Source of the DNA: Deltaproteobacteria bacterium
Lineage (GTDB): Bacteria > Myxococcota > JACPTQ01
Direction: 5' to 3'
DNA: 64,000 nt
Assembly (NCBI GenBank): GCA_016192705.1
Contig: JACPTQ010000057.1
Span: forward strand, 36,461-100,460
Of this stretch, positions 1 through 64,000 are shown piece after piece; position 1 is the stretch's first letter, and each line of letters opens with the position of its first letter. A model generated the notes under the pieces. It was not told where the DNA came from. It searched no databases and worked only from the letters and a program-made list of their open reading frames with translations. The translations under genes and the position numbers were made by a program.

Positions 1-163
1 GAACGAACCTGTCTTCCGCTTCCGCCGTTCTACCCGCGTCCCGCACGACGACAACTTCCGGCGGGTCGAGATCGATCGCTTGTGCCTCTGCGCGACGCCA
101 GTCTCCCCACACCGTCGCCGCCGCCACAACCCACGAGAGCGCGACGTTCCGTGCGGAGTTCAA
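1..163 (-). CDS. N-terminus of a secreted or membrane protein, cut by the window edge
   Basis: An open frame runs leftwards off the window from a TTG at 161-163. It is preceded by a strong GGAGG-type ribosome site lying just after the regulator's stop codon. The first residues read as a signal peptide or membrane anchor: a short polar start with Arg, then a hydrophobic WVVAAATVWG-like stretch, then a charged region rich in Asp, Glu and Val. About 54 residues are visible, too few to assign a family. The tight spacing suggests it is the third gene of the kinase-regulator operon. The start codon and the reality of the gene are inferences. Confidence 0.45.
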   Translation of the reverse strand, partial: MNSARNVALSWVVAAATVWGDWRRAEAQAIDLDPPEVVVVRDAGRTAEAEDRFV

Positions 164-175
164 CGTCCCCCTCCG

Positions 176-1588
176 TTACAAGAGACCGTACTTTTTGAGA
201 TTGAAATAGTACGTGCTTCGCTTCATGCCAAGAATTTCCGCCGCCCTTGCCTTGTTCCCCCGCGCCTCCTCGAGCGCCGCAATGAGCCGCGCTTTCATGT
301 CGTCTTCGAGCGCGCGCTCAACTTCGGCAACTCCCCGAACACCGCCACCGCCTGTCGCCGCACCAGCGCCGAGACCTGCAGCCCCCACGCCGCGGGCCAG
401 CGGCCCACCCACCCCACGCAATCCGGTCCCCATCCTTACCTCGGCCGGCAAATCCGGCGCGCGAATCACTTGGTCAGCGCCCATGACCACGGCGCGCTCA
501 ACGGCGTGCAACAGCTCGCGCACATTCCCTGGCCACGCATAAGCCTCAAGCGCCGCTGCCGCCGCCGGCTCAAACCCTTCGACTGCGCGCCCAAACTTTC
601 GCGCGAAACTCTCCGCGAAGTGGTTCGCGAGCAGCATGATGTCCTCGCGCCGTTCGCGCAGCGGGGGCAACGCCACTTCAATCACGCGCAACCGGTAGTA
701 AAGGTCCTCGCGGAATTTTCCCTCCGCCACAGCGCGCGCGAGTTCGCGGTTTGTCGCCGCGATGATCCTCACGTCGATCGATATCGGCTGCTCGCCGCCC
801 ACGCGTTCAAACGTTTTCTCTTGGACCGCCCGCAACAGTTTCACCTGCATCATGAGCGGGACTTCGCCGATTTCATCCAAAAACAGTGTCCCTTTGTGCG
901 CCACCTCAAATCGCCCGCGCACCCGTCGCACCGCACCCGTGAACGCCCCACGCTCATGCCCAAAAAGCTCGCTCTCAAGCAGCGTCTCGGGAATCGCCGC
1001 GCAATTAATGGCGACGAGCGGACCCTTGGCCCGCGCGCTCGCATCGTGAAGCGCCCGCGCAACCAGCTCCTTCCCCGTCCCACTCTCGCCCGTGATGAGA
1101 ACCGTCGCGTCGCTCCCGGCCACGCGCGAAATCAGATCGCGCACGAGCCCCATCGACGCGCTTTTCCCAAGCAGCCCCGTCGCACCCCGCGCCGCCTCGC
1201 GCAGATAGCGGTTTTCCTCGACCACGCTCTCCTCGTTGAAGAGCCGCTCGACGCGAATCGCGAGTTCCTCAAGCGACAGTGGCTTCGTGAGGTAATCCGA
1301 CGCGCCGAGCTTCATCGCCTCAACCGCCGACTCGATGCTTCCGTACGCCGTCATCACGATGACCGGCGTCGCGTTCTCTTGGCGGCGCAACGACTGCAAG
1401 AGCTCGATCCCCGTGACGCCCGGCATCTTGACGTCGGTGATCACGAGGTCAAAGTCGGCGTCCGACAACGCGACGAGCGCCGCCGTTCCATCGACCGCTT
1501 CGCGCACGACGTGCCCCTTCGCTTGCAACGCGCGCGCGATGAGCCGCCGCTGCCCCTCGTTGTCGTCGGCCACTAAGATGGTTCGCAT
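176..1588 (-). CDS. NtrC-family sigma54-dependent response regulator
   Basis: This 470-aa protein has the full NtrC layout. The receiver domain (about 1-120) has the phospho-acceptor Asp52 in the ITDVKMPG context. The AAA+ domain (about 140-370) has Walker A GESGTGKE, the sigma54-contacting GAFTGA loop and Walker [10 protein letters not shown] Fis-type helix-turn-helix lies at the C-terminus ([17 protein letters not shown]). It should activate sigma54 promoters by ATP-driven open-complex formation once phosphorylated. Its start overlaps the end of the upstream histidine kinase gene by 16 bp, so the two form a translationally coupled two-component pair. A sigma54-like promoter stands in front of the neighbouring divergent gene and is a plausible target. 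Confidence 0.95.
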
Positions 1589-2997
1589 GGTTCGTCACCC
1601 CGCAAAAACAACAGAAACGTCGTGCCGCGCCCGACTTCGCTCGCAACCTCGAGCATCCCGCCGTGCGCGCGCACGATTTCGCGCGAGATGGCGAGCCCAA
1701 GCCCTGTCCCGCGCCCAACAACTTTCGTCGTAAAAAACGGCTCAAAGATACGCTCGAGATTGGCCGCCTCAATCCCAGCACCGTTATCGACCACCCGCAC
1801 GACAACCCAGCGCGCCGCGAGCGCCAGCTCATCGCACACGACGGTTCGACGCGCCGGCGCAACGAGCTCGGCCACGCGTCGCGCCATTTCGTACTCGAGC
1901 AGATCGACCCGAACTTCGATCTTGGGCGTCCCGAGTATCGCATCGACCGCGTTTCGAATCAGGTTGTCAACGACCTGCCGCATCGCCGCAACATCAATCA
2001 ACACATCGACTCCAGGCGGCGCATCGACAACCAACCCTTCAATGCCAAACCGCCCCGGATCCGCAACCTCGATCAAAAAATCACGCAAGTCGACCGGCGC
2101 GCGTGACAATCGCCGCGGACGCGAGTAATCGAGAAGCGCCGCGACAATCCGCGCGATCTGCGCCGTCTCGCGCTTCATCGACAACAAATCGTCGCGCGTT
2201 TCGTTTTCGGCGACGCGCGGCAACAGGAGTTCGATCGACCCTTGAATCACCGACAGCGGGTTGTTGATTTCGTGTGCAACGCCCGCGGCAAGCCGGCCCA
2301 CCGCGGCAAGCTTCTCGGCGTGCCGAAGTTTCGCCTCTTGCTCAACGATGGTCGCAAGCCGCGCGCGGAGCTCAACGTTAAGGCTCTCGATCGTCGCAAA
2401 CGCCCGCGCCCGCTCAAGCAGCGTCGCCGTTACGTTCGCGAGCGCCGTTACAATCGTCAGGTCTTCGCGCGTAAACGCATTCGAGAGGAGGCGGTTGTCG
2501 AGATAAATGAGCCCCGCGAGCTGGTCGTTCGCAAGGAGTGGCGCCGCAATCGCCGCTCGCACGTTGTACAACATGATGCTCTCGCGCCCCGCAAGTCCGT
2601 GTTCGCGCTGCGCGTCCTCAACGAGCACGGGCGACTTCGTCCGGATGACGCGCTCGATGATGCCGCGACTCACGGCGAACGCATCGCTCGAGAGCGTCTC
2701 GCGATCAAAGTTGCGTGCAACGCGCACATCGAGATCACGCGGCGGCCGGTCCGCCGGCGCGCCCGGCGGAAACAGAATGAGAAACCCCGAATCGGCGTGC
2801 ACCAAGCTGATCGCGGTGTCGATGAGACGATTCAAAAGCGCGTCGGGCTCTGAAACCGCAACGAGCGCATGCGTCACCTCGACGAGAGAGGCGAGGCGTT
2901 TTTCAGCGAGCGTTGCCAGCGCCTTTGCGTGTTCGCGACTGTCGAGGGGTTTTGCCACCGTAGCGCCAGTAGAACCGACAGTGTCAACGAGTGTCAA
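1573..2997 (-). CDS. GAF-domain sensor histidine kinase
   Basis: This 474-aa cytoplasmic-looking kinase has no membrane segment. A GAF sensor domain spans about 40-200, a short coiled-coil about 200-228, and the HisKA dimerisation helix carries His242 in [11 protein letters not shown]. The HATPase domain shows N-box [11 protein letters not shown] and G-boxes DNGAGIE and [10 protein letters not shown]. It should autophosphorylate and pass phosphate to the overlapping NtrC-type regulator. The listed start is a TTG inside a tandem TTGACAC repeat. A GTG at 2958 (before the VAKPLDS segment) is an alternative, and neither has a clear ribosome site, so the N-terminus is uncertain. Confidence 0.93.
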
Positions 2998-3091
2998 CGG
3001 GTGCCCAACGATGACCCCAGAAACCTCCAGGCGACATGTGGGATACGCTCGAATTCCTCTATGATTCCAAACCCCTAATCGCTCTTGGGTC

Positions 3092-3107
3092 TGGCCGATG
3101 GCTTGCA
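3092..3107 (+). promoter_or_regulatory. Candidate sigma54 (-24/-12) promoter
   Basis: TGGCCGATGGCTTGCA has the GG (3093-3094) and GC (3105-3106) elements exactly ten bases apart, as in the consensus TGGCAC-N5-TTGCW. Transcription would start near 3118, just upstream of the ribosome site of the gene starting at 3140 and downstream of the ATG at 3098. It faces away from an NtrC-type regulator gene about 1.5 kb away. Confidence 0.55.
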
Positions 3108-3139
3108 GTTTTCACGGGAGCGTGGGAAGAGTGTCAACA

Positions 3140-5080
3140 ATGGTGCGTGCGGCTCGTGGGCTCAGGTTCGTCGCGGCATTCGCGTTAGTTGCTGCTCTCC
3201 CAAGCCGCGCCGCGGCCGCCTACACGGCCAACGTTAGTTCGTACAGCGCTTCAAGCTCCTCAACTCTGGCGGCGCCGCTTGTCGTCACGAACGGATCCTC
3301 AACCAACTACGTGACGTTCGCCCACGACCTTTCGACATTCAAAACATCGCTCCTCGTCGGCCTTCCTGGCGCAAGTCCGGCAACGCTTGACCTCGGCGCG
3401 CTCGAAATGAGTTCGGCGTTTGACGCAGCGATGACAACCGACGGAAAGATCGTCGTTGCATACGAACGCCGTTCGTATTCGCCTGCGCGCCTTTATGTCG
3501 CCGTCGTGAGCAACGGTTCGTTCAGCGCACCAACGCGGATCGACGTCGCGTCGGGGTCGTCGGCTTTGATTCCACGGGTCGCGGCCGTCGGGTCGGGCGG
3601 AGCTGTCGCGACCTTCGTTCAAACGCAGGGGGGCTCGCAAACGCTGTACAGCGCGGAGTATCGGCTGGGGGCGTGGAATTCGACGACGGCCGTCGCGGAT
3701 CTCGGAACGTCAGGCGCAGTCGGCGCAACGACGGTTGAGCTCGCGTCGGGCGGCGGCGCAGCCATCGCCGTTTTTCCAAAGGCGGTCGCAACTTTCGTCG
3801 CAACAACGGGGAGCGGCACGACGACGCTTCGAGCGCACGCGGCCCGCTGGAACGGCTCGTGGGGCGCGGCAACGCAAATTGACGGAGCGGCGGGCGCGGG
3901 ATCGCTTGCGGGCGCTGCGGTCGCGATGAACAGCGCGGGAGACGGCGTTGCGGCTGTTCGGCTCTCGATCGGTTCGTCGTCGACGGTCGCAGCCGCGAGA
4001 TACGTCGCAGGTTGGGCCGGAGCCGCAATCATCGCGTCGGGCGATATTCTCAGGGTGCCGCGTGTTGGCGTCGCAACCAATGGCACGGCACTCCTCGCTT
4101 TTCTCGAGACGACGCTCGGGCGCACGGTCCTTCGTGCGTCGCAGTGGAGCGGCACCGCGTGGAGCACGCCGACGGCTGTCGATGGCCCAAGCGACACCAG
4201 CGCCTTCGATCTCGCGGTTGCTTCAGACGGGGTTGCATGGGTCGTCTATCGTGGAAGCGATTTTTACGTCAACCGATTCAGTGGCTCGGCGTGGCAAGGT
4301 TACGAATACGTTTACGGTGGCTCAGGTGCAGGGGCGCCGTCGGCTGCCGTTTCGGGAGCGAATGGCCTGGCGGCGGCATGGAGTGCGGGTTCAACGATGC
4401 GCGTTGCAACCGTAAGTCTTGCGTCAGCGACGGCTTCTGGGGGCGGAACGGGCGACGCGACCGCTGGGGGCGGCGGATCGGGAAGCGGAGGCAGCGGCGG
4501 CGCCGCGGCACCACCCGCGCCGGGCGAGAGCGACTCGGATGCGGGGGCGTCGGGTACGCGCGCGTCGGCGGACGCAGGGGTAACGCCACAAACGGCTGGG
4601 GGTGGCTCGTCGAATGGCGACGCAGGGAGTTCTGGCGCCGTCGCGGATGACGCCGGCACCGACGGCGGATTTACGTCATTCGCGCCAACTGGAACATCGA
4701 GCGAGGCGTACGACGCCGGGACGGCGACGGTTGCCACGAGCGCACGGTGTGACGCGGATGCGGACTGCGGGGCCGGCGAAACGTGTAACTTGTCCGTCGG
4801 AGTTTGCGTTCTGGCAACAACGACGGCGTCGGTCAATGTCGCCGCCACTTCGGTCTGCCAAGCCGACCTCGATTGCGCATCTGGTTCGGTGTGTGTCTCG
4901 GGTCAATGCGTCGCCTCCGCCGACATTGCACGCGGATGCGCCAGTTGCGCGGTCACCACAGCAGGCGCCGCATCTCCCATAGCGCCGATGCTCGCGATCG
5001 CGCTTGTCTCGTTGGTCGTCGCGCGTCGGAGGCACCGCGTCGCTCGCCAGGCGCGTTACGGCGTTAAGCCCCGACCATAG
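3140..5080 (+). CDS. Secreted surface protein with Cys-rich repeats and MYXO-CTERM-like tail
   Basis: This protein of about 646 aa begins with a signal peptide (MVRAARGLRFVAAFALVAAL, cleavage after an AAAA run). The body (about 25-440) is built of degenerate beta-rich repeats with GG-(A/V)-A-x-F/W motifs. A Gly/Ala/Asp linker follows, then two short Cys modules (CDADADCGAGETCN and CQADLDCASGSVC). The C-terminus is a Cys-pair (GCASC), a hydrophobic helix and an RRRHR cluster. That order matches the MYXO-CTERM type of sorting signal, so surface anchoring after C-terminal processing is inferred. The start at 3140 is preferred over the in-frame ATG at 3098 because that ATG lies inside the predicted sigma54 promoter. 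The function of the repeat body is unknown. Confidence 0.75.
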   Translation: MVRAARGLRFVAAFALVAALPSRAAAAYTANVSSYSASSSSTLAAPLVVTNGSSTNYVTFAHDLSTFKTSLLVGLPGASPATLDLGALEMSSAFDAAMTTDGKIVVAYERRSYSPARLYVAVVSNGSFSAPTRIDVASGSSALIPRVAAVGSGGAVATFVQTQGGSQTLYSAEYRLGAWNSTTAVADLGTSGAVGATTVELASGGGAAIAVFPKAVATFVATTGSGTTTLRAHAARWNGSWGAATQIDGAAGAGSLAGAAVAMNSAGDGVAAVRLSIGSSSTVAAARYVAGWAGAAIIASGDILRVPRVGVATNGTALLAFLETTLGRTVLRASQWSGTAWSTPTAVDGPSDTSAFDLAVASDGVAWVVYRGSDFYVNRFSGSAWQGYEYVYGGSGAGAPSAAVSGANGLAAAWSAGSTMRVATVSLASATASGGGTGDATAGGGGSGSGGSGGAAAPPAPGESDSDAGASGTRASADAGVTPQTAGGGSSNGDAGSSGAVADDAGTDGGFTSFAPTGTSSEAYDAGTATVATSARCDADADCGAGETCNLSVGVCVLATTTASVNVAATSVCQADLDCASGSVCVSGQCVASADIARGCASCAVTTAGAASPIAPMLAIALVSLVVARRRHRVARQARYGVKPRP

Positions 5081-6924
5081 TAGATCCAAATTTCGCCCTG
5101 ATTTCCATTTGCGCCCGGCGCGCCAACGACGAGATCGGGTAACCCGTCGCGATCGAGATCGCCGCCGGCTGCGATGGCGAAACCGAATCGATCGCTGTAA
5201 GCCGCGCCAGACAGCAGTTTCGACGACGCGAAAGTCGGCCCCCAAAAAATCGACACCTCCCCCGCGTGCGCCACATCAGTAAACGGCGCGCCAACAACGA
5301 CATCAACGACGCCCGCATCGCGAACACCGGAGGTTGCGACCGACCACCCAAACCCCGCACTCGAATTGTTTGTTGGCGGCGCAAGCACCGTTGTGTAAGC
5401 GCCCAACCCCGATGCAACGCCCGGGAAGATATATGCCCGGCCGCCACCACTCGCCTTGGGCGCGCCAACCACGAGGTCGTCGAGTCCCGCGTCGCGCAAG
5501 TCACCAGCCGCAAGCGCAGCCCCGAACCGCTCCGAGACGCCGCCGGCGCCCGCAATCGTCGAGCCACCGCCGTCGAAATCGACGACCCACACCGCGCCCG
5601 CATCGCCACTTACACCGGGCTCGCCAATCGCGATGCGCCCCTGACGCAACGCCACAGCTGCCAGCCCCGTAAACGACCCTTCAGCCGGAACCGCCGCTGG
5701 CAACGTCCCGGGCGCCCGCGCTGTGTCGATCCCGCTTGGACCACCCCACGCGAGCACCGCGAGCCCGGAATTCCAAGGCCGCCCAAAACCGAACGCAGAA
5801 AACGGCGCGCCAATCACCAAGTCATCGTACGCATCGCCATCTGCGCGCACGCGCGCGAGACTGGTCCCGAAGCCAGCTGCGAGCGCAATCGGCGCCAGCG
5901 GCGAGACGACGATTGGATTCGGGTCAGGGCCGGAGCCCGCGGCACCGATGTACAGATAAACCGCACCCAGTGTCGGATCGTTTAGGTCGCCAGGTGCGCC
6001 AACTGCGAAATCGCCAAGCGCGTCGCCGTTTGCCTCTAGGCCGACAACGGCGGCGCCGAATCGCTCGTTCTGTGAAACGTTTGGCGAAACGATCTGCCGC
6101 GATCGCGCGACGCCGTACGGCCCGCCGTAAAAGACATACACGGCGCCAGCGCTTGCAAGTGCCGCCACGCGCGTCTCGGGCGCACCGACAACAACGTCGG
6201 GGTATCCGTCACCGTCCACGTCTCCCACATGCGCAACCGCGGCGCCGAATGCGTCAGCACCCGTCGGATTCGGCGGCGCCAATCGGTCGCGCACGTTGGC
6301 AACGTCGAACGTTAGCGCTTGCGCGCGCGCGCCCACTCCATCCGATGCACGAACCGTGACCGTTTGAACGCCGGCCTGCGTTTCGCTCGGCGCGAAGCGA
6401 AAGACGAGCGAGCCTAATCCTGCATCGACCACGGTTCCGCCGTCGGGCGACTGGAGCACGGTGATCGAAACCGGCTGGTTATCGATGTCGTACGCGGTCA
6501 CGAGGACGTCACGCGCGGCGCCTTCATCGAGCTTGAATGGCCCCGCGCCGCTCGTGAAGATGGGCGGCGTGTCGGCCGAGTAAATGAACGCCCGTCGCCG
6601 CGTGTCGCCATTCCCGCGGGGCGCCGTGACGGAGACGTCGACGCGACCAAGTCCAGGCGGCGTAACCGCATCGATTCGCGTGGAGCTCATGAATGTCGTC
6701 GTCCGTGCCGCCACACCACCGAACGCCACGCGAACGCCAGCAACGAATCCGCTCCCAAAGATCGAAACCGTCGTACCGCCGCGTTCCGAGCCTGCGCTTG
6801 GGTCGACGCTCGTGACGGCGATGTTCGTTGAGGCTCCACCATCGTCGCCACCGCGTCCGGGACCACACGCAAGAATCGCCGCGAAAACACCGAAAAGAGC
6901 TGATACGACTGAGCCGCGCGCCAC
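5056..6924 (-). CDS. FG-GAP repeat lipoprotein with IPT/TIG domain
   Basis: This 622-aa protein has a lipoprotein signal (lipobox ILAC, about residues 17-20). An IPT/TIG immunoglobulin-like domain follows (about 35-115, SVDPSAGSERGGTTVSIFGSGF), then a cadherin-like segment (about 120-210), then at least five FG-GAP repeats of the form FGAAVAHVGDVDGDGYPDVVVGAPE. FG-GAP repeats form integrin-alpha-type beta-propellers whose DxDGDGxxD loops bind calcium. The protein is probably displayed on the outer membrane and may bind a ligand or act in adhesion. It is convergent with the preceding surface protein, and the two stop regions overlap by 25 bp. Confidence 0.85.
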   Translation of the reverse strand: MARGSVVSALFGVFAAILACGPGRGGDDGGASTNIAVTSVDPSAGSERGGTTVSIFGSGFVAGVRVAFGGVAARTTTFMSSTRIDAVTPPGLGRVDVSVTAPRGNGDTRRRAFIYSADTPPIFTSGAGPFKLDEGAARDVLVTAYDIDNQPVSITVLQSPDGGTVVDAGLGSLVFRFAPSETQAGVQTVTVRASDGVGARAQALTFDVANVRDRLAPPNPTGADAFGAAVAHVGDVDGDGYPDVVVGAPETRVAALASAGAVYVFYGGPYGVARSRQIVSPNVSQNERFGAAVVGLEANGDALGDFAVGAPGDLNDPTLGAVYLYIGAAGSGPDPNPIVVSPLAPIALAAGFGTSLARVRADGDAYDDLVIGAPFSAFGFGRPWNSGLAVLAWGGPSGIDTARAPGTLPAAVPAEGSFTGLAAVALRQGRIAIGEPGVSGDAGAVWVVDFDGGGSTIAGAGGVSERFGAALAAGDLRDAGLDDLVVGAPKASGGGRAYIFPGVASGLGAYTTVLAPPTNNSSAGFGWSVATSGVRDAGVVDVVVGAPFTDVAHAGEVSIFWGPTFASSKLLSGAAYSDRFGFAIAAGGDLDRDGLPDLVVGAPGANGNQGEIWIYYGRGLTP

Positions 6925-7016
6925 GTCCCTTATGGTATCAGACCCGAATCGGCGAGCTCATCTGCCAAGGTGCGCGCGGAAAGCGACGCTTTCCCACGAT
7001 GCGCGGGCGACGCGCG

Positions 7017-7634
7017 TTAGCGCCTGTCCGAGCTTCGACGCGTGCGCGCCGCGAGCGACTGCTCGAGGGTTGTCGGATCCGTGTATTCAAGGCTCGCACC
7101 CACCGGAACCCCGCTTGCGATGCGCGAGATGGCGACACCCGTTGGCGCAAGGAGACGCTCGGCGTAGAGCGCCGTCGCCTCGCCTTCAACCGACGGGCTC
7201 GTCGCCAGAATCATTTCGCGAATGGAACCTTCTTTGACCCGTGCCAGAAGCGCCCCAAACGTAAGGTCCTCGGGCCCGACGCCGTCGACAGGCGCAATGG
7301 CGCCATGCAGCACATGGTATCGCCCGCGATACGCACCCGTCCGCTCGATCGCAAGCAAATCCTGCGATGTCTCGACAACACACAGCGTTGCGTCGTCACG
7401 CGTTGGCGACACGCAAATGGTGCACGGGTTTCTCTCGGTCAAATGCCCGCACCGCTCACACGGCGCGATCCGAGCCCGCGCATCCGCGAGCGCCGCGGCT
7501 ACGTCGTTCGCAACCGACGGCGGCTCACGCAATAGAAAAAACGCAAACCGCGTCGCGGTTTTCTCGCCAACCCCGGGCAAATGCCGAAGCGCTCGAATGA
7601 GATTCGAAAGGGGATCGTCCCCCGACGCCTTCAC
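7017..7634 (-). CDS. recR: Recombination mediator protein RecR
   Basis: This 205-aa protein is the usual length for RecR. It shows the N-terminal helix-hairpin-helix (ALRHLPGVGEKTATRFAF), a zinc-binding Cys cluster (CERCGHLTERNPCTIC, about 57-72) and a Toprim domain (LCVVETSQDLLAIERTG through ATSPSVEGEATALY). With RecO and RecF it helps load RecA on SSB-coated gaps. Its start overlaps the stop of the upstream ybaB gene by four bases, and the order dnaX-ybaB-recR is a classic conserved cluster. Confidence 0.97.
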   Translation of the reverse strand: MKASGDDPLSNLIRALRHLPGVGEKTATRFAFFLLREPPSVANDVAAALADARARIAPCERCGHLTERNPCTICVSPTRDDATLCVVETSQDLLAIERTGAYRGRYHVLHGAIAPVDGVGPEDLTFGALLARVKEGSIREMILATSPSVEGEATALYAERLLAPTGVAISRIASGVPVGASLEYTDPTTLEQSLAARTRRSSDRR

Positions 7635-7948
7635 ATCATCCCCGGGATTTTCATCCCGCCCGTTACCGCCTTCATCTCTGTTTCCATTCGCTCTTTTGCC
7701 TTCACGAGCGCTTGCTCCGTCGCTGCGGCGATAAGGTCTTGCAGCATTTCGATCTCGTTCTTATCGAAAACCTGTGGATCGATCGTGACACGGACGACCT
7801 TCTCGCGATTGGCCGCCACCGCCACCATGACCATTCCGCCCCCCGCGTTCCCTTCGACCGATTCGGCGCCGATTCGCTCTTGTACCTTCTGGAGCTCGCG
7901 CTGCATCTTCTGAGCTTCTCGCATCAAATCAGCTAGTCCAGGCATCAC
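7631..7948 (-). CDS. ybaB: YbaB/EbfC family nucleoid-associated protein
   Basis: This 105-aa protein shows the family pattern: an N-terminal amphipathic helix (LMREAQKMQRELQKVQERIG), a beta-sheet core with GGGMVMVAVAANRE, and a C-terminal helix (LQDLIAAATEQALVKAKERM). Family members form dimeric tweezers that bind DNA. The gene lies between dnaX and recR and overlaps recR by 4 bp, as in many bacteria. It is named by family and position only; its exact role here is unknown. Confidence 0.93.
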   Translation of the reverse strand: MMPGLADLMREAQKMQRELQKVQERIGAESVEGNAGGGMVMVAVAANREKVVRVTIDPQVFDKNEIEMLQDLIAAATEQALVKAKERMETEMKAVTGGMKIPGMM

Positions 7949-7999
7949 CGCCTCCCTTCAGCCTACAGAATCCACTTTTTCCAGATCCTCGTATACGAT

Positions 8000-9853
8000 T
8001 TACTCCGTTTCGCGCGACCGCCGCGCGTCGCCCACGATCTCCGACCCCTTCACGGCGCGGACTTCACGCACCTCCGCCTCAAATATCGACTTGACCGCCG
8101 ACACGACTGGATTCCCAAGCAGGTCCGATCGCGCCTTCGCATCCGCCGCCGCGCGCGCCTCCCCGCGCTGCGCCGCGAGAGTTTGTCCTGCCGCAACGCG
8201 ATCAACCCGTCCGGTTGAAAAGGGAACGTCGGTCCCCCACGCACGTCGGATCGCTTCGGCGATCACACTTTGCGAGGTCGCTTCATCAACCTTATCGGCG
8301 AGGAACAACTTCTTCTCAAAGTTAACAAGAATCGCTTCAGCGTCGCAGCGCGCAACTTGCGCCTGATCGAGAATGGCGGCGATTTGTGGAAGCGTGGACC
8401 GCACGGAATCGACGATCGCGCCCCATTTCGCAAAATCAACCGGCGCCGACGACGAATTCATTGGGTTTGCGGCCGCTGGACGCGGAGGCGCGGGTGACGT
8501 TCTGCGCACGGCTCCGGCTGCGGGTGTCGGCTGCGGCCTCGCGGTCGCGGCGTTGATTTCACGCAGCTCTGGCAAACCGCCTTCCACCGTATTCCCCCAC
8601 CGTGCGGGCGCCTCCGTCGCATACGAAGCGACCGCTTTCGGCGGCGTCGATGATGAGCGCGCAGAATTCGCAGTCCCAGCGGGTGTCCCGAGCCGCGCCT
8701 CGATCGACTTAAGTTCAACCAGGAGATCATCCACCGATCTCAACGCCTCGGCGCGAAGCAACTTTAGAAGAAGAACTTCAAGCGAGACCGCAGGATCACT
8801 CGCATGAACAATATCTCCAAACGAGCGCTCGGACATCGCGTACCAACGTTCCGCAAGGCCTGGCGACAAGGCCGCGGCGAGTTCTGAAATCTCGGCGGCC
8901 TCATCGATCGACAAATCTGGAAGCAACTCGCGGCTCTTGGACCACGACGCGATCGCCAAATTCCGTGCCATCACAAGCCAAGCCTCGAGAATCGGTCTCA
9001 CTTCGTACCCATGATCGAAGAGCGCGCGAAGCCCGACGATCGCTTTGTCACAATCCCGCGCGGCAATGGCCCGAGCGAGATCGAGAAGCGCCCGTCGATC
9101 GAGAACCCCGAGAAGGTCGACGACTTCGCGGGCGGTGATGCGCGCAGCCCCACCGTAAGAAATCACCTGGTCGAGAAGTGAAACCGCGTCGCGCAAGCTC
9201 CCCGCTCCCTCGCGCGCAATCACGAGGAGGGCGTCATCGTCCGCCGCGAGCGCCTCGGCGCGGCAAATCTCGCGCAGACGCTCAACCAAGATGTCGGTTC
9301 GAATCTTTCGCAAATCAAACCGCTGACACCGCGACAGAATGGTCGCCGGAATGCGGTGTACCTCGGTCGTCGCGAACACGAAGACAACGTGCGCCGGTGG
9401 CTCCTCGAGCGTCTTTAACAGCGCATTAAACGCAGCCTGCGTCAGCATGTGAACTTCGTCGACAATGTAGACCTTATAGCGTCCGCTTTGCGGCAAGTAC
9501 TTCACGTTTTCCCGAAGGTCACGAACTTGGTCGACGCCGTTGTTCGACGCACCATCGATTTCAATGACGTCAATCGCACGCCCCGCGAGCATCTCCGCGC
9601 ACGCCCCGCAAATCTCCCCGCCACCGCCGGGCGGGCACGGGTTCACCGTCGGTCCCAACTTGCAGTTGAGCGCCCGCGCGAAGATCCGCGCGATGCTTGT
9701 CTTGCCAACGCCCCGAATTCCGGTCAGAAGAATCGCTTGAGGGATGCGCTGCTGCGCAATCGCGTTCGACAGCGTGCGCGCCACATGCTCCTGGCCGACG
9801 AGCTCGGCGAACGTCTGCGGTCTGTATTTGCGCGCGAGGACGAGATAACCCAT
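8000..9853 (-). CDS. dnaX: DNA polymerase III subunit gamma/tau
   Basis: This 617-aa clamp-loader ATPase has Walker A GIRGVGKTS, the zinc-binding Cys cluster (CKLGPTVNPC...CGAC), Walker B VDEVHML and the SRC motif ILSRCQRF. Domain III follows, then a Pro/Ala-rich linker (about 385-480) and a C-terminal tau-like region. The tau region normally contacts DnaE and DnaB. No obvious poly-A/G slippery site was seen for making a short gamma form, but this was judged by eye. The SRP RNA gene lies directly upstream on the same strand, its 3' end about 17 bases before the start codon, so co-transcription or processing is likely. Confidence 0.97.
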   Translation of the reverse strand: MGYLVLARKYRPQTFAELVGQEHVARTLSNAIAQQRIPQAILLTGIRGVGKTSIARIFARALNCKLGPTVNPCPPGGGGEICGACAEMLAGRAIDVIEIDGASNNGVDQVRDLRENVKYLPQSGRYKVYIVDEVHMLTQAAFNALLKTLEEPPAHVVFVFATTEVHRIPATILSRCQRFDLRKIRTDILVERLREICRAEALAADDDALLVIAREGAGSLRDAVSLLDQVISYGGAARITAREVVDLLGVLDRRALLDLARAIAARDCDKAIVGLRALFDHGYEVRPILEAWLVMARNLAIASWSKSRELLPDLSIDEAAEISELAAALSPGLAERWYAMSERSFGDIVHASDPAVSLEVLLLKLLRAEALRSVDDLLVELKSIEARLGTPAGTANSARSSSTPPKAVASYATEAPARWGNTVEGGLPELREINAATARPQPTPAAGAVRRTSPAPPRPAAANPMNSSSAPVDFAKWGAIVDSVRSTLPQIAAILDQAQVARCDAEAILVNFEKKLFLADKVDEATSQSVIAEAIRRAWGTDVPFSTGRVDRVAAGQTLAAQRGEARAAADAKARSDLLGNPVVSAVKSIFEAEVREVRAVKGSEIVGDARRSRETE

Positions 9854-9867
9854 ATCGCCTCAAAAAC

Positions 9868-9958
9868 AACGGGCGTCCCACACACCGAGAGGTCCGCTAC
9901 CGTTGCTTCCTTCCGGACCTGGCGGGGTTCGCAGCCCTCAGTTGCGGGACACCCAGTC
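9868..9958 (-). ncRNA. ffs: Signal recognition particle RNA (bacterial small 4.5S type)
   Basis: Read on the minus strand, the apical SRP domain is plain: GCCAGGTCCGGAAGGAAGC, holding the symmetric and asymmetric Ffh-binding loops and the GGAA tetraloop. The ends pair as GGGTGTCCC (9946-9954) with GGGACGCCC (9871-9879), closing a single long hairpin of about 85 nt. It lacks an Alu domain, as in the small form of Gram-negatives. With Ffh it targets nascent membrane proteins. Exact 5' and 3' ends are estimated. Confidence 0.93.
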
Positions 9959-10016
9959 CTCATGTACCAAAGGTTGGCCGACTCCGCAACCCGAAGAAGG
10001 CGCGCTTAAGCCGGGG

Positions 10017-10048
10017 TTGACAAGTTATTACTTTAGACTTAGTCTAAA
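10017..10048 (+). promoter_or_regulatory. Promoter with PerR/Fur-like box upstream of the Fur-family gene
   Basis: A TTGACA -35 (10017-10022) lies 17 bases before a weak -10 (10040-10045). The -10 falls inside the perfect inverted repeat TTTAGACTTAGTCTAAA (10032-10048, 8-1-8). The box ends five bases before the ATG at 10054, which predicts an almost leaderless mRNA and autorepression. It resembles PerR boxes (TTATAATnATTATAA) in architecture. Confidence 0.65.
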
Positions 10049-10053
10049 ACTTA

Positions 10054-10452
10054 ATGAACGCTGAAATCGTGGAAAAGCTGCGCGGCCACGGAATTCAGCC
10101 GTCGGCGCAGCGCGTCGCGGTCGCGGAGTACATCCTCGCGACGGACGAGCATCCGTCGGCCGAGCGCGTCCTCGCCCGCGTGAAGCGCCGCTTTCCGATG
10201 GTTTCGCGCGCGACGGTTTACAACACACTCAACCTCTTCGTTGAAAAGGGACTCGTACAACAGCTCGTCCTGACGGGTGGGCGCGTCGTTTTTGATCCGT
10301 GGGTCGAGGACCATCACCACTTCATCGACGAGGCAACTGGGAAGATTCACGATATTCCCTGGGACGCGATCGAGGTAAAGCGCGTTGACCGCTTGAAGGG
10401 GTTTGACGTGAGGAAGTTTCATGTGGTTTTGAAAGGGCGTCGCCGCGGGTGA
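10054..10452 (+). CDS. Fur/PerR-family transcriptional repressor without cysteines
   Basis: This 132-aa protein has the Fur winged helix (about 1-80, with VSRATVYNTLNLFVEKGLV as the recognition region) and the dimerisation/metal domain with EDHHHFIDEATGKIHDI. The His-rich signature argues for a metal- or peroxide-sensing PerR-like protein. It contains no cysteine at all, so the usual structural Cys4 zinc site of Fur/PerR is absent. A palindromic box sits at its own promoter and a similar one stands before the downstream peroxiredoxin gene. Peroxide-responsive control of that gene is inferred from this. Confidence 0.88.
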   Translation: MNAEIVEKLRGHGIQPSAQRVAVAEYILATDEHPSAERVLARVKRRFPMVSRATVYNTLNLFVEKGLVQQLVLTGGRVVFDPWVEDHHHFIDEATGKIHDIPWDAIEVKRVDRLKGFDVRKFHVVLKGRRRG

Positions 10453-10491
10453 AAGGACGGGGACCGAGCGCGACTCTTTTTTTGATGAGAC

Positions 10492-10508
10492 ATTAGACTA
10501 ATTCTATC
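10492..10508 (+). promoter_or_regulatory. Second PerR/Fur-like box upstream of the peroxiredoxin gene
   Basis: ATTAGACTAATTCTATC matches the palindrome before the repressor gene at 12 of 17 positions, keeping the TTAGACT and TCTA arms. It lies 34 bases before the peroxiredoxin start codon. It is the expected operator linking the two genes. Confidence 0.55.
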
Positions 10509-10542
10509 AATGGACGCGTTTAAACGCATAGGAGGACGAGAG

Positions 10543-11073
10543 ATGTTGACGATTGGTGACAAGTTCCCTGAGTTCAAGCTTCAGGCCGCGGTGAGCCTCG
10601 ATGTCGGAAAAGAGTTCAAGGAGATTACAAACGCGACGTACCCGGGAAAATGGCTGGTCGCGTTTTTCTGGCCGATGGACTTTACGTTTGTTTGCCCAAC
10701 GGAGATCGCAGAGTTTGGGCGCCGCAACAAAGACTTCACGGAGCGGAACGCGCAAGTTCTCGGTGGGAGCACCGACTCGCACTACGTTCATTTGAATTGG
10801 CGCAAGGCCCATGCGGATCTCCGCGACCTGCCATTCCCGATGCTCGCTGACACGAAGCGTGACCTGTCGACCGCGCTTGGCATTCTCCACAAAGACAAGG
10901 GCGTCGATCTTCGCGCGACCTACATTGTGGACCCGAACGGCGTTATTCGATACGCCAGCGTGAACGACCTCTCGGTCGGCCGAAACGTCGACGAAGTCGT
11001 CCGCGTGCTCGACGCTCTCCAGACGGAGAAATTGACGCCCTGCAACTGGAAAAAGGGTCAAGCGACGCTGTAG
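10543..11073 (+). CDS. AhpC/TSA-family 2-Cys peroxiredoxin
   Basis: This 176-aa protein reduces hydrogen peroxide, organic peroxides or peroxynitrite. The peroxidatic Cys51 is in the FTFVCPTE motif and the resolving Cys167 is near the end (LTPCNW), so it is a typical 2-Cys AhpC-like enzyme. The ATG at 10543 is chosen because GGAGG lies seven bases upstream; an in-frame ATG at 10510 would place the start on the operator. No AhpF or AhpD reductase is adjacent, so its electron donor is encoded elsewhere. Control by the upstream Fur-family repressor is likely. Confidence 0.93.
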   Translation: MLTIGDKFPEFKLQAAVSLDVGKEFKEITNATYPGKWLVAFFWPMDFTFVCPTEIAEFGRRNKDFTERNAQVLGGSTDSHYVHLNWRKAHADLRDLPFPMLADTKRDLSTALGILHKDKGVDLRATYIVDPNGVIRYASVNDLSVGRNVDEVVRVLDALQTEKLTPCNWKKGQATL

Positions 11074-11130
11074 CGAAATTCGCTTCCGTTTCTGCCTTCC
11101 TGCGTTCCTGATGATCCGAGGTTTTCCGCG

Positions 11131-11871
11131 TCACGCGCCGCCGCGAATAAAGCGTTGCACATCGGGGTTCGTTGACTCGCGAATCTCGCGGACCGTCCCC
11201 ACGGCAACGATTTGGCGATGGGCGAGCATGGCGATTCGATCGGAGACGTAATACGCCGATTCCATGTCGTGCGTGACGACAATGCTCGTCACGTGCAACT
11301 TTTCGTTCAGCGCGACGATCAGCTGATTGACGCGCATCGTGTTGATCGGGTCGAGCCCTGTCGTCGGCTCGTCGTACAGAATGACGTCCGGCTCCATGGC
11401 AAGAGCGCGCGCAAGTCCGACGCGTTTTCGCATTCCCCCCGACAGCTCGGCCGGTTTCAATTGCTCGCTCCCGGCGAGGTCGACAAGCGCGAGTTTCTCG
11501 GCCACGCGCACCTTAAGCTCGCCGCGCGCAACTTTGGGGTCACGTTCGAGGATCGGGTACGCGACGTTGTCGCCCACCGAGAGCGAATCAAAGAGCGCCG
11601 CGCTTTGGAACAACATGGCGATGCGTTGGCGCACGGCCCGCAAATCGCTCTCGCGACTCCCGGTCACCTCGCGGCCGTCGAAAAAGATCTTCCCTCTGTT
11701 CGGCGTGAGTAAACCAATGAGCAACTTGAGAAGGACACTCTTCCCGGTCCCGCTGCCGCCGATGATGGTGATGGTTTCGCCGCGCACGATGTCGAGGTTG
11801 AGCCCATCATAGATGCGTTTCGGGCCAAACGCCTTCCAGATGTCGATGAAACGAATAAACGTCTCCATCAA
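11131..11871 (-). CDS. mlaF: MlaF-like ABC transporter ATP-binding protein
   Basis: This 246-aa ATPase has Walker A GGSGTGKSVLL, a Q-loop, the signature LSGGMRKRVGLARAL (the GGMRKRVG form is typical of Mla/Ttg2A ATPases), Walker B VILYDEPTTGLDP and the switch His (VVTHDM). It should power phospholipid transport between inner and outer membranes with the MlaE permease, whose stop it overlaps by four bases. It is the last gene of a leftward run; no MlaD substrate-binding gene follows within the window. Confidence 0.93.
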   Translation of the reverse strand: MMETFIRFIDIWKAFGPKRIYDGLNLDIVRGETITIIGGSGTGKSVLLKLLIGLLTPNRGKIFFDGREVTGSRESDLRAVRQRIAMLFQSAALFDSLSVGDNVAYPILERDPKVARGELKVRVAEKLALVDLAGSEQLKPAELSGGMRKRVGLARALAMEPDVILYDEPTTGLDPINTMRVNQLIVALNEKLHVTSIVVTHDMESAYYVSDRIAMLAHRQIVAVGTVREIRESTNPDVQRFIRGGA

Positions 11872-12653
11872 AACGCCATGAACAGTTTCGTCAAAAAGAA
11901 ATCCGAAACCAGAATCGACGTGGATGTCACAACCACGGTGCGCGTTGTTGCGTTTCCAACGCCCTCGGTGCCACCCTCAGCGCTGAAACCCTGATAACAA
12001 CCGATGATCGCGATGAACATGGCGAAGAAAAACGTTTTCCCGGTCCCAGAAATGACGTCGCTCATCCGAATCGTCTCGAACACCGAATTGATATAAAAGG
12101 CAGGCGTCACATCCGAATGTTCAAGGCAAATGATGAACATCGAACCGAGCACGGCAAGGACGTCGGCGAGGATGGTGAGCAGCGGTAGAATAATGAGCGT
12201 TGCGAGGACGCGCGGCGCAACGAGTTTGCGAATGGGGTCGGCTCCCATCGACCGTATCGCGTCGAGTTGTTCGGTGACGCGCATGGAGCCGAGCTCTGCG
12301 GCCATGCCGCTGCCGATCCGCCCGCCGACCATCAGCGCCGTCAGCACGGGACCAAGCTCGCGAACGATGGCGATCGAAACAACTTTGCCGACGTACATCA
12401 CCGAGCCGAACCGCATGAGGCCGAACGCAAACTGAACACCCATGACCATGCCGACGGCGAGCGCGGTGACCGACGCGATGCCGACAGACTTCAGGCCAAG
12501 CGCCTCAATCTGGTACGCGAGCGCGCGGAAATCCCAAGGCGGCGTGAAGATCGCCACGACCGCACGGCCCGCCATTGTCGCGGTGCCACCTAGGAATTCG
12601 ATCATGCGGCGAACCGACGCGCCAACTTGTTCCAACGAGCGCGTGAGCGTCAT
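11868..12653 (-). CDS. mlaE: MlaE-family phospholipid ABC transporter permease
   Basis: The protein has about 261 aa and five predicted membrane segments. It carries the MlaE/YrbE signature region IVRELGPVLTALMVGGRIGSG and the motif AIRSMGADPIRKLVAPR. The start is placed at 12653 because its ATG overlaps the TGA of the upstream lipoprotein gene (TGATG), giving the normal family length. A longer in-frame reading would add about 40 unlikely residues. The pair MlaE-MlaF forms the core of an MCE transport system that keeps outer-membrane lipid asymmetry. Confidence 0.92.
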   Translation of the reverse strand: MTLTRSLEQVGASVRRMIEFLGGTATMAGRAVVAIFTPPWDFRALAYQIEALGLKSVGIASVTALAVGMVMGVQFAFGLMRFGSVMYVGKVVSIAIVRELGPVLTALMVGGRIGSGMAAELGSMRVTEQLDAIRSMGADPIRKLVAPRVLATLIILPLLTILADVLAVLGSMFIICLEHSDVTPAFYINSVFETIRMSDVISGTGKTFFFAMFIAIIGCYQGFSAEGGTEGVGNATTRTVVVTSTSILVSDFFLTKLFMAF

Positions 12654-13177
12654 CAGCGTCCCCGACCGCGCGGTGGTGTGAGCGTCGCAAAGCCACGAAC
12701 AAACGACAAAAAGGCCGCGTCGTCGCCACCGTGAGCCGCGGGGCGCGCCGCAAAGGTGAAGTCGTAGACGCATGCGTCCTTCTTGAGGACCGCTGACGTC
12801 AGTCGAACCGGGACGCCGTCGAGCTTGCCGTCGAGCCGCGTCACGAGTGCTTCGCGGCCATCGAGCGAAATCACTTCCTCCGAAAGTTGCTTTCGCTCCG
12901 TGAAGCCAAACACGAGGTGATCGCGAAGCGCCGCGAGTGGAACATCATCGGCCTCGCGACAGGTGACATTTACGCCAATCGTGGCGCCGCGGGGCGCATT
13001 GTAAAACGAAAGCCCAGCCTCCTGGACGGCGATGAGTTTGAATCCGCTGGGCGCCGCCCCAATTCGAAACCGTGCTTCCCGATTTGAGTAAACGCCGTTT
13101 GCAAATTTCCCGTCGTGCGAACAGGCGACCGCTTGAAAGGCAAGGAGCGCGAGAAAAACCAAGGGCATCCGATGCAA
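12653..13177 (-). CDS. Predicted lipoprotein of unknown function
   Basis: This 174-aa protein starts with a short lipoprotein signal (MHRMPLVFLALLAFQAVAC, lipid Cys19). The mature part is a compact alpha/beta domain with two further Cys (CREADD, DACVYDF) that may form a disulfide. Its pattern of FRIGAAPSGFKLI and LSFYNAPRGATIGVNVTC is not one I recognise with confidence. It is translationally coupled to mlaE, so an envelope role linked to lipid transport is plausible but not shown. Confidence 0.75.
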   Translation of the reverse strand: MHRMPLVFLALLAFQAVACSHDGKFANGVYSNREARFRIGAAPSGFKLIAVQEAGLSFYNAPRGATIGVNVTCREADDVPLAALRDHLVFGFTERKQLSEEVISLDGREALVTRLDGKLDGVPVRLTSAVLKKDACVYDFTFAARPAAHGGDDAAFLSFVRGFATLTPPRGRGR

Positions 13178-13226
13178 ATCTTAGCCGCCGGGCGCGGTCA
13201 CAGCAAATTACGCGGATGGGCTCGGT

Positions 13227-13748
13227 TCAAGGCGGATCTTTCGCGAGGTCGACGAGGCGGCTGACGGGGATTCGCGCACTGAGGTCACGCAGCCACCGCT
13301 TGACGCGGCCGCCCTGCTCCGCCTTCATCTTCGCCGCGCGCAACGACCGGCGCAGCCAATCAACAAGCTCCTTTTCCTCGCGGCTGAATCGATTTTGAAA
13401 CGAGCGGAGCGCGTCGGCACCCCCCAGGGCCACGACAATCCGCTTCAAAGCCGCCGCCGCAGGTGGCACCGGCCCGAGCGCGATTTGCAGTCGCCGCGCC
13501 TCTTCATCAATGAGCCGCTGGGTTATCACAGCCTCGAGCAGCGTCGACCAGCACCCGCCCGTGGGCGTCACTTCTTTTGCGCACGGCGGCTCGCCGATCG
13601 CGCGTGCGAGCACCGCCTCTTCGCGAAGCTCAGACAAAAAAATCGGAGCCCCAGCCACAAGCGCCACGACGCGGTCGACAAGAACGCCGCGAACAGGCTC
13701 GGACGGTGAAGCGATAACGAGCGCGACGAGAAGACCAGATGCGATCAC
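13227..13748 (-). CDS. Exported SurA N-domain-like protein lacking a PPIase domain
   Basis: This 173-aa protein has an N-terminal hydrophobic signal. The region RGVLVDRVVALVAGAPIFLSELREEA resembles the start of SurA/PpiD chaperones. A helical region follows (LLEAVITQRLIDEEARRLQ; FSREEKELVDWLRRSLRAAKM). No parvulin domain is present, so it would be a short periplasmic chaperone-like protein rather than a prolyl isomerase. Its start overlaps the stop of engB by four bases. The assignment is from pattern only. Confidence 0.65.
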   Translation of the reverse strand: MIASGLLVALVIASPSEPVRGVLVDRVVALVAGAPIFLSELREEAVLARAIGEPPCAKEVTPTGGCWSTLLEAVITQRLIDEEARRLQIALGPVPPAAAALKRIVVALGGADALRSFQNRFSREEKELVDWLRRSLRAAKMKAEQGGRVKRWLRDLSARIPVSRLVDLAKDPP

Positions 13749-14341
13749 GACGCCTCCCGGTGAGTTGTCCAGGCGCGCATCACACGTCCAATCGCCTCAA
13801 GACCGACGCCCGTTTCCACAGAACTGACGACAACCGACTCACCCACCGCTTTATCGAGCCTCGCCTGCGCCGACAAAAGCGCAGCCCGTCCAAGCTTGTC
13901 GGCCTTCGTTGCCACAACGAGCGTGCGTCGGCCGGTCTTGCGCAACCAATCAACGAGGTCGATATCGCGAGCGTCCGGATCGCGACGCGCGTCGACGAGA
14001 ACCACAACGCCACGAAGGTTCGCCCGTTCGCGCAGATACCGCTCGATGGCGCCTCCCCATTCGGCTTGAACGCTTTGGGCCACCTTGGCAAACCCGTAGC
14101 CGGGGAGATCCACGAACGAAAACTCGCGGCGATCGTCGCGCAGTCGGTAAAAGTGGATTTCGCGGGTGCGGCCCGGCGTCTTTGAAACGCGGGCGAGGGA
14201 TCGACGCCCCGCGAGGCGATTGAGGAGCGACGATTTTCCCACGTTGGAACGCCCGGCGAACGCGACTTCGGCGAGCGCCCACCGCGGCCAATCGTCGGGG
14301 TTCAAGGCGGCGCGTTCAAATTCGGCTGACGCAATCGCCAC
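13745..14341 (-). CDS. engB: Ribosome biogenesis GTP-binding protein EngB/YihA/YsxC
   Basis: This 198-aa protein is the usual family length. It shows G1 AGRSNVGKSSLLN, a conserved G2 threonine region (SKTPGRTREIHFY), G3 DLPGYGFA and G4 ATKADKLG. The family acts late in 50S ribosomal subunit assembly. It lies in a tight leftward run, three bases after the tetraheme cytochrome gene and overlapping the next gene by four bases. Confidence 0.96.
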   Translation of the reverse strand: MAIASAEFERAALNPDDWPRWALAEVAFAGRSNVGKSSLLNRLAGRRSLARVSKTPGRTREIHFYRLRDDRREFSFVDLPGYGFAKVAQSVQAEWGGAIERYLRERANLRGVVVLVDARRDPDARDIDLVDWLRKTGRRTLVVATKADKLGRAALLSAQARLDKAVGESVVVSSVETGVGLEAIGRVMRAWTTHREAS

Positions 14342-14344
14342 GGC

Positions 14345-14800
14345 TCACTTATCCGAGTGGGCGATTCGCTTCATCCACTCGATGAAGGAGAACTTGGCCC
14401 CGCGAACCGTCGTCGCGGCGTGGCACCTCTTGCACGTTGCCTCGCCGACGTTCTCAAGGCCGAGGTCACGCGCCAACTCCTTGTCCCGCATGATGAACCG
14501 CAGCGAATACCACTCGCCGTTTCCATGGCACGATTCGCACGTCACCCCGACGTGAAGGCCGGCGCTTTCAGTCTCTGCGGGCGAGTGACACCGCAGGCAC
14601 TGGGTGTCGGCGCGCCGATTCGGCGGCAACACGAGGTGCGCCCGTGCATGACGCGACTTCATCCACGAATCGTACGACTTAACGTGACACGCGCGACATT
14701 TCTCGGCGCCAACGGGGCTTTGCGCGCGTGATGCTGGGGCCGCGACAACAATCGATCCGATAAAGACCAGAATTGCAACTCGCGCGGAGAGTGCTGCCAA
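14345..14800 (-). CDS. Periplasmic tetraheme c-type cytochrome
   Basis: This 151-aa protein has a signal peptide (about 1-26) and four CxxCH heme motifs (CRACH, CLRCH, CESCH, CKRCH). Spaced His and Met residues (SRHARAHL) may serve as distal ligands. It resembles the cytochrome c554/NapC-associated multiheme group used in respiratory electron transfer. The partners are unknown; no reductase is adjacent. It is the first gene of the run leading through engB to mlaF. Confidence 0.88.
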   Translation of the reverse strand: MAALSARVAILVFIGSIVVAAPASRAQSPVGAEKCRACHVKSYDSWMKSRHARAHLVLPPNRRADTQCLRCHSPAETESAGLHVGVTCESCHGNGEWYSLRFIMRDKELARDLGLENVGEATCKRCHAATTVRGAKFSFIEWMKRIAHSDK

Positions 14801-14924
14801 CGTTCGTTCCTCTCGCCGGTTTCGGCAAAATTATTTCGATCTATACGACACCGCGCGCGGCGAGGAAAGGGGCTCGTCTCTGCGGGTCAACTCCATATCG
14901 GAGATCTTGCAAACCTCGTTCGAT

Positions 14925-16184
14925 TTAAGGGCCACAGATCGCAACGGTACAGTTGTTCGACTTGCAGTCCGAGTTCTGTCCGCACGGCTGTTCGAGTTTC
15001 AGCTTGCCGCAGACGCCGCCGTCGCATTCGCCTCCGGCACAATCGGCCCCCTGCTGGCACGGCCAACCCGGCGCGAACCTACAAACGCCGGCGTCAACTG
15101 AAGTGCACGTCCGCCCTTCGGCTCGCGAACAGACTCCGCTCGTCCCGCACGTGCAAACGCCCATGCAACTCGGCGCACGCGGATTTCGACACTCGGCTGA
15201 AAGACTACACCGGCACATGCCACTGCCACTCGACACGTCACAGCTGCTACCAAATCCTGCGGATCCGCAATCGACCAAAACGCCGCACGGGACGCAAACC
15301 CCGCTATCACATTTCGCCATTGTCGGGGTGCAGTCCGAGCCTTGGCCGCACTCTACGCAACCCCCGTCACAAACGCCCGAGTCGCACGATATGTCCGAAG
15401 TGCACGCATCGCCATTCGAAATCTTCGGTGCGCAAACGCCGCCGTCCGCGCAGTAATTGCCCGCTGAACACTGTGAGGTCGTATCGCAACCTCCCCAGCA
15501 CGCGAGCGCGCTTTCGCAGATGAGGCCGCCATCGCACGGCCACGCGCTCGTGGGGATGCACGTCGGGGAGAATCCGTCGCACAGCGGCTGCGGAGTCAAC
15601 AAGCCACTCATGCACTGTCCGTCACACGGCGGGTTGTTGACGCAGCTTAACGGATTGCCGCATGGCGTCCCCGCGTCTAATACGCGGCAGTTCCCAATCC
15701 CATTGCAGGAGTCGTCCGAACAACTTCCTGCGTCGAGCGTGCAGGAACCATGCGGGTCTACGCCCGACGGAACAAAGGCACAGTTCCCAACGGAACCATC
15801 GAGGTTGCACGCTCGACATCCGCTGCAATCCCCGATCGAGCAGCAAACATCGTCAATGCAAAACCCCGACTGGCATTCGCCTCCACCGTCACAGCCCGCG
15901 CCGTGCGGCCGCGCTCCGCCGTCGAGTCCTCCGTCCATCCCGCCATCCATCCCGCCATCCGCGCCGCCACCATCAGCGCCGCCGTCTGCGTTCGCCAGCC
16001 CACCATCACCGCCGTCTTCGTGCTCCGCAACACCACCGTCCCCGCCATCAAGTCCGCCGTCCGCGCCACCGTCTCCAACAGAGGCATCCGGCGAAGTTCC
16101 CGCATCGCCCAGCGGAACCCTTGATTTAAGCCCGGTGCAAGCTAAACCGCATAAGAACACCACACCTGTGACTCGCCCGCTCAT
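14925..16184 (-). CDS. Cys-rich lipoprotein with DGG-repeat linker
   Basis: This 419-aa protein has a short lipoprotein signal (VVFLCGLAC) and a long low-complexity linker (about 30-95) of DGG, ADGG and MDGG units. After that come about 40 cysteines in short modules such as CDGGGECQSGFC, CSGCRACNLDGS and CSAGNYCADGGVC. This is the architecture of disulfide-bonded, calcium- or surface-associated myxobacterial lipoproteins. No enzymatic motif is visible. The linker is encoded by imperfect trinucleotide and nonanucleotide repeats. Confidence 0.78.
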   Translation of the reverse strand: MSGRVTGVVFLCGLACTGLKSRVPLGDAGTSPDASVGDGGADGGLDGGDGGVAEHEDGGDGGLANADGGADGGGADGGMDGGMDGGLDGGARPHGAGCDGGGECQSGFCIDDVCCSIGDCSGCRACNLDGSVGNCAFVPSGVDPHGSCTLDAGSCSDDSCNGIGNCRVLDAGTPCGNPLSCVNNPPCDGQCMSGLLTPQPLCDGFSPTCIPTSAWPCDGGLICESALACWGGCDTTSQCSAGNYCADGGVCAPKISNGDACTSDISCDSGVCDGGCVECGQGSDCTPTMAKCDSGVCVPCGVLVDCGSAGFGSSCDVSSGSGMCRCSLSAECRNPRAPSCMGVCTCGTSGVCSRAEGRTCTSVDAGVCRFAPGWPCQQGADCAGGECDGGVCGKLKLEQPCGQNSDCKSNNCTVAICGP

Positions 16185-16287
16185 CGCTTTTCGTCGCTCC
16201 CCGCTTCATAATCATGGTGACAATTCAGACTCGTTAATTCAAGTTGCCCGGTCGCAGTTTAACCCCCCAAGAAAATCTGTTGCTTTT

Positions 16288-16305
16288 TTATAACGATCGT
16301 TATAA
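16288..16305 (+). promoter_or_regulatory. 18-bp perfect palindrome, probable TetR operator
   Basis: TTATAACGATCGTTATAA reads identically on both strands. It lies 41 bases before the start of the desaturase-like gene, whose 3' end overlaps a TetR-family regulator gene. The size, symmetry and AT-rich arms fit a TetR dimer-pair site overlapping the promoter. Confidence 0.6.
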
Positions 16306-16346
16306 TATTCCATCGCTCAAAGGCTCAAGACACTGAGGTAACACGC

Positions 16347-17830
16347 ATGAATGATTTCGACACCATCGTCATCGGTTCCGGCGCCGGCGGACTCACCGCA
16401 GCTCTCGCGCTCGCGCAGTCGGGCCAAAAGGTTCTCGTCCTCGAGCAACATTACCTTCCCGGAGGCTGGTGCCAAACCTTCGCGCTTGAGGGTTACAAGT
16501 TCAGCCCCGGCGTTCATTACATCGGCGAAATCGGTCCCGGCGGCCAAATGCGCGCGATCTTCGAGGGGCTTGGGCTTTCGCAGGACATCTCGTTTTACGA
16601 ACTCAACCCCGACGGCTTCGACCACATCCTCATCGGTGGCGAACGCTTCGACATCCCTAAAGGTCGCGCCGCCTTCGCCGAACGCCTGAAGTCACGCTTC
16701 CCGCGCGAGGCCCGAGGAATCGACGGCTACCTCACCACCACGGAGCGACTCGGTCGCGAGCTTGCGACGGCGATGGATATCCAGTCGTGGCGCGACGCGC
16801 TGCTCCTCCCGTTTCGCGCGCCCAAGCTCATGCGTTGGGGCCTCTTCTCAACGCAGTCGCTTATCAACAGCCACGTGCGCGACCCAAAGCTTCGTGCGGT
16901 CTTCGCGTCGCAATGCGGCGACCATGGCCTCCCGCCGTCGATGGCGCCCGCGCCACTCCACGCAGCCGTTTCGTCGCACTACTTCGGCGGTGGCTTTTAC
17001 CCGAAGGGCGGCGGCGGTGCGATTCCGCGCGCATTCATCCGTGCGCTGCGGCGGGCCGGTGGCGAAATCCGCGTCCGGACGCCGGTTTCGAGCATCGTCA
17101 TGGAGGGACGCCGCGCGGTCGGCGTTCGCCTCGCGGACGGCACCTTGCTTCGCGCGACAAACGTCATCTCAAACGCCGACCCACACATGACGTTCGAGCG
17201 CCTCGTCGGACGCGAACACCTATCGCGCCGGCTTCGTTCCAAGCTGGCGAAAACAAGCTACTCCATTTCGGCCATCAGTCTCTTTCTCGCCGCCGACGTC
17301 GATCGAAAGATTACGGGCGAACACACACCATGGAGGCGTTTTCGTTTGTTAACTGGACGATGTTTCGCGAGTGGGCGACAAGCAAGTTCGGCGACCGACC
17401 GGAAGGCTACAAAAAGGTCAAAGCGATTGTTCAGGAGCGAATGTTGCGCGCGGTCGGCAAGATCATTCCGGGTGTCGAAAAGCGCGTTGTGTTCGCGGAC
17501 GTCGCAACGCCGCTTACCAATCTGCACTACGTTGCAGCCACCGAGGGAAATCTTTACGGCACCGCGAAGACGCTGTCGCATGTTGGCCCATTCGCGTATC
17601 AAGTCAAAACGGAAATCCCGGGGCTCTGGCTCACCGGCGCAAGTACCGTCGCACACGGTGTCATGGGCGTCATGATTTCGGGCCTCATCACGGCGCGCTC
17701 GATTTTGCGCTGCAGGACGGACGAATTACTCCAACAACATGGTCCAGCGCTTGTTACGCGGTTGTCCGATGCGCCGGATGAAAAGAGCACGCCACTTGAC
17801 CTCGAGATGGAGCTCCGCGCGAGTGCGTAA
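16347..17830 (+). pseudogene. Retinol saturase/phytoene desaturase-like FAD oxidoreductase, disrupted
   Basis: The first frame (16347 to about 17320) encodes an FAD-dinucleotide motif IVIGSGAGGLTAALAL and the family segment EQHYLPGGWCQTFALEG, typical of all-trans-retinol 13,14-reductase and carotenoid desaturase relatives. The C-terminal half (from HTMEAFSFVNW to the NLYG and GPFAYQVKTEIPGLWLTGAS segments) continues in another frame and ends at 17830. Around 17305-17325 roughly 40 family residues seem missing and the frame shifts. The first frame alone would run on as unrelated sequence to 17675. The coding region sums to about 494 codons against the 510-550 usual for the family. An internal deletion, or an assembly error, is inferred. 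Confidence 0.8.
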
Positions 17831-18443
17831 GCCGCCCGCGACGGGCAATCCACGGCGCGCGCAACGACGAACTGAGATCATCGCAGCCGCACGGCGCATT
17901 GTCGCCAAGCGCGGCGTCGAAGCCCTGACGGTGAGCGAGCTCGAAGCGCGCCTCCACTACACACGTGGGGTCATCACGTATCATTTTCGCAACATGGATG
18001 AAGTCGTCGCGGCGGTCTTCCGAAGCGCCATCGACGAGATCGACGCGGCAACGTCGGCCGAGGTCGAAGCGAGCGCGTCTCCCGCTGGCGCCCTCCGCGC
18101 CATCGTCCACGCCAATGTCAACGGCTTCCTCACCCACATCGAGGCCACGCGAATCCTCCTCTCGTTCTGGGGACGCCTCGCGATCGATCGTCGCTTTCGC
18201 AAACTGAACCGCGACCTCTACGCAACCTACCGCGCGCGCACCGCGAGCCTGCTTCGACTCGGGCACGCCGCCGGCGCCTTCCGCGATGTCGACGTCGACC
18301 ACATGGCCGCACTCATTGTCGGCATCGTAATTGGCGTCGTCGCGCAGACCCATTTTGATCCGCGCGCCGTCGACCCGGCCGCGCTTGTCGACGAAGCAAC
18401 CGCGACACTCCTCGCGCGCCTCACCTCGCCTCCATCGCGCTAG
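17823..18443 (+). CDS. TetR-family transcriptional regulator
   Basis: A protein of about 206 aa from the GTG at 17823, which overlaps the last codons of the desaturase-like gene; longer ATG starts at 17739 or 17778 are possible. The N-terminal HTH is clear (RRTEIIAAARRIVAKRG...LTVSELEARLHYTRGVITYHFRNMDEVV). The C-terminal ligand domain has a TetR_C-like pattern (AIVHANVNGFLTHIEATRILLSFW). It probably represses the desaturase-like gene through the 18-bp palindrome. Because that gene is broken, the regulator may be a remnant. Confidence 0.9.
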   Translation: MRKPPATGNPRRAQRRTEIIAAARRIVAKRGVEALTVSELEARLHYTRGVITYHFRNMDEVVAAVFRSAIDEIDAATSAEVEASASPAGALRAIVHANVNGFLTHIEATRILLSFWGRLAIDRRFRKLNRDLYATYRARTASLLRLGHAAGAFRDVDVDHMAALIVGIVIGVVAQTHFDPRAVDPAALVDEATATLLARLTSPPSR

Positions 18444-18553
18444 CCAAGTTCCGCGTACGGCGTGCGCACAATGCAAAGCCACACTCTTGCGCGCTTGACC
18501 GGTGCCGCGGGCCGTCGTTGCCAAGAAATCCAAATCGCTGATACGCTCGCCAG

Positions 18554-19012
18554 ATGAAAAACAAAGCAACGACTGTTAAGGAATACCTTTCCGAACTCCC
18601 CGACGATCGACGCAAAGCGTTGAGCGCTGTGCGAAACATTATCGTCAAGAACCTCGACGCTGGGTACGAAGAGGGGATCCAGTACGGAATGATCGGATAC
18701 TACGTTCCGCATCGCATCTTCCCAGCCGGGTATCACTGCGATCCCAAGCAGCCCGTTCCATTCGCGAGTTTGGCGTCTCAAAAAAACCACATGGCGATTT
18801 ATTTGATGTCGATATACGGCAACCCTGACGAGGTCGCGTGGTTCAAATCGGCATGGGCAAAAACCGGGAAACGTCTCGACGTCGGCAAGTCGTGTATCCG
18901 CTTTAAGAAACTCGACGACCTGCCGCTCGATATCATTGGCGACGCGATCCGACGCGTTCCCGCCAAAGCCTTTATCGACCGCTATCGCAAATTCGTCGAT
19001 CCAAGAAAATAG
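18554..19012 (+). CDS. DUF1801-domain protein
   Basis: This 152-aa protein matches the DUF1801/YdhG pattern: TVKEYLSELPDDRRKALSAVRNII at the N-terminus, a central EEGIQYGMIGYYVP, and SCIRFKKLDDLPLDIIGDAIRRV near the end. The family has a compact alpha-beta fold related to frataxin-like/iron-chaperone YdhG proteins. Its biochemical role is unsettled. It stands alone between the TetR and MATE genes. Confidence 0.85.
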   Translation: MKNKATTVKEYLSELPDDRRKALSAVRNIIVKNLDAGYEEGIQYGMIGYYVPHRIFPAGYHCDPKQPVPFASLASQKNHMAIYLMSIYGNPDEVAWFKSAWAKTGKRLDVGKSCIRFKKLDDLPLDIIGDAIRRVPAKAFIDRYRKFVDPRK

Positions 19013-19134
19013 GGATCCGTCGCGCCCCGATGGCCGTCCGGATCGCGTCGAGCCAAATCTCTGAGCCGAACTGAACACGGAGGCGCCATCCGCGCGTGAC
19101 CTTTGCGCCAGCCGACTGATAAAGATCCGCGGCG

Positions 19135-20508
19135 ATGCGTTCTCTGCCCGCCCCCGACCCCGCCCCCATTCGTCTCGCGACCGAACAGCGTCGCGTCGCA
19201 GTCATGGCCGCGCCGGTCGTCGTCTCGCAGGTCGGCATGATGCTGATGGGCTTCGTCGACACGATCATGGTCGGCCACGTGAGCACGCTCGATCTCGACG
19301 CCGTCGCCATCGGGAACACGTACGCTTTCGCCTTTCTCATCTTGGGACTCGGCACGCTCATCGGCCTCGATCCACTCGTCTCGCAAGCGTTTGGCGCCGG
19401 ACGTCCGCGCGATTGCGGCGAGACCTACCAACGCGGTCTCGTTGTCGCCGGACTTCTCACGCTGCCGATGCTCGCCGTGTTCGCCATCGCGGAACCAATG
19501 CTCCGCCTCTTTGGTCAACCACCAGCGATCGCCGAACGAGGCGCGCTTTACGTTTACGCCCTTATGCCGGGAATCCTTCCATTTTTCGTGTTCGTCGCAA
19601 CGCGCCAATTCCTGCAAGGGCTCGGCATGATGCGCCCCGCAATGGTCGTCGCAATCGCCGCCAACATCGTCAACGCCGGCGCCAACTGGGTTCTCATTTG
19701 GGGCCACCTCGGCTTTCCCGCTCTCGGCTCGACGGGGTCAGGCATCGCCACATCGTTTGCGCGCCTCTTCCTTGCGGCCGCGATTCTCATGTTTATCGCG
19801 CGCTCGCCCGCGCTCAAGCCGTACCCGTGGCGCCTCACGCGCGCCGCCTTCGCCGTGCGCCCGCTCTACGCGCTACTCCGCGGCTCGTTCACGGTGGGCG
19901 TCCAATACGGCATCGAGGTCTGGGCATTTTCCGCGGTCACCGTCATGATGGGCTGGCTCGGCGAAACCGAACTCGCCGGACACCAAATCACACTCAACCT
20001 TCTCGCACTCGCGTTCATGGTTCCCGTCGGAATCGCGAACGCAGCATCGGTCAGCGTCGGTCACGCGATCGGTCGCCACGATCGCCCGGGTGCGCAGCGC
20101 GCCGCCAAAGCCGCGCTCGTTCTCGTCCTTTGCACGGCGACCGTGTCAGCGACCCTGTTCGCGCTCCTCCCCGGTCCCATCGCACGCCTTTACACACCCA
20201 ACGCGCACGTCATCGACATGGCGATGGCGCTCATCCCGCTCGCCGCGCTCTCGCAGTTCGCGGACGGTGTCCAATCGGTCGGCTTCGGCATCCTTCGCGG
20301 CGCCGGCGACACGCGCCTCCCATTTCTTTTCAACATCTTCGGCTATTGGGTGATCGGCCTTCCCATCGCGTACGTCTGGACGTTTCACGCGCGCGGCGGC
20401 CCGCAGGCACTTTGGTGGGGCATCTCGATCGGCCTCGCGTTTGTCGCCATCGGGATCGTGCTCCGCGTTCGCGCCACGCTCGCGCGCGCCACGCGAATCA
20501 TTTCATGA
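19135..20508 (+). CDS. MATE-family multidrug efflux transporter
   Basis: This 457-aa protein has 12 predicted membrane helices. It shows the MATE features in both halves: VVVSQVGMMLMGFVDTIMVGHV in helix 1 and VPVGIANAASVSVGHAIG in helix 8. It is NorM-like and should export cationic drugs or metabolites in exchange for sodium or protons. The end is convergent with an exported protein 14 bases away. No regulator is directly adjacent. Confidence 0.93.
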   Translation: MRSLPAPDPAPIRLATEQRRVAVMAAPVVVSQVGMMLMGFVDTIMVGHVSTLDLDAVAIGNTYAFAFLILGLGTLIGLDPLVSQAFGAGRPRDCGETYQRGLVVAGLLTLPMLAVFAIAEPMLRLFGQPPAIAERGALYVYALMPGILPFFVFVATRQFLQGLGMMRPAMVVAIAANIVNAGANWVLIWGHLGFPALGSTGSGIATSFARLFLAAAILMFIARSPALKPYPWRLTRAAFAVRPLYALLRGSFTVGVQYGIEVWAFSAVTVMMGWLGETELAGHQITLNLLALAFMVPVGIANAASVSVGHAIGRHDRPGAQRAAKAALVLVLCTATVSATLFALLPGPIARLYTPNAHVIDMAMALIPLAALSQFADGVQSVGFGILRGAGDTRLPFLFNIFGYWVIGLPIAYVWTFHARGGPQALWWGISIGLAFVAIGIVLRVRATLARATRIIS

Positions 20509-20521
20509 TTTCCACAGGCCC

Positions 20522-21517
20522 TTAATCCTCGAACCGCGGCCCCTTCAAGACCTTAAGCTTCCACATCTTCGAGAGCCACTCGTCCCACGTAAAAAACGCT
20601 TTCGTGATTTCGTGCGTCTGCGCCACCCACGGGTCGATCACGAAACCGGACTCCTTCGTTTTGCCCGTAAGGAAAAGCGCGACCGCGTGGTGCTCAAACA
20701 CGTTTCCGACAACGAGCCTCTTCGCGGTCCATAGAATCCCCGGCCGCTTCATCGTGTCGTTGATCGCCGACATCGTCGCGCCCTGCATCGCCACGCACCC
20801 GCGCTCGTAGTTTTCGCCCTCACCGAGCGCCTTGCCATACTGGAACAGCGCCTTGAAGCTCTCGTTCAGATTCGAAAGCGACCCGTTGCTGTAGTAATCC
20901 GCGACCGCCGACGGGTACTTGATAATGTAATTCTTCACGCCGTTCGTAAACGCATTCAGGATGATCCACTTCTGTCGGTCCGCGTCGTTCGGCAAAGCTT
21001 CAGGCGCCGGCGGCACGGGCGGCGGCGGCGTTGTGGTAGCCCCGCCAGATTGGGTCGCACCTTCAATCGATCCCTTAAGACAAACCGCGGCCGACCGTTT
21101 GCCGTCGGTATTCTTGAGGTAGACCGCCGATTCGACAGCGCCGCTCGTTTGCATGAAACAGCCCTTGACGGTGTACGTGCCTTTGTTTGGCGCCGCGTTG
21201 TCGTAAGGCGCAACCGACGTTCCGCCCGCAAGCACCAGAAATGTCCGCTTGTACGCGTCGTGCTTCGTCGACGGCAGCTTCTTTCCTGTTGCCCCAAACG
21301 TCCACGTGCAGACGCGCCCCGCATCGCCGCAAAGCGTCTCCGCCACGCAACTCCCGAACGCTACATTCTTGAGCGTCGGTCCGCCCGTTTGCTTCGCCGG
21401 CGCGACTTTCACGCGCTCGCACTCCGGCGGCGCCGCCGCCGCATCGCCACGGAGCCCGAGCAGACCACCGAACGCAACAACAACTGCTGTCACCAAACTC
21501 AAGATTTTAGCCACCAT
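20522..21517 (-). CDS. Exported protein of unknown function
   Basis: This 332-aa protein has a signal peptide (MVAKILSLVTAVVVAFGG, cleavage near AAAA-PP). The start at 21517 is set by a GGAGG seven bases upstream. The N-terminal domain (about 30-150) contains paired cysteines (CERV, GSCVAETLC, RVCTW, GCF, CLKG) and reads as a beta domain. A Pro-rich linker follows (TTTPPPPVPPAP). The C-terminal domain (about 175-330) holds a possible papain/transglutaminase-like pattern: ERGCVAMQGAT, then ENVFEHHAVALF-like NVFEHHAVALF, then FVIDPWV, so a Cys-His-Asp order. Peptidase or amidase activity is a guess. Confidence 0.7.
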   Translation of the reverse strand: MVAKILSLVTAVVVAFGGLLGLRGDAAAAPPECERVKVAPAKQTGGPTLKNVAFGSCVAETLCGDAGRVCTWTFGATGKKLPSTKHDAYKRTFLVLAGGTSVAPYDNAAPNKGTYTVKGCFMQTSGAVESAVYLKNTDGKRSAAVCLKGSIEGATQSGGATTTPPPPVPPAPEALPNDADRQKWIILNAFTNGVKNYIIKYPSAVADYYSNGSLSNLNESFKALFQYGKALGEGENYERGCVAMQGATMSAINDTMKRPGILWTAKRLVVGNVFEHHAVALFLTGKTKESGFVIDPWVAQTHEITKAFFTWDEWLSKMWKLKVLKGPRFED

Positions 21518-21714
21518 GAATCGTCCTCCATTTCTGATTTTGCCGCCTTTGCACAATAAGAGCAAACACCGCACCAATCACACGAGGCGAGCGGCCTCGG
21601 GAATCCGCCGTAGAAAACGCCCGCGTAACGTCGCGCGACGTCGCCGTGCGACGCCCGTCCCGCTTTGAATAAAGTTGACATTGGCTACGTCTAATTGAAA
21701 AAAAGGGAGGCCCG

Positions 21715-23550
21715 ATGAAATCTGGAATCCGTCTGGTGGTCGCCGCCGCAACAGTCGGCGTCTCCGCAAACGCTTGGGCCCACGGAACGTTTACGACGCC
21801 AACGCCGTCCTACGACGTGAAGAGCCAATTTCGGCAAGCCTGCAACTATGGCCCCGGCGCCAAAACGACCACAACGATCGGCCCCAAAGTTCCTTCAGGA
21901 AACGCGCTTCCCTTCAACCACATCATCGTCCTCATGATGGAGAATCGGAGCTTCGATCATTATTACTCCGCCCTCTCGAAGCCTGAGTTCTACGGAAATC
22001 AAATCGACGTCGCCGATGACACGTTCTCAAATCCCGACCCGACGACTGGCGCCCGAGTAAACCGGTACCGCGAATCGCGTTACTGCATCAAGGACACGCC
22101 GCACAACTGGGACCCGGTTCACGATTCGTGGAACCAGGGCGCAATGGACGGCTTTCTGAAAGCGGCGAATCCCAACGGCGCCCGCGCACTCGGTTACTAC
22201 ACCGATGCCGATCTCCCGTTTTATTACTGGCTCTCGAACACGTTCTCGATCAGCGACCGCTACTTCTCGTCGGTCCTCGGTCCAACGTGGCCGAATCGAT
22301 GGTTCGTTTACGGCGCGACCGCGTGGGGGCGCACCAAAACGCCCGACGAACCGGTGGCTGGCGATGAGCTGCGACGAAGCCCGCACATCGTAAAGCGCAT
22401 GAGGGATTCCGGTCGAACGGTGAAGTTCTATCGCGACGGGGCGATCATGTGGCCGACGGCGGGGTTTGCGGATCTGACGATGAACGGCGTTCCGGCGAGC
22501 CAATTCGCGAGCGACGTGGCGAACGATCGCCTCGCCAACCTGACGTACATCGACCCAAACTTCATGCTGAGCCCCCACGGTCTCCCCTCCAACGCGCTCG
22601 ACAGCGACGAACACCCTCCGGCCAACATTCAAAAGGGGCAAGCGTTTATTCGCGGGATCGTCGCGACGCTGATGAGCACCCCGAAGGTTTGGAAAAAGAC
22701 CGTCCTTTTCATCACGTACGACGAGCACGGTGGACTGTACGACCACGTCGCGCCGCCGCCGGCGTGCGATCCCCGAGGGCCGAACTCATCGGGAAAAAGC
22801 TTCGACCGTTACGGCGTTCGAATCCCGCTCATCGTCGTTTCTCCGTTCGCCAAGAAGCACTACGTGAGTCATAGGGTCACTGACCACGCGAGCATCGTGC
22901 GTTTCATCGAAAACCGATTCGGCCTGGGCGCGCTCACGAAGCGCGACGCCAACGCGTGGCCGCTCCTCGACATGTTTGACTTCAAAAATCCGCCGCACCT
23001 GACGCCGCCGGCGCTGCCAGCCTCCCCGATCGATCCCGCGCAGGAAAAATGGTGTCGCGAAAACGATCCCGGGGTCGGCGCAGCATCAACGACGCCGCCG
23101 GTGACGACTTGTTCTGAAAAAGACCGGGAACCGAACGGGAGTATGCGACAAGCGATCGAGCTGCCTGCGCTCAAGTCGTACCCTCGGGTCGATCAGACGC
23201 TGAAAGGGACGCTGCGCGGAAACATCGACATGGATGTGTTTCGTTTCGACGGCACCCAAGTCCCGCTACACCAGCCGATTCCGACAGCCACGATAAAAAC
23301 GGCTGGCGTTGATTATTGCATGTTCGTCGTTTGCAAGAAGGGCGTGACGCAGCTCGTCGGCTGTCCCGCGGGAACGCGAGTCAAAGGCGCTTTTGTCGGC
23401 ATGGGTAAGGGCTGCTGCCGCGACAAGCCGGGGCAGCTCTCGGTCAACTTCAATTGTGTCGGGACGACCGACGAATCAGCGACGGTGTTCATGCGCCTCG
23501 AGCAAACCGAAAACCGCTGCACCGACTATGAAGTGACCTACCGGTTTTAG
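21715..23550 (+). CDS. Secreted phospholipase C/AcpA-like phosphoesterase
   Basis: This 611-aa protein has a signal peptide (about 1-22). The alkaline-phosphatase-superfamily fold of bacterial PLC and acid phosphatase AcpA is marked by FNHIIVLMMENRSFDHYY, HNWDPVHDSWNQGAMDGF, a WPNRWFV segment, ITYDEHGGLYDHV (metal ligands) and IPLIVVSPFAKKHYVSH...DHASIVRFIE. From about 430 onward a separate Cys-containing domain resembles pre-peptidase/carbohydrate-binding C-terminal modules. A GGGAGG ribosome site precedes the ATG. It should hydrolyse phosphodiester or phosphomonoester bonds outside the cell; the substrate cannot be told. Confidence 0.9.
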   Translation: MKSGIRLVVAAATVGVSANAWAHGTFTTPTPSYDVKSQFRQACNYGPGAKTTTTIGPKVPSGNALPFNHIIVLMMENRSFDHYYSALSKPEFYGNQIDVADDTFSNPDPTTGARVNRYRESRYCIKDTPHNWDPVHDSWNQGAMDGFLKAANPNGARALGYYTDADLPFYYWLSNTFSISDRYFSSVLGPTWPNRWFVYGATAWGRTKTPDEPVAGDELRRSPHIVKRMRDSGRTVKFYRDGAIMWPTAGFADLTMNGVPASQFASDVANDRLANLTYIDPNFMLSPHGLPSNALDSDEHPPANIQKGQAFIRGIVATLMSTPKVWKKTVLFITYDEHGGLYDHVAPPPACDPRGPNSSGKSFDRYGVRIPLIVVSPFAKKHYVSHRVTDHASIVRFIENRFGLGALTKRDANAWPLLDMFDFKNPPHLTPPALPASPIDPAQEKWCRENDPGVGAASTTPPVTTCSEKDREPNGSMRQAIELPALKSYPRVDQTLKGTLRGNIDMDVFRFDGTQVPLHQPIPTATIKTAGVDYCMFVVCKKGVTQLVGCPAGTRVKGAFVGMGKGCCRDKPGQLSVNFNCVGTTDESATVFMRLEQTENRCTDYEVTYRF

Positions 23551-23576
23551 AAGGGTGCGGAAAAAGGTCGGTTTTT

Positions 23577-23790
23577 CAGGTTGCTGAAAAACGCCCGCCG
23601 CGCGCTCCGGTTGGCTCCGCAGCTCCGCGCTCGCAGACCTTTGGGTCTGCTCGCTCTTCGGGCGTTTCCATAAGCCAGCGGAAACCCACGCGTTTCAGAT
23701 GCGCCCTCAGAGTCGCTGCTGCACCAACCGTGCGCGCGGCGGGCGTTTTAGTCACCCCTCATGGGCTTCAAGGCGTTTTTCAGCAACCTG
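23577..23790. repeat. 214-bp palindromic MITE-like element
   Basis: The ends are perfect 19-bp inverted repeats: CAGGTTGCTGAAAAACGCC at 23577-23595 and its complement at 23772-23790. Inside, 23592-23605 pairs perfectly with 23732-23745, and CGGTTGG (23608-23614) with CCAACCG (23724-23730), so most of the element can fold as one hairpin. The right arm carries an extra segment of about 26 bases. The element has no open frame and fills the gap between two convergent genes, its right end touching the metalloprotease stop codon. It could be a non-autonomous mobile element that also serves as a two-way terminator. Confidence 0.75.
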
Positions 23791-26700
23791 CTAAGGATAA
23801 AGTCCGAGCTGATGCAGGTGGCCGATGCCAAACACCTGTCCGACCTCCCACAAGAAATCGGGGACTGATTTATAGCTGTCGAGCTCAACCGCCCAGCGGT
23901 TGTCGTACTTCGAAAGCGGATCGCAGGTCGGCGCCACGTTCTGGTCGCAATCGGGCTTCGGCGTCCCGACGCCACCTTCCGGCGTAATCTGCTTCATCGC
24001 CGGGTCGCTCACGATAACCGGCGTCCCGTCGGGGTGCCGCACAACCATCGGCCGTCCAAAATCGTTGTGCCCCGCGACGAAGCCCGGCCGCGCCGGGAAC
24101 ACCGTCGTGTTCAGCTTGTACGCCTTCGCCGTCAGCGTGTTCGCCCACTCGACGACGCGCGCCGCAATCCCCTTCTGCACGATTTTGCCGCCCGTGCAGG
24201 CCGCGCCCGCGCCAAACAAGCACTCCGTGCCGTACGTCCGCGCGAAATAAACCGTGCCCGACACCGGGTCCTGCCACTCGATCCGATTCGCGATCCCCGG
24301 GTCGGTGTTCGCGCCAAGCTTGTAAAGTTCCATCATGTCTTTCCACTGCGCATGCTCATTCGCGAGCACGAGCGCAAGCGAGTACACGATGACGAACTTT
24401 TGAACTTCCCAACCGATCTCGGGATCGACCGGCAACATCTTCGCTGGCGCGTCCGGGTGCAAGGCAAGCCCGCTCCCTTCAGGTGCCGCGCACGCGTTCC
24501 GACCGTTGCTCGCGAAACAAACCTCCGGCCCATTTCCCGGCCACCAGCTCGTCCAACCCATCGGTCGCGACGGGAAACCGCTGATGTCAGCGAGCGGTCG
24601 GTTCCCCATGTCGGCCGCAACGAACGGCGCCATCGCCGCCTTGTCGCCCGTGAGCGAATTCGCCACAACGCGCCGCCACCCGTCCGGGAAAATGTCGGCC
24701 ATACCGTTCGCGCGCGCACGCGCATCGACGAAATCGCCGCGGCTCTGGCTGATAAACCGGTCTTCCGAAATCGACAAGTGGAAGATCGAATTGATCTTGT
24801 CGTAGTAGCTCCCCGCGTTTTGTACGTAACGCGAATCGTAATCGCCGTGCTCGTCGGACAGCGAATTCTCGATCGGTCGCCCGCCGATACCGACGTCGCG
24901 CAAATACCCGGTCGTGCCGTTTGGAACCGTGACCACGCTTCGCCCCGACGGCCCATCCGGGTCTTTCGTCGATCGCAGCACCGGGTCCGCAAACCCAGCC
25001 GCACGCTGAAAGTGCGGGCCGTCTTCCGGGCGCGCGAGTTGCCGCGTCAGGTGGTCAAACGCGATGCTCGCCGCCAAGACCTGCTCCTTCGCCGTCTCAT
25101 TGATGATCGACGGCCAGAGCGTGTCCCACGAATACCCGGCCGCGGCCGCAAAGTTCTTGTAGATGTTACTCAAGAACGCGATGCCGCCCGAGATATTGAC
25201 GAGCTTCTCGTTGTAGCGCCCAAACGACCGGTCGGCCGCCCCACGCACGCTGAACGTCGTTCGGTTCCGCCGGAAGTTATCGAAGATGTGGCGGTTCTCT
25301 TGTGTCGTAATGAGGAACATCGCCTGCTCGTACGGGTCGGCGCCGTTGTCGTGCCGGAACGCCGAAACGTTGCCGGTGTCGGCCCAGTGATCGGTCGCAA
25401 AGTGATACGGGACGCGAAGCCGCTGCGCCGTCGCTTTCTCAACGCTCGGCCCGCCGCGGTAGTAACCACCGCCCTTTTCCGCAGCCGTCGGCATGCGCAG
25501 GTCTTCCCACGCAACGTAATCGACCGGCATCTGCCGGCACTTCTTGTACGCGCCATCGACCGCGACAACTTTCCCGTCGAGCACCGCGTCCCATTTTCCG
25601 TCGACGTCCTCGCGCCACCACGACGGCGCTTGCGCCGCGATCGGGTAACAATCCGAGATGAGGCCGTACTCCTTTTGAAGTTGCGAGTAATGGAATTCAT
25701 CCGGGCCCTGGAACCCAGCGACCGAATAACGCAGCCCGATGAGCCCACCGAACGTGTCGGTGACATTCGTCACACCAACGCCGATCCGGCTCCCCGCAAC
25801 GATATCCGGGCTCTTGTAAACCGCGACCGTATCGCCGTACGAAAGCCGCGCCGACGCGAAATCCCAAATCCCGAGGCCGATCATGTCTTGCGACAAATCG
25901 CCCGGATAATCCATGACCGACGACTGCATGAACATCCAAATGAGTTGGTTCTGTTCCTCGGGCGTGACCGGGTCGTAGTAGCGCGGGCCCACGCACGACG
26001 CGCCATCCGACGCATCGGTGCACGGTGTCGTCACGGCGCCGTTCTTCGTGCGGAGCTGCCAGTACTGCGGGCGATAGTGGAGCGCGCCATACGAGCTCAC
26101 GAAGTTGTGCCGCATCCCGATCGAGTGCCCCATCTCGTGCGCGATGACCGCGTAATGGAACCGCCGCTTGAGGTAACGAATCATATTCTCAGTCCGTGCG
26201 CGCGCCTGGTCCGCGTTTTCACCCTGCGCCACCGGGAACTTCTTCTTCATCGCGTCCGCGATGCCCGTCAGCGCCGACGCTTCGGGCGCCTCACGCACGA
26301 TGCACGCGCCGCGCTTCGCCAGCGAATTCTCGCGCGCGTTTCGCAGCTGCGACAAGAGCTTCGGGTTGTTGAGCTGGAGCGGCGAAGCGAGCTGCTTCAC
26401 CGTGCCCGTGACCGGCAAGTTCCCCGGCACGCCCGCGAGCTGCAACATCGGCGCGTTCAAGAGTTTCGCCTCAACCGGCGTTCCGCGCGCCATGTTCAGC
26501 CGGGCATCGATCGCCGCCTGCATCGGCGACGGCACATCGACATGCGCCGCGATATCGAGCACCTGCTTCTTCGCCTCCTGCATCTTCTCCTTAACCTCGG
26601 CCGACAATCCGCGCTCGACCACCTGCGTAAACGCCTCCGGCGCGAGCTTCGTCGCCGCCGCAAGCCGCTTCGCAACATCGGCCTTCGTCATCGTCGGGAG

Positions 26701-28644
26701 CGCCGCGACCGTTCCGCCGCTCACCTTCTCGGCCTCAACCCAGTCGTGAATATATTTTCCATTCGTGATCGACTCGACCGACAGCTCGCCGTTCATGTAG
26801 CGCACGAGGTCCGCGAGCCCCTGCACCGCAAGGTCGGTCACGTGCGTCCAGATGTTGATGCTCGCCGCGATCTTCTCGCCCGAGATCGGATCGTCCGCAT
26901 CGACCATGATTCCCCACGCCGACGGCGTCTGCGGCTTATCGATGTTCAAGACCGTGTGATACCGCAAATCGCCCTGCCGCGGCGCGAGCCCTCGCTCGCC
27001 GCACGCCGGGCCATCCGCCTCGATGACCGGGTTGTGGCAAAGCACGATGACCGCCGGCGCCTTCAAGAGCGCCGCAATCGCCTTCAAGTTCGGGTCGGTC
27101 GCCGGCTTCCCTCGCTCCGTCGCGAGCTTCGCGACATCGGCATCGACGCCCGCCTTGCACGCATCCGACCAACCCGTCTTCCGATTGCACGCGTCCAAAT
27201 TGCGCGCGACCTGCACCGCGTCGTCGTAATCGTCCTGCTGCCCCGACCACATCGGGAAGCTGTTGTCGCAATCGCTTCCGCCCGCACGCCGACACTCGAC
27301 AAGCCGCGACACCTGCACCGCCGCCCGCATCGCGATGTCCCACTCCTGCACCGCCCAATTCGTCGCCTCAAACAAGTCCTCGTCGGTCGTGTTGCCGTTG
27401 ATGTACCAAGGGATCGTCTTTTGCGTCCGCGCGCGCGTCGGCAACGTGCACTTCCCCTTGAACACGTCGCAGCGCGACCCGCCAATTCCGACCGCCGCTG
27501 TCACCGCCTCGCACTCATCCGCCGTGCCGTTCTTCGGGTTCACGTCGCGATTCGGGTCGGCGCTTGGATTTCCCGTCGGCGCGACCGTGCTTCCGCGGGT
27601 TGCGCAGGCCACTTCGCCCGTCATCGCGACCGGGTCGGCGTAGTAGTGGCTCCGCTCCCACAAGTTGTAGCGGCTGGCAAACCGGAACCACTTATTGTCG
27701 ACCATGCCGTATTTGCGGTCGTAGCCGTAGTAGTCCTGCGTGAAAAGCCCGTGCGCCTGGAATCGATAACCGTCCCAATCGGCCGGCTCGTAGTCGTTGT
27801 CAACGACCTTGCGGAACGAGTAGCGCAGCGTCAGTTCAACCGGGTTGCAATTCCCGTACGGCGCCGTTCCGCCCGCGAATTCGGCCGGCAAATAGCACGA
27901 CGGGAATCGCTCGATGCCCCAACCGAGCGCCGACAAGTCGATCGTCTGCGGCTTCGCAAACGCCTTGACCGTCACATCGAAGTAGCTCTTGTCGAGGTCG
28001 AAGTGCGGCGCGTCGGGGTGTTTGTCGTCGGTGATCGCGTACGGAATCGACTCGTACGAAATCCCACCATAGATCCCCATCATCGACAGCGTGTCGAAAT
28101 CGTACGTGTCGGTCGCCAAGTTCTGCGACCAGTCGACGCGCATGTTCGCGCGCTCGTACCACGGGCGGTCGCTCGAATTCTCTTCGAGGACGTTGTACGC
28201 CTCGCCAGTCGTCGAGTTGTACGCGCGGCGAATATCGAAGTGCGACGTGATGCGATAGCTCGCGACGATCTGCCCGTCGTTCGACGCCTTCTTCTTGAGG
28301 CCGTTCATCGCGTTGCCCTTGCCGTCGGTCCCCTGAATCCGTTCGTACGCGAGTCGCGCGTTCAAGTACGTCTCCGTGATTTCCCACTTGATGCGCGAAA
28401 CCGGCTGCGCGTAGGTCGACGTGAAAAGCCCGTCCTGCGCCGCGCCGTACCCAACGTCGACGACAACGCCCCGCATAAAGAACTCGGGATCATCGCCCGT
28501 GTCGCGCAAATCGGCGCCAACAAAAAACGATTTTTCGAGCGCGGCGACCTGCACGCGGTTAATCGCTGGCCGCTGCTCCGCACAACTTGCCAGCGCGGCC
28601 ACCACAACCAACCTGAGCGTCAGAGTCTTTGTCGATGTTCTCAT
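23791..28644 (-). CDS. Very large metzincin-like zinc metalloprotease lipoprotein
   Basis: This 1617-aa protein has a lipoprotein signal (lipobox ALASC). The ATG at 28644 is favoured because AAGGAG lies six bases upstream; the ATG at 28650 abuts it. Near residue 836 the motif HEMGHSIGMRH gives the HExxHxxGxxH zinc site of metzincins, in a VIAHEMGHSIGMRHNFVSS context seen in DUF5117/DUF4953-type bacterial zinc-dependent proteases. A region with many Cys (CNRKTGW, CRRAGGSDC) precedes it. Family members I know are shorter, so the 830-residue N-terminal part is unusual. It follows an outer-membrane barrel gene by 14 bases, implying a cell-surface pair. Confidence 0.82.
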   Translation of the reverse strand: MRTSTKTLTLRLVVVAALASCAEQRPAINRVQVAALEKSFFVGADLRDTGDDPEFFMRGVVVDVGYGAAQDGLFTSTYAQPVSRIKWEITETYLNARLAYERIQGTDGKGNAMNGLKKKASNDGQIVASYRITSHFDIRRAYNSTTGEAYNVLEENSSDRPWYERANMRVDWSQNLATDTYDFDTLSMMGIYGGISYESIPYAITDDKHPDAPHFDLDKSYFDVTVKAFAKPQTIDLSALGWGIERFPSCYLPAEFAGGTAPYGNCNPVELTLRYSFRKVVDNDYEPADWDGYRFQAHGLFTQDYYGYDRKYGMVDNKWFRFASRYNLWERSHYYADPVAMTGEVACATRGSTVAPTGNPSADPNRDVNPKNGTADECEAVTAAVGIGGSRCDVFKGKCTLPTRARTQKTIPWYINGNTTDEDLFEATNWAVQEWDIAMRAAVQVSRLVECRRAGGSDCDNSFPMWSGQQDDYDDAVQVARNLDACNRKTGWSDACKAGVDADVAKLATERGKPATDPNLKAIAALLKAPAVIVLCHNPVIEADGPACGERGLAPRQGDLRYHTVLNIDKPQTPSAWGIMVDADDPISGEKIAASINIWTHVTDLAVQGLADLVRYMNGELSVESITNGKYIHDWVEAEKVSGGTVAALPTMTKADVAKRLAAATKLAPEAFTQVVERGLSAEVKEKMQEAKKQVLDIAAHVDVPSPMQAAIDARLNMARGTPVEAKLLNAPMLQLAGVPGNLPVTGTVKQLASPLQLNNPKLLSQLRNARENSLAKRGACIVREAPEASALTGIADAMKKKFPVAQGENADQARARTENMIRYLKRRFHYAVIAHEMGHSIGMRHNFVSSYGALHYRPQYWQLRTKNGAVTTPCTDASDGASCVGPRYYDPVTPEEQNQLIWMFMQSSVMDYPGDLSQDMIGLGIWDFASARLSYGDTVAVYKSPDIVAGSRIGVGVTNVTDTFGGLIGLRYSVAGFQGPDEFHYSQLQKEYGLISDCYPIAAQAPSWWREDVDGKWDAVLDGKVVAVDGAYKKCRQMPVDYVAWEDLRMPTAAEKGGGYYRGGPSVEKATAQRLRVPYHFATDHWADTGNVSAFRHDNGADPYEQAMFLITTQENRHIFDNFRRNRTTFSVRGAADRSFGRYNEKLVNISGGIAFLSNIYKNFAAAAGYSWDTLWPSIINETAKEQVLAASIAFDHLTRQLARPEDGPHFQRAAGFADPVLRSTKDPDGPSGRSVVTVPNGTTGYLRDVGIGGRPIENSLSDEHGDYDSRYVQNAGSYYDKINSIFHLSISEDRFISQSRGDFVDARARANGMADIFPDGWRRVVANSLTGDKAAMAPFVAADMGNRPLADISGFPSRPMGWTSWWPGNGPEVCFASNGRNACAAPEGSGLALHPDAPAKMLPVDPEIGWEVQKFVIVYSLALVLANEHAQWKDMMELYKLGANTDPGIANRIEWQDPVSGTVYFARTYGTECLFGAGAACTGGKIVQKGIAARVVEWANTLTAKAYKLNTTVFPARPGFVAGHNDFGRPMVVRHPDGTPVIVSDPAMKQITPEGGVGTPKPDCDQNVAPTCDPLSKYDNRWAVELDSYKSVPDFLWEVGQVFGIGHLHQLGLYP

Positions 28645-28658
28645 CTGCATCTCCTTGC

Positions 28659-29726
28659 TTAGCGAGTCCGCCGCCCATCAAAGAGGGCGACCAAATGATC
28701 GAGAGCAACTGTGGTCGAGAGCGAAATCTCCGAAAACCGGTTGATAAACGGCGTGTAGTACGTGCCGTCCGTCGCGAGCTGCGGGTTGAACGTCGAGATC
28801 CCGAGCGCCAGCGAAAACGACGGATGGAAGTCGTACGAAAGTTCGATGCCGTAAAGCATCGACGCGCGGTGCGAGACATCGTTGCCGTTCGTGCCGACCG
28901 CGACCGTGGCTCCACCGGAGAGTGTCGCGGTGGCCGGCGTCAAGTCGTAAAGGAACGAGTTGTAAACTGCGACAAGGAGCCCGAGTTTCAGCTTCGAGCC
29001 GAGCGAAAGATCCGCGGTGAACGCGTTTGAAATCGCGTGGCTCGGATTCCGAACGCCTGTGTGCAGGTACTGCGCACAATCGCCGCCCGCCGCGCCGCAG
29101 TTCGCAATCGTCGGCGATTCGTACTGCACCGTCGTGTATTTGTTGAGGCTCTTGGTGTAGCGAAACGCGTAACCCAAATCGAGCTCAACGGCCTTGCCGA
29201 ACTTGATGTTCCGCCCAATCGTGAGCCCCGGGCTCACACCCATATATAAGGAGCGCGCTTGCGACGCCTTGCTCGTTGGGAGCACGAAGCGAATCGACGG
29301 CGTGAACGTGAGCCCCGTCGCCTTCTCTTTGATCGCGCCATAAACCGCGTCGAACTGAATGTCGGCGAGCTGCGGCTCTCGGTACGTGTTCGTGTCGTCG
29401 GAGTCCGTCATTTCGACCGCGAGGTCGACCTTGAGGCGCAGCGAAAACTTATCGGCGAGGTAAAGCCGCGGCGAGAATCGGAAGAGCCAGTTGTAATTCG
29501 GGTTGTACGTCGGCTCGGCGCCCTGATTCAGCGACGTCACCGAGAGCCCGTGCGACCACGCGACCGTCGATCCCCGAAACGCGTACCCTTTAACAAGGTC
29601 TTCGGCCGTAACCGCTTTTTTCTTTGCCGTGGCCGCTGCGCCCGCTCCCGCAGCCGTATCCTCACCGGCAACTGCCGCTGGAATCGAGAGTCCCCACAGC
29701 GCCGTGGCAACCAAGAAGTGTTTCAT
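28659..29726 (-). CDS. Outer-membrane beta-barrel protein of unknown function
   Basis: This 355-aa protein has a signal peptide (MKHFLVATALWGLSIPAAVA). Many alternating amphipathic strands follow (FSPRLYLADKFSLRLKVDLAVEM; AVELDLGYAFRYTKSL; GIELSYDFHPSFSLALGIST) with Gly/aromatic turns. It resembles transporter- or porin-like barrels but no family is certain. A GAGGGA ribosome site precedes the ATG. It is the first gene of a two-gene operon with the giant metalloprotease and could anchor or export it. Confidence 0.72.
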   Translation of the reverse strand: MKHFLVATALWGLSIPAAVAGEDTAAGAGAAATAKKKAVTAEDLVKGYAFRGSTVAWSHGLSVTSLNQGAEPTYNPNYNWLFRFSPRLYLADKFSLRLKVDLAVEMTDSDDTNTYREPQLADIQFDAVYGAIKEKATGLTFTPSIRFVLPTSKASQARSLYMGVSPGLTIGRNIKFGKAVELDLGYAFRYTKSLNKYTTVQYESPTIANCGAAGGDCAQYLHTGVRNPSHAISNAFTADLSLGSKLKLGLLVAVYNSFLYDLTPATATLSGGATVAVGTNGNDVSHRASMLYGIELSYDFHPSFSLALGISTFNPQLATDGTYYTPFINRFSEISLSTTVALDHLVALFDGRRTR

Positions 29727-30067
29727 CGCATTCCCTCGCCGCCCATCAGAAAATGGGGTCTTTTGACCCCAAGAATTGGTGGGGTCGCGCTCTGCAAGCA
29801 GGCGCTCCCCATTTTCGCCACGCGCTTAGCCCACTGGGCTTCGCACCAATGTGGCGAAAATGAGCCCGCCAGATTGCCAGAACGACGCGAAGTCGTCAAT
29901 AGCAACACTCGCCACACCGAATCGTTAGGAAACGCACAGTTCATTGGGCCTGCGAATCCTCCATTCCCAGCACGGGACCAGCTAATTGAGCCCCAGCCAC
30001 GCCCCTTGTGGTCAAATGTGAGCAAACTTCGCACCAGAACCAATCAGCTGCCGGTGCCTTGCGATGG
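29727..30067. other. Divergent intergenic region with nested hairpins
   Basis: No gene is seen here. A hairpin GGGGTC-TTTT-GACCCC lies at 29755-29770, and a larger nested structure at 29810-29862 (listed separately). From about 29877 to 30067 only short hairpin-like runs occur. The stretch should hold the promoters of the barrel/metalloprotease operon and of the toxin-antitoxin pair. Confidence 0.5.
29810..29862. repeat. Nested inverted repeat
   Basis: CATTTTCGCCAC (29810-29821) pairs perfectly with GTGGCGAAAATG (29851-29862). The 29-base loop contains a second small stem, AGCCC-ACT-GGGCT. It may be a transcription terminator, a REP-like unit or a relic of a mobile element. Confidence 0.55.
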
Positions 30068-30087
30068 GTGCTACACCGGTGATACAC
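30068..30087 (+). promoter_or_regulatory. Probable operator of the first toxin-antitoxin operon
   Basis: GTGCTACACCGGTGATACAC is an imperfect palindrome with a perfect CACCGGTG core and GTG/CAC ends. It lies 22 bases before the antitoxin ATG, the normal place for RHH-antitoxin autoregulation. Confidence 0.5.
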
Positions 30088-30109
30088 TCGTCCTCGAAGG
30101 GTGGGCGCA

Positions 30110-30331
30110 ATGCCAACAGCGAAGAAACGAATCAACATCACTGTAAACGAAGAGGTTTACGAAGCGCTAAAGCGCCTTGCGAAAACGCGCGACAAACCGG
30201 TTGCGGGAGTTGGGTTAAGCCTCATCGAGCAGTCGCTTGAGTTTGAGGAGGACCGGTTTTTTTCGCGGGTCGCCGATGACCGACTTGGCCGACAAGAAAA
30301 GAGAATCCCGCACAAAGACGCTTGGGATTGA
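30110..30331 (+). CDS. Ribbon-helix-helix-like antitoxin
   Basis: This 73-aa protein begins KKRINITVNEEVYEALKRLAKTRDKPVAGV, a typical RHH DNA-binding N-terminus (beta strand, then two helices). It is followed by an acidic, charged C-terminal tail (LEFEEDRFFSRVADDRL) that would wrap the toxin. It overlaps the downstream RelE/ParE-type toxin gene at a TTGA. Autoregulation through the palindrome just upstream is expected. Confidence 0.82.
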   Translation: MPTAKKRINITVNEEVYEALKRLAKTRDKPVAGVGLSLIEQSLEFEEDRFFSRVADDRLGRQEKRIPHKDAWD

Positions 30332-30594
30332 TCCACCGAATCGAATACCTTGAGAGCGTCGTTCGTGATGACATCCCTAAGCTCTCGCACGCGGCGAGGA
30401 TCCAAATCCGAAAAGCGATTGAATCCAAGCTCACATCACACCCGATCGAATTCGGGAAACCGCTTCGGTACAGCCTCAAAGGCGCGCGGAGTCTCAGGGT
30501 CGGCGATTACCGCGTCGTCTACAAGATCGAACCGTCCGATGTCGTGCTCATCGTCAAAATCGGACACCGTCGCGAGGTTTACGAGTCCACTTAG
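30328..30594 (+). CDS. RelE/ParE-superfamily toxin
   Basis: A protein of about 88 aa with the RelE pattern: an N-terminal strand and two helices (DIPKLSHAARIQIRKAIESKL), then LRYSLKGARSLRVGDYRVVYKI and VLIVKIGHRREVY at the C-terminus. The SLRVGDYRVVYKI and GHRREVY segments are the usual RelE/StbE signatures with basic and aromatic active-site residues. The start is a TTG at 30328 inside the antitoxin's stop (TTGA); a TTG at 30322 is also possible. The enzyme would be a ribosome-dependent mRNA endonuclease or a gyrase inhibitor; which one cannot be told. Confidence 0.87.
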   Translation: MIHRIEYLESVVRDDIPKLSHAARIQIRKAIESKLTSHPIEFGKPLRYSLKGARSLRVGDYRVVYKIEPSDVVLIVKIGHRREVYEST

Positions 30595-30638
30595 CAGCGC
30601 GGTGGATTCGCTGATTCTGTGTCGAGGGGTTACGTCTC

Positions 30639-31172
30639 TTATCCTTCGCCTGTCGATGTTCCTTCCTTTAGATGCGCATCAAGCCGCTCGAAAGTTCCGC
30701 CCCAACCCTGACGCATGCTATCGAAGCCATCCCGGAACGTCTTGGCCTCAGCCTCCGTGGCCTCGAACGCGCTCCACTTCAGGGTGATCAGAGTCTTGCC
30801 GCCGACATCGGTGAAGAGCACGGTCGAGAGCATCTGCTGCGGCCAGGTGGGCGCCAGAGGATGGCGCCCCAAACCGCCCTCCTTATCGGAGAAGGCGCTG
30901 ATGAAGACGAGACGTTCGGGCGCCACGATCTCGCGCAAGGTCCACTTGCCCCACACCTCGACGCCGGCATAGCGCATTCCGTAATGGTAGATACCGCTCG
31001 GGCGCAGGTCGAGCCGAGCGTGGATCGACTCGGACCCCTTCGGCCCGAACCAGGCCTTGAGCTGCTCCTCGTCGGTCCAGGCCTTCCACACACGCTCCCG
31101 CGGCGCGTCGATAAGGCGGGTGATGACGAACTCGCTGTCGGAGGCGGCTTCGGTCTTCTTTATGTCGTTCAT
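30639..31172 (-). CDS. SRPBCC/AHSA1-domain protein
   Basis: This 177-aa protein carries the AHSA1-type pattern FVITRLIDAPRERVWKAWTDEEQLKAWFGPKG near the start and LITLKWSAFEATEAEAKTFRDGFDSMRQGWGGTFERLDAHL at the end. This is the START-like fold that binds hydrophobic ligands. Such genes are commonly paired with an ArsR regulator, as here: the ArsR gene lies 61 bases upstream on the same strand. The ligand is unknown. Confidence 0.9.
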   Translation of the reverse strand: MNDIKKTEAASDSEFVITRLIDAPRERVWKAWTDEEQLKAWFGPKGSESIHARLDLRPSGIYHYGMRYAGVEVWGKWTLREIVAPERLVFISAFSDKEGGLGRHPLAPTWPQQMLSTVLFTDVGGKTLITLKWSAFEATEAEAKTFRDGFDSMRQGWGGTFERLDAHLKEGTSTGEG

Positions 31173-31233
31173 GTGTTTGATCTCCTTTCGATGTGGTCCA
31201 CGACGATTCGGCGTGGGCGCGCGGTAATCAGGC

Positions 31234-31563
31234 TCACGGGTTCTCCTTTAGAAAGCGCTCGAGAGCGTCGAGCCTCTCGTTCCAAAACTTGCGGTGATGC
31301 TCGATCCACAACTGCGCCTCGCGTATCCGCTTCTCCTCTAGGCGGCAATGATGTTCTCGCCCCTCCTTCTTGCGCGAGAGCAGGCCCGCCTTTTCGAGGA
31401 TGCGCATGTGCTTTGAAATGGCCGGCGCGGAGACCTTGTACGGCTTCCCCAGCTCAGAAACCGTGGCCTCGCCGGTTGCCAGGCGCGCGAGGATGCCGCG
31501 GCGGATCGGGTGGGAAAGAGCGCCAAACGCAAGATCCAAGTGCCGCTGATTATAGTTAACCAT
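31234..31563 (-). CDS. ArsR-family transcriptional regulator
   Basis: A protein of about 109 aa with a winged helix: LAFGALSHPIRRGILARLATGEATVSELGKPYKVSAPAISKHMRILEKAGLLSRKKEGREHHCRL. No metal-binding Cys pair of the ArsR/SmtB type is present; this subclass pairs with SRPBCC proteins. The ATG at 31563 is preferred because it coincides with the expected transcription start of a good promoter, giving a leaderless mRNA. An in-frame ATG at 31575 lies inside the -10 element. Confidence 0.9.
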   Translation of the reverse strand: MVNYNQRHLDLAFGALSHPIRRGILARLATGEATVSELGKPYKVSAPAISKHMRILEKAGLLSRKKEGREHHCRLEEKRIREAQLWIEHHRKFWNERLDALERFLKENP

Positions 31564-31599
31564 TAAGTTAACCATAGCTGGCGGCCGGGCGGCTGTCAA
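31563..31599 (-). promoter_or_regulatory. Promoter of the ArsR-SRPBCC operon with direct-repeat operator
   Basis: On the minus strand TTGACA (31594-31599) is followed after 17 bases by TATGGT (31571-31576), predicting a start at about the ATG at 31563. The -10 and start overlap a nine-base direct repeat ATGGTTAAC-TTA-ATGGTTAAC, which may be the autoregulatory site. Confidence 0.55.
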
Positions 31600-31688
31600 T
31601 CGGCGGCGGCGGTCGCTGCGCCCATTTCCCTTTCCGCCCACCCCGAGACTTGATAGCGTCTCGCGCCGAGGTTAGGAGGAGCCTGGAG

Positions 31689-32249
31689 ATGATGACGCTC
31701 ACGAGGCCGGGGCCAGTGCTCGCGACGCTCCTGGTTGTGGCTGGCCAGCCGGCCTGCAAGGGGTCGCCGGCCGCGCCGCCCCCGGTGTGCGACCTCGCGG
31801 GCCTCAGGAAGGCGGACCAGGCGCTCGAGAAGGTCGACCGCCGCCAGCGCTCTGCCCTCGCTGCGGCCGGGCTCGCGGAGGCCTGCCCGGCGCTGCCGAC
31901 GGCCGCATCGCGCGTGCTCGACGCGCTCGCGAATGGCGGCGACCCAGCCCACATGTTCGCGGTCGTCGCTCAAGGCGTCGCGGGCAATGTCGCCGTGTGG
32001 AACGTGGCGTGTCCCGGAGGGACGCGGGCGTTCGAAAGCGTCGCCGCGTCGCCGCCCGAAGACAAGTCGAAGGCCCTGCTCGCGGCCTGCAAGCTGGAGC
32101 GCGGAACGGCGTTCGCGACCCGGGCGGAACTCGAGGCCGCCCCGAATCCCAGACTGCTCGCCGCCCTCGTCATCCACCAGCTCCTGCGCGACGGAAACGT
32201 GGAGGCGGGGTCGGCACGCAAGCTTGCCCGGGCGCTGCTTGGGCTGTAG
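31689..32249 (+). CDS. Predicted lipoprotein, GC-rich orphan
   Basis: A protein of about 186 aa. The start at 31689 has AGGAGG eight bases upstream. It has a lipoprotein signal ending in GQPAC and then an Ala-rich helical body with paired cysteines (CDLAG, ACPAL, ACPGG, ACKLE). No family is recognised. By eye its codons are markedly richer in G+C at third positions than neighbouring genes, which suggests a different origin. The upstream ArsR gene is divergent. Confidence 0.6.
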   Translation: MMTLTRPGPVLATLLVVAGQPACKGSPAAPPPVCDLAGLRKADQALEKVDRRQRSALAAAGLAEACPALPTAASRVLDALANGGDPAHMFAVVAQGVAGNVAVWNVACPGGTRAFESVAASPPEDKSKALLAACKLERGTAFATRAELEAAPNPRLLAALVIHQLLRDGNVEAGSARKLARALLGL

Positions 32250-32284
32250 CGGCCCCAGGACGGCGCCTCGCAGATAATGTCAGC

Positions 32285-32405
32285 AACGCCAAAACCGGAA
32301 GAGCTGACAGCCAATAGTTAATAGTCAACAGTTATGAGAAACACGAAGTCCCGACGAACGACCAAGGTTCCGAACTCTTAACTGTCAACTGTGAGCTGAT
32401 GACTG
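32285..32405. repeat. Imperfect inverted repeat between convergent genes
   Basis: An AT-rich stretch with AGTTAATAGTCAACAGTTATGAG-type sequence (about 32314-32338) is mirrored by CTCTTAACTGTCAACTGTGAG (about 32375-32396). It sits between two convergent genes and may act as a two-way terminator. Exact boundaries are approximate. Confidence 0.4.
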
Positions 32406-32409
32406 TCGA

Positions 32410-33276
32410 CTAGTTCAGCCGTGACTCGAGCTGCCACAAAACGCGCAGCGTCTCGCGAATCTCCTTCGCATCGCCCGCTTGCGGCTGCATTTCGAGGTAA
32501 CGCGACAGATCGGCAACGGCCGCCGAATAGCACTCGAGGCGATACGAAATCATGCCGCGGTCGCGCACCTCTTCTGCGTCGTCGGGCGTCACGAGAAGAA
32601 GTCGCGCAACTTGCGCGAGCGCGCGTGGAAAATCGTTCGCCTTCAAGTAAATTTCTTTCAGGTTGAGCAACAATCGCGCGACCATCGACCGCCGCGTCGC
32701 CGATTCGAGCATGCGCGGTGTGTATTCGACGTTCCCACCGAACATCGACTCGAGACGTTTTCGGCAGTCGTCCTCGTCGAGCAACTCGCCCTTGTTGAAC
32801 GGGTCGATGAGGATGTCGCCATCCTCCGTTTCATGCTTCACAAGAAAATGCCCCGGAAACCCAACTCCCTCAACCTGAAATCCGACGCGCGCGGCGACTT
32901 CCATGTACGCGATCGACAGCGTGAGCGGAATCCCCGTGTGGCGCGCAAGCACCTCGTTCAGGTAATTGTTGCGCGGGTCGAAATAGTCCGACTCGTTTCC
33001 CTCGAATCCCTGCACTTCAAACAGGTACCAGTTCAGAATCCCAATGATGGCGTGCGGATCCGATTCTTCCGCCACACGGTCAGCGATTTCGAGGGCCATG
33101 TCGTCGAGTTGGCGTATCGTGCCGGTGATATCGAGATTCGGATACTCCTCGGCGGCGATGATGAGCGCCACGCGCGCCAGGTTGATTTCGTCGTCGTCGT
33201 CACGCGCAAGTTCACGCGCCAAGCGGCGACGAAGGCGTGTCTCGTCGGAAACGGCCACTTTTGCACGGGCGGACAT
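32410..33276 (-). CDS. SirB1-family transglutaminase-like/TPR protein
   Basis: A protein of about 288 aa from the ATG at 33276; the frame is open further upstream but without family similarity. The transglutaminase-like core 2 region shows YFDPRNNYLNEVLARHTGIPLTLSIAYMEVAARVGF and GVGFPGHFLVKHE. The TPR-like C-terminus (LKANDFPRALAQVARLLLVTPDDAEEVRDRGMISYRLE) is typical of the SirB1 family. The family's catalytic Cys position is not evident, as in other members, so a binding role is likely. Function in the cell is unclear. Confidence 0.88.
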   Translation of the reverse strand: MSARAKVAVSDETRLRRRLARELARDDDDEINLARVALIIAAEEYPNLDITGTIRQLDDMALEIADRVAEESDPHAIIGILNWYLFEVQGFEGNESDYFDPRNNYLNEVLARHTGIPLTLSIAYMEVAARVGFQVEGVGFPGHFLVKHETEDGDILIDPFNKGELLDEDDCRKRLESMFGGNVEYTPRMLESATRRSMVARLLLNLKEIYLKANDFPRALAQVARLLLVTPDDAEEVRDRGMISYRLECYSAAVADLSRYLEMQPQAGDAKEIRETLRVLWQLESRLN

Positions 33277-33364
33277 CGCGGCATTTGACTCGCGACAGCG
33301 CGTCCATGTCAAGGAATTTCGGCCGCGATCAATCGACCTCTGCCGCATCACCCGACCGCTTGTA

Positions 33365-33385
33365 ATGTAGCCACGGTAGCTACAT
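33365..33385 (+). promoter_or_regulatory. Operator of the second toxin-antitoxin operon
   Basis: ATGTAGC and GCTACAT flank a seven-base spacer in a perfect 7-7-7 inverted repeat. It lies nine bases before the antitoxin ATG, with CATAAT (33383-33388) as a possible -10 inside it. This is the expected autoregulation site. Confidence 0.6.
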
Positions 33386-33394
33386 AATAGATAC

Positions 33395-33697
33395 ATGAAA
33401 ACCGCGGGCATTCGCGAGGTCAAGAATCAACTGAGCAAGTACCTCCGGCTCGTTGCGGACGGTGAAATCGTTCTCGTCACCGATCGTGGAAACGTCGTCG
33501 CGCAGCTCGCTCCACCGCCAGTGTTTTCGGCCCAGGCCGCCGAAACCGACCTGGAGGCCCTCCAGCGACTCGCGCGTCTCGGGAAGGTTCGCCTCGCGCG
33601 CCCGGGCGTCAAGTTCGTCCTGCCGCGCTTTCCGCCGCTCAAGGCGCCCGTCGACCTCGCCAAGGCGCTGCGAGACGTACGCCGCGACAAGATTTGA
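33395..33697 (+). CDS. Phd/YefM-family antitoxin
   Basis: This 100-aa protein begins MKTAGIREVKNQLSKYLRLVADGEIVLVTDRGNVVAQLAPP, the typical Phd/YefM DNA-binding fold. The basic, Pro-rich C-terminal region (RLARPGVKFVLPRFPPLKAPVDL) should occlude the toxin active site. It overlaps the PIN toxin gene at a TTGA. It should repress its own operon at the adjacent palindrome, with the toxin as co-repressor. Confidence 0.88.
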   Translation: MKTAGIREVKNQLSKYLRLVADGEIVLVTDRGNVVAQLAPPPVFSAQAAETDLEALQRLARLGKVRLARPGVKFVLPRFPPLKAPVDLAKALRDVRRDKI

Positions 33698-34107
33698 TTT
33701 ATTTCGATTCAAGCCTCTTTCTGTCAGTCTACCTCTCGCAATCCGAAGCCGACCGCGCGCGCGGGATAATCGCTTCGGCCGACGCAAAGAGCTCTTCGTG
33801 GCTCCTCGCCATAGAAGTTCCAATCGTCTTGCGGCGATCGCTCGGTTCCCAAGAAGAAACCAGGCTCATATCGGCGCTCTCTTCGTTCGATTCAGTCCTT
33901 GAGGGAATGGCGTTGGTTTCAAACTTGCCTGAGATCGCAGCGCGAGTTCGCGCCGACCCTCGATTCGCGCAATGCCGCGCGCTCGACGCCATTCATGTTG
34001 CGTCTGCGCTGCTCTTACAAGAGGAAACCGGCCGCACCGTTCGCTTCGCCACATTCGACGACGATCAGCGGGCACTCGCGACCACGAGCGGTCTCGACGT
34101 CCTGTAA
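33694..34107 (+). CDS. vapC: VapC-type PIN-domain toxin
   Basis: This 137-aa protein has the PIN-domain acidic set: Asp5 in IYFDSSLFLSVYL, a central Glu (LAIEVPIVLRRSL), Asp in CRALDAIHVASAL and a C-terminal FATFDDDQRALA. These residues bind magnesium for RNA cleavage, usually of tRNA or rRNA. The start is a TTG overlapping the antitoxin stop. Together with the upstream Phd/YefM protein it forms a type II toxin-antitoxin pair. Confidence 0.9.
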   Translation: MIYFDSSLFLSVYLSQSEADRARGIIASADAKSSSWLLAIEVPIVLRRSLGSQEETRLISALSSFDSVLEGMALVSNLPEIAARVRADPRFAQCRALDAIHVASALLLQEETGRTVRFATFDDDQRALATTSGLDVL

Positions 34108-34134
34108 GGATACCGTCAGCGCGCCGTCACAGCT

Positions 34135-34653
34135 TTAGCCGCGATGCGATTTCTTATACGGACAGCCGTCATGAGATCCCAGCGGCCGACGCGGAACATC
34201 GCGCCACCATCGGCTCCACGGGAGATCTTGTTCACGGCTTGGATGAAGCGGATAAAAGATGCGGCTGTCGCACTTGCCGCTCTCGCCCCCGACGAGGAGA
34301 AGCGCCTCTGCTCCGCTGTTGTTCAAGAAGGTGTGTGAAATCCCGGTGCCAGCTGGAAATGCTGCGAGGTCGCCGACCTCCATGCGGTGGAGCTCGCCGT
34401 CGATCCACGCATCGACCTCGCCTTGCAGCACATAGACGAACTCCTCTTCGTTTTCCTCCGCGTGAGGCCATGATGTTCGTTGGCCCGGCTCGAGGCGCTC
34501 GACGTGGAGCCCGATGCGGAGGAGCCCTGCGACGCGGCCGATGGCGCGGCCATGCGACAGCACCTCGTCGCTGTTCGGATAGCTTCCCGCTTTCTCGGGA
34601 ACGTCGCGGGCCGAAATAATAAACGGCGGGCGCCGGATCGCTTCTTTTTTCAT
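34135..34653 (-). CDS. Cupin-domain protein
   Basis: This 172-aa protein shows the two cupin motifs: LEPGQRTSWPHAEENEEEFVYVLQGEVDAWIDGE and GDLAAFPAGTGISHTFLNNSG. His and Glu residues in motif 1 and His in motif 2 can bind a metal. The last part (KCDSRIFYPLHPSREQDL) resembles small sugar- or amino-acid-related cupins. It follows a TetR gene by nine bases, so the two probably share a transcript. The substrate is unknown. Confidence 0.85.
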   Translation of the reverse strand: MKKEAIRRPPFIISARDVPEKAGSYPNSDEVLSHGRAIGRVAGLLRIGLHVERLEPGQRTSWPHAEENEEEFVYVLQGEVDAWIDGELHRMEVGDLAAFPAGTGISHTFLNNSGAEALLLVGGESGKCDSRIFYPLHPSREQDLPWSRWWRDVPRRPLGSHDGCPYKKSHRG

Positions 34654-34662
34654 TGTGCGCGA

Positions 34663-35280
34663 CTATAGGCCGCCATCGCGCGTTTGGGAAACGCCGCCGG
34701 GCCGCAAGAGTCCGCGCAAATTGTACTGGAGGATTTCCTCGGCGAGTGTTTCGCGCGGCAAGTCGTTTGGCTTCATGATGCCGTGGTAGAGGACTTCTTT
34801 CATCGTCCCCAAGATGCAAAGTGCGACGACGCGCGGATCGCACGGGCGCACGATGCCGCCGTCGATGCCGAGTCTTAGCGCGCCTTCGATGAGCGCGAGG
34901 AGGCGTGCGTAAAACGAGAGCAGCTTTTCGTCGCACTCTTCGTCGAGGCCGACGGCTTCGCTGAGCAAGATTTTGCCGAGGCTGCGGTGGAGCAAAATCG
35001 CATCGATGACGCGCGTGGCGTTGCCGCGAATCTGTTCGAGAACGGCGTCGGGGCCGCGCGAGACGTCGATGCGGCGCACCTGCGACCGGATGATTTCGAA
35101 GAATTTATCGAGAAGCTGCTCGAAGACGTGGCGCTTGCTTTCGAAGTAAAGATAAAATGTGCCGCGCGCAACGCCGGCGCGGTCGATGATGTCAGCGATG
35201 CCGGCGCCGTGATAGCCGAGGCGCGCGAAGACGTCTTCGGCGGCTTTGAGGATTTCGGTGCGGCGTTGTTCGCGATCCAT
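34663..35280 (-). CDS. TetR-family transcriptional regulator
   Basis: This 205-aa protein has an N-terminal HTH (RRTEILKAAEDVFARLGYHGAGIADIIDRAGVARGTFYLYFESK) and a TetR_C-like ligand domain. The ATG at 35280 lies just after the NamZ-like gene's TGA with GGAAG upstream, so the two are translationally linked. The cupin gene follows at once. The ligand is unknown. Confidence 0.92.
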   Translation of the reverse strand: MDREQRRTEILKAAEDVFARLGYHGAGIADIIDRAGVARGTFYLYFESKRHVFEQLLDKFFEIIRSQVRRIDVSRGPDAVLEQIRGNATRVIDAILLHRSLGKILLSEAVGLDEECDEKLLSFYARLLALIEGALRLGIDGGIVRPCDPRVVALCILGTMKEVLYHGIMKPNDLPRETLAEEILQYNLRGLLRPGGVSQTRDGGL

Positions 35281-35282
35281 GG

Positions 35283-36434
35283 TCACGCTTCCTGCGGCCA
35301 CGTCGCCGCGATGTCGCGTGGGGACTGGCCCGCTTCGACGGCGAGCCGAAGCGCATCGCTGCCCGCGAGTTGATCGAGCGCATGAATGTGAGGCGCAAAT
35401 TCGTACGGCTCAGTGCGCCATGCGAAGGCTGCACCGCCTTGCGCGCGGGCGACCACCAAAAGGGCGACCCCCGTCAGCACCGGGCGAAACGTGGCGCGGT
35501 TGGTGACATGGAGCTGGATGGCGCCACATCGCTGGCCGGCCCACTTGTGAAATCTCGGCACGAAGAAAGTCGGCCGAAAGAAAACGCCCGGGAGCTCAAG
35601 CGCGGCGAGCGCCTCGGCGAATCGCCACGGGTCGAGGAATGGCGCGCCAATGAGCTCGAAGGGGCGCGTCGTCCCGCGACCTTCGGAAAGATTCGTCGCT
35701 TCGATGAAACAAGCGCCCGGATAGACGAAGGCTGCGTCAAGCGTCGGCAAATTCGGCGACGGCGTAACCCACGGGAGTCCCGTTTCGTCGAAGTCCGCGT
35801 CGCGCAACCAGCCTTCGCACGCGATGACCTCGGCGCGTGCGTCGTGAGCCGCCATCAGTTCACCGAGCGTGCGGCCATGTCGAATCGGAACGTTGAGATA
35901 GTTCATGAACGTGCGAAAGCGTATATCGACGAGCGGCCCCTCGACCGCGACACCGCCCAGCGGATTCGGGCGATCGAGAACGACGAAACGAACGCCCGTG
36001 GCAACGCACACTTCAAGCATTATCGCGGCGGTCGCGGCAAACGTGTAATGGCGACAGCCGATGTCGGGGAGATCGCAAACGACCACGTCGAGCCCGCGCA
36101 ACGCCTCGGGCCGCGGCCGGAGCGTTACCTCCGTCGCACCGTAAAGACTGTGGAGCGCGATTCCCGTCCGTACGTCTCGCGCATCGGTCACTGCTTCCAT
36201 ATCTTGCGCGTCGCCGAAAACGCCGTGCTCCGGCCCAAAAAGCGCGACGAGCCGCACGTCGCCGCGAAACGCCTGAAAACGATCGACCGCGTGAACGAGC
36301 GCCGCATCGACCGACGCCTGATTGACGAGCAACCCCACACGTTGTCCACGAAACGGTGCGCCGCCCGAAGCCACGACGCGGTCAAGCCCGGTGAGCACGC
36401 AACGCTGCGACGCACCTTCAATCACCGGCGACAC
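35283..36434 (-). CDS. NamZ-like exo-beta-N-acetylmuramidase (DUF1343)
   Basis: This 383-aa protein matches the DUF1343 family: VGLLVNQASVDAALVHAVDRF and LVALFGPEHGVFGDAQD near the start, LVCDLPDIGCRHYTF-like VVCDLPDIGCRHYTF, FVVLDRPNPLGG, PLVDIRFRTFMNYLNVPIRHGRTLGELM and LSEGRGTTRPFELIGAPF. Characterised members (NamZ, GH171) remove terminal N-acetylmuramic acid from peptidoglycan fragments. No signal peptide is obvious, so it may be cytoplasmic or use an unusual export signal. It overlaps a TetR gene, hinting at regulated cell-wall recycling. Confidence 0.9.
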   Translation of the reverse strand: MSPVIEGASQRCVLTGLDRVVASGGAPFRGQRVGLLVNQASVDAALVHAVDRFQAFRGDVRLVALFGPEHGVFGDAQDMEAVTDARDVRTGIALHSLYGATEVTLRPRPEALRGLDVVVCDLPDIGCRHYTFAATAAIMLEVCVATGVRFVVLDRPNPLGGVAVEGPLVDIRFRTFMNYLNVPIRHGRTLGELMAAHDARAEVIACEGWLRDADFDETGLPWVTPSPNLPTLDAAFVYPGACFIEATNLSEGRGTTRPFELIGAPFLDPWRFAEALAALELPGVFFRPTFFVPRFHKWAGQRCGAIQLHVTNRATFRPVLTGVALLVVARAQGGAAFAWRTEPYEFAPHIHALDQLAGSDALRLAVEAGQSPRDIAATWPQEA

Positions 36435-36516
36435 CTATAGTCGACCCCAACACGACCGACAAGACGCCGGCCTTAACCGCTCGTTCAAAAAAACGATTCC
36501 CGCCGCGCGACACGCG

Positions 36517-37107
36517 TCACTGAAGGAGCGCGCGGACCTTTTCAACCAGCTTCCGCTCCTCAACATCGTCGCTCGTCTCTTCGACCATCCGAAGCCGCTG
36601 AAGCAACGACGCCTTCCGCGCGGGCGGACCCTCCGCAATGAGCTTTTCCAGCCGTTCGAGCGACGCGCATCTCACCCGCCCCTCCGCGTGTTCAAGCGCG
36701 AGCCCCAACACATCGAAGTCCCCCGGCAACTCGAACTCCGTCACCAGCCGTTTCACGGCATTCAAGCGCGCCACATGCTCTTCGCTCTTTCGCGCAATCT
36801 TAAGAAGTTCTGCGTGCGTTGTATTCGCCGGACTCTCCTCGGCGCGAATCGGAATCGCCGCATCGCCCTCCTCGGCATCGAGCAACTTCGCGACCGCAGC
36901 GCCCAGCGTCCCCTCCTTGAACAACCGATCCAGCTTTTGCCGATACCCTTTCGACGCCGACGTCCGCGCGCGCCCAACGCGCCCACCCGATGGCGCCTCA
37001 CGCGATCCGTGCCGGCTCTTGTCTCGCGCCTTGTCGATCTCGCGCCACGACGGCTTATCATCGCCGCCGTTCCGGCCTTGGTCGTCGCCCGATTTTCCTC
37101 GTGCCAT
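36517..37107 (-). CDS. Hypothetical protein
   Basis: This 196-aa protein is hydrophilic. The N-terminal 55 residues are rich in Arg, Gly, Asp and Ser and probably disordered; the rest is helical (LDRLFKEGTLGAAVAKLLDAEEGD...HVARLNAVKRLVTEFELPGDFDVLGLALEHAEG). A HEAT-like or four-helix fold is possible. No family is recognised. It ends the leftward run that begins with the carboxylase gene, 21 bases after the lipoprotein gene. Confidence 0.7.
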   Translation of the reverse strand: MARGKSGDDQGRNGGDDKPSWREIDKARDKSRHGSREAPSGGRVGRARTSASKGYRQKLDRLFKEGTLGAAVAKLLDAEEGDAAIPIRAEESPANTTHAELLKIARKSEEHVARLNAVKRLVTEFELPGDFDVLGLALEHAEGRVRCASLERLEKLIAEGPPARKASLLQRLRMVEETSDDVEERKLVEKVRALLQ

Positions 37108-37128
37108 CTCGTTCCCTCCAGCATCCCG

Positions 37129-38778
37129 CTACGGCGCGCAATACGCCGGACTCGTCGTGTCCGTCGATCCACCAACGCTCCGCACCTCATCAAGCGTCGT
37201 AAACGTCGGCGCCGCCACGGCCGACGTGAAACTCACATCGAACACATTCCATAAGTTGACGCCCGACTGCGCAAACGCCGGCGCCACGAGCGCCCATCTT
37301 TTGACGCCACCCGCGCGCGACCACGCCATCACCGCAGCGCCCGTTAATTGCAGGTTCGCCTTCGATTGGTCGATGTCGTCCTTGATAACGTAAGCGCGGT
37401 ACGTTCCAGCGTTAGGATTGAAGACGGTCGCAAACTCGGGTGCATTTTCGGTTTCATTGGTTTTCAGAGTGGCGGTCATCGCGCCCGACGCACCTTGGGA
37501 ATCGGTCACCGCCGTTTTCGCGTCACAAACGTGGAACGTCGTTCCATTCACGAGCGGCCCCGTCAGATGCAGGTCGAGATTTGTTCCCGCATCCCACGTC
37601 AACATCACAACGAAATCCGGGGCCGTCTCCGCCACGGCCGGAATGACCGCACACGTGCCCCCGGCATCGTAAGGAACCGTAAAGTTTACAACTTGCGCCG
37701 ACAGCGCCAGCTCATCGAGCGCCTTCACCGTAACCGCCGCGCCCCTCGGCAGTGTCGTCTCGTAACACCCGCCGTCGCGCGTCACCGCCACCGTCGAGAA
37801 CCGACTCGAATCGGCCGACACGATTTGCACTGGAACATCCGAAAGCCCCGCATCGCGCTGATCCACCACGCACCCCACAACACACACCGGCTGCGCCAGC
37901 GTCTCGCCGACGTTGAACCACGCGAGCGAGTTCACGACGAACCGGTAAACCGACGCACCCGACTTTTCAACACGCGAAGCAACCCCAGCGTTCCTCCACG
38001 CCCCTCCCGCAACATCGTACGCGAGAAGCGCCGACGCATCGGCCGCCGTCCCAGCCAGCCCCTGCGGAATCGGCGCGTCAATGACGATCGACGCGTCGGC
38101 CGCGACCGACAGCTCATTCGCCCCCTGCATGACGCGGACGAAAACCGCCGACGTGCTCCGCGTCATGAATCGGCCGCCGTCATCAACCATCTCAAACGTC
38201 CCAGGGTAAGCGATTCGCATCGACTCACCCGTGGGATCAAACACCTTGAATTCGACGTTTACCGTTCCGCTCACGACGCCGCCATCAAACACGAAGGCCG
38301 ATGGAGACGGCTCGAACCGAAACCCTTTCGTCGATCCCGTTCCCGCGAGGTCAATGGGCGCGGGCGCTTCAGCCGTAATCGGGAAGATGGCATCGAGCGT
38401 CGGCATCCACCCATGAAACGTTGTCATCGCACCGCCCGCAACGCGAATGCTTCGCGCGTAGCTCACCCGTCCCGACAACCTGCAAACGACGGGGACACTG
38501 TCGCCCATCGGAACGTTGTGCAGCACGAACTGCCCCGCGGCGTTTGTATACGTCACGCCCGCATCCGCGACCTCAACCCGCACGGCGCCGAGCGCTCCGC
38601 CATCGTCGGCCGACACGACTTGGCCCATCAGCTCGCCGACCGACGTCGACGGCGTCGGGACCGACAAGTCGCCGCCACCCTCCTTGCACGCGAAAACAAC
38701 AGCCATCGCGGCGAAGGCAACCCGAAGTCGCGCTGAATCACTCGGCCGCGCCAAATTATGGCTCTGCTTCTTCGTCAT
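37129..38778 (-). CDS. Lipoprotein with carboxypeptidase-regulatory-like domain
   Basis: A protein of about 549 aa from the ATG at 38778, which overlaps the end of the sulfatase-like gene by 23 bases. It has a lipoprotein signal ending in VVFAC. The first domain (about 45-130, GQVVSADDGGALGAVRVEVADAGVTYTNAAGQFVL) is a carboxypeptidase-regulatory-like Ig fold. A second such domain lies about 305-390 (GCVVDQRDAGLSDVPVQIVS), and a DUF2135-like C-terminal region about 400-500 (VVMLTWDAGTNLDLHL). A surface protein of unknown ligand. Confidence 0.78.
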   Translation of the reverse strand: MTKKQSHNLARPSDSARLRVAFAAMAVVFACKEGGGDLSVPTPSTSVGELMGQVVSADDGGALGAVRVEVADAGVTYTNAAGQFVLHNVPMGDSVPVVCRLSGRVSYARSIRVAGGAMTTFHGWMPTLDAIFPITAEAPAPIDLAGTGSTKGFRFEPSPSAFVFDGGVVSGTVNVEFKVFDPTGESMRIAYPGTFEMVDDGGRFMTRSTSAVFVRVMQGANELSVAADASIVIDAPIPQGLAGTAADASALLAYDVAGGAWRNAGVASRVEKSGASVYRFVVNSLAWFNVGETLAQPVCVVGCVVDQRDAGLSDVPVQIVSADSSRFSTVAVTRDGGCYETTLPRGAAVTVKALDELALSAQVVNFTVPYDAGGTCAVIPAVAETAPDFVVMLTWDAGTNLDLHLTGPLVNGTTFHVCDAKTAVTDSQGASGAMTATLKTNETENAPEFATVFNPNAGTYRAYVIKDDIDQSKANLQLTGAAVMAWSRAGGVKRWALVAPAFAQSGVNLWNVFDVSFTSAVAAPTFTTLDEVRSVGGSTDTTSPAYCAP

Positions 38779-41110
38779 CTTCCACACCTCGCGCCTTCTT
38801 GATCTGAAGCTCCTTCGTGAACCATCGTTCGAGTTCAGCCCGGAGAGCCGCGAACTTCTCCTTCTCTTTGCGCGTGAGATTTTGCAGCTCTTTCGGATCG
38901 TCGCGCAAATTAAAAAGTTGGTACACTTTCCGATCGCCCCAGTAAATGAGCTTCCAATCCCCGCGGTCGTCGCTCTGCACGAGCCCGCGAATGAACGGAT
39001 TCGTCGGCCCTTTCGGCATGTCAATCAGGATGGGCCGATCGGCCGGCGTCTCCGCTTTTCCCCACAAAACCGGCGCGAGACTTCGTCCCCGGAACTCCTT
39101 GGGAACCGCCACGCCAAAAATATCCAGAATGGTCGGCGCCACATCGAGAATTGAAACGGGCCCCGGCAGCACGCGCGGCGCGACTCCCGGCCCCGTGATA
39201 ACGAGCGGAATTCGAACGAGCTCCTCGAATGCATTCCAGCCGTGGTGCATATGGTTGTGGTTGCCGAGCCCTTCGCCATGGTCCGACAGAAAAATAACCG
39301 CGATCTTTCGCGCGTCGGAACGCTTTGCAAGCGTGTCGAGGAGCTGCCCGATGAAGTGATCCATGTAGACGATTTCGCCGTCGTAGCGATCGGCGTCGGT
39401 TTTTCCAAACGACGGGAAGCCCGGATGCTCCAGAAAACTCTTGTGCGGGTCGAGATAGTGAATCCACAGCAAGAAACGCTTGCCCGGCTCGATCGCGTCG
39501 AGTTGCTTTTGCGCGGCCCTCGTGAGCGGCTCCGACGTCGACATCTCGTCGACTTCATACGCCTTTCCAGGCACGGCCGACGAGTCCCACACGTCGAAGC
39601 CCGTCGCAAAACCAAACGGCTTACCCGCGACATACCAGTGCGACGCGAGCCCCACGGTGCGCACGCCCGCCTTCTGCAAGAGCGAAGGAAACCCCGTGCC
39701 GTTCGACGCGAACTTGATGAAGTGCTCAAACGTCCGATTCATCTCCGAGATGTACCGCGACGTCAGCATCGGCGGGATCGCTTGCGACGTGAGGCTCGCC
39801 GTCGAGTAAGCGCGCTCAAATCGCACCCCGGACGCGGCGAGGCGATCGATCTGCGGCGACGTCGGGCGCCCATGGCCGTAACAGCCGAGGCGATCGGCAC
39901 GAAGCGTGTCGACGGTGATGAGAACGACGCTCTGACCCTCAGGAATCTTGACGCGCAGAGGCGCCGCATTCGCCGCAGCTCCCATTCCCGCTCCCGATCC
40001 CGATCCCGGATTCAACGCCAAGACGCCAAGGCGCGAAGGCGCCAAGAAAGAGGCCTCCTTGCTTTGCGTCTCTGCGCCTTTGCGTTGAAAACTGTCTCCC
40101 GCTCCCGCTCCCACCGCCTCGCCCGGTCGCAAAAACGCCACGCGCTGGAGAACCTCGCGTGCGAGCTTTCCATGAAAATCAAGGTGAAGCGCCTCGGTCG
40201 GCGTAAAGGAAAAGGCGAAATGTACAACAGCGGCCCCCGCGAGCGACGCCATCGCGATCGTGGTGACCTTGAAAACATGCCAGCGCCGCGCAGCGACGAA
40301 AATCAAGGGCAGTGCGAAAATGAGCGCCATCTCCGCATAGGCGCCAAGCGGCATCGCCTCCACCCGATCCCGTTCTGCGCGAATGACGAGCGCCGCAAGC
40401 ACCAAAGCGGGCGCCAATACCGTAACGAGCGCAACCGACGGCCGGGGCAAGCGCCATCGCATGAGTGCGCCCTGGAGAGCCACGACACCTGTCGACGCGA
40501 ACCAGATGAGAAACGCCCCCGCGAGAGCGAGCGCCACGGCCGACTGATGGCGCGAGAGATCGACGATCGTTTTCGAGACGGCGTAGGTCGCGACAAACAA
40601 AACCGCGAGCCCCGTCGCGACCGCAAATATTCCCGCCGAAACTCGCATTGGGTCCGCTGCGCGCAGCCGGCGCCACAGCGATGAAATCCGCGCCGAATCT
40701 GGCGTTACGAGCGATAGCACCGCACACAGAAAACCCACCGCCACGCCGACCACGGCTGCCAGCGCGCCGGTGTTTGCAACGAAGCGCGCCGCCTCACCGA
40801 ACGTCGCCGCGACCTCGCCATTCGCGGCGCTAAGCCCCTCGATAATTCCGATCGCGAATCCGGCCGCTGCACCCGCAGGCAGATACGCCGCGTGTCGCCG
40901 CCATCCCACGCCCGCACCCGCGACCGCACCCGCCCCCGCTTCCGCTTCCGCACCCGCTTCCGCCCCCGCCTCCGCACTTTCGTCATCGTGGTCGTCGTCG
41001 TGATCGTGATCGTGAACGGATTGACCGAATCGATCACGTCCACGATCACGTTCACGATTCTCCGCATCCCCCACTCCCGCCAAATGTTCCCCCTCGCGCC
41101 TCACGCCCAC
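38756..41110 (-). CDS. Membrane-anchored sulfatase/alkaline-phosphatase-superfamily protein
   Basis: This 784-aa protein has a D/H-rich cytoplasmic N-terminus with an Ala-Gly-Glu repeat (about 30-68), about eight membrane helices (75-300), a linker (about 330-390) and a sulfatase-like domain. Motifs are LITVDTLRADRLGCYGHGRPTSPQIDRLAASG, a WIHYLDPH segment and IFLSDHGEGLGNH. The nucleophile region reads ASLTSQAIPPMLTSRY, without the CxPxR/SxPxR formylglycine signature, so Thr or Ser may be the nucleophile, as in phosphoethanolamine or phosphoglycerol transferases. The start is a GTG at 41110 or 41104. The linker carries a 79-bp palindromic insert. Confidence 0.83.
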   Translation of the reverse strand: MGVRREGEHLAGVGDAENRERDRGRDRFGQSVHDHDHDDDHDDESAEAGAEAGAEAEAGAGAVAGAGVGWRRHAAYLPAGAAAGFAIGIIEGLSAANGEVAATFGEAARFVANTGALAAVVGVAVGFLCAVLSLVTPDSARISSLWRRLRAADPMRVSAGIFAVATGLAVLFVATYAVSKTIVDLSRHQSAVALALAGAFLIWFASTGVVALQGALMRWRLPRPSVALVTVLAPALVLAALVIRAERDRVEAMPLGAYAEMALIFALPLIFVAARRWHVFKVTTIAMASLAGAAVVHFAFSFTPTEALHLDFHGKLAREVLQRVAFLRPGEAVGAGAGDSFQRKGAETQSKEASFLAPSRLGVLALNPGSGSGAGMGAAANAAPLRVKIPEGQSVVLITVDTLRADRLGCYGHGRPTSPQIDRLAASGVRFERAYSTASLTSQAIPPMLTSRYISEMNRTFEHFIKFASNGTGFPSLLQKAGVRTVGLASHWYVAGKPFGFATGFDVWDSSAVPGKAYEVDEMSTSEPLTRAAQKQLDAIEPGKRFLLWIHYLDPHKSFLEHPGFPSFGKTDADRYDGEIVYMDHFIGQLLDTLAKRSDARKIAVIFLSDHGEGLGNHNHMHHGWNAFEELVRIPLVITGPGVAPRVLPGPVSILDVAPTILDIFGVAVPKEFRGRSLAPVLWGKAETPADRPILIDMPKGPTNPFIRGLVQSDDRGDWKLIYWGDRKVYQLFNLRDDPKELQNLTRKEKEKFAALRAELERWFTKELQIKKARGVEDDEEAEP
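40011..40089. repeat. Palindromic repeat inserted in frame in the sulfatase-like gene
   Basis: The left arm starts TTCAACGCCAAGACGCCAAG and the right arm, read on the other strand, starts TTCAACGCAAAGGCGCAGAG; about 21 of the first 27 bases match. AGGCCT marks the centre. It is flanked on both sides by CCCGCT/CCCGAT hexamers. The insert is translated (KGAETQSKEASFLAPSRLG) in the linker between membrane and catalytic domains. Confidence 0.65.
40911..40976. repeat. Hexanucleotide low-complexity repeat
   Basis: About eleven imperfect copies of a CCCGCN/TCCGCN unit encode the Ala-Gly-Glu run at the N-terminus of the sulfatase-like protein. Units are six bases, so length changes keep the frame. 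Confidence 0.65.
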
Positions 41111-41130
41111 CCGTCCTTCATCGCACCGCC

Positions 41131-42678
41131 TCAGAGCGGAATGTTCCCGTGCTTCTTTCGCGGGTTCACATCGCGCTTATCCCGCAACATCTCAAACGCT
41201 CGAATCACCGCCGGTCGCGTCTCTTCAGGCATAATCACTTCGTCGAGGTACCCGAGCGCCGCCGCCTTATAAGGATTCGCAAACGTCTCGCGGTAATCGG
41301 CGATGAGGCGGTCCCGCTCGGCCGCGCTCGCCTTCGCGACTTCATCGCGAAACACGATGTTGACGGCACCCTCCGGCCCCATCACCGCGATCTCAGCCGT
41401 CGGGAACGCGAAGTTGATATCGCCCCGGATGTGTTTCGAGCTCATGACGTCGTACGCACCACCGTACGCTTTGCGCGTAATGAGTGTCACCTTCGGCACC
41501 GTCGCCTCCGCGAAGGCGTACAAGAGCTTCGCGCCGTGCTTAATGATCCCGCCGTACTCCTGATCGGTGCCCGGCAAAAACCCCGGAACATCGACGAGCG
41601 TCAGAAGCGGGATGTTGAACGCGTCACAAAAGCGCACAAACCGCGCTGCTTTAATGCTCGCGTTGATGTCGAGGCAACCCGCCAATACGGCCGGCTGGTT
41701 CGCAACAACGCCCACGCTCGCGCCGTTCAAGCGAACAAACCCGACGATCATGTTTTGCGCGAAACTCTCCTGGACTTCGAAAAGGTACCGCTCGTCGGCA
41801 ATCGCGCGGATGACGTCTTTCATGTCGTACGGCTTGTTCGGATTCGTCGGCACGATCGTCTTCAGCGATTCGTCGCGCCGCGCCGGATCGTCGCGCGCCT
41901 CGACACGTGGCGCATCGTCCAAGTTGTTCGACGGAATGAACGACAAGAGCTCGCGGATCAGCGTGAGCGCGCTCGGCTCGTCGGTTGCCGCGAAATGCGC
42001 GACCCCGCTTCGCGTAGCGTGCGCGACCGCGCCGCCGAGGTCATCCTTCGAGACCTCCTCGTGCGTGACGGCCTTGATGACGTCGGGTCCCGTGATGAAC
42101 ATGTACGAGCTGCCCTTCACCATCACAATGAAATCGGTGATGGCGGGCGAGTAAACGGCGCCGCCCGCGCAGGGGCCAAGCACCGCGCTGATTTGCGGGA
42201 CGACACCCGACGCGAGCGTGTTCCGCAAAAAGATGTCGGCGTAGCCGCCAAGCGACACGACGCCTTCTTGAATTCGCGCACCGCCCGAGTCGTTGAGGCC
42301 AACAACCGGGCACCCGACTTTCATCGCGAGATCCATCACTTTGCATATTTTTCGCGCGTACGCTTCCGACAGTGAACCGCCAAAGACTGTAAAATCCTGC
42401 GCAAACACAAAGACTTGGCGCCCATCGACGTTTCCGTAACCGGTCACGACGCCATCGCCGAGGATCTTTTGGTCGGCCATTCCGAAGTCGCTGCAGCGAT
42501 GCGTAACGAACCGGTCCATCTCAACAAACGAACCGCGGTCGAGGAGAAGATTAATCCGTTCGCGCGCCGTCAATTTCCCCTGCGCGTGTTGCTTCGCGAT
42601 CCGGTCGGCGCCGCCGCCCTGAGTCGCACGTTCTCCGAGATCTGTCAGCTCGCGCCTTAAGTCATCGTGGGTTTTCAC
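41131..42678 (-). CDS. Acyl-CoA carboxylase carboxyltransferase (propionyl-CoA carboxylase beta type)
   Basis: This 515-aa protein is the normal length for PccB/MmdA. Diagnostic segments are [21 protein letters not shown], the acyl-CoA-binding GGARIQEGV and the oxyanion [16 protein letters not shown]. In the second half these are [42 protein letters not shown] and [10 protein letters not shown]. It transfers carboxyl from biotin to propionyl- or acetyl-CoA. No biotin carboxylase gene is adjacent. It starts a leftward run with the sulfatase-like gene 20 bases behind. Confidence 0.95.
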
Positions 42679-42830
42679 AGCGCGCCATTATGAGCGACGG
42701 TCGCGAGAGTCGTCAACGACCCGACATGACACGGCTGCGCGGGATCAAGGCGCCGGTTGACTCGACGTGGTTTTCGATTTCTCCTTGTCGCGCAGGTCGC
42801 GATCAAACCGGTCAAGCAAGGAGAACGGAA

Positions 42831-43313
42831 ATGGCAAAACTGAACGGTGCGGCGATTCTTGAAGAAGCTGAAAAGGAAGGGCTCGTTTATCGGATGAAGC
42901 CGGGTTGGCGAAAATATTTCGTTTTCTCGGGAATCCTGATGTGCCTTCTCGTGATAACGATTCCGCTTGGAATTTGGTTCCTGCTCATTCCTCGATCGGC
43001 GCGGCTCGGCATCGGCAAAGAAGGGTTCGCGATCAAATGGTTCGGCACATCTGCATTCGCGTATGCCGACATCCAAGAGTTTCGACCCGCGGGGCTCCAC
43101 ATGAATATTGGCGGTGGCGTCGTCGGGGCCCTCGTTGGAGCCGCGGTATCGTCCGCGATCGAGTCAAAAACCGCGGGCCTCAAGGGTCCGCTCGAATTCA
43201 AGTTGAAAGGCAAGTGGGGTTGGAGGCCAATCCCCGCGCACGCCATCGAAAACTCGGTCGCCATGGCGGAGGAGATTGAAAAGCGGAGCGGCCTCAAAAT
43301 CCTACAACGCTAG
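42831..43313 (+). CDS. Small membrane protein with PH-like domain
   Basis: This 160-aa protein starts at 42831 with AAGGAG about seven bases upstream. One long hydrophobic hairpin (about 28-50, YFVFSGILMCLLVITIPLGIW) is followed by a bacterial PH-like domain (LGIGKEGFAIKWFGTSAFAYADIQEF) and a glycine-rich membrane-like segment (GGGVVGALVGAAVSSAI). Its stop overlaps that of the convergent giant VWA gene by four bases. Function unknown. Confidence 0.75.
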   Translation: MAKLNGAAILEEAEKEGLVYRMKPGWRKYFVFSGILMCLLVITIPLGIWFLLIPRSARLGIGKEGFAIKWFGTSAFAYADIQEFRPAGLHMNIGGGVVGALVGAAVSSAIESKTAGLKGPLEFKLKGKWGWRPIPAHAIENSVAMAEEIEKRSGLKILQR

Positions 43314-46300
43314 GGCAGACGAAGTTCGAGACGCGTGGGACGATCGCGGGCCAGCCGAACGTCTTGGGTGACAGGCGGCACTGTCGACGTGACGACGCGC
43401 CAATCGCCCGGGGGGACTGAAATCGCCGGTCCATTGACAAATCCGGCGCCCATCGTGCGATTCCCGTCGCGGGATACGACGCGGTAAGGAACGCGCACGG
43501 CCGAGCGAATGGCGGCGTCGAGCGCGGTGCCATCGTCGGCGTGCATGAGAACACCATTTGTCGCGTCGGCAATGCAGCGAAGCGCGCCCCGCGCCTTTTC
43601 TTTGCGGGCGAGACGAAAACCAACGACGTGGACGCGAACATCGCCGCCCGTCTCGTGTGCGAGCGCGCGTGCCGCGGCGCACGGGTCGCCGCCGCACGTC
43701 TCGTCGCCGTCTGAAACGAGGACGATGACACCCGCGCGGCGGCCCTTTTGAATCGGGATGTCGCTTTGTGCCGCGCGAAGGGCGAACGCGATCGGCGTCC
43801 ACCCCGAAGGGTGAAGGTTGTTCAGCAAGTTTGACAGGTACTCGCGGCGGCTGCGGTCGAGTGGCGCGTCCAGTGGAAAGAGGAGGCGCGAATCGCGGCA
43901 GTTTCGGTCGCGAACAGGCGAGTCGTGGCCGTAGACGCGTAGGCCGATGCGCCGACCATCGGGAACGCTGCGCACGAAATCACGAAGCACGTCGCGCGCG
44001 ATTTCGACTTTGCGCCGCTTGCGGTTGCCGTCGGAGATTCGCTCGCGCATCGAACCCGACATGTCGAGGAGAATCTCGACCGCCGGCGGAAACCGATCGT
44101 CGGGGCTCGTCACTTGAAGCGTTCCCGCGGCGATTCGTACGGGGCGCACGTCGCGCGCAACGGCACCGAGTCGATTCTCGGCTTCGACGCTGAGCGCCGC
44201 CGGACCCGCCTCGTCACGCGTCGTATCCCACGGCACGAGGAACACCGCGCCCGCATCGGACCCCGCATCGGCCATCGTCACCCGTTCTCGAACCCCGCTC
44301 GCACCCGCTCCCACGCCCGCATCCGCCTCCGCTCCCGCATCTGCATCCGCTCCCGCTCCCGCGCCTCCCCCCCACACCCCCAACTCCCGCTCGCGCACAA
44401 AAAACCGCACACGCGAAAGCCTCGCCCCAACCGCGTCAACACGCGCCGCAATCTCAACACGCCCCGCGACAACCGCGTTCGCGGGCGGTTGCACGAACTT
44501 CACCGCGAGCCGCGGGTCAATCGGCCGCGGTGCGAGCTTCACGCGAATCCGATCGTGCGCGACGATCCCCGCGCGCGTCCTCGCCGTCACCTCGATCGCC
44601 ACGCTCTCGCCCGGCTCCGCGCGCACATCCCACGTCACCACGCACGCGGCCTCCACGCACCGCCCGATCTCCACGCCGCCCGCCGAGAGCACAACGACCT
44701 CGATCGGGCTGCCGCTTCGATTCACGACGCTCGCCCGAACCTCTTCCCGCCGCGCGACCACGGCGCCGTCCACCGGCACATCGATCAGCACCTCAAGCGG
44801 CCCAAACGCCCCCGCAAGCCCAATCGCCGCCCACATCGACGCCGCAAAGTTCGACGGCCGACCCGACTGGCTGTCAACGCGCGACTCGATCCGCCAGTTC
44901 CCGTCAATCTCCTGCCGATCCATGAGCCACTTGATTCCCCGCAAAAACCGCGGGTCGTCGGTCCGTACGCGCGCCTGCTTGAGCGCGTAAAGCGTCTGGC
45001 CTGTCGCAAACGAGTTCGACGGCAGCGCATCGGTCTCGCTCCACCCTCCGTCCGCGCGCTGCGCCGCCCAAACCGCCGCAACCGTCGCCCGTCTCGCGTC
45101 GTGCGCGGCCTCATCCGTCGCACCCGCGAGCCCGATGAGCTGCATGTTCCGAATCGTCGTCGTCGCGCCTTTTCGGGTCGCGAGGTACCGCTGCGCCTTC
45201 TCAGCCACATCGAGCCACGCCGCATCCCCCGACGCTTCATACGCGCCCAAAAGCCCGCGCACCGCGTACGTCGTCGCCTTCTCGTCGCTCTCTTGAATCG
45301 GCGGCTCGCTGAACATTTCGAACGAGCCGTCCGGCCGCACCCGCGCCTTGAGACCTCGTGCGGCATCGAGAAGCGCCTTGCGCGACGCGGCGGCCGTCTC
45401 GCCCGACGACCGCCCCGCCTCATCGAGCGCCAGCGCCGCAAAGGAATAATAGCCAGCCCGCGGGCCCCCGCTTCCCGTGCTCAACGCCTTTTCTGCCCGG
45501 ATTCCACCGGCGAGCGTTTCAAACGCGGCGCCATCGACGCGATACCCCATCCGACGGCCCACCGACATTCCGAGAATCGCCTTCGCCTGGACGTGACACC
45601 CGAAACATTTTTTGTCCGACTGCCACGCGACCGCGGCTTGCGAAAGCCAATCAAGCCCGAGTTGCGCCGCATCGGTCGGCTGCCGTTCGCCGCGCCGAGC
45701 GGCAAGCCAGCGTGCCGGCACGGGCAGAAGCGGCTCTGTGTCTTTGCGACGCCACACGAGACGCATTCGCGCGGCGCCCAGAGCGGGGCTGATATAAACG
45801 ACCCGAATGTCGTGTTCGTCCTTGAGATGAACGGTCCCGCGCGCGCCCGTCCCGTCACAACCGCCAATGATTTTCTTCCCGTCGATCTGCACGATCGCGC
45901 GCCCCGTACACTCAACCGCCAACGTCGCCGGACCGCGTTCCGCCACGGGAACACGCAGATCGCCCAGCCATTCAATCCAAAACTCCCCGCTTGGCAAATC
46001 AGGGTCCCGCAAAGACGCGGCCCCATCAACGAAAACCCGACGATCGATGCGCGTCGTCCGAAGCCCGCCGTACGTGCGGCCCTCGTAAATCCGCATGGTG
46101 AGGCCCTCGGCCCGACCTCCTCCGTCGGCGATTGTTGCGGAAGGTTTGGTTTGCACGCCGCCCGACCAACGGAAACCGTAAGCGAAAATGACAAGCGTCG
46201 GCGGGCCGGTGGCGAGAATAACGAGCGCGGCCGCCGCGCTGAATCGTCCCTTGATGGCGAAAGAAATCGCGAGGCCGAGCCATATCGCCGGCAAAACGAA

Positions 46301-46837
46301 AACGAGCGACGCTGCGACGGGTTTTATGGGCGGCGGCAGCGTTGCGAGAAAACCTGGACCATCGAGCGATACCGCAAAGGGACGGCCCAAATTGAGCGCC
46401 AAAAAAATCGCGCCGGGTAGAAGAAGGACGGTCGACAGGATGGCAACCCAGCGCGGCGCCACCGCAAACAAAACGATCTCGGTCAGCGCGATCGCGACGA
46501 GAAAAAGGGCGCCCGTGAGCCGTTGCGCCGGCACGCCGAACAAAGCAAACGGCACGACCTCCGGCGGAAACGCACGAAACTCCGCAACGACAACGAGCGC
46601 GAGGAGCGCGGTGCCGCCCAAGAGCGCGACGCCCGTTGCCCGAATCCGTGCCCCAAATAAAACTGCGCCAACAACAACGAACGCCAACGCCCCCGACACC
46701 TCGAAGCGCATCGCGGCGCCGCGCGCCCACCCGTCGTACGTCAACACGGCAAGGCCGGCAAATGCGAAGAGCGCACAACCTATCGCGAGCACGCGCATTC
46801 GGCGATCGCTGTCTCTTTCGGCGGACGGTGGCGTCAC
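43310..46837 (-). CDS. Giant membrane protein: TM helices, CxxCH, alpha-toroid and VWA domains
   Basis: This 1175-aa protein has six or seven N-terminal membrane helices (about 10-225). A beta domain follows (about 235-365, YEGRTYGGLRTTRIDRRVFVDG; PA14-like), then a CFGCH heme-type motif near 410. An alpha/alpha-toroid follows (about 430-680) with QW-like repeats (QRADGGWSE, RQEIDGNWR). Two Ig-like segments, an Ala-Gly-Asp low-complexity linker (about 825-855) and a von Willebrand A domain with a MIDAS motif (LLDMSGS) complete it. A covalent or bound heme next to a prenyltransferase-like barrel, exposed outside the membrane, is inferred. Its start overlaps tsaE by four bases. Confidence 0.8.
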   Translation of the reverse strand: MTPPSAERDSDRRMRVLAIGCALFAFAGLAVLTYDGWARGAAMRFEVSGALAFVVVGAVLFGARIRATGVALLGGTALLALVVVAEFRAFPPEVVPFALFGVPAQRLTGALFLVAIALTEIVLFAVAPRWVAILSTVLLLPGAIFLALNLGRPFAVSLDGPGFLATLPPPIKPVAASLVFVLPAIWLGLAISFAIKGRFSAAAALVILATGPPTLVIFAYGFRWSGGVQTKPSATIADGGGRAEGLTMRIYEGRTYGGLRTTRIDRRVFVDGAASLRDPDLPSGEFWIEWLGDLRVPVAERGPATLAVECTGRAIVQIDGKKIIGGCDGTGARGTVHLKDEHDIRVVYISPALGAARMRLVWRRKDTEPLLPVPARWLAARRGERQPTDAAQLGLDWLSQAAVAWQSDKKCFGCHVQAKAILGMSVGRRMGYRVDGAAFETLAGGIRAEKALSTGSGGPRAGYYSFAALALDEAGRSSGETAAASRKALLDAARGLKARVRPDGSFEMFSEPPIQESDEKATTYAVRGLLGAYEASGDAAWLDVAEKAQRYLATRKGATTTIRNMQLIGLAGATDEAAHDARRATVAAVWAAQRADGGWSETDALPSNSFATGQTLYALKQARVRTDDPRFLRGIKWLMDRQEIDGNWRIESRVDSQSGRPSNFAASMWAAIGLAGAFGPLEVLIDVPVDGAVVARREEVRASVVNRSGSPIEVVVLSAGGVEIGRCVEAACVVTWDVRAEPGESVAIEVTARTRAGIVAHDRIRVKLAPRPIDPRLAVKFVQPPANAVVAGRVEIAARVDAVGARLSRVRFFVRERELGVWGGGAGAGADADAGAEADAGVGAGASGVRERVTMADAGSDAGAVFLVPWDTTRDEAGPAALSVEAENRLGAVARDVRPVRIAAGTLQVTSPDDRFPPAVEILLDMSGSMRERISDGNRKRRKVEIARDVLRDFVRSVPDGRRIGLRVYGHDSPVRDRNCRDSRLLFPLDAPLDRSRREYLSNLLNNLHPSGWTPIAFALRAAQSDIPIQKGRRAGVIVLVSDGDETCGGDPCAAARALAHETGGDVRVHVVGFRLARKEKARGALRCIADATNGVLMHADDGTALDAAIRSAVRVPYRVVSRDGNRTMGAGFVNGPAISVPPGDWRVVTSTVPPVTQDVRLARDRPTRLELRLP
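44296..44366. repeat. Hexanucleotide low-complexity repeat
   Basis: Imperfect CCCGCT/TCCGCA-type hexamers encode the Ala-Gly-Asp-Glu linker before the VWA domain. The unit is the same as in the sulfatase-like gene and the Cys-repeat lipoprotein. Confidence 0.65.
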
Positions 46838-47289
46838 GTCGTGATCTCGATGATCCGTTCGTCGGGCGTCTCACCGTATGAAAGGCGGACCAGAATGGCG
46901 ACATCGTCCGACGTCGCCTGCTCGCCGCGATCCGCCCACTCGACGACGACAACGCCGGGGCCAGCGACCTCATCGCCAAACCCCAGCGCTGAAAGCTCCG
47001 CGTCAGCCGCGGCGCCGTCCGAAACACGATAAAGGTCCCAGTGGTAAAGAGGCGGGTCGGTCGGGTAGAGGTTCATGCGCGCATAGGTTGGGCTCGTCAC
47101 TGGAAAATCGGCGGCGAGACCCATTCCACGGGCGATCCCCTGCACGAACACCGTCTTTCCGGCGCCCAGCGGCCCAACGAGGTTGACGCGATCGCCCGCG
47201 CGGAGCCGCCGACCAAGCGCCTCACCGTGCGCCCGCGTCGCCTCGGCAGAGTCCGAAACGATTCGATGCGATTGTGTCGCGGCGCTCAT
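46834..47289 (-). CDS. tsaE: tRNA threonylcarbamoyladenosine biosynthesis protein TsaE
   Basis: This 151-aa P-loop ATPase has GPLGAGKTVFVQGIARGMG (Walker A), SPTYARMNLYP (a conserved switch region) and YHWDLYRVSDG. The GVVVVEWADRGE segment is the family's C-terminal signature. With TsaB and TsaD it makes the t6A modification at position 37 of ANN-decoding tRNAs. It is 12 bases after nnrD/E and overlaps the next gene by four bases. Confidence 0.95.
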   Translation of the reverse strand: MSAATQSHRIVSDSAEATRAHGEALGRRLRAGDRVNLVGPLGAGKTVFVQGIARGMGLAADFPVTSPTYARMNLYPTDPPLYHWDLYRVSDGAAADAELSALGFGDEVAGPGVVVVEWADRGEQATSDDVAILVRLSYGETPDERIIEITT

Positions 47290-47301
47290 GGCGTAAAGCG
47301 A

Positions 47302-48885
47302 CTACCGCTGCGACTCCCACTCTTTGAGCACGCGTGGCACCTCATCAATCAGATCGCTTGCGACGAGTCCCCTCTCACCAACGCGAGCCGCCGCCCGATC
47401 GCCGGCTTCCCCATGCAAATAAACCGCCGTGCGCGCGGCTTGACCCGCTTCGATTCCTTGCGCGATGAGAGCCGTCAAAACGCCGCAAAGCACGTCGCCC
47501 GTTCCGCCCGTTGCCATCCCAGGATTCCCCGTTGGGTTCACCCACACGCGGCCATCGGGCGCGGCAACCACGGAACGCGCGCCTTTCAGCACGACGTGCG
47601 CACGAACATCGGCCGCAAACTTTTGCGCGACGCCGATTCGATCGCGGGCAATCTCGGCTGTGCGAAGCCCCGTCAACCGCGCCATTTCGCCCGGATGCGG
47701 CGTTAGGACGCGCGGTCCTTTCGCGCAGCGAATTGCGTCGACGTTCCCCACGAGAAGGTTCAGGCCATCCGCATCGATGACAACCGGGAGCGGAATTTCA
47801 GCCGCAACGCGACGCACGACGAGGGCCATCCCGGAACTCGTCGGGATGCCCGGCCCAATCGCGAGCACGCGTTTCCCTTCGCAAAGTTCGACGAGCCGCG
47901 CAAACACGCGCTCCGCGCTCGACGCATCGTTACATTCCGTCAGCGTCGCGCACATCGTCTCGACCGCGCTCGTCGCGACGATGCGCACGGCTTCAAGGTC
48001 CGTCGCGAGCGTCACCAGCCCCGCGCCCGACCGCATCGCGGCGTTGCAGCAAAGAATCGCCGCGCCCGTTTTCCCGAGTGAGCCAGCGACAACAAGCGCG
48101 TGCCCATAAGCCCCTTTGTTTGTGTCGCGATCGCGTCGTCCGATCGGCGCCGCCGCATCGGCAAGCGTCAAAGAATGCGCCTTAATCGCGTCGGATTCGA
48201 GCAGCGCGCGTGGGATTCCGATGTCCGCGACCACCAGCTCGCCAACAAACTCTGCGCCCGGGTACAAAAGAAGCCCGCGCTTCGGCAGCCCCATCGTCAC
48301 CGTCACGTCGGCCCGCACGGTCGCGCCCTGCGGTTGCCCAGTGTCGGCGTCGAGCCCGGACGGCACATCAACGGCCAGCCGCTTCGCGCCGAGTGCGTTC
48401 AAAAGGTCGATCGTCGTTAGATGCGCACCTTCAACGTCGCGCGTGAGACCCGTCCCAAAAATCGCATCGACAACAACGTCGGCGGTTCGAAGCCACGCCT
48501 CGTGTGGCGTCACGTCGCCATTCGACGCGTCAATGACGGAGACCGCCAACTTCCTGAGCGCGTCGAATTCAAGTCGGCTGTCGCTTCCAACCGCGGGCTC
48601 TTTCGAAACCCGAAAAACAGTCACGTCGGCGCCCGCATTCAACAGGTGGCGCGCCGCAGAGTATCCGTCGCCGCCGTTCGCCCCGCCTCCACAGACAACC
48701 GCAACGCGTGGTCGCTTCTTGCGCGCCTCGTCACCAAGTAGCCGCCACACCTCGTCGCCCACGCATTTCCCCGCAAGCTCCATGAGCAAAATCGACGGCA
48801 CGCCAAAGTCGCGCGACGTCGCCTCGTCGATCGCGCGCATCTCGCCGCGCGTAGCAATCTTGTTCCGCGAACCCAACCCGCTCAC
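47302..48885 (-). CDS. nnrD: Bifunctional NAD(P)H-hydrate epimerase / ADP-dependent dehydratase
   Basis: This 527-aa protein fuses two repair enzymes. The YjeF N-terminal epimerase (about 1-215) shows VAVVCGGGANGGDGYSAARHL and VVDAIFGTGLTRDV. The YjeF C-terminal dehydratase, ribokinase-like (about 235-520), shows GHALVVAGSLGKTGAAILC, RVLTPHPGEMARLTG and GMATGGTGDVLCGVLTALIAQG. It converts damaged NAD(P)H hydrates back to NAD(P)H. Its start overlaps the upstream hybrid kinase gene by four bases, an ATGA junction. Confidence 0.95.
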   Translation of the reverse strand: MSGLGSRNKIATRGEMRAIDEATSRDFGVPSILLMELAGKCVGDEVWRLLGDEARKKRPRVAVVCGGGANGGDGYSAARHLLNAGADVTVFRVSKEPAVGSDSRLEFDALRKLAVSVIDASNGDVTPHEAWLRTADVVVDAIFGTGLTRDVEGAHLTTIDLLNALGAKRLAVDVPSGLDADTGQPQGATVRADVTVTMGLPKRGLLLYPGAEFVGELVVADIGIPRALLESDAIKAHSLTLADAAAPIGRRDRDTNKGAYGHALVVAGSLGKTGAAILCCNAAMRSGAGLVTLATDLEAVRIVATSAVETMCATLTECNDASSAERVFARLVELCEGKRVLAIGPGIPTSSGMALVVRRVAAEIPLPVVIDADGLNLLVGNVDAIRCAKGPRVLTPHPGEMARLTGLRTAEIARDRIGVAQKFAADVRAHVVLKGARSVVAAPDGRVWVNPTGNPGMATGGTGDVLCGVLTALIAQGIEAGQAARTAVYLHGEAGDRAAARVGERGLVASDLIDEVPRVLKEWESQR

Positions 48886-51800
48886 GCCGACGCTCCGTCC
48901 CGGGTTCTCAAATGATCGTCAAGAAGTTTTCGAATCTGCTGAACCTCAAGCGGCTTGAAAAACACCCGCGGCCCCATCCGGTCGACGAAGCTGCGCGCCT
49001 CGTCGGTAAACGCGCCACCCGTCAAAAAAAACGTCCGCTCGGCGAGCTTGGGGTAACGCTTCTCGATCGCCGCGTAAAACGCCATCCCCGTGAGGTCGGG
49101 CATCATGAGGTCGCACAAAATAAAATCGGGCGGACGCGCTGTCTCGCCCTCGAGAAGCGACAGCGCTTGCGAACCCGACGCGGCGACGAGAAGATCGTAC
49201 GTCTTCCCGAAAATGCGCGAGAGCAGCTTCAACGTTAATTCTTCGTCGTCGATGATGAGGATGCGGTGCCGCATCGGTGGCGGCGTCGGCGCACTTGTGG
49301 CGGGCGCCTTCAAACGGATGGTCGGCGCTCGGGAAGGCCCGCCCAACGACTCGACCTGAAGCGGCGCGGGCGGGCGCGCTTTCTCGCGCTCTCGACTCTT
49401 CTGCGCATCCTCCGGCGAAACCACCATCTTCCGGTCGGTGCGACTCTGGAGAGGCAGCGCCAGCGTGACGCTCGTCCCCTTGCCCTCCTCGCTCTTAATC
49501 GAAACCTCGCCGCCCGCATTTCGCAAGATTTCATGCACAAGCGTAAGCCCGAGCCCAGTCCCTTCGCCGAGCGGCTTCGTCGTGAAAAACGGCTCCGTTA
49601 CGCGCGCGAGATCGGCGACCGCTATCCCACACCCCGTATCGGATACCCGCACCTTCGCACGGTTGTCATCGACCCACGTCTCGATCGTTACCGCGTTCTT
49701 GCCGGCGCGCCCGGGCTCGATCGCCTGCGCGGCATTCAGGAGCAGATTAACGATCGCCTGTTCGATGTTGCCGGTGACACAGCGCAAGAGCGGCACATCG
49801 CCGAACTTCGTGACGAGCGTCGCGCGATGCGCCACCTCGTTGTGAACGACGGCGACCGCGCGCCGAATCACAAGGTGAAGGTCGCACACCGACGTCTCCT
49901 CGGGCGAGCCCTTCGCAAATCGAAGCAGCGTCCCAACCACATCGCGAATTCGTCGCACACCCTCGAGCGAATCGCCCACGAGCCGCCGCGCCTCAAGCTC
50001 CGTTCCGCCGAGCGCCTCGCCAACGCCAAGGCCTTGCTCGAGATCGGCGAGCCGCGTTCGCGCGCCCGAGTCCGTCACCGCTTCGCGATACGCCCGAAGC
50101 GCGGTCCCAGTCGCGTCGAGCTGCTCTTGCACGAGGTTCAGATTTCCCAGAATAAACATGAGCGGGTTGTTGATCTCGTGTGCGATCCCTGCGGCGAGCT
50201 GCCCAACCGCGGCGAGTTTCTCTCGGTGAATCTCCTCGCTCTGGCGTCGCATGAGCTGCCGATTCGTTTCGTCGAGGTCGTCGTACAACCGCGCGTTGTC
50301 GAGCACAACCGAGACATCGCCCGCGACCGCGCCAAGCACACGCACATCGTCATCAACCGACGTTCCCGTTCGTTGATGCACAAGCGACAACACGCCGAGC
50401 GTGCGACCGCGCATGGCGAGTGGAAAAAGAAGGAGCGTTCCCTTGACATCGCGAAGCGCCGGCTCAATCACGCGACTCGACGACGCGCCCAGCGGAATCT
50501 TGACGGTTTCGCGTGCCTCGATCGCTTCGCGCGCCACATGCTGGGCCAACGGAATCGGCGCGGACGGCTCGATTTTCCACCCGGTTAACCCAACGCCCGC
50601 GCACCATCGAAACATCGACGCCCCGTGGTCCCACGCATCGATGCGCCCCGCAATAATGTCATGCCCATCGACCAGCGCGCGCAGCGCATTTTGCGCCACG
50701 TCACGCACCGACCGCGCCCGAATGAGGCTCGCGATGACGGCCGACCGAACACTGCGCTCGCGCCACAAGCGCCGCAAATGGGTGACGTCTCGCGTCGTGT
50801 CGCGCGAATACGAAAAGGCGCCGTCGCGCCCGGTCGCCGCGGTTGAATTCCAAATCACCTCGCGCCTTGAATCATCGGGACGCACGACCGTGAGGTCGAT
50901 GTTGGCAATCTGTCCCGTGCGCTTGAGGCGCGAAAACGCCTCGTCAAAAATGGGCCGCGACTCTTCGGAGAGAAGATCCCGAAAGGGCTTCCCCAACACA
51001 GCTTCGCGCGGTCGCCCAATCACGTCGAGCGCGGCGAGATTTGCGTCCAGCAGGCGTCCCGCGCCGTCAAGGGATTGGTATGGATCGGGCGCGCGTTCGT
51101 ACAAATCGCTAAAGCGATGCTGCGTTTCGCGATGTTGCTCCTGGTCAAGAGCCGCCGAAACCCATTGCGATATCGTCTCAACGACAGGCCCAATCCGCTC
51201 AACATCCGAATCGATGTAAGCGCCGGATCGCCGCGACGAGACAACCAGAATCCCCAAAAACTCGTCGTCCTTCAAGAGCGGCCAAGCCACGCCCGACCGA
51301 AGACCCGCCGCGTAGGCCGCGGAGAGGGCCGCATCGCCCGCGGCGAAATCAACAAGAGCCCCCCGTCGCGTCGCCGCCAGCTGCCGCGTCAACTCTGCCG
51401 AGGCCGGGGTCTTGCCCGTCCAATTGTCGAGCTCGGCAACGGCGACGCCCTCAACGTACGCAACACGAAAAAGGTCCACCGCTCGATCTTTCGTGATGAC
51501 GCCGAACCGCTCAAACGAGATCAGACGACGAAGGGCCGCCGCGACCGCCCGATACTTTTCTTGGGCGGGGCCAGGCGACACAAGGACTTTTGCAACGTCG
51601 TCGCGAACGCCATGATTCGCGTGTGCATAGCGCGTCGACAGGGCATGCGCGAAAATCTCAGCCAATGCGCGAACAAGCCGAACGCATCCGTCGCCGGGTC
51701 GATCGCGAAAAAACGCGCCGAACCACGCGGGAGCGCCATCACCTTGACACGGAATCGCGACGGCCCTGACAGAGCCGTGCGCGCGAAGCGATTCTGGGAA

Positions 51801-52097
51801 GTCACTTTGCGCCGCGAGATCAAGCGACGCCTCGCCTTCGTATTGTCGCCAGAATGCGTCGTCCAACCGCGCGGCATCGAAAGACTCGCTCGGCTCGGCC
51901 AAAAGTGAATGGAGCACACGCGCGCCCGCCGCGGGATCTCGGCGACAGACAACGAGATCCACAGCACCCAAGAATTCAGCCACCGCGCGCGCGCGGGCAG
52001 CGAGCAAGGGTGACGCATCACACGAATCGGCGATCGCGGCAGCAAAGGCCGCGATCCGCGACGCCGCGTCGAGGGCCGGCCTCATGTCGCCGCTCAT
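48882..52097 (-). CDS. Hybrid sensor histidine kinase with GAF, PAS and receiver domains
   Basis: This 1071-aa cytoplasmic protein has GAF-like domains in its first 310 residues, a PAS domain (about 330-450, RFSDLYERAPDPYQSLDGAGRLLDANLAAL) and another GAF (about 465-620). HisKA ([16 protein letters not shown], His near 650) and HATPase (NLLLNAAQAI, VSDTGCGI, GEGTGLGLTL) follow. After a Pro-rich linker the C-terminal receiver (about 945-1065) has DDEELTLKLLSRI and the acceptor Asp in FILCDLMMPDLTG. It leads an operon with NnrDE, TsaE and the VWA membrane protein. The signal is unknown. Confidence 0.94.
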   Translation of the reverse strand: MSGDMRPALDAASRIAAFAAAIADSCDASPLLAARARAVAEFLGAVDLVVCRRDPAAGARVLHSLLAEPSESFDAARLDDAFWRQYEGEASLDLAAQSDFPESLRAHGSVRAVAIPCQGDGAPAWFGAFFRDRPGDGCVRLVRALAEIFAHALSTRYAHANHGVRDDVAKVLVSPGPAQEKYRAVAAALRRLISFERFGVITKDRAVDLFRVAYVEGVAVAELDNWTGKTPASAELTRQLAATRRGALVDFAAGDAALSAAYAAGLRSGVAWPLLKDDEFLGILVVSSRRSGAYIDSDVERIGPVVETISQWVSAALDQEQHRETQHRFSDLYERAPDPYQSLDGAGRLLDANLAALDVIGRPREAVLGKPFRDLLSEESRPIFDEAFSRLKRTGQIANIDLTVVRPDDSRREVIWNSTAATGRDGAFSYSRDTTRDVTHLRRLWRERSVRSAVIASLIRARSVRDVAQNALRALVDGHDIIAGRIDAWDHGASMFRWCAGVGLTGWKIEPSAPIPLAQHVAREAIEARETVKIPLGASSSRVIEPALRDVKGTLLLFPLAMRGRTLGVLSLVHQRTGTSVDDDVRVLGAVAGDVSVVLDNARLYDDLDETNRQLMRRQSEEIHREKLAAVGQLAAGIAHEINNPLMFILGNLNLVQEQLDATGTALRAYREAVTDSGARTRLADLEQGLGVGEALGGTELEARRLVGDSLEGVRRIRDVVGTLLRFAKGSPEETSVCDLHLVIRRAVAVVHNEVAHRATLVTKFGDVPLLRCVTGNIEQAIVNLLLNAAQAIEPGRAGKNAVTIETWVDDNRAKVRVSDTGCGIAVADLARVTEPFFTTKPLGEGTGLGLTLVHEILRNAGGEVSIKSEEGKGTSVTLALPLQSRTDRKMVVSPEDAQKSREREKARPPAPLQVESLGGPSRAPTIRLKAPATSAPTPPPMRHRILIIDDEELTLKLLSRIFGKTYDLLVAASGSQALSLLEGETARPPDFILCDLMMPDLTGMAFYAAIEKRYPKLAERTFFLTGGAFTDEARSFVDRMGPRVFFKPLEVQQIRKLLDDHLRTRDGASA

Positions 52098-52743
52098 CGC
52101 CCATGACTATAGCACTCAGACGCACGAGTGGAAGACCCTGATTCCCGGATAACGGGCAAGATTAGCGTGGGACGGGCGGGGTCTGGGCTTGCTCCGGCTC
52201 GCGGAAGTCCTCGGGTCTGACATGAAATGTGAGTATGCGCGAAATGAATCAAACATCACGATAACGGCAATCCCACGCCCCATCGGCACCTCATCCCCTG
52301 CGGACGCGAGCCTCCGCTTGCCCAGACCCCGCCCATCCAACCAGAAACCAGCCGTTTCCCTGGAACGGCGGTTGAGAGACTTGGGCGTCGATCGAACGCT
52401 GGCCGACACCCAACGGGTGAACCCTTCGTACCGCCCTCAAACCTAAAGAATACGTCCCCGGAAAGCGGTCCGCTCGGAATTGCGTAGGGTCGGCAGGGGC
52501 CCGCAAAGGCGCGCATCCGCAGGGTCTGCAGCGCGATATCGGCTGGGATCGGCGGCTTTCGCTTGCCTCTGAACAGCGGCTCTGTCGCGCGAGTCAGTTC
52601 AGACCCGAGGACGTCGGCGCGCCGAAGCGGCACCTGCCGACCCAACGCACAGACGCAAACTGGCCGCTTATCCGGGGATCGAGGTGGAAGAGCGGGGCAG
52701 AGCGCAGCTTTAGCCGGCGCGGCTCGCGTGTTACCGTGACGCC
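52098..52743. other. Non-coding divergent region rich in inverted repeats
   Basis: No convincing gene is present; small open frames lack ribosome sites and family features. Most of the stretch (52140-52680) is an inverted-repeat-bounded structure listed separately. The flanks should contain the promoters of the hybrid kinase operon (leftward) and the CinA-like gene (rightward). Confidence 0.6.
52140..52680. repeat. 541-bp inverted-repeat element or structured RNA
   Basis: GATTCCCGGATAA (52140-52152) mirrors 52668-52680 with one mismatch. GTCCTCGGGTCTGA (52207-52220) mirrors 52599-52612 perfectly, and the spacing between the two blocks is 54 and 55 bases at the two ends. Internal pairs are 52174-52188 with 52320-52334 (15 bp perfect), 52481-52501 with 52629-52649 (19 of 21) and a hairpin 52381-52390/52404-52413. 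On the minus strand the hairpin's one mismatch becomes G-U. Some pairs cross, so not all can form together. No transposase is present. Confidence 0.6.
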
Positions 52744-53481
52744 ATGTCCGCACGAACACCAACCGCCGCCATCGTCATCATCGGCAACGAAATCCTCTCG
52801 GGCAAAACGCAAGACACGAACGGCCCGTACCTTATCGGCGAGCTCAAGGCGCTGGGCGTCGACCTTCGTGAAATCGCGGTTGTCCCGGACATCCACGAAA
52901 CGATCGCCGAGACGGTCACTCGGCTCGCGGCAAAGGTCGACTTCGTCTTCACATCGGGTGGCGTCGGCCCGACGCACGATGACATCACGATTGAGGCGGT
53001 CGCGCGCGCGTTCGGTCGCCGCATCGTACGCGAACCGTCGCTCGAAAAGGCGCTCCGCTGGTTTTACCAGGACCACCTGACCGACGCGCACCTTCGCATG
53101 GCCGACGTCCCGGAGGGCGCCGAGCTCGTTTATGACGACGGCATCAAAATTCCGACGCTTCGCCTCGAAAACGTTTACGTCTTGCCCGGCATCCCCGAAC
53201 TCTGCCGAATGAAATTCGCGACGGTGCGCGAGCGGTTCCGCGCCCTACCGTTTCACTTGCGGCAAATCTTCGTCGACGCTGACGAGGGGCTCATCGCCGA
53301 CGCCATGACGCGCGCGCAGGCGGCGCACCCGAGCGTCGCGATCGGGTCGTACCCGCGACTTTCAAACGCCGAATACCGCGTGAAGGTCACTCTCGAGTCG
53401 AAAGACAAGGGCGAAGTTGACGTGGTTTGCGACGAGCTGGTTCGCGCGTTCGGCGCGGAAAAGATCGTTCGCGTCGAGTAA
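52744..53481 (+). CDS. CinA-like MoCF-domain protein
   Basis: This 245-aa protein has the molybdopterin-binding (MoCF) fold of CinA: AIVIIGNEILSGKTQDTNGPYLIGELKALGVDL, VPDIHETIAETV and VFTSGGVGPTHDDITIEAVARAFG. YVLPGIPELCRMKFATV follows. The C-terminal amidase domain of full CinA is absent, as in many stand-alone members. CinA relatives act in pyridine-nucleotide repair (ADP-ribose pyrophosphatase). The opposite gene is convergent, ten bases away. Confidence 0.92.
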   Translation: MSARTPTAAIVIIGNEILSGKTQDTNGPYLIGELKALGVDLREIAVVPDIHETIAETVTRLAAKVDFVFTSGGVGPTHDDITIEAVARAFGRRIVREPSLEKALRWFYQDHLTDAHLRMADVPEGAELVYDDGIKIPTLRLENVYVLPGIPELCRMKFATVRERFRALPFHLRQIFVDADEGLIADAMTRAQAAHPSVAIGSYPRLSNAEYRVKVTLESKDKGEVDVVCDELVRAFGAEKIVRVE

Positions 53482-53490
53482 CGGCGCCGT

Positions 53491-54681
53491 TCAGAGTTCT
53501 TGGTCGGGCGCCATGTATCGCACGACAACCCCGCGGTTACCGACAGCGAAAACGTCGCCGCGCGCGCTGACCCAGACCGCGTTCAAGTCCTCGTTGGTCA
53601 ATCGCGGGATCTCCTTCCATTTGGTCGGCTGCTCGGGGACGGTCGCGCTCTCGACGCTCGAGTCCCGTCGAAGGATGCGCCCCTTTTTTCCGACCGCATA
53701 GACGGTTTCGTGACTATCGCCATAAAGAGCGCGAATGTTCGGCCACGCCTCACGCTCCCTCTCGCCGGGAGCCGGGGAACCCGACGACCACAGCTCCGCG
53801 CGCCAGTGTGCGCCGAGACGGCCGCTCCATCTGGCGATGCCACGGTCGCCAGCCACCCAGACGTTATTTGCGTCGCGTCCCCAAATCGTGGTGAACGTCG
53901 CCCCCGCGATCTCCCGACCGGCCTCCTCTGACGGGAAGTAGCCCAAAAGGTACTGGAGATTGGTTTCCACAAACCCTTCAGAACGATCGTCATGCCGATG
54001 CAAAACCTTCGTCGCACCTGTTCCAACATCCGACGGACCAACCAGCCAAGTTTCGCGGGCCGCGTCAGCATTCCTTGTTGTCCACCCGGCGCGAATCTCG
54101 AGCCCGATGCCGAACAGATCTACCGATCGACGAGACCCAGACTCGATCGACAAATCGTCGACAGCATTCGCCCGAACAAAGCTTCGCCCGCCAACGTAGA
54201 GAACCCGATTCGAACCCCAAACCGTGGTGACTCCCATCCGCGGTATCGATTCGTGGATCTGCCACCTCGCGCCGTCGAACCGCAGGACGAAACCCTGATC
54301 CCCGCCTCCCACGGCAAAGACTCTGGCCGCGTCACTCGCCCAAAGTCCGGTTATCGCCGCGCGCGCTCGCGTGGAAGGAGCCGCGGATGACGCAAACTCT
54401 GTTTGTGTCCACCGATTTCCGTCTAAACGAAAGATAGAGCCGTCGGCTCCCCCGACAAAAACGTTTGTGGCGCCAGGGCCCTCAAGCCCGGCAACGGAGA
54501 GGAGATTTGTGCCGGCTCCGATCGCTTCGCGCGTCCACTTGCCCTCAACAGACGCCGACGGACGAAACGGTTCACGATCGGACTCAAGTTCCGTCGTCCC
54601 ACACGCGGCCGATGCGACGATTAGAACCGAGGCAAGCCGCCCCCTTCGGCAGCGCATGACAAGAGTAACCCAATGCGACAT
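53491..54681 (-). CDS. Lipoprotein with propeller-like repeats
   Basis: This 396-aa protein has a lipoprotein signal ending in VASAAC. AGGAGG six bases upstream supports the ATG at 54681. The body is made of repeats of about 40-50 residues with the pattern (I/V)WGxDxxxVFAVGGxGxxxRxDGxxWxxxE, the style of kelch or BNR-like beta-propellers. It is probably anchored at the outer membrane; the ligand is unknown. Confidence 0.75.
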   Translation of the reverse strand: MSHWVTLVMRCRRGRLASVLIVASAACGTTELESDREPFRPSASVEGKWTREAIGAGTNLLSVAGLEGPGATNVFVGGADGSIFRLDGNRWTQTEFASSAAPSTRARAAITGLWASDAARVFAVGGGDQGFVLRFDGARWQIHESIPRMGVTTVWGSNRVLYVGGRSFVRANAVDDLSIESGSRRSVDLFGIGLEIRAGWTTRNADAARETWLVGPSDVGTGATKVLHRHDDRSEGFVETNLQYLLGYFPSEEAGREIAGATFTTIWGRDANNVWVAGDRGIARWSGRLGAHWRAELWSSGSPAPGEREREAWPNIRALYGDSHETVYAVGKKGRILRRDSSVESATVPEQPTKWKEIPRLTNEDLNAVWVSARGDVFAVGNRGVVVRYMAPDQEL

Positions 54682-55002
54682 AGAACCCTCCTTGAAGTCG
54701 CAACCAGGAATAGGCGAGGCAGATAGTTTTTAGAATCGATATTATGTTTATTCTCGAGATCGATATTTATTTATAATCTCCTCCGGCCACCTTCTCGGCC
54801 GGTTCGCAGAAGCAGGCGTTCCGGTATCCCGATCGTTCAGTTTATTGACGGCTACGCAACTCTCTGAAAACGCGACGAAGTGTGGCTTTTTGAACAGATT
54901 TACGAGTGTCGCGTACAAAAACTAGACGCATCAGCCGCCCACTTCCACAATGATTCCGCCAGGTCGGAATCGGCACGCACGTTGTAATGAGACCCGGCCA
55001 CT
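54682..55002. other. AT-rich divergent intergenic region
   Basis: No gene is visible. A strongly AT-rich stretch around 54725-54780 holds two similar ATCGATATT-containing segments (AATCGATATTATG and GATCGATATTTATT), likely UP-element or -10-like sequence for one of the divergent lipoprotein genes. The rest, to 55002, shows nothing definite. Confidence 0.45.
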
Positions 55003-57165
55003 ATGATAGCGCAGACTCGCCCATCGGTTTTAGCACCACTCCTTTTCGCCCTCGCGTCGGTCGCCGCGTGCACACCAAACGAGACGGCCGAAGCGGGCAG
55101 CTCGAGCACGCTCACCACCTATTTCCGCGCGCGCCTCGTCATCAGCGAGGTGATGGCGAGCCCGGTGAACGAGCGATCCGGCGAATTCATTGAACTCGCG
55201 AATGTCACGGGCGAACCGATCGACGTCTCGAAGTGGCGCCTCGTCGTTGGCACCTCGGGCGATCGACTCGTCGCGTATCGTGAAAACGCAGCGCCGGTGA
55301 TTCCACCGCGCTCGCTGGCCCTCGTCATCGACCGCGACTTCGCGAACGACTTCGCGCTCCCCGAAGGCGTCACGCTCCTCACGACACCCGACCACGCGAT
55401 TGGCATCGGAATCGCGGCTTCACACAGCATCCAGCTTCTCGACGAAGCGGGCGCGGAGGTCGACCATTTCTCGCCACCCGGATACACCGTCGCGCGCGGC
55501 ACATCGTTTGAGCGCCGCGACTTCTACGCGCCATCGACCGCCGGCAATTGGTCCAAAACCGAGCGTGGATCACCCGGCCGTCTCAACGCGACGACGCCGC
55601 CCTTCGGCATCCGCACCGTCTTCGGCGACCAAACGACAGAGGACGCGCTTGTCGCTGGAATGGTCGACTTCATCGATTCCGCGAAAGAGTCGATCGACGC
55701 GCAGCTCTTTCAGTTTCGCCACGCCGAGATCGCGGCCGCGCTGAAACGCGCCGCCGTGCGAACGAAAGGCCGCGTGCGCCTTATCGCCGACACCGATTAC
55801 AGGGCGCGTAACGGTTACCTCGAGGGCTACCAAGATCTCGCCGCCCCCGTTGATTCGCAAGGTGAAACGTACGCCGTGGAGGTTGCGTTCGACGGAAGGT
55901 CGTCGCGCGCCCACAACAAGTTCCTCGTCGCGGACCGCGCGCGTGTTTGGGTCGGGTCGTACAATCCGACCGGCGAAAAGGCGTTTAACAACGTTCTCGT
56001 TTTCGACTCACCGGCCGTCGCGGCGGCGTTTGCCGGTGAATTCGCCGAGATGTGGGGAGACCCGGCTCAGGGCGTCGTGCCGCGATTTGGAAAAAAGAAA
56101 AGCGACAACACCGCGCATGAGTTCGAAGTCGCGGGGCAACGGGTTGGTGTTTACTTTGCGCCAACGGATGGCGTGCGCGAACAGATCGTCAAGGCGATCG
56201 AGGGCGCGAAGAAGTCGATCCAGATCGAAATGTTCAGCTTTAACGACCCGGTCATCGGCGCGGCGGTCATGAAAAAAGTGCGCGGCGACGCGACGGCGGG
56301 TATCGCGCCCGTCAAGTTGCGCGGGGTCATGGACCACATCCAGGCGATGTACCCGGGCAGCCAGTACCAGGCGTTGCATCAAGAGTCGCTCACGAACCCA
56401 AACGTCGACTTTCGCGTGACGCCGAGTGGAATGCAGATGCACAACAAGCTCGCGATCATCGACGGAGAGGGCGACGAGCCGGTCGTCGTGACGGGATCGT
56501 ACAATTGGAGCGGGTCGCGCGCCGACACGAACGACGAGAGCGTGATCATCGTGCGGAACCGGCAAGTCGCGAAGCGATACGCGCTCGACTTTGAGAAGAT
56601 TTGGTTTCTCGTCGACGCGGGGAATAACCCGGAAGGAGCGAAAGCGCTTCGCATCACGGAGGTGATGTCGACGCCAGACGACGATGGAACGGGCGAGTTT
56701 ATCGAAATCTACAACTTCGGCGCGGAGCCCGCGAATCTCGAAGGGCTGTTTTTGAACGACGGGACGAAGAAGAGTCGCCTTATGGCGCGGGCCGGTGGAG
56801 CGACGGTGGTTGAGCCGGGCGCCTTTGCGGTGGTCGTCGACAAGCAGTGGAAGGGGTCGCCGGCGATTCCAGAGGGGACGGCGGTTTTGACGGTGTCGAC
56901 GTCGGCGATCTGCGGGACCGGGATTGCGGCGAATGAAACGATCACCCTCGAAACGCCGCGCGGGCGAGTTCTCGACCGATGGTCGGTCGCGACGGACCTT
57001 GGCGCCGTGAAGGGCCTGTCGGTTGAGCGCGTCGATAGGCGCGGTGCGAACGGGCGAATCGCGACGACGTATCGCACGTCGACGGCTCCTGGCGGCAGCG
57101 CGGGTCGTGTCAACGCGGGGAGTCTCCTCGATTTCGAAGCGGCAAGCTCCGCGAGCGTACCCTAA
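55003..57165 (+). CDS. Lipoprotein with lamin-tail, phospholipase-D and lamin-tail domains
   Basis: This 720-aa protein has a lipoprotein signal ending in VAAC. A lamin-tail domain (about 42-165, LVISEVMASPVNERSGEFIELANVTGEPIDVSKWRLV) is followed by two PLD-like halves (about 200-365 and 385-540) with HxKx4D motifs HNKFLVAD and HNKLAIID, each followed by GSYNxxG. A second lamin-tail domain runs about 545-710 (LRITEVMSTPDDDGTGEFIEIYNFG). It should cleave phosphodiester bonds, either nucleic acid or lipid, at the cell surface. A truncated calcium-style LTD on both sides is unusual. Confidence 0.88.
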   Translation: MIAQTRPSVLAPLLFALASVAACTPNETAEAGSSSTLTTYFRARLVISEVMASPVNERSGEFIELANVTGEPIDVSKWRLVVGTSGDRLVAYRENAAPVIPPRSLALVIDRDFANDFALPEGVTLLTTPDHAIGIGIAASHSIQLLDEAGAEVDHFSPPGYTVARGTSFERRDFYAPSTAGNWSKTERGSPGRLNATTPPFGIRTVFGDQTTEDALVAGMVDFIDSAKESIDAQLFQFRHAEIAAALKRAAVRTKGRVRLIADTDYRARNGYLEGYQDLAAPVDSQGETYAVEVAFDGRSSRAHNKFLVADRARVWVGSYNPTGEKAFNNVLVFDSPAVAAAFAGEFAEMWGDPAQGVVPRFGKKKSDNTAHEFEVAGQRVGVYFAPTDGVREQIVKAIEGAKKSIQIEMFSFNDPVIGAAVMKKVRGDATAGIAPVKLRGVMDHIQAMYPGSQYQALHQESLTNPNVDFRVTPSGMQMHNKLAIIDGEGDEPVVVTGSYNWSGSRADTNDESVIIVRNRQVAKRYALDFEKIWFLVDAGNNPEGAKALRITEVMSTPDDDGTGEFIEIYNFGAEPANLEGLFLNDGTKKSRLMARAGGATVVEPGAFAVVVDKQWKGSPAIPEGTAVLTVSTSAICGTGIAANETITLETPRGRVLDRWSVATDLGAVKGLSVERVDRRGANGRIATTYRTSTAPGGSAGRVNAGSLLDFEAASSASVP

Positions 57166-57190
57166 GCATTCGCGCAAATTGCTCGCTGGA

Positions 57191-58426
57191 TTACGCTGTC
57201 TTCTTTTCAAGCACGCGCAGCGGCGGCTCGCGCTTCATCGCGACCGCTTCGTTGACAACGACCTCGCGCACTTCGTCGCTGATCGACGGCAGCTCATACA
57301 TCGTCTCGAGGAGGCACTCCTCAAGCACCGCGCGCAACCCCCGCGCACCACTCTTGCGCCCGATCGCATCTCGCGCCATCACGCGAAGCGCGTCGTCGGT
57401 AAATCGGAGCCGCACCTTCTCAATCTCGAACAGCTTTTGATACTGCTTGACGAGCGCATTCTTCGGCTTCCACAAAATCTCGACGAGATGCTCCTCCGAC
57501 AGCTCCTCAAGCCCGACGACGATCGGCAATCGCCCCACAAACTCTGGAATCATTCCGTACCTGATGAGGTCCTCGGGCTGCACCTCTTGCACGAGCTCGT
57601 TATAAGTTTTGTCTTTCTTCCCGGTGTGCCCGCCCTTCTCAAACCCAAGCCGACTCTGCCCGACGCGCCGCTCGATGATCTTCTCAATCCCGCTGAACGC
57701 GCCGCAACAGATGAACAGAATATCGGTCGTGTCGATCTGAATCGGCTCACGCTGCCGCTGATTCCCTTCCATCGGAATCGTCGAGAGCTTCCCCTCCATC
57801 ATCTTAAGAAGCGCCTGCTGCACGCCCTCGCCCGACACATCGCGCGTTGGCGACGGCTTGTCGCTCTTTCGCGCAATCTTGTCGATCTCGTCGATGCAGA
57901 TAATTCCGCGCGCCGCCTTTTGCCGGTCCCAATCGGCGACGCGCAAAAGCGACTTGATAACGCTCTCGACGTCCTCGCCCACATACCCGGCCTCGGTCAG
58001 CGTCGTTGCGTCGGCGATCGCAAACGGAACATCGAGCTTCCGCGCGAGCGTCTCGGCGAGAAAGGTTTTCCCGGCGCCCGTCGGCCCGATGAGAAGGATA
58101 TTCCCCTTTGTCAGCTCGACGCCGTCGTCGTGCGTCCGCGGCCCTACGCGCTTGTAATGGTTGTACGCCGCAACCGACAGCACCTTCTTCGCGCGATCCT
58201 GCCCGACGACATAGCGATCGAGAAACGCGTTGATCTCGTGCGGCCGCACCAAGTCTCGCCGCGGCGCCTCCGGCCGCTCGCCCTCGCGGTCGATGATCTT
58301 GTTGCACAGCAAAATACACTCATTGCAAATGTAGACCTTCGGCCCCGCAATGAGCTTCTTCACTTCGCGACGCTTCTTGCCGCAAAAGGAGCAGTACAGG
58401 TGATCTTCGCTTCCGTAACTCGGCAT
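57191..58426 (-). CDS. clpX: ATP-dependent Clp protease ATP-binding subunit ClpX
   Basis: This 411-aa AAA+ unfoldase has an N-terminal Cys4 zinc finger ([18 protein letters not shown]...CNEC), Walker [15 protein letters not shown], Walker [15 protein letters not shown] and the pore loop [12 protein letters not shown]-type RKH region and the IGF-equivalent ClpP-contacting loop lie in [11 protein letters not shown]-type sequence. It feeds unfolded substrates to ClpP. No clpP gene is adjacent in the window; the neighbours are an SppA-like protein upstream and a divergent lipoprotein. Confidence 0.96.
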
Positions 58427-58504
58427 TCGACTCTTCTCTCAAAATCATTATAGCCGACGTCCCGTAAACCACAAACAAGGCGTCCGCGCGCGTCAGAGAG
58501 CCTC

Positions 58505-61009
58505 CTACCTCAGTTCAAACTCGCACGGCAACTCGAGTCGCGGGCCCGCATCCCGTGGCGCGACACGGTCGACGACACCGCGGAGCGCGCGCGCGACCTC
58601 TTCCGGGATCTCCGCGTCGACACCAAACTTTCGAATTTGGCGAAGCACGCGCTCGATGAGCCCCGCGCGCGGATACGCAACAATCCGCGTCGGGCGATCG
58701 GGCGGCATCTTCGCGAGCGACTTCGCGTGCGTAATCGCCTCGTGAAGCCCACCGAGTTTGTCGACGAGCTTCAACTCAAACGCGCGGCGCCCCGACCAGA
58801 CGCGCCCCTGCCCGATCTTGTCGATCTCCTCGACTTTCATCTTCCGCCCTTCGGCGATCCGTTTCAGGAATTGGTCGTAGCCAGCCTGGATAAGCGATTG
58901 CGCGAGCGTACGCTCATTGTCCGTCAAGCTGCGGTGAATCGAATAGAGGTCCGCCGCCTTACCGCGCGTCAACGTTTCGACGCTGATGCCCGCCCAATTG
59001 CGCAACCCCGTGACGTCCGGCTTCAGCGTCAAAATGCCGATCGACCCCGTGAGCGTCGTCGGCTCCGCGACAATCGCATTCGCGGCCGACGCGAGGTAGT
59101 AGCCACCCGACGCCGCCACGCGCCCCATCGACACGACAACGGGCTTCACTTTGCGCGCCGCCCAAACCGCGCGCCACATCCGATCCGACGCGTGCGCCGA
59201 ACCGCCACCCGTGTCGAGCCGAATCACGATCGCACGAATTGAACGGTCGCGCACCGCCGCATCGAGCAGCTTCGCGAGCGTGCGGTCGCCGATTGTTGGG
59301 CCGCCAAACGCCCCACCATCCCCGGAATCGCCACGGTCGATGTTGCCCGACGCCAATATGACCGCGATCCCCGGCTCCACGCCCCACGCGAGATTGCGAT
59401 ACCAGCGTGCCGCGTAGTCGCGCACGATCCGCACTTTGCGTCCCCATTCCTTCTCGAGCGCCTTCGGCAAGTCTTCGTACGCGAGAACCGCGTCGACGAG
59501 ACGCTCCTTCACAGCCCCAACCGCCGAGAGCGGCCCGCGGTCGATGATCGCTTTCACTTGATCGACGGTCATTCCGCGACCCTCGGCCACCGCCCCGACG
59601 AGTTCCGCGTACACATCGTCCATAAACGCGCCGTACGCCTCCCGCATCGGGTCGCTCATTCCGGTGCGCGTGAACGGCTCAACGGCCGACTTGTATTTGC
59701 CGACCCGAAACGCCTCGATCTTGACGCCGATCTTGTCGAGCAAGCCTTTGAAGAAAATGAACTCGCCGCGGAGTCCAATGAGGTGCGGGTAGCTCGACGG
59801 CTCCACGAAGATTTTTTCGGCGGCCGACGCGACGAGGAAAACGTCGTTCCCTTCGCCAGAAACGTACGCGAAAAGGCGCTTCCCCTTCGCGCGAATAGCT
59901 TTCAACCGCGCACGGATCTCCTGCGCCTGGGCGAAGTTAAAGCGGGCACGCTCAAGGCGTACGAGAACACCGCGAACATCGTCGTCGCGCTCAATCCGCT
60001 CGAGGAGGCGCACAACGTCGAGCAGCGTCGCCGGGCCACGGCCAAAAAGCGCGGGGCGCGGTTGCTCGGCGATCGGCCCATCGAACGCGATCTCGACGAG
60101 GTCGTCGATCGGTTTCACGAACTCCGGCGTTCGGTCGCGTTGAAGTCGCGCGAGCATCGTGAAGCCGGTCGAGCTGAGCGAATCGGTCGAGCCGCCAAAC
60201 TGCGGGCCAAATCCGAGCCCAAATTGCCCGACGGAAATCTCGGCGCCGAAGGTCAAGTTAAACGACGTCGACGACGAGCGCGGCAAAATCTCCGCGCCCA
60301 CAGTGAAATCGACGCCACGAATGAACTGCGCGCGCAGCCGCGTTGCCCAATCGACCGTCGCGGTGTTCTCTTCGATGCGCGCTTCGCCGGCGATCGTGAG
60401 TTTGTGCGTCCACGGTCGAAACGCCGCGCCCGCAATCCAGACGCGGTTCAAGCGTTTGCCATCGAGGAACGGCTCGTTCAAATCGCGCGACGCAATCGCG
60501 AACGCGAGAAACGGCGCAACGCGCCACGTGATCCCCGCGTCGACACTCGACACCGACCGAAGCGAATCGTCGCCAACGAAAAAGTGCCCCGCGACGCCAA
60601 GCGACAACCCGCGCCAAAGCTCGAAGCCAAGCCCCATCGACAACTTGGCGTAGTCGCGAAACTCTTTATCGCGATAAGTGACGGCGCCCGGAAGAAACTG
60701 CGCACCAAGCCCGTAGCCGATGCGCCCGAGGATTTTTCCACCAAAGAAAACGCCACCCGAGCCGCCGGGCCCTTGCTGCGCGGGGACCGTGATGAAGCCG
60801 ACGCCGTGCGCCGCCGGAAAAAGCCCAATCGCGCCCGCGTTCCACTCAAGCGCAAGCGCGTCGTCGATGTCGGCCGCGACCTGCGTCAGCGGGCGTGCGC
60901 CGTTGGTCGGTGAATTGGCGCCCGCGGCAAGTGCGTTGGACGCAAAAAGAAAAACGGCGGCCGCGAAATTTGTCGGGTTGAAACGCGATCGGGATGTAAT
61001 TGTGTACAT
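58505..61009 (-). CDS. Signal peptide peptidase SppA fused to an N-terminal barrel-like domain
   Basis: This 834-aa protein has a signal peptide (about 1-30). The first 300 residues read as amphipathic beta strands (LGRIGYGLGAQFLPGAVTYRDKEF; LSMGLGFELWRGLSLGVAGHFFVGDD; FTVGAEILPRSSSTSFNLTFG), resembling an outer-membrane barrel. From about 320 on comes a complete two-half SppA protease (LLERIERDDDVRGVLVRLE; VDAVLAYEDLPKALEKEWGRK; VVVSMGRVAASGGYYLASAANAIVAEPTTLTGSIGI) with the Ser in AASGGYY and a Lys in the first half. SppA normally digests cleaved signal peptides at the inner membrane; a barrel fusion suggests outer-membrane placement. Confidence 0.85.
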   Translation of the reverse strand: MYTITSRSRFNPTNFAAAVFLFASNALAAGANSPTNGARPLTQVAADIDDALALEWNAGAIGLFPAAHGVGFITVPAQQGPGGSGGVFFGGKILGRIGYGLGAQFLPGAVTYRDKEFRDYAKLSMGLGFELWRGLSLGVAGHFFVGDDSLRSVSSVDAGITWRVAPFLAFAIASRDLNEPFLDGKRLNRVWIAGAAFRPWTHKLTIAGEARIEENTATVDWATRLRAQFIRGVDFTVGAEILPRSSSTSFNLTFGAEISVGQFGLGFGPQFGGSTDSLSSTGFTMLARLQRDRTPEFVKPIDDLVEIAFDGPIAEQPRPALFGRGPATLLDVVRLLERIERDDDVRGVLVRLERARFNFAQAQEIRARLKAIRAKGKRLFAYVSGEGNDVFLVASAAEKIFVEPSSYPHLIGLRGEFIFFKGLLDKIGVKIEAFRVGKYKSAVEPFTRTGMSDPMREAYGAFMDDVYAELVGAVAEGRGMTVDQVKAIIDRGPLSAVGAVKERLVDAVLAYEDLPKALEKEWGRKVRIVRDYAARWYRNLAWGVEPGIAVILASGNIDRGDSGDGGAFGGPTIGDRTLAKLLDAAVRDRSIRAIVIRLDTGGGSAHASDRMWRAVWAARKVKPVVVSMGRVAASGGYYLASAANAIVAEPTTLTGSIGILTLKPDVTGLRNWAGISVETLTRGKAADLYSIHRSLTDNERTLAQSLIQAGYDQFLKRIAEGRKMKVEEIDKIGQGRVWSGRRAFELKLVDKLGGLHEAITHAKSLAKMPPDRPTRIVAYPRAGLIERVLRQIRKFGVDAEIPEEVARALRGVVDRVAPRDAGPRLELPCEFELR

Positions 61010-61047
61010 GGAGAAACCTTCTAGCGGAGGGCGCGCGGCGGTTCAAC

Positions 61048-63327
61048 TCACCGATAAACGTTCGCGCCGATGTTGTACCGCGTGCCATCCCACTGGTCCC
61101 AGACGGAAACCGCGGTACCGCCCGGTGCGCAAGCCACGCGCGGGAATGACGACACTGCCCCGGCGTCGGTTTCGCCAATCGGAGTAAGCGATCCGAGATC
61201 AACGCCAACCCATCCGCCGTCTGGTCGATAGCGGTTGGCGTAATACGAGTCGCCGTAGTACCCGAAGAGATAGAAATCCTCTGACCACCATACAACGCTG
61301 GCGTTTCCCGCCGCATCGAAGCAAACCCACGGGTTTCGAGAATCGCTGAGCGACGAATAGCCGACGTCTCGCGGGGCTGACCACGACAGCGTGTCGGACG
61401 CGAAACGACTCGCCATGATCGTCTTCAGTGACGCCTGCATTTGACTCCAAACAGCGATACCGTTCCCAGCCGGGTCAACCGCAACGTGCGGCGCCTCAGA
61501 ACCCGCGTCGGTTTCGAGTTTCCCCGCGTCGGCCCAGAGCCCACTCGCGACCGAGAAACGGTTCCACCAGATGTTCGTGTCGCTCGCAATCGTCTTCGCC
61601 CAAACGGCGATCGCATTCCCGGCCGTGTCGACAGCGACCCTGGGCACCGGCATCGCGCTCGTTGTATTCACCTCAACCGGAACCACGGCGCTCCATCCCG
61701 GAACCGATTGGAAACGCCTGCTCTTGACAGTCCAGCTGGATCCCGACGATTCGACAAACGCGACAACCGCGTTTCCGTAACTGTCAAACGCCGCGTGCGG
61801 CGAGTCCGCGTTGGTCAACAGAACCCCCGCATCTTCCCATCGTGACGTCGCAGGACGCCACCAGTTCACGGAAATGCGACTTGAAGCGGTGTCGGGAAAT
61901 CCTGGGATCGTTGTTCTGTATGGCATGAGCGACATGACGTCCCCGGTCGCGTTGGCGGCGAGGAACGGCGTTTTGTTGTTCATGAAGACTCCTTCGCCTC
62001 CCTCCGCGACGAACTCCGTTCCCCCCCACGGCCCGTCGGGCAATGGGTAGCGCCGCGCCCAATAACCTCCGTTCTCCCACGAAACAAACGCCGCACCCGA
62101 CGCGTTCACCGCAACGTGGGGTTTGGAACCAACGGCGATGTTATTCAGACTCACCCACTGGCTGCTGGAAAACGCGTATTTCGTGGCGAAAATGGTTCCA
62201 CTCTCCTCCCAAACGGCGAGAGCGTTTCCCGCTGTGTCGACGGCGATTTCGGGAGATATGGCCGTCGTCGTGCTGTTCTCAAGAAACTGCTGTGACGGCC
62301 GCCACGACATCCATTCGCAAGTCCCCGCGTCGCAATGGGTCCCGACAACGCAATGGCTATCCACGGCACACGCTGGGCAAGTCCCGGCATCGCACCGCAC
62401 GAGCCCGCACGCGATCGAGCCCGCGTCGAGGCAGCTTCCCGCGCCGCTGCAGAGCGACCGGAGCCGCGCGATATTTCCCGCAAGGCACGCGGGCGCCACG
62501 CATTCGGTCGACGCGCTCCACGACGCGCAGATTCCCGTCGCGCACGAGCCGGTGTTTCCACAAATCTCAGGGGCCGTTGGGGGACAAAGCGACGTGCAGC
62601 AGCTTCCGCTCACGCAGTACGTCGTCCTGCACTCGTTTGGCGCTGCGCATGTCGCCCCCGCGTCCTTCTTCGGCGCGCAGCCGCCCGCATCGCACCAGGC
62701 ACCCGAAATGCAGCCCGGGTCACTCGTGCACGCGGGGCAATTCCCCGCATCGGCGTCGCAACGCCCGAGGCCGCACCCCACTGTCCCCGCGTCAAGGCAA
62801 GTGCCCGCGCCCGAGCAGGTCGACGCGGGGCGCGCAATATTCTCCGCGACGCAGCCAGGCGCCACGCACCGCGTCGATGCCGCGTACACCTCGCACGTCC
62901 CCGTTCCGCACGACCCGGTTTGGCCGCACGCCTCGGGCGCCGTCGCATTGCAAGACGTTGTGCAGCAAACCCCGCTTACGCAGTACGACGTTGCGCACTC
63001 ATTCGTCGCGACGCAGAGAGCGCCCGCGTCTTTTTTCCAGAGGCACGCGCCCGCATCGTCGCACCACGCGCCCGCTCCGCACCCGTTGTCATCAGCGCAC
63101 GACGCTCCTGCGTCCACTCCCGCGTCCGCTCCCGCATCCGCACCCGCGTCCGCTCCCGCACCCGCGTCCGCACCCGCTCCCGCTCCCGCATCCGCACCCG
63201 CTCCCGCATCCGCACCCGCTCCCGCTCCCGCACCCGCGTCCAAATAAATAAAAACGAGCTCCTTCGATTTGAATTTGCACCCTGCCAAGAGGGCCGTCGC
63301 CACAGCCGCAACAACAAACCTTCGCAT
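61048..63327 (-). CDS. Lipoprotein with Ala-Gly-Asp repeat, tandem Cys modules and propeller-like repeats
   Basis: This 759-aa protein starts at 63327 with GGAGG eight bases upstream. A lipoprotein signal (LLAGC) is followed by a low-complexity Ala/Gly/Asp tract (about 30-75) and two tandem copies of a module of about 105 residues with some 16 Cys (CGAGAWCDDAGACLWKKDAGA and CISGAWCDAGGCAPKKDAGA mark their repeat). Then come about eight beta repeats with the pattern VAVDTAGNAIAVW. The Cys modules resemble those of the 14925-16184 lipoprotein. It is a surface protein of unknown ligand. Confidence 0.8.
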   Translation of the reverse strand: MRRFVVAAVATALLAGCKFKSKELVFIYLDAGAGAGAGADAGAGADAGAGAGADAGAGADAGADAGADAGVDAGASCADDNGCGAGAWCDDAGACLWKKDAGALCVATNECATSYCVSGVCCTTSCNATAPEACGQTGSCGTGTCEVYAASTRCVAPGCVAENIARPASTCSGAGTCLDAGTVGCGLGRCDADAGNCPACTSDPGCISGAWCDAGGCAPKKDAGATCAAPNECRTTYCVSGSCCTSLCPPTAPEICGNTGSCATGICASWSASTECVAPACLAGNIARLRSLCSGAGSCLDAGSIACGLVRCDAGTCPACAVDSHCVVGTHCDAGTCEWMSWRPSQQFLENSTTTAISPEIAVDTAGNALAVWEESGTIFATKYAFSSSQWVSLNNIAVGSKPHVAVNASGAAFVSWENGGYWARRYPLPDGPWGGTEFVAEGGEGVFMNNKTPFLAANATGDVMSLMPYRTTIPGFPDTASSRISVNWWRPATSRWEDAGVLLTNADSPHAAFDSYGNAVVAFVESSGSSWTVKSRRFQSVPGWSAVVPVEVNTTSAMPVPRVAVDTAGNAIAVWAKTIASDTNIWWNRFSVASGLWADAGKLETDAGSEAPHVAVDPAGNGIAVWSQMQASLKTIMASRFASDTLSWSAPRDVGYSSLSDSRNPWVCFDAAGNASVVWWSEDFYLFGYYGDSYYANRYRPDGGWVGVDLGSLTPIGETDAGAVSSFPRVACAPGGTAVSVWDQWDGTRYNIGANVYR
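63102..63242. repeat. Hexanucleotide low-complexity repeat
   Basis: About 23 imperfect copies of CCCGCT, CCCGCA and CCCGCGTCCGCA-type units encode the Ala-Gly-Asp tract just after the lipidated Cys of the Cys-repeat lipoprotein. It is the longest member of the hexamer family in the window. Confidence 0.75.
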
Positions 63328-63428
63328 CGGCCCGCCTCCACGTTCGCGTCGTCTGCCAACAAACAGTATGACGATCCGATCCCGCTTCTTCAAACCGGAA
63401 TTGCGGACTCTCTGCGAAAGTCAGCGCG

Positions 63429-64000
63429 TCAATCGAATCGCAGATTATCGGGCGCGAGGATTCGATTCGGGTCCATCATTTGTCGCACGCGCGCGATGAG
63501 CGCACGCGTCCCCGGGTGAATTCGCGCGGCGAGCTCCGGCGCCGCCCACGGCGGGAGTTTGTACGTCATGAACCCGTGGTCGAGCGCGACCTGGATGAGC
63601 TCGCGGTTGCAAGCGCGCACGCGTTCAACCTCAGCGGCGTTCCGCTTTGCGAAAGTGATCACGAAACGCAAGACGCAATAATGCCCGCCCTTCATGGGGC
63701 GCGTCACGATAAGCGGCGGAAAGCCGTGCTTCTCCATGATCTCGAGTCCATGCTTCGCGCCCTCGGGCAGGCGGCTCATCGGGCCGTACGTGCCGACCCA
63801 CGTGAGACCGCCCCCCGGGTTGTCGATGAGGAATCCGAGTCGCGCTGGGAACTCCGCGAGGGGCTTGAACTCTGGGTTCACGTCGGTGATGGCGTCGAGC
63901 GGAATTGGGTCGTCGATGTGATGTCCCTTGGAGCGCACTTCGCGGATCGCTTCGGCGAGCACGGCGCGTTTCATCATCACCTCGAATTCGAGATCGGCCG
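63429..64000 (-). CDS. C-terminal part of a VAO-type FAD-linked oxidase
   Basis: About 190 codons are visible; the frame runs on beyond the window edge, so the protein is truncated at its N-terminus. The C-terminal cap region shows FPARLGFLIDNPGGGLTWVGTYGPMSRL and ends RVRQMMDPNRILAPDNLRF, the normal ending of FAD-linked oxidases of the 4-cresol dehydrogenase/vanillyl-alcohol oxidase family. The substrate cannot be judged without the FAD-binding half. Confidence 0.82.
   Translation of the reverse strand, partial: ADLEFEVMMKRAVLAEAIREVRSKGHHIDDPIPLDAITDVNPEFKPLAEFPARLGFLIDNPGGGLTWVGTYGPMSRLPEGAKHGLEIMEKHGFPPLIVTRPMKGGHYCVLRFVITFAKRNAAEVERVRACNRELIQVALDHGFMTYKLPPWAAPELAARIHPGTRALIARVRQMMDPNRILAPDNLRFD

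Follow-up and report, generated by a model that had tools for sequence, protein, structure and literature searches.

In the window (the whole 64,000-nucleotide stretch analysed here), the gap between two divergent genes is occupied by a gene-less, repetitive element. The flanking genes, named by reading their translations, are histidine-kinase-like (48882-52097, minus strand) and MoaB/CinA-like (52744-53481, plus strand). The open reading frames that cross the element are all short and none is gene-like, as the first-pass annotation had also found. That annotation placed an inverted-repeat structure of 541 bp at 52140-52680; the structure stands, but its limits were clipped by about 4 bp at each end, because alignment of the copies and a perfect 8-bp duplication set the outer ends at 52136 and 52683/52684. 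The following features were delineated (positions in the window).

52128..52135, no strand: 5' target-site duplication GTGGAAGA, in perfect 8-bp identity with 52684-52691
52136..52684, plus strand: MITE-like element, 548-549 bp, its final G common to the 3' duplication; boundaries the same in 78 complete copies
52136..52155, plus strand: left terminal inverted repeat CCCTGATTCCCGGATAACGG, from genome pattern matches
52167..52203, plus strand: left hairpin, 5' arm; inverted repeat, covariation
52204..52222, plus strand: near-invariant subterminal block GAAGTCCTCGGGTCTGACA, with a mirror counterpart near the right end; columns mostly invariant among 34 copies
52302..52303, no strand: left module site (query position 163), empty here; a hairpin module of ~90 or ~164 bp in other copies
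52305..52341, plus strand: left hairpin, 3' arm; inverted repeat, covariation
52481..52515, plus strand: right hairpin, 5' arm; inverted-repeat core, extended pairing
52514..52518, no strand: right module site (query position 379), mirror of the left one, empty in the window copy
52599..52612, minus strand: mirror copy of the subterminal block (TCAGACCCGAGGAC on the plus strand); inverted repeat, near-invariant columns
52616..52649, plus strand: right hairpin, 3' arm; inverted repeat, extended pairing, covariation
52664..52684, minus strand: right terminal inverted repeat CCTCGATCCCCGGATAAGCGG (as read on the minus strand), from genome pattern matches
52684..52691, no strand: 3' target-site duplication GTGGAAGA, in perfect 8-bp identity with 52128-52135

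Copies, insertion sites and derivatives in the host genome

The host genome is a draft of 5,210,217 bases in 88 contigs, estimated to be 96.65% complete. A DNA search of this genome yielded 40 scored copies, mostly full length, with identities of 81-94% (the window copy itself excluded). A 30-mer from the core of the element occurs at least 111 times at up to 3 mismatches, on dozens of contigs, and its reversed control does not occur at all. Likewise, the left terminal repeat has 171 genome matches at up to 3 mismatches, including a single one within the window, at 52136..52155, and the right terminal repeat has 96 at up to 2 mismatches, against 0 for either control pattern. We fetched 151 stretches around core or end sites and, by pairing their ends, obtained 78 complete copies of 116-888 bp, of which 37 fall between 530 and 566 bp, with further length classes near 640, 711 and 803 bp. 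Contigs terminate within a copy at 70 or more of their 176 ends, so that the assembly breaks largely at the element, which accounts for a good part of the genome fragmentation. At one locus (G000 C9:129122-132077, L027), three copies lie within 3 kb, and two copies (L087 and L097) have a common, unrelated interior of 200 bp, rich in CGACGA-type triplets, at query positions 153-446.

The copies that the first-pass annotation proposed to look for elsewhere and in relatives are thus abundant in the genome itself but were found in none of 194 other genomes of the phylum, a collection in which the host genome alone represents its class and from which the same or very near genomes are possibly missing. 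Neither GTDB contigs nor viral contigs contained the core pattern, and blastn against plasmids and phages gave no match to the element.

Target-site duplications, identified with flexible ends and a fixed threshold, flank 62 of the 78 complete copies, the other 16 having none at the same threshold; when flanks were re-paired at random in 200 trials, the mean was 0.3 and the maximum 3. With the ends held fixed, the duplications most often measure 8 bp (24 copies) or 9 bp (20 copies), less often 7 bp (7) or 10 bp (4), and a few are longer. Only 3 of the 78 insertion points are coding-like, compared to 309 of 500 random window positions, as called by a codon-usage score trained on the genes of the window. 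Together, the duplications and the insertion points indicate that the copies were inserted into non-coding DNA by a transposase whose cuts are staggered.

Two copies at unlinked sites (C74_2764 and C14_74213) have a common internal deletion junction and a separate duplication each. A deleted form has thus transposed a second time, which is evidence for an enzyme that acts in trans. Three partial or complete copies have in common a deletion near query positions 117/252. Profiles PF01609, PF12762 and PF01797 (Y1_Tnp) had no matches in the draft genome, which breaks at repeats, and none of the 78 end pairs encloses an autonomous parent with the same ends.

Palindromic build and covarying hairpins

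The whole element is built as an inverted duplication. Its left half aligns to the inverted right half at 164 of 260 positions (63% identity), with a score of 26 compared to a maximum of -18.5 for shuffled sequences. Five inverted repeats were identified: 52135-52163/52657-52685 (76%), 52167-52203/52305-52341 (81%), 52191-52225/52594-52628 (83%), 52296-52323/52497-52524 (79%) and 52481-52501/52629-52649 (90%). Folding is far better than that of shuffles, with z-scores of -7.0 for RNA of the plus strand, -6.3 for RNA of the minus strand and -5.9 for DNA. The ordered structure noticed at first sight is therefore real, and the two conserved end blocks, described as inverted at matching spacing, are indeed about equally spaced.

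Among 34 aligned copies, the left and right hairpins jointly show changes on both sides of 12 pairs (31 cells), compared to 5.1 pairs and 11.6 cells in shuffles, none of 500 of which reached the observed values, and to 3-4 pairs and 3-4 cells when the pairing was slid; the cells are not independent events, given that one pair contributes 12 of the 31. The compensatory changes foreseen by the first-pass annotation thus do occur among the copies, and their presence in both hairpins makes a conserved fold of the two, as DNA or RNA, likely. Repair between the arms of the palindrome could be another source of the paired changes.

Each half being an inverted copy of the other, an arm has a second possible partner in its mirror arm, and this is why the repeats cross. 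These mirror pairings, which include the subterminal blocks, show no excess of covariation (6 pairs compared to 3.5, with 209 of 500 shuffles scoring at least as high), and they contain near-invariant blocks. The long crossing repeats reported at first are accordingly present, but their pairing as a long-range fold, end with end and the middle arms together, was dropped, its covariation being that of shuffles. The invariant subterminal blocks are candidate binding sites for a protein, presumably the transposase.

Hairpin modules nested in the element

An extra hairpin module is present in 23 of the 78 complete copies, at one of two mirror-image points and in mirror orientation; both sites are filled in only one complete copy. 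The module is 88 bp long and shows compensatory changes in 20 of its 29 pairs (85 cells compared to 23 in shuffles). It represents a repeat family distinct from the element, with a GTAG-like end and with many copies that stand alone in the host genome, where a covariance model gave at least 146 matches with 150 of 5988 first-look candidates scored (for example, loci L160, L161, L163, L164, L165 and L168). The module hairpin loci had no match in Rfam, and the exact module core was absent from GTDB contigs.

The window itself carries a two-hairpin 88-bp module copy at 29777-29863 on the minus strand (E-value 3.5e-10), about 50 bp upstream of the open reading frame 28659-29726 of the same strand. 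At four loci (L168, L043, L107 and L119), one module lies within the apical loop of another, and in L043 this nesting reaches three levels. Solo modules also adjoin genes for tRNA-Met, tRNA-Thr and tRNA-Arg (L162, L166 and L167), and the one at tRNA-Arg lies between the copies of an 80-bp direct duplication, in which part of the tRNA gene is included.

When mapped on a tree of 54 copies, the right module changes state 11 times, as frequently as with shuffled labels, although exchange between copies by recombination may obscure the branching. An ancestral long form, with both modules present first and lost later, is weakened by this result and by the single two-module copy. Tentatively, and with the odds against it, the modules themselves might be mobile, guided by structure and inserting repeatedly at one precise point (their own apical loop, or the mirror sites of the element) via an enzyme other than Y1/RAYT, in which case the palindromic element would be a landing platform that spreads them.

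Interpretation and comparison with known systems

The first-pass annotation left the choice between a non-autonomous transposable element and a large structured RNA. The terminal inverted repeats, the duplications at 62 of 78 copies and the genome-wide dispersal bear out the former, and the best explanation, to which we assign a probability of about 0.93, is a MITE-like non-autonomous DNA transposon moved in trans by a transposase. Under the proposed mechanism, the gene-less element would depend on a transposase supplied in trans, predicted to be of the cut-and-paste DDE type with staggered cuts of 8-9 bp, that would recognise the ends of about 20 bp (CCCTGATTCCCGGWTAACGG / CCCCRATCCCCGGWTAAGCGG) and probably also the invariant subterminal blocks; the element would be inserted into non-coding DNA and the target duplicated. 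The covarying hairpins might be kept because an extruded or single-stranded state plays a role for the element.

That the locus instead belongs to a family of large, structured regulatory RNAs that are transcribed and act at many loci, and are repeated only incidentally, we regard as very improbable. The strong folding (z of -6 to -7) and the compensatory changes in two hairpins are what such a family would show, and in the right hairpin alone, single changes to G-T outnumber those to A-C (30 vs 14). However, the left hairpin has 21 and 27, respectively, and the total of 51 G-T vs 41 A-C favours neither strand clearly, giving no clear sign of a strand-selected RNA. The additional G-U pair on the minus strand, at first taken as a hint of transcription, is a single pair and carries no weight. 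Furthermore, the exact ends and the target-site duplications argue against an RNA family, no promoter-like site was found, and the Rfam covariance search of the element gave a best E-value of 0.23 at 23 bits, far below the gathering threshold of 168.

High copy number, non-coding location and hairpins would also be expected of a REP/BIME-like palindromic repeat moved on single-stranded DNA by a RAYT-type tyrosine transposase, and the 88-bp hairpin family with GTAG-like ends, many of its members solo, resides both in the same genome and inside the element. Yet the 549-bp element makes target duplications of 8-9 bp, which a RAYT-type mechanism is not known to make, and a Y1_Tnp (PF01797) gene is absent from the draft genome (96.65% complete). 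Given also that REPs span 20-40 bp (PMC3733652), we consider this origin extremely improbable for the element as a whole.

The preferred reading, a MITE-like transposon, would add to the MITEs a large family, GC-rich and built as an inverted duplication, from a lineage alone in its class in the collection. Moreover, a small covarying hairpin repeat that occupies fixed mirror sites of a transposon amounts to a two-level system, which would allow one to ask how hairpin repeats spread without a known enzyme. Described MITEs are usually AT-rich, and the GC content of the element, 63.6% (62.6% in the window), counts against the assignment. In its favour, following the definition used for MITEs (PMC6382973, PMC3049150), the element has fixed terminal inverted repeats, duplications of consistent length, a short body lacking a transposase and many dispersed copies, the complete ones measuring 116-888 bp compared to the size criterion of about 50-600 bp. 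Among the MITEs described in Acinetobacter, MITEAba12 is 113 bp long with a 9-bp target-site duplication, and others are 439 and 502 bp (PMC6382973). The present element resembles them in being short and gene-less, with imperfect terminal inverted repeats, target duplications and presumed movement in trans, but differs in its ends, its GC richness and its overall build, an inverted duplication with hairpin halves, and in that its parent was not found.

Several other repeat families share part of this architecture. ERIC/IRU is a 127-bp palindromic intergenic element that may bear additional hairpin segments at set positions. Both it and the present element would thus be palindromic with internal hairpin segments, but its sequence and size appear to differ. 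Related enterobacterial units have been described (PMC2759123). The nearest modular analogue is the pneumococcal BOX element, which is modular, 67-637 bp long and highly base-paired, with optional internal modules (PMC3049150); whereas BOX carries tandem boxB units in one place, the modules here lie at two sites that mirror each other, with their orientation mirrored as well, and are mutually nested. The GTAG/CGTC-tagged REP families, of which the GTAG type is often accompanied by a RAYT gene (PMC3733652), are comparable to the 88-bp module only and not to the whole element, and even the module exceeds the REP length and occurs in a genome in which no Y1 transposase was found. Thus, the element is of a known general kind, a jumping element, and what is distinctive is its all-palindromic build, with smaller hairpin repeats lodged inside.
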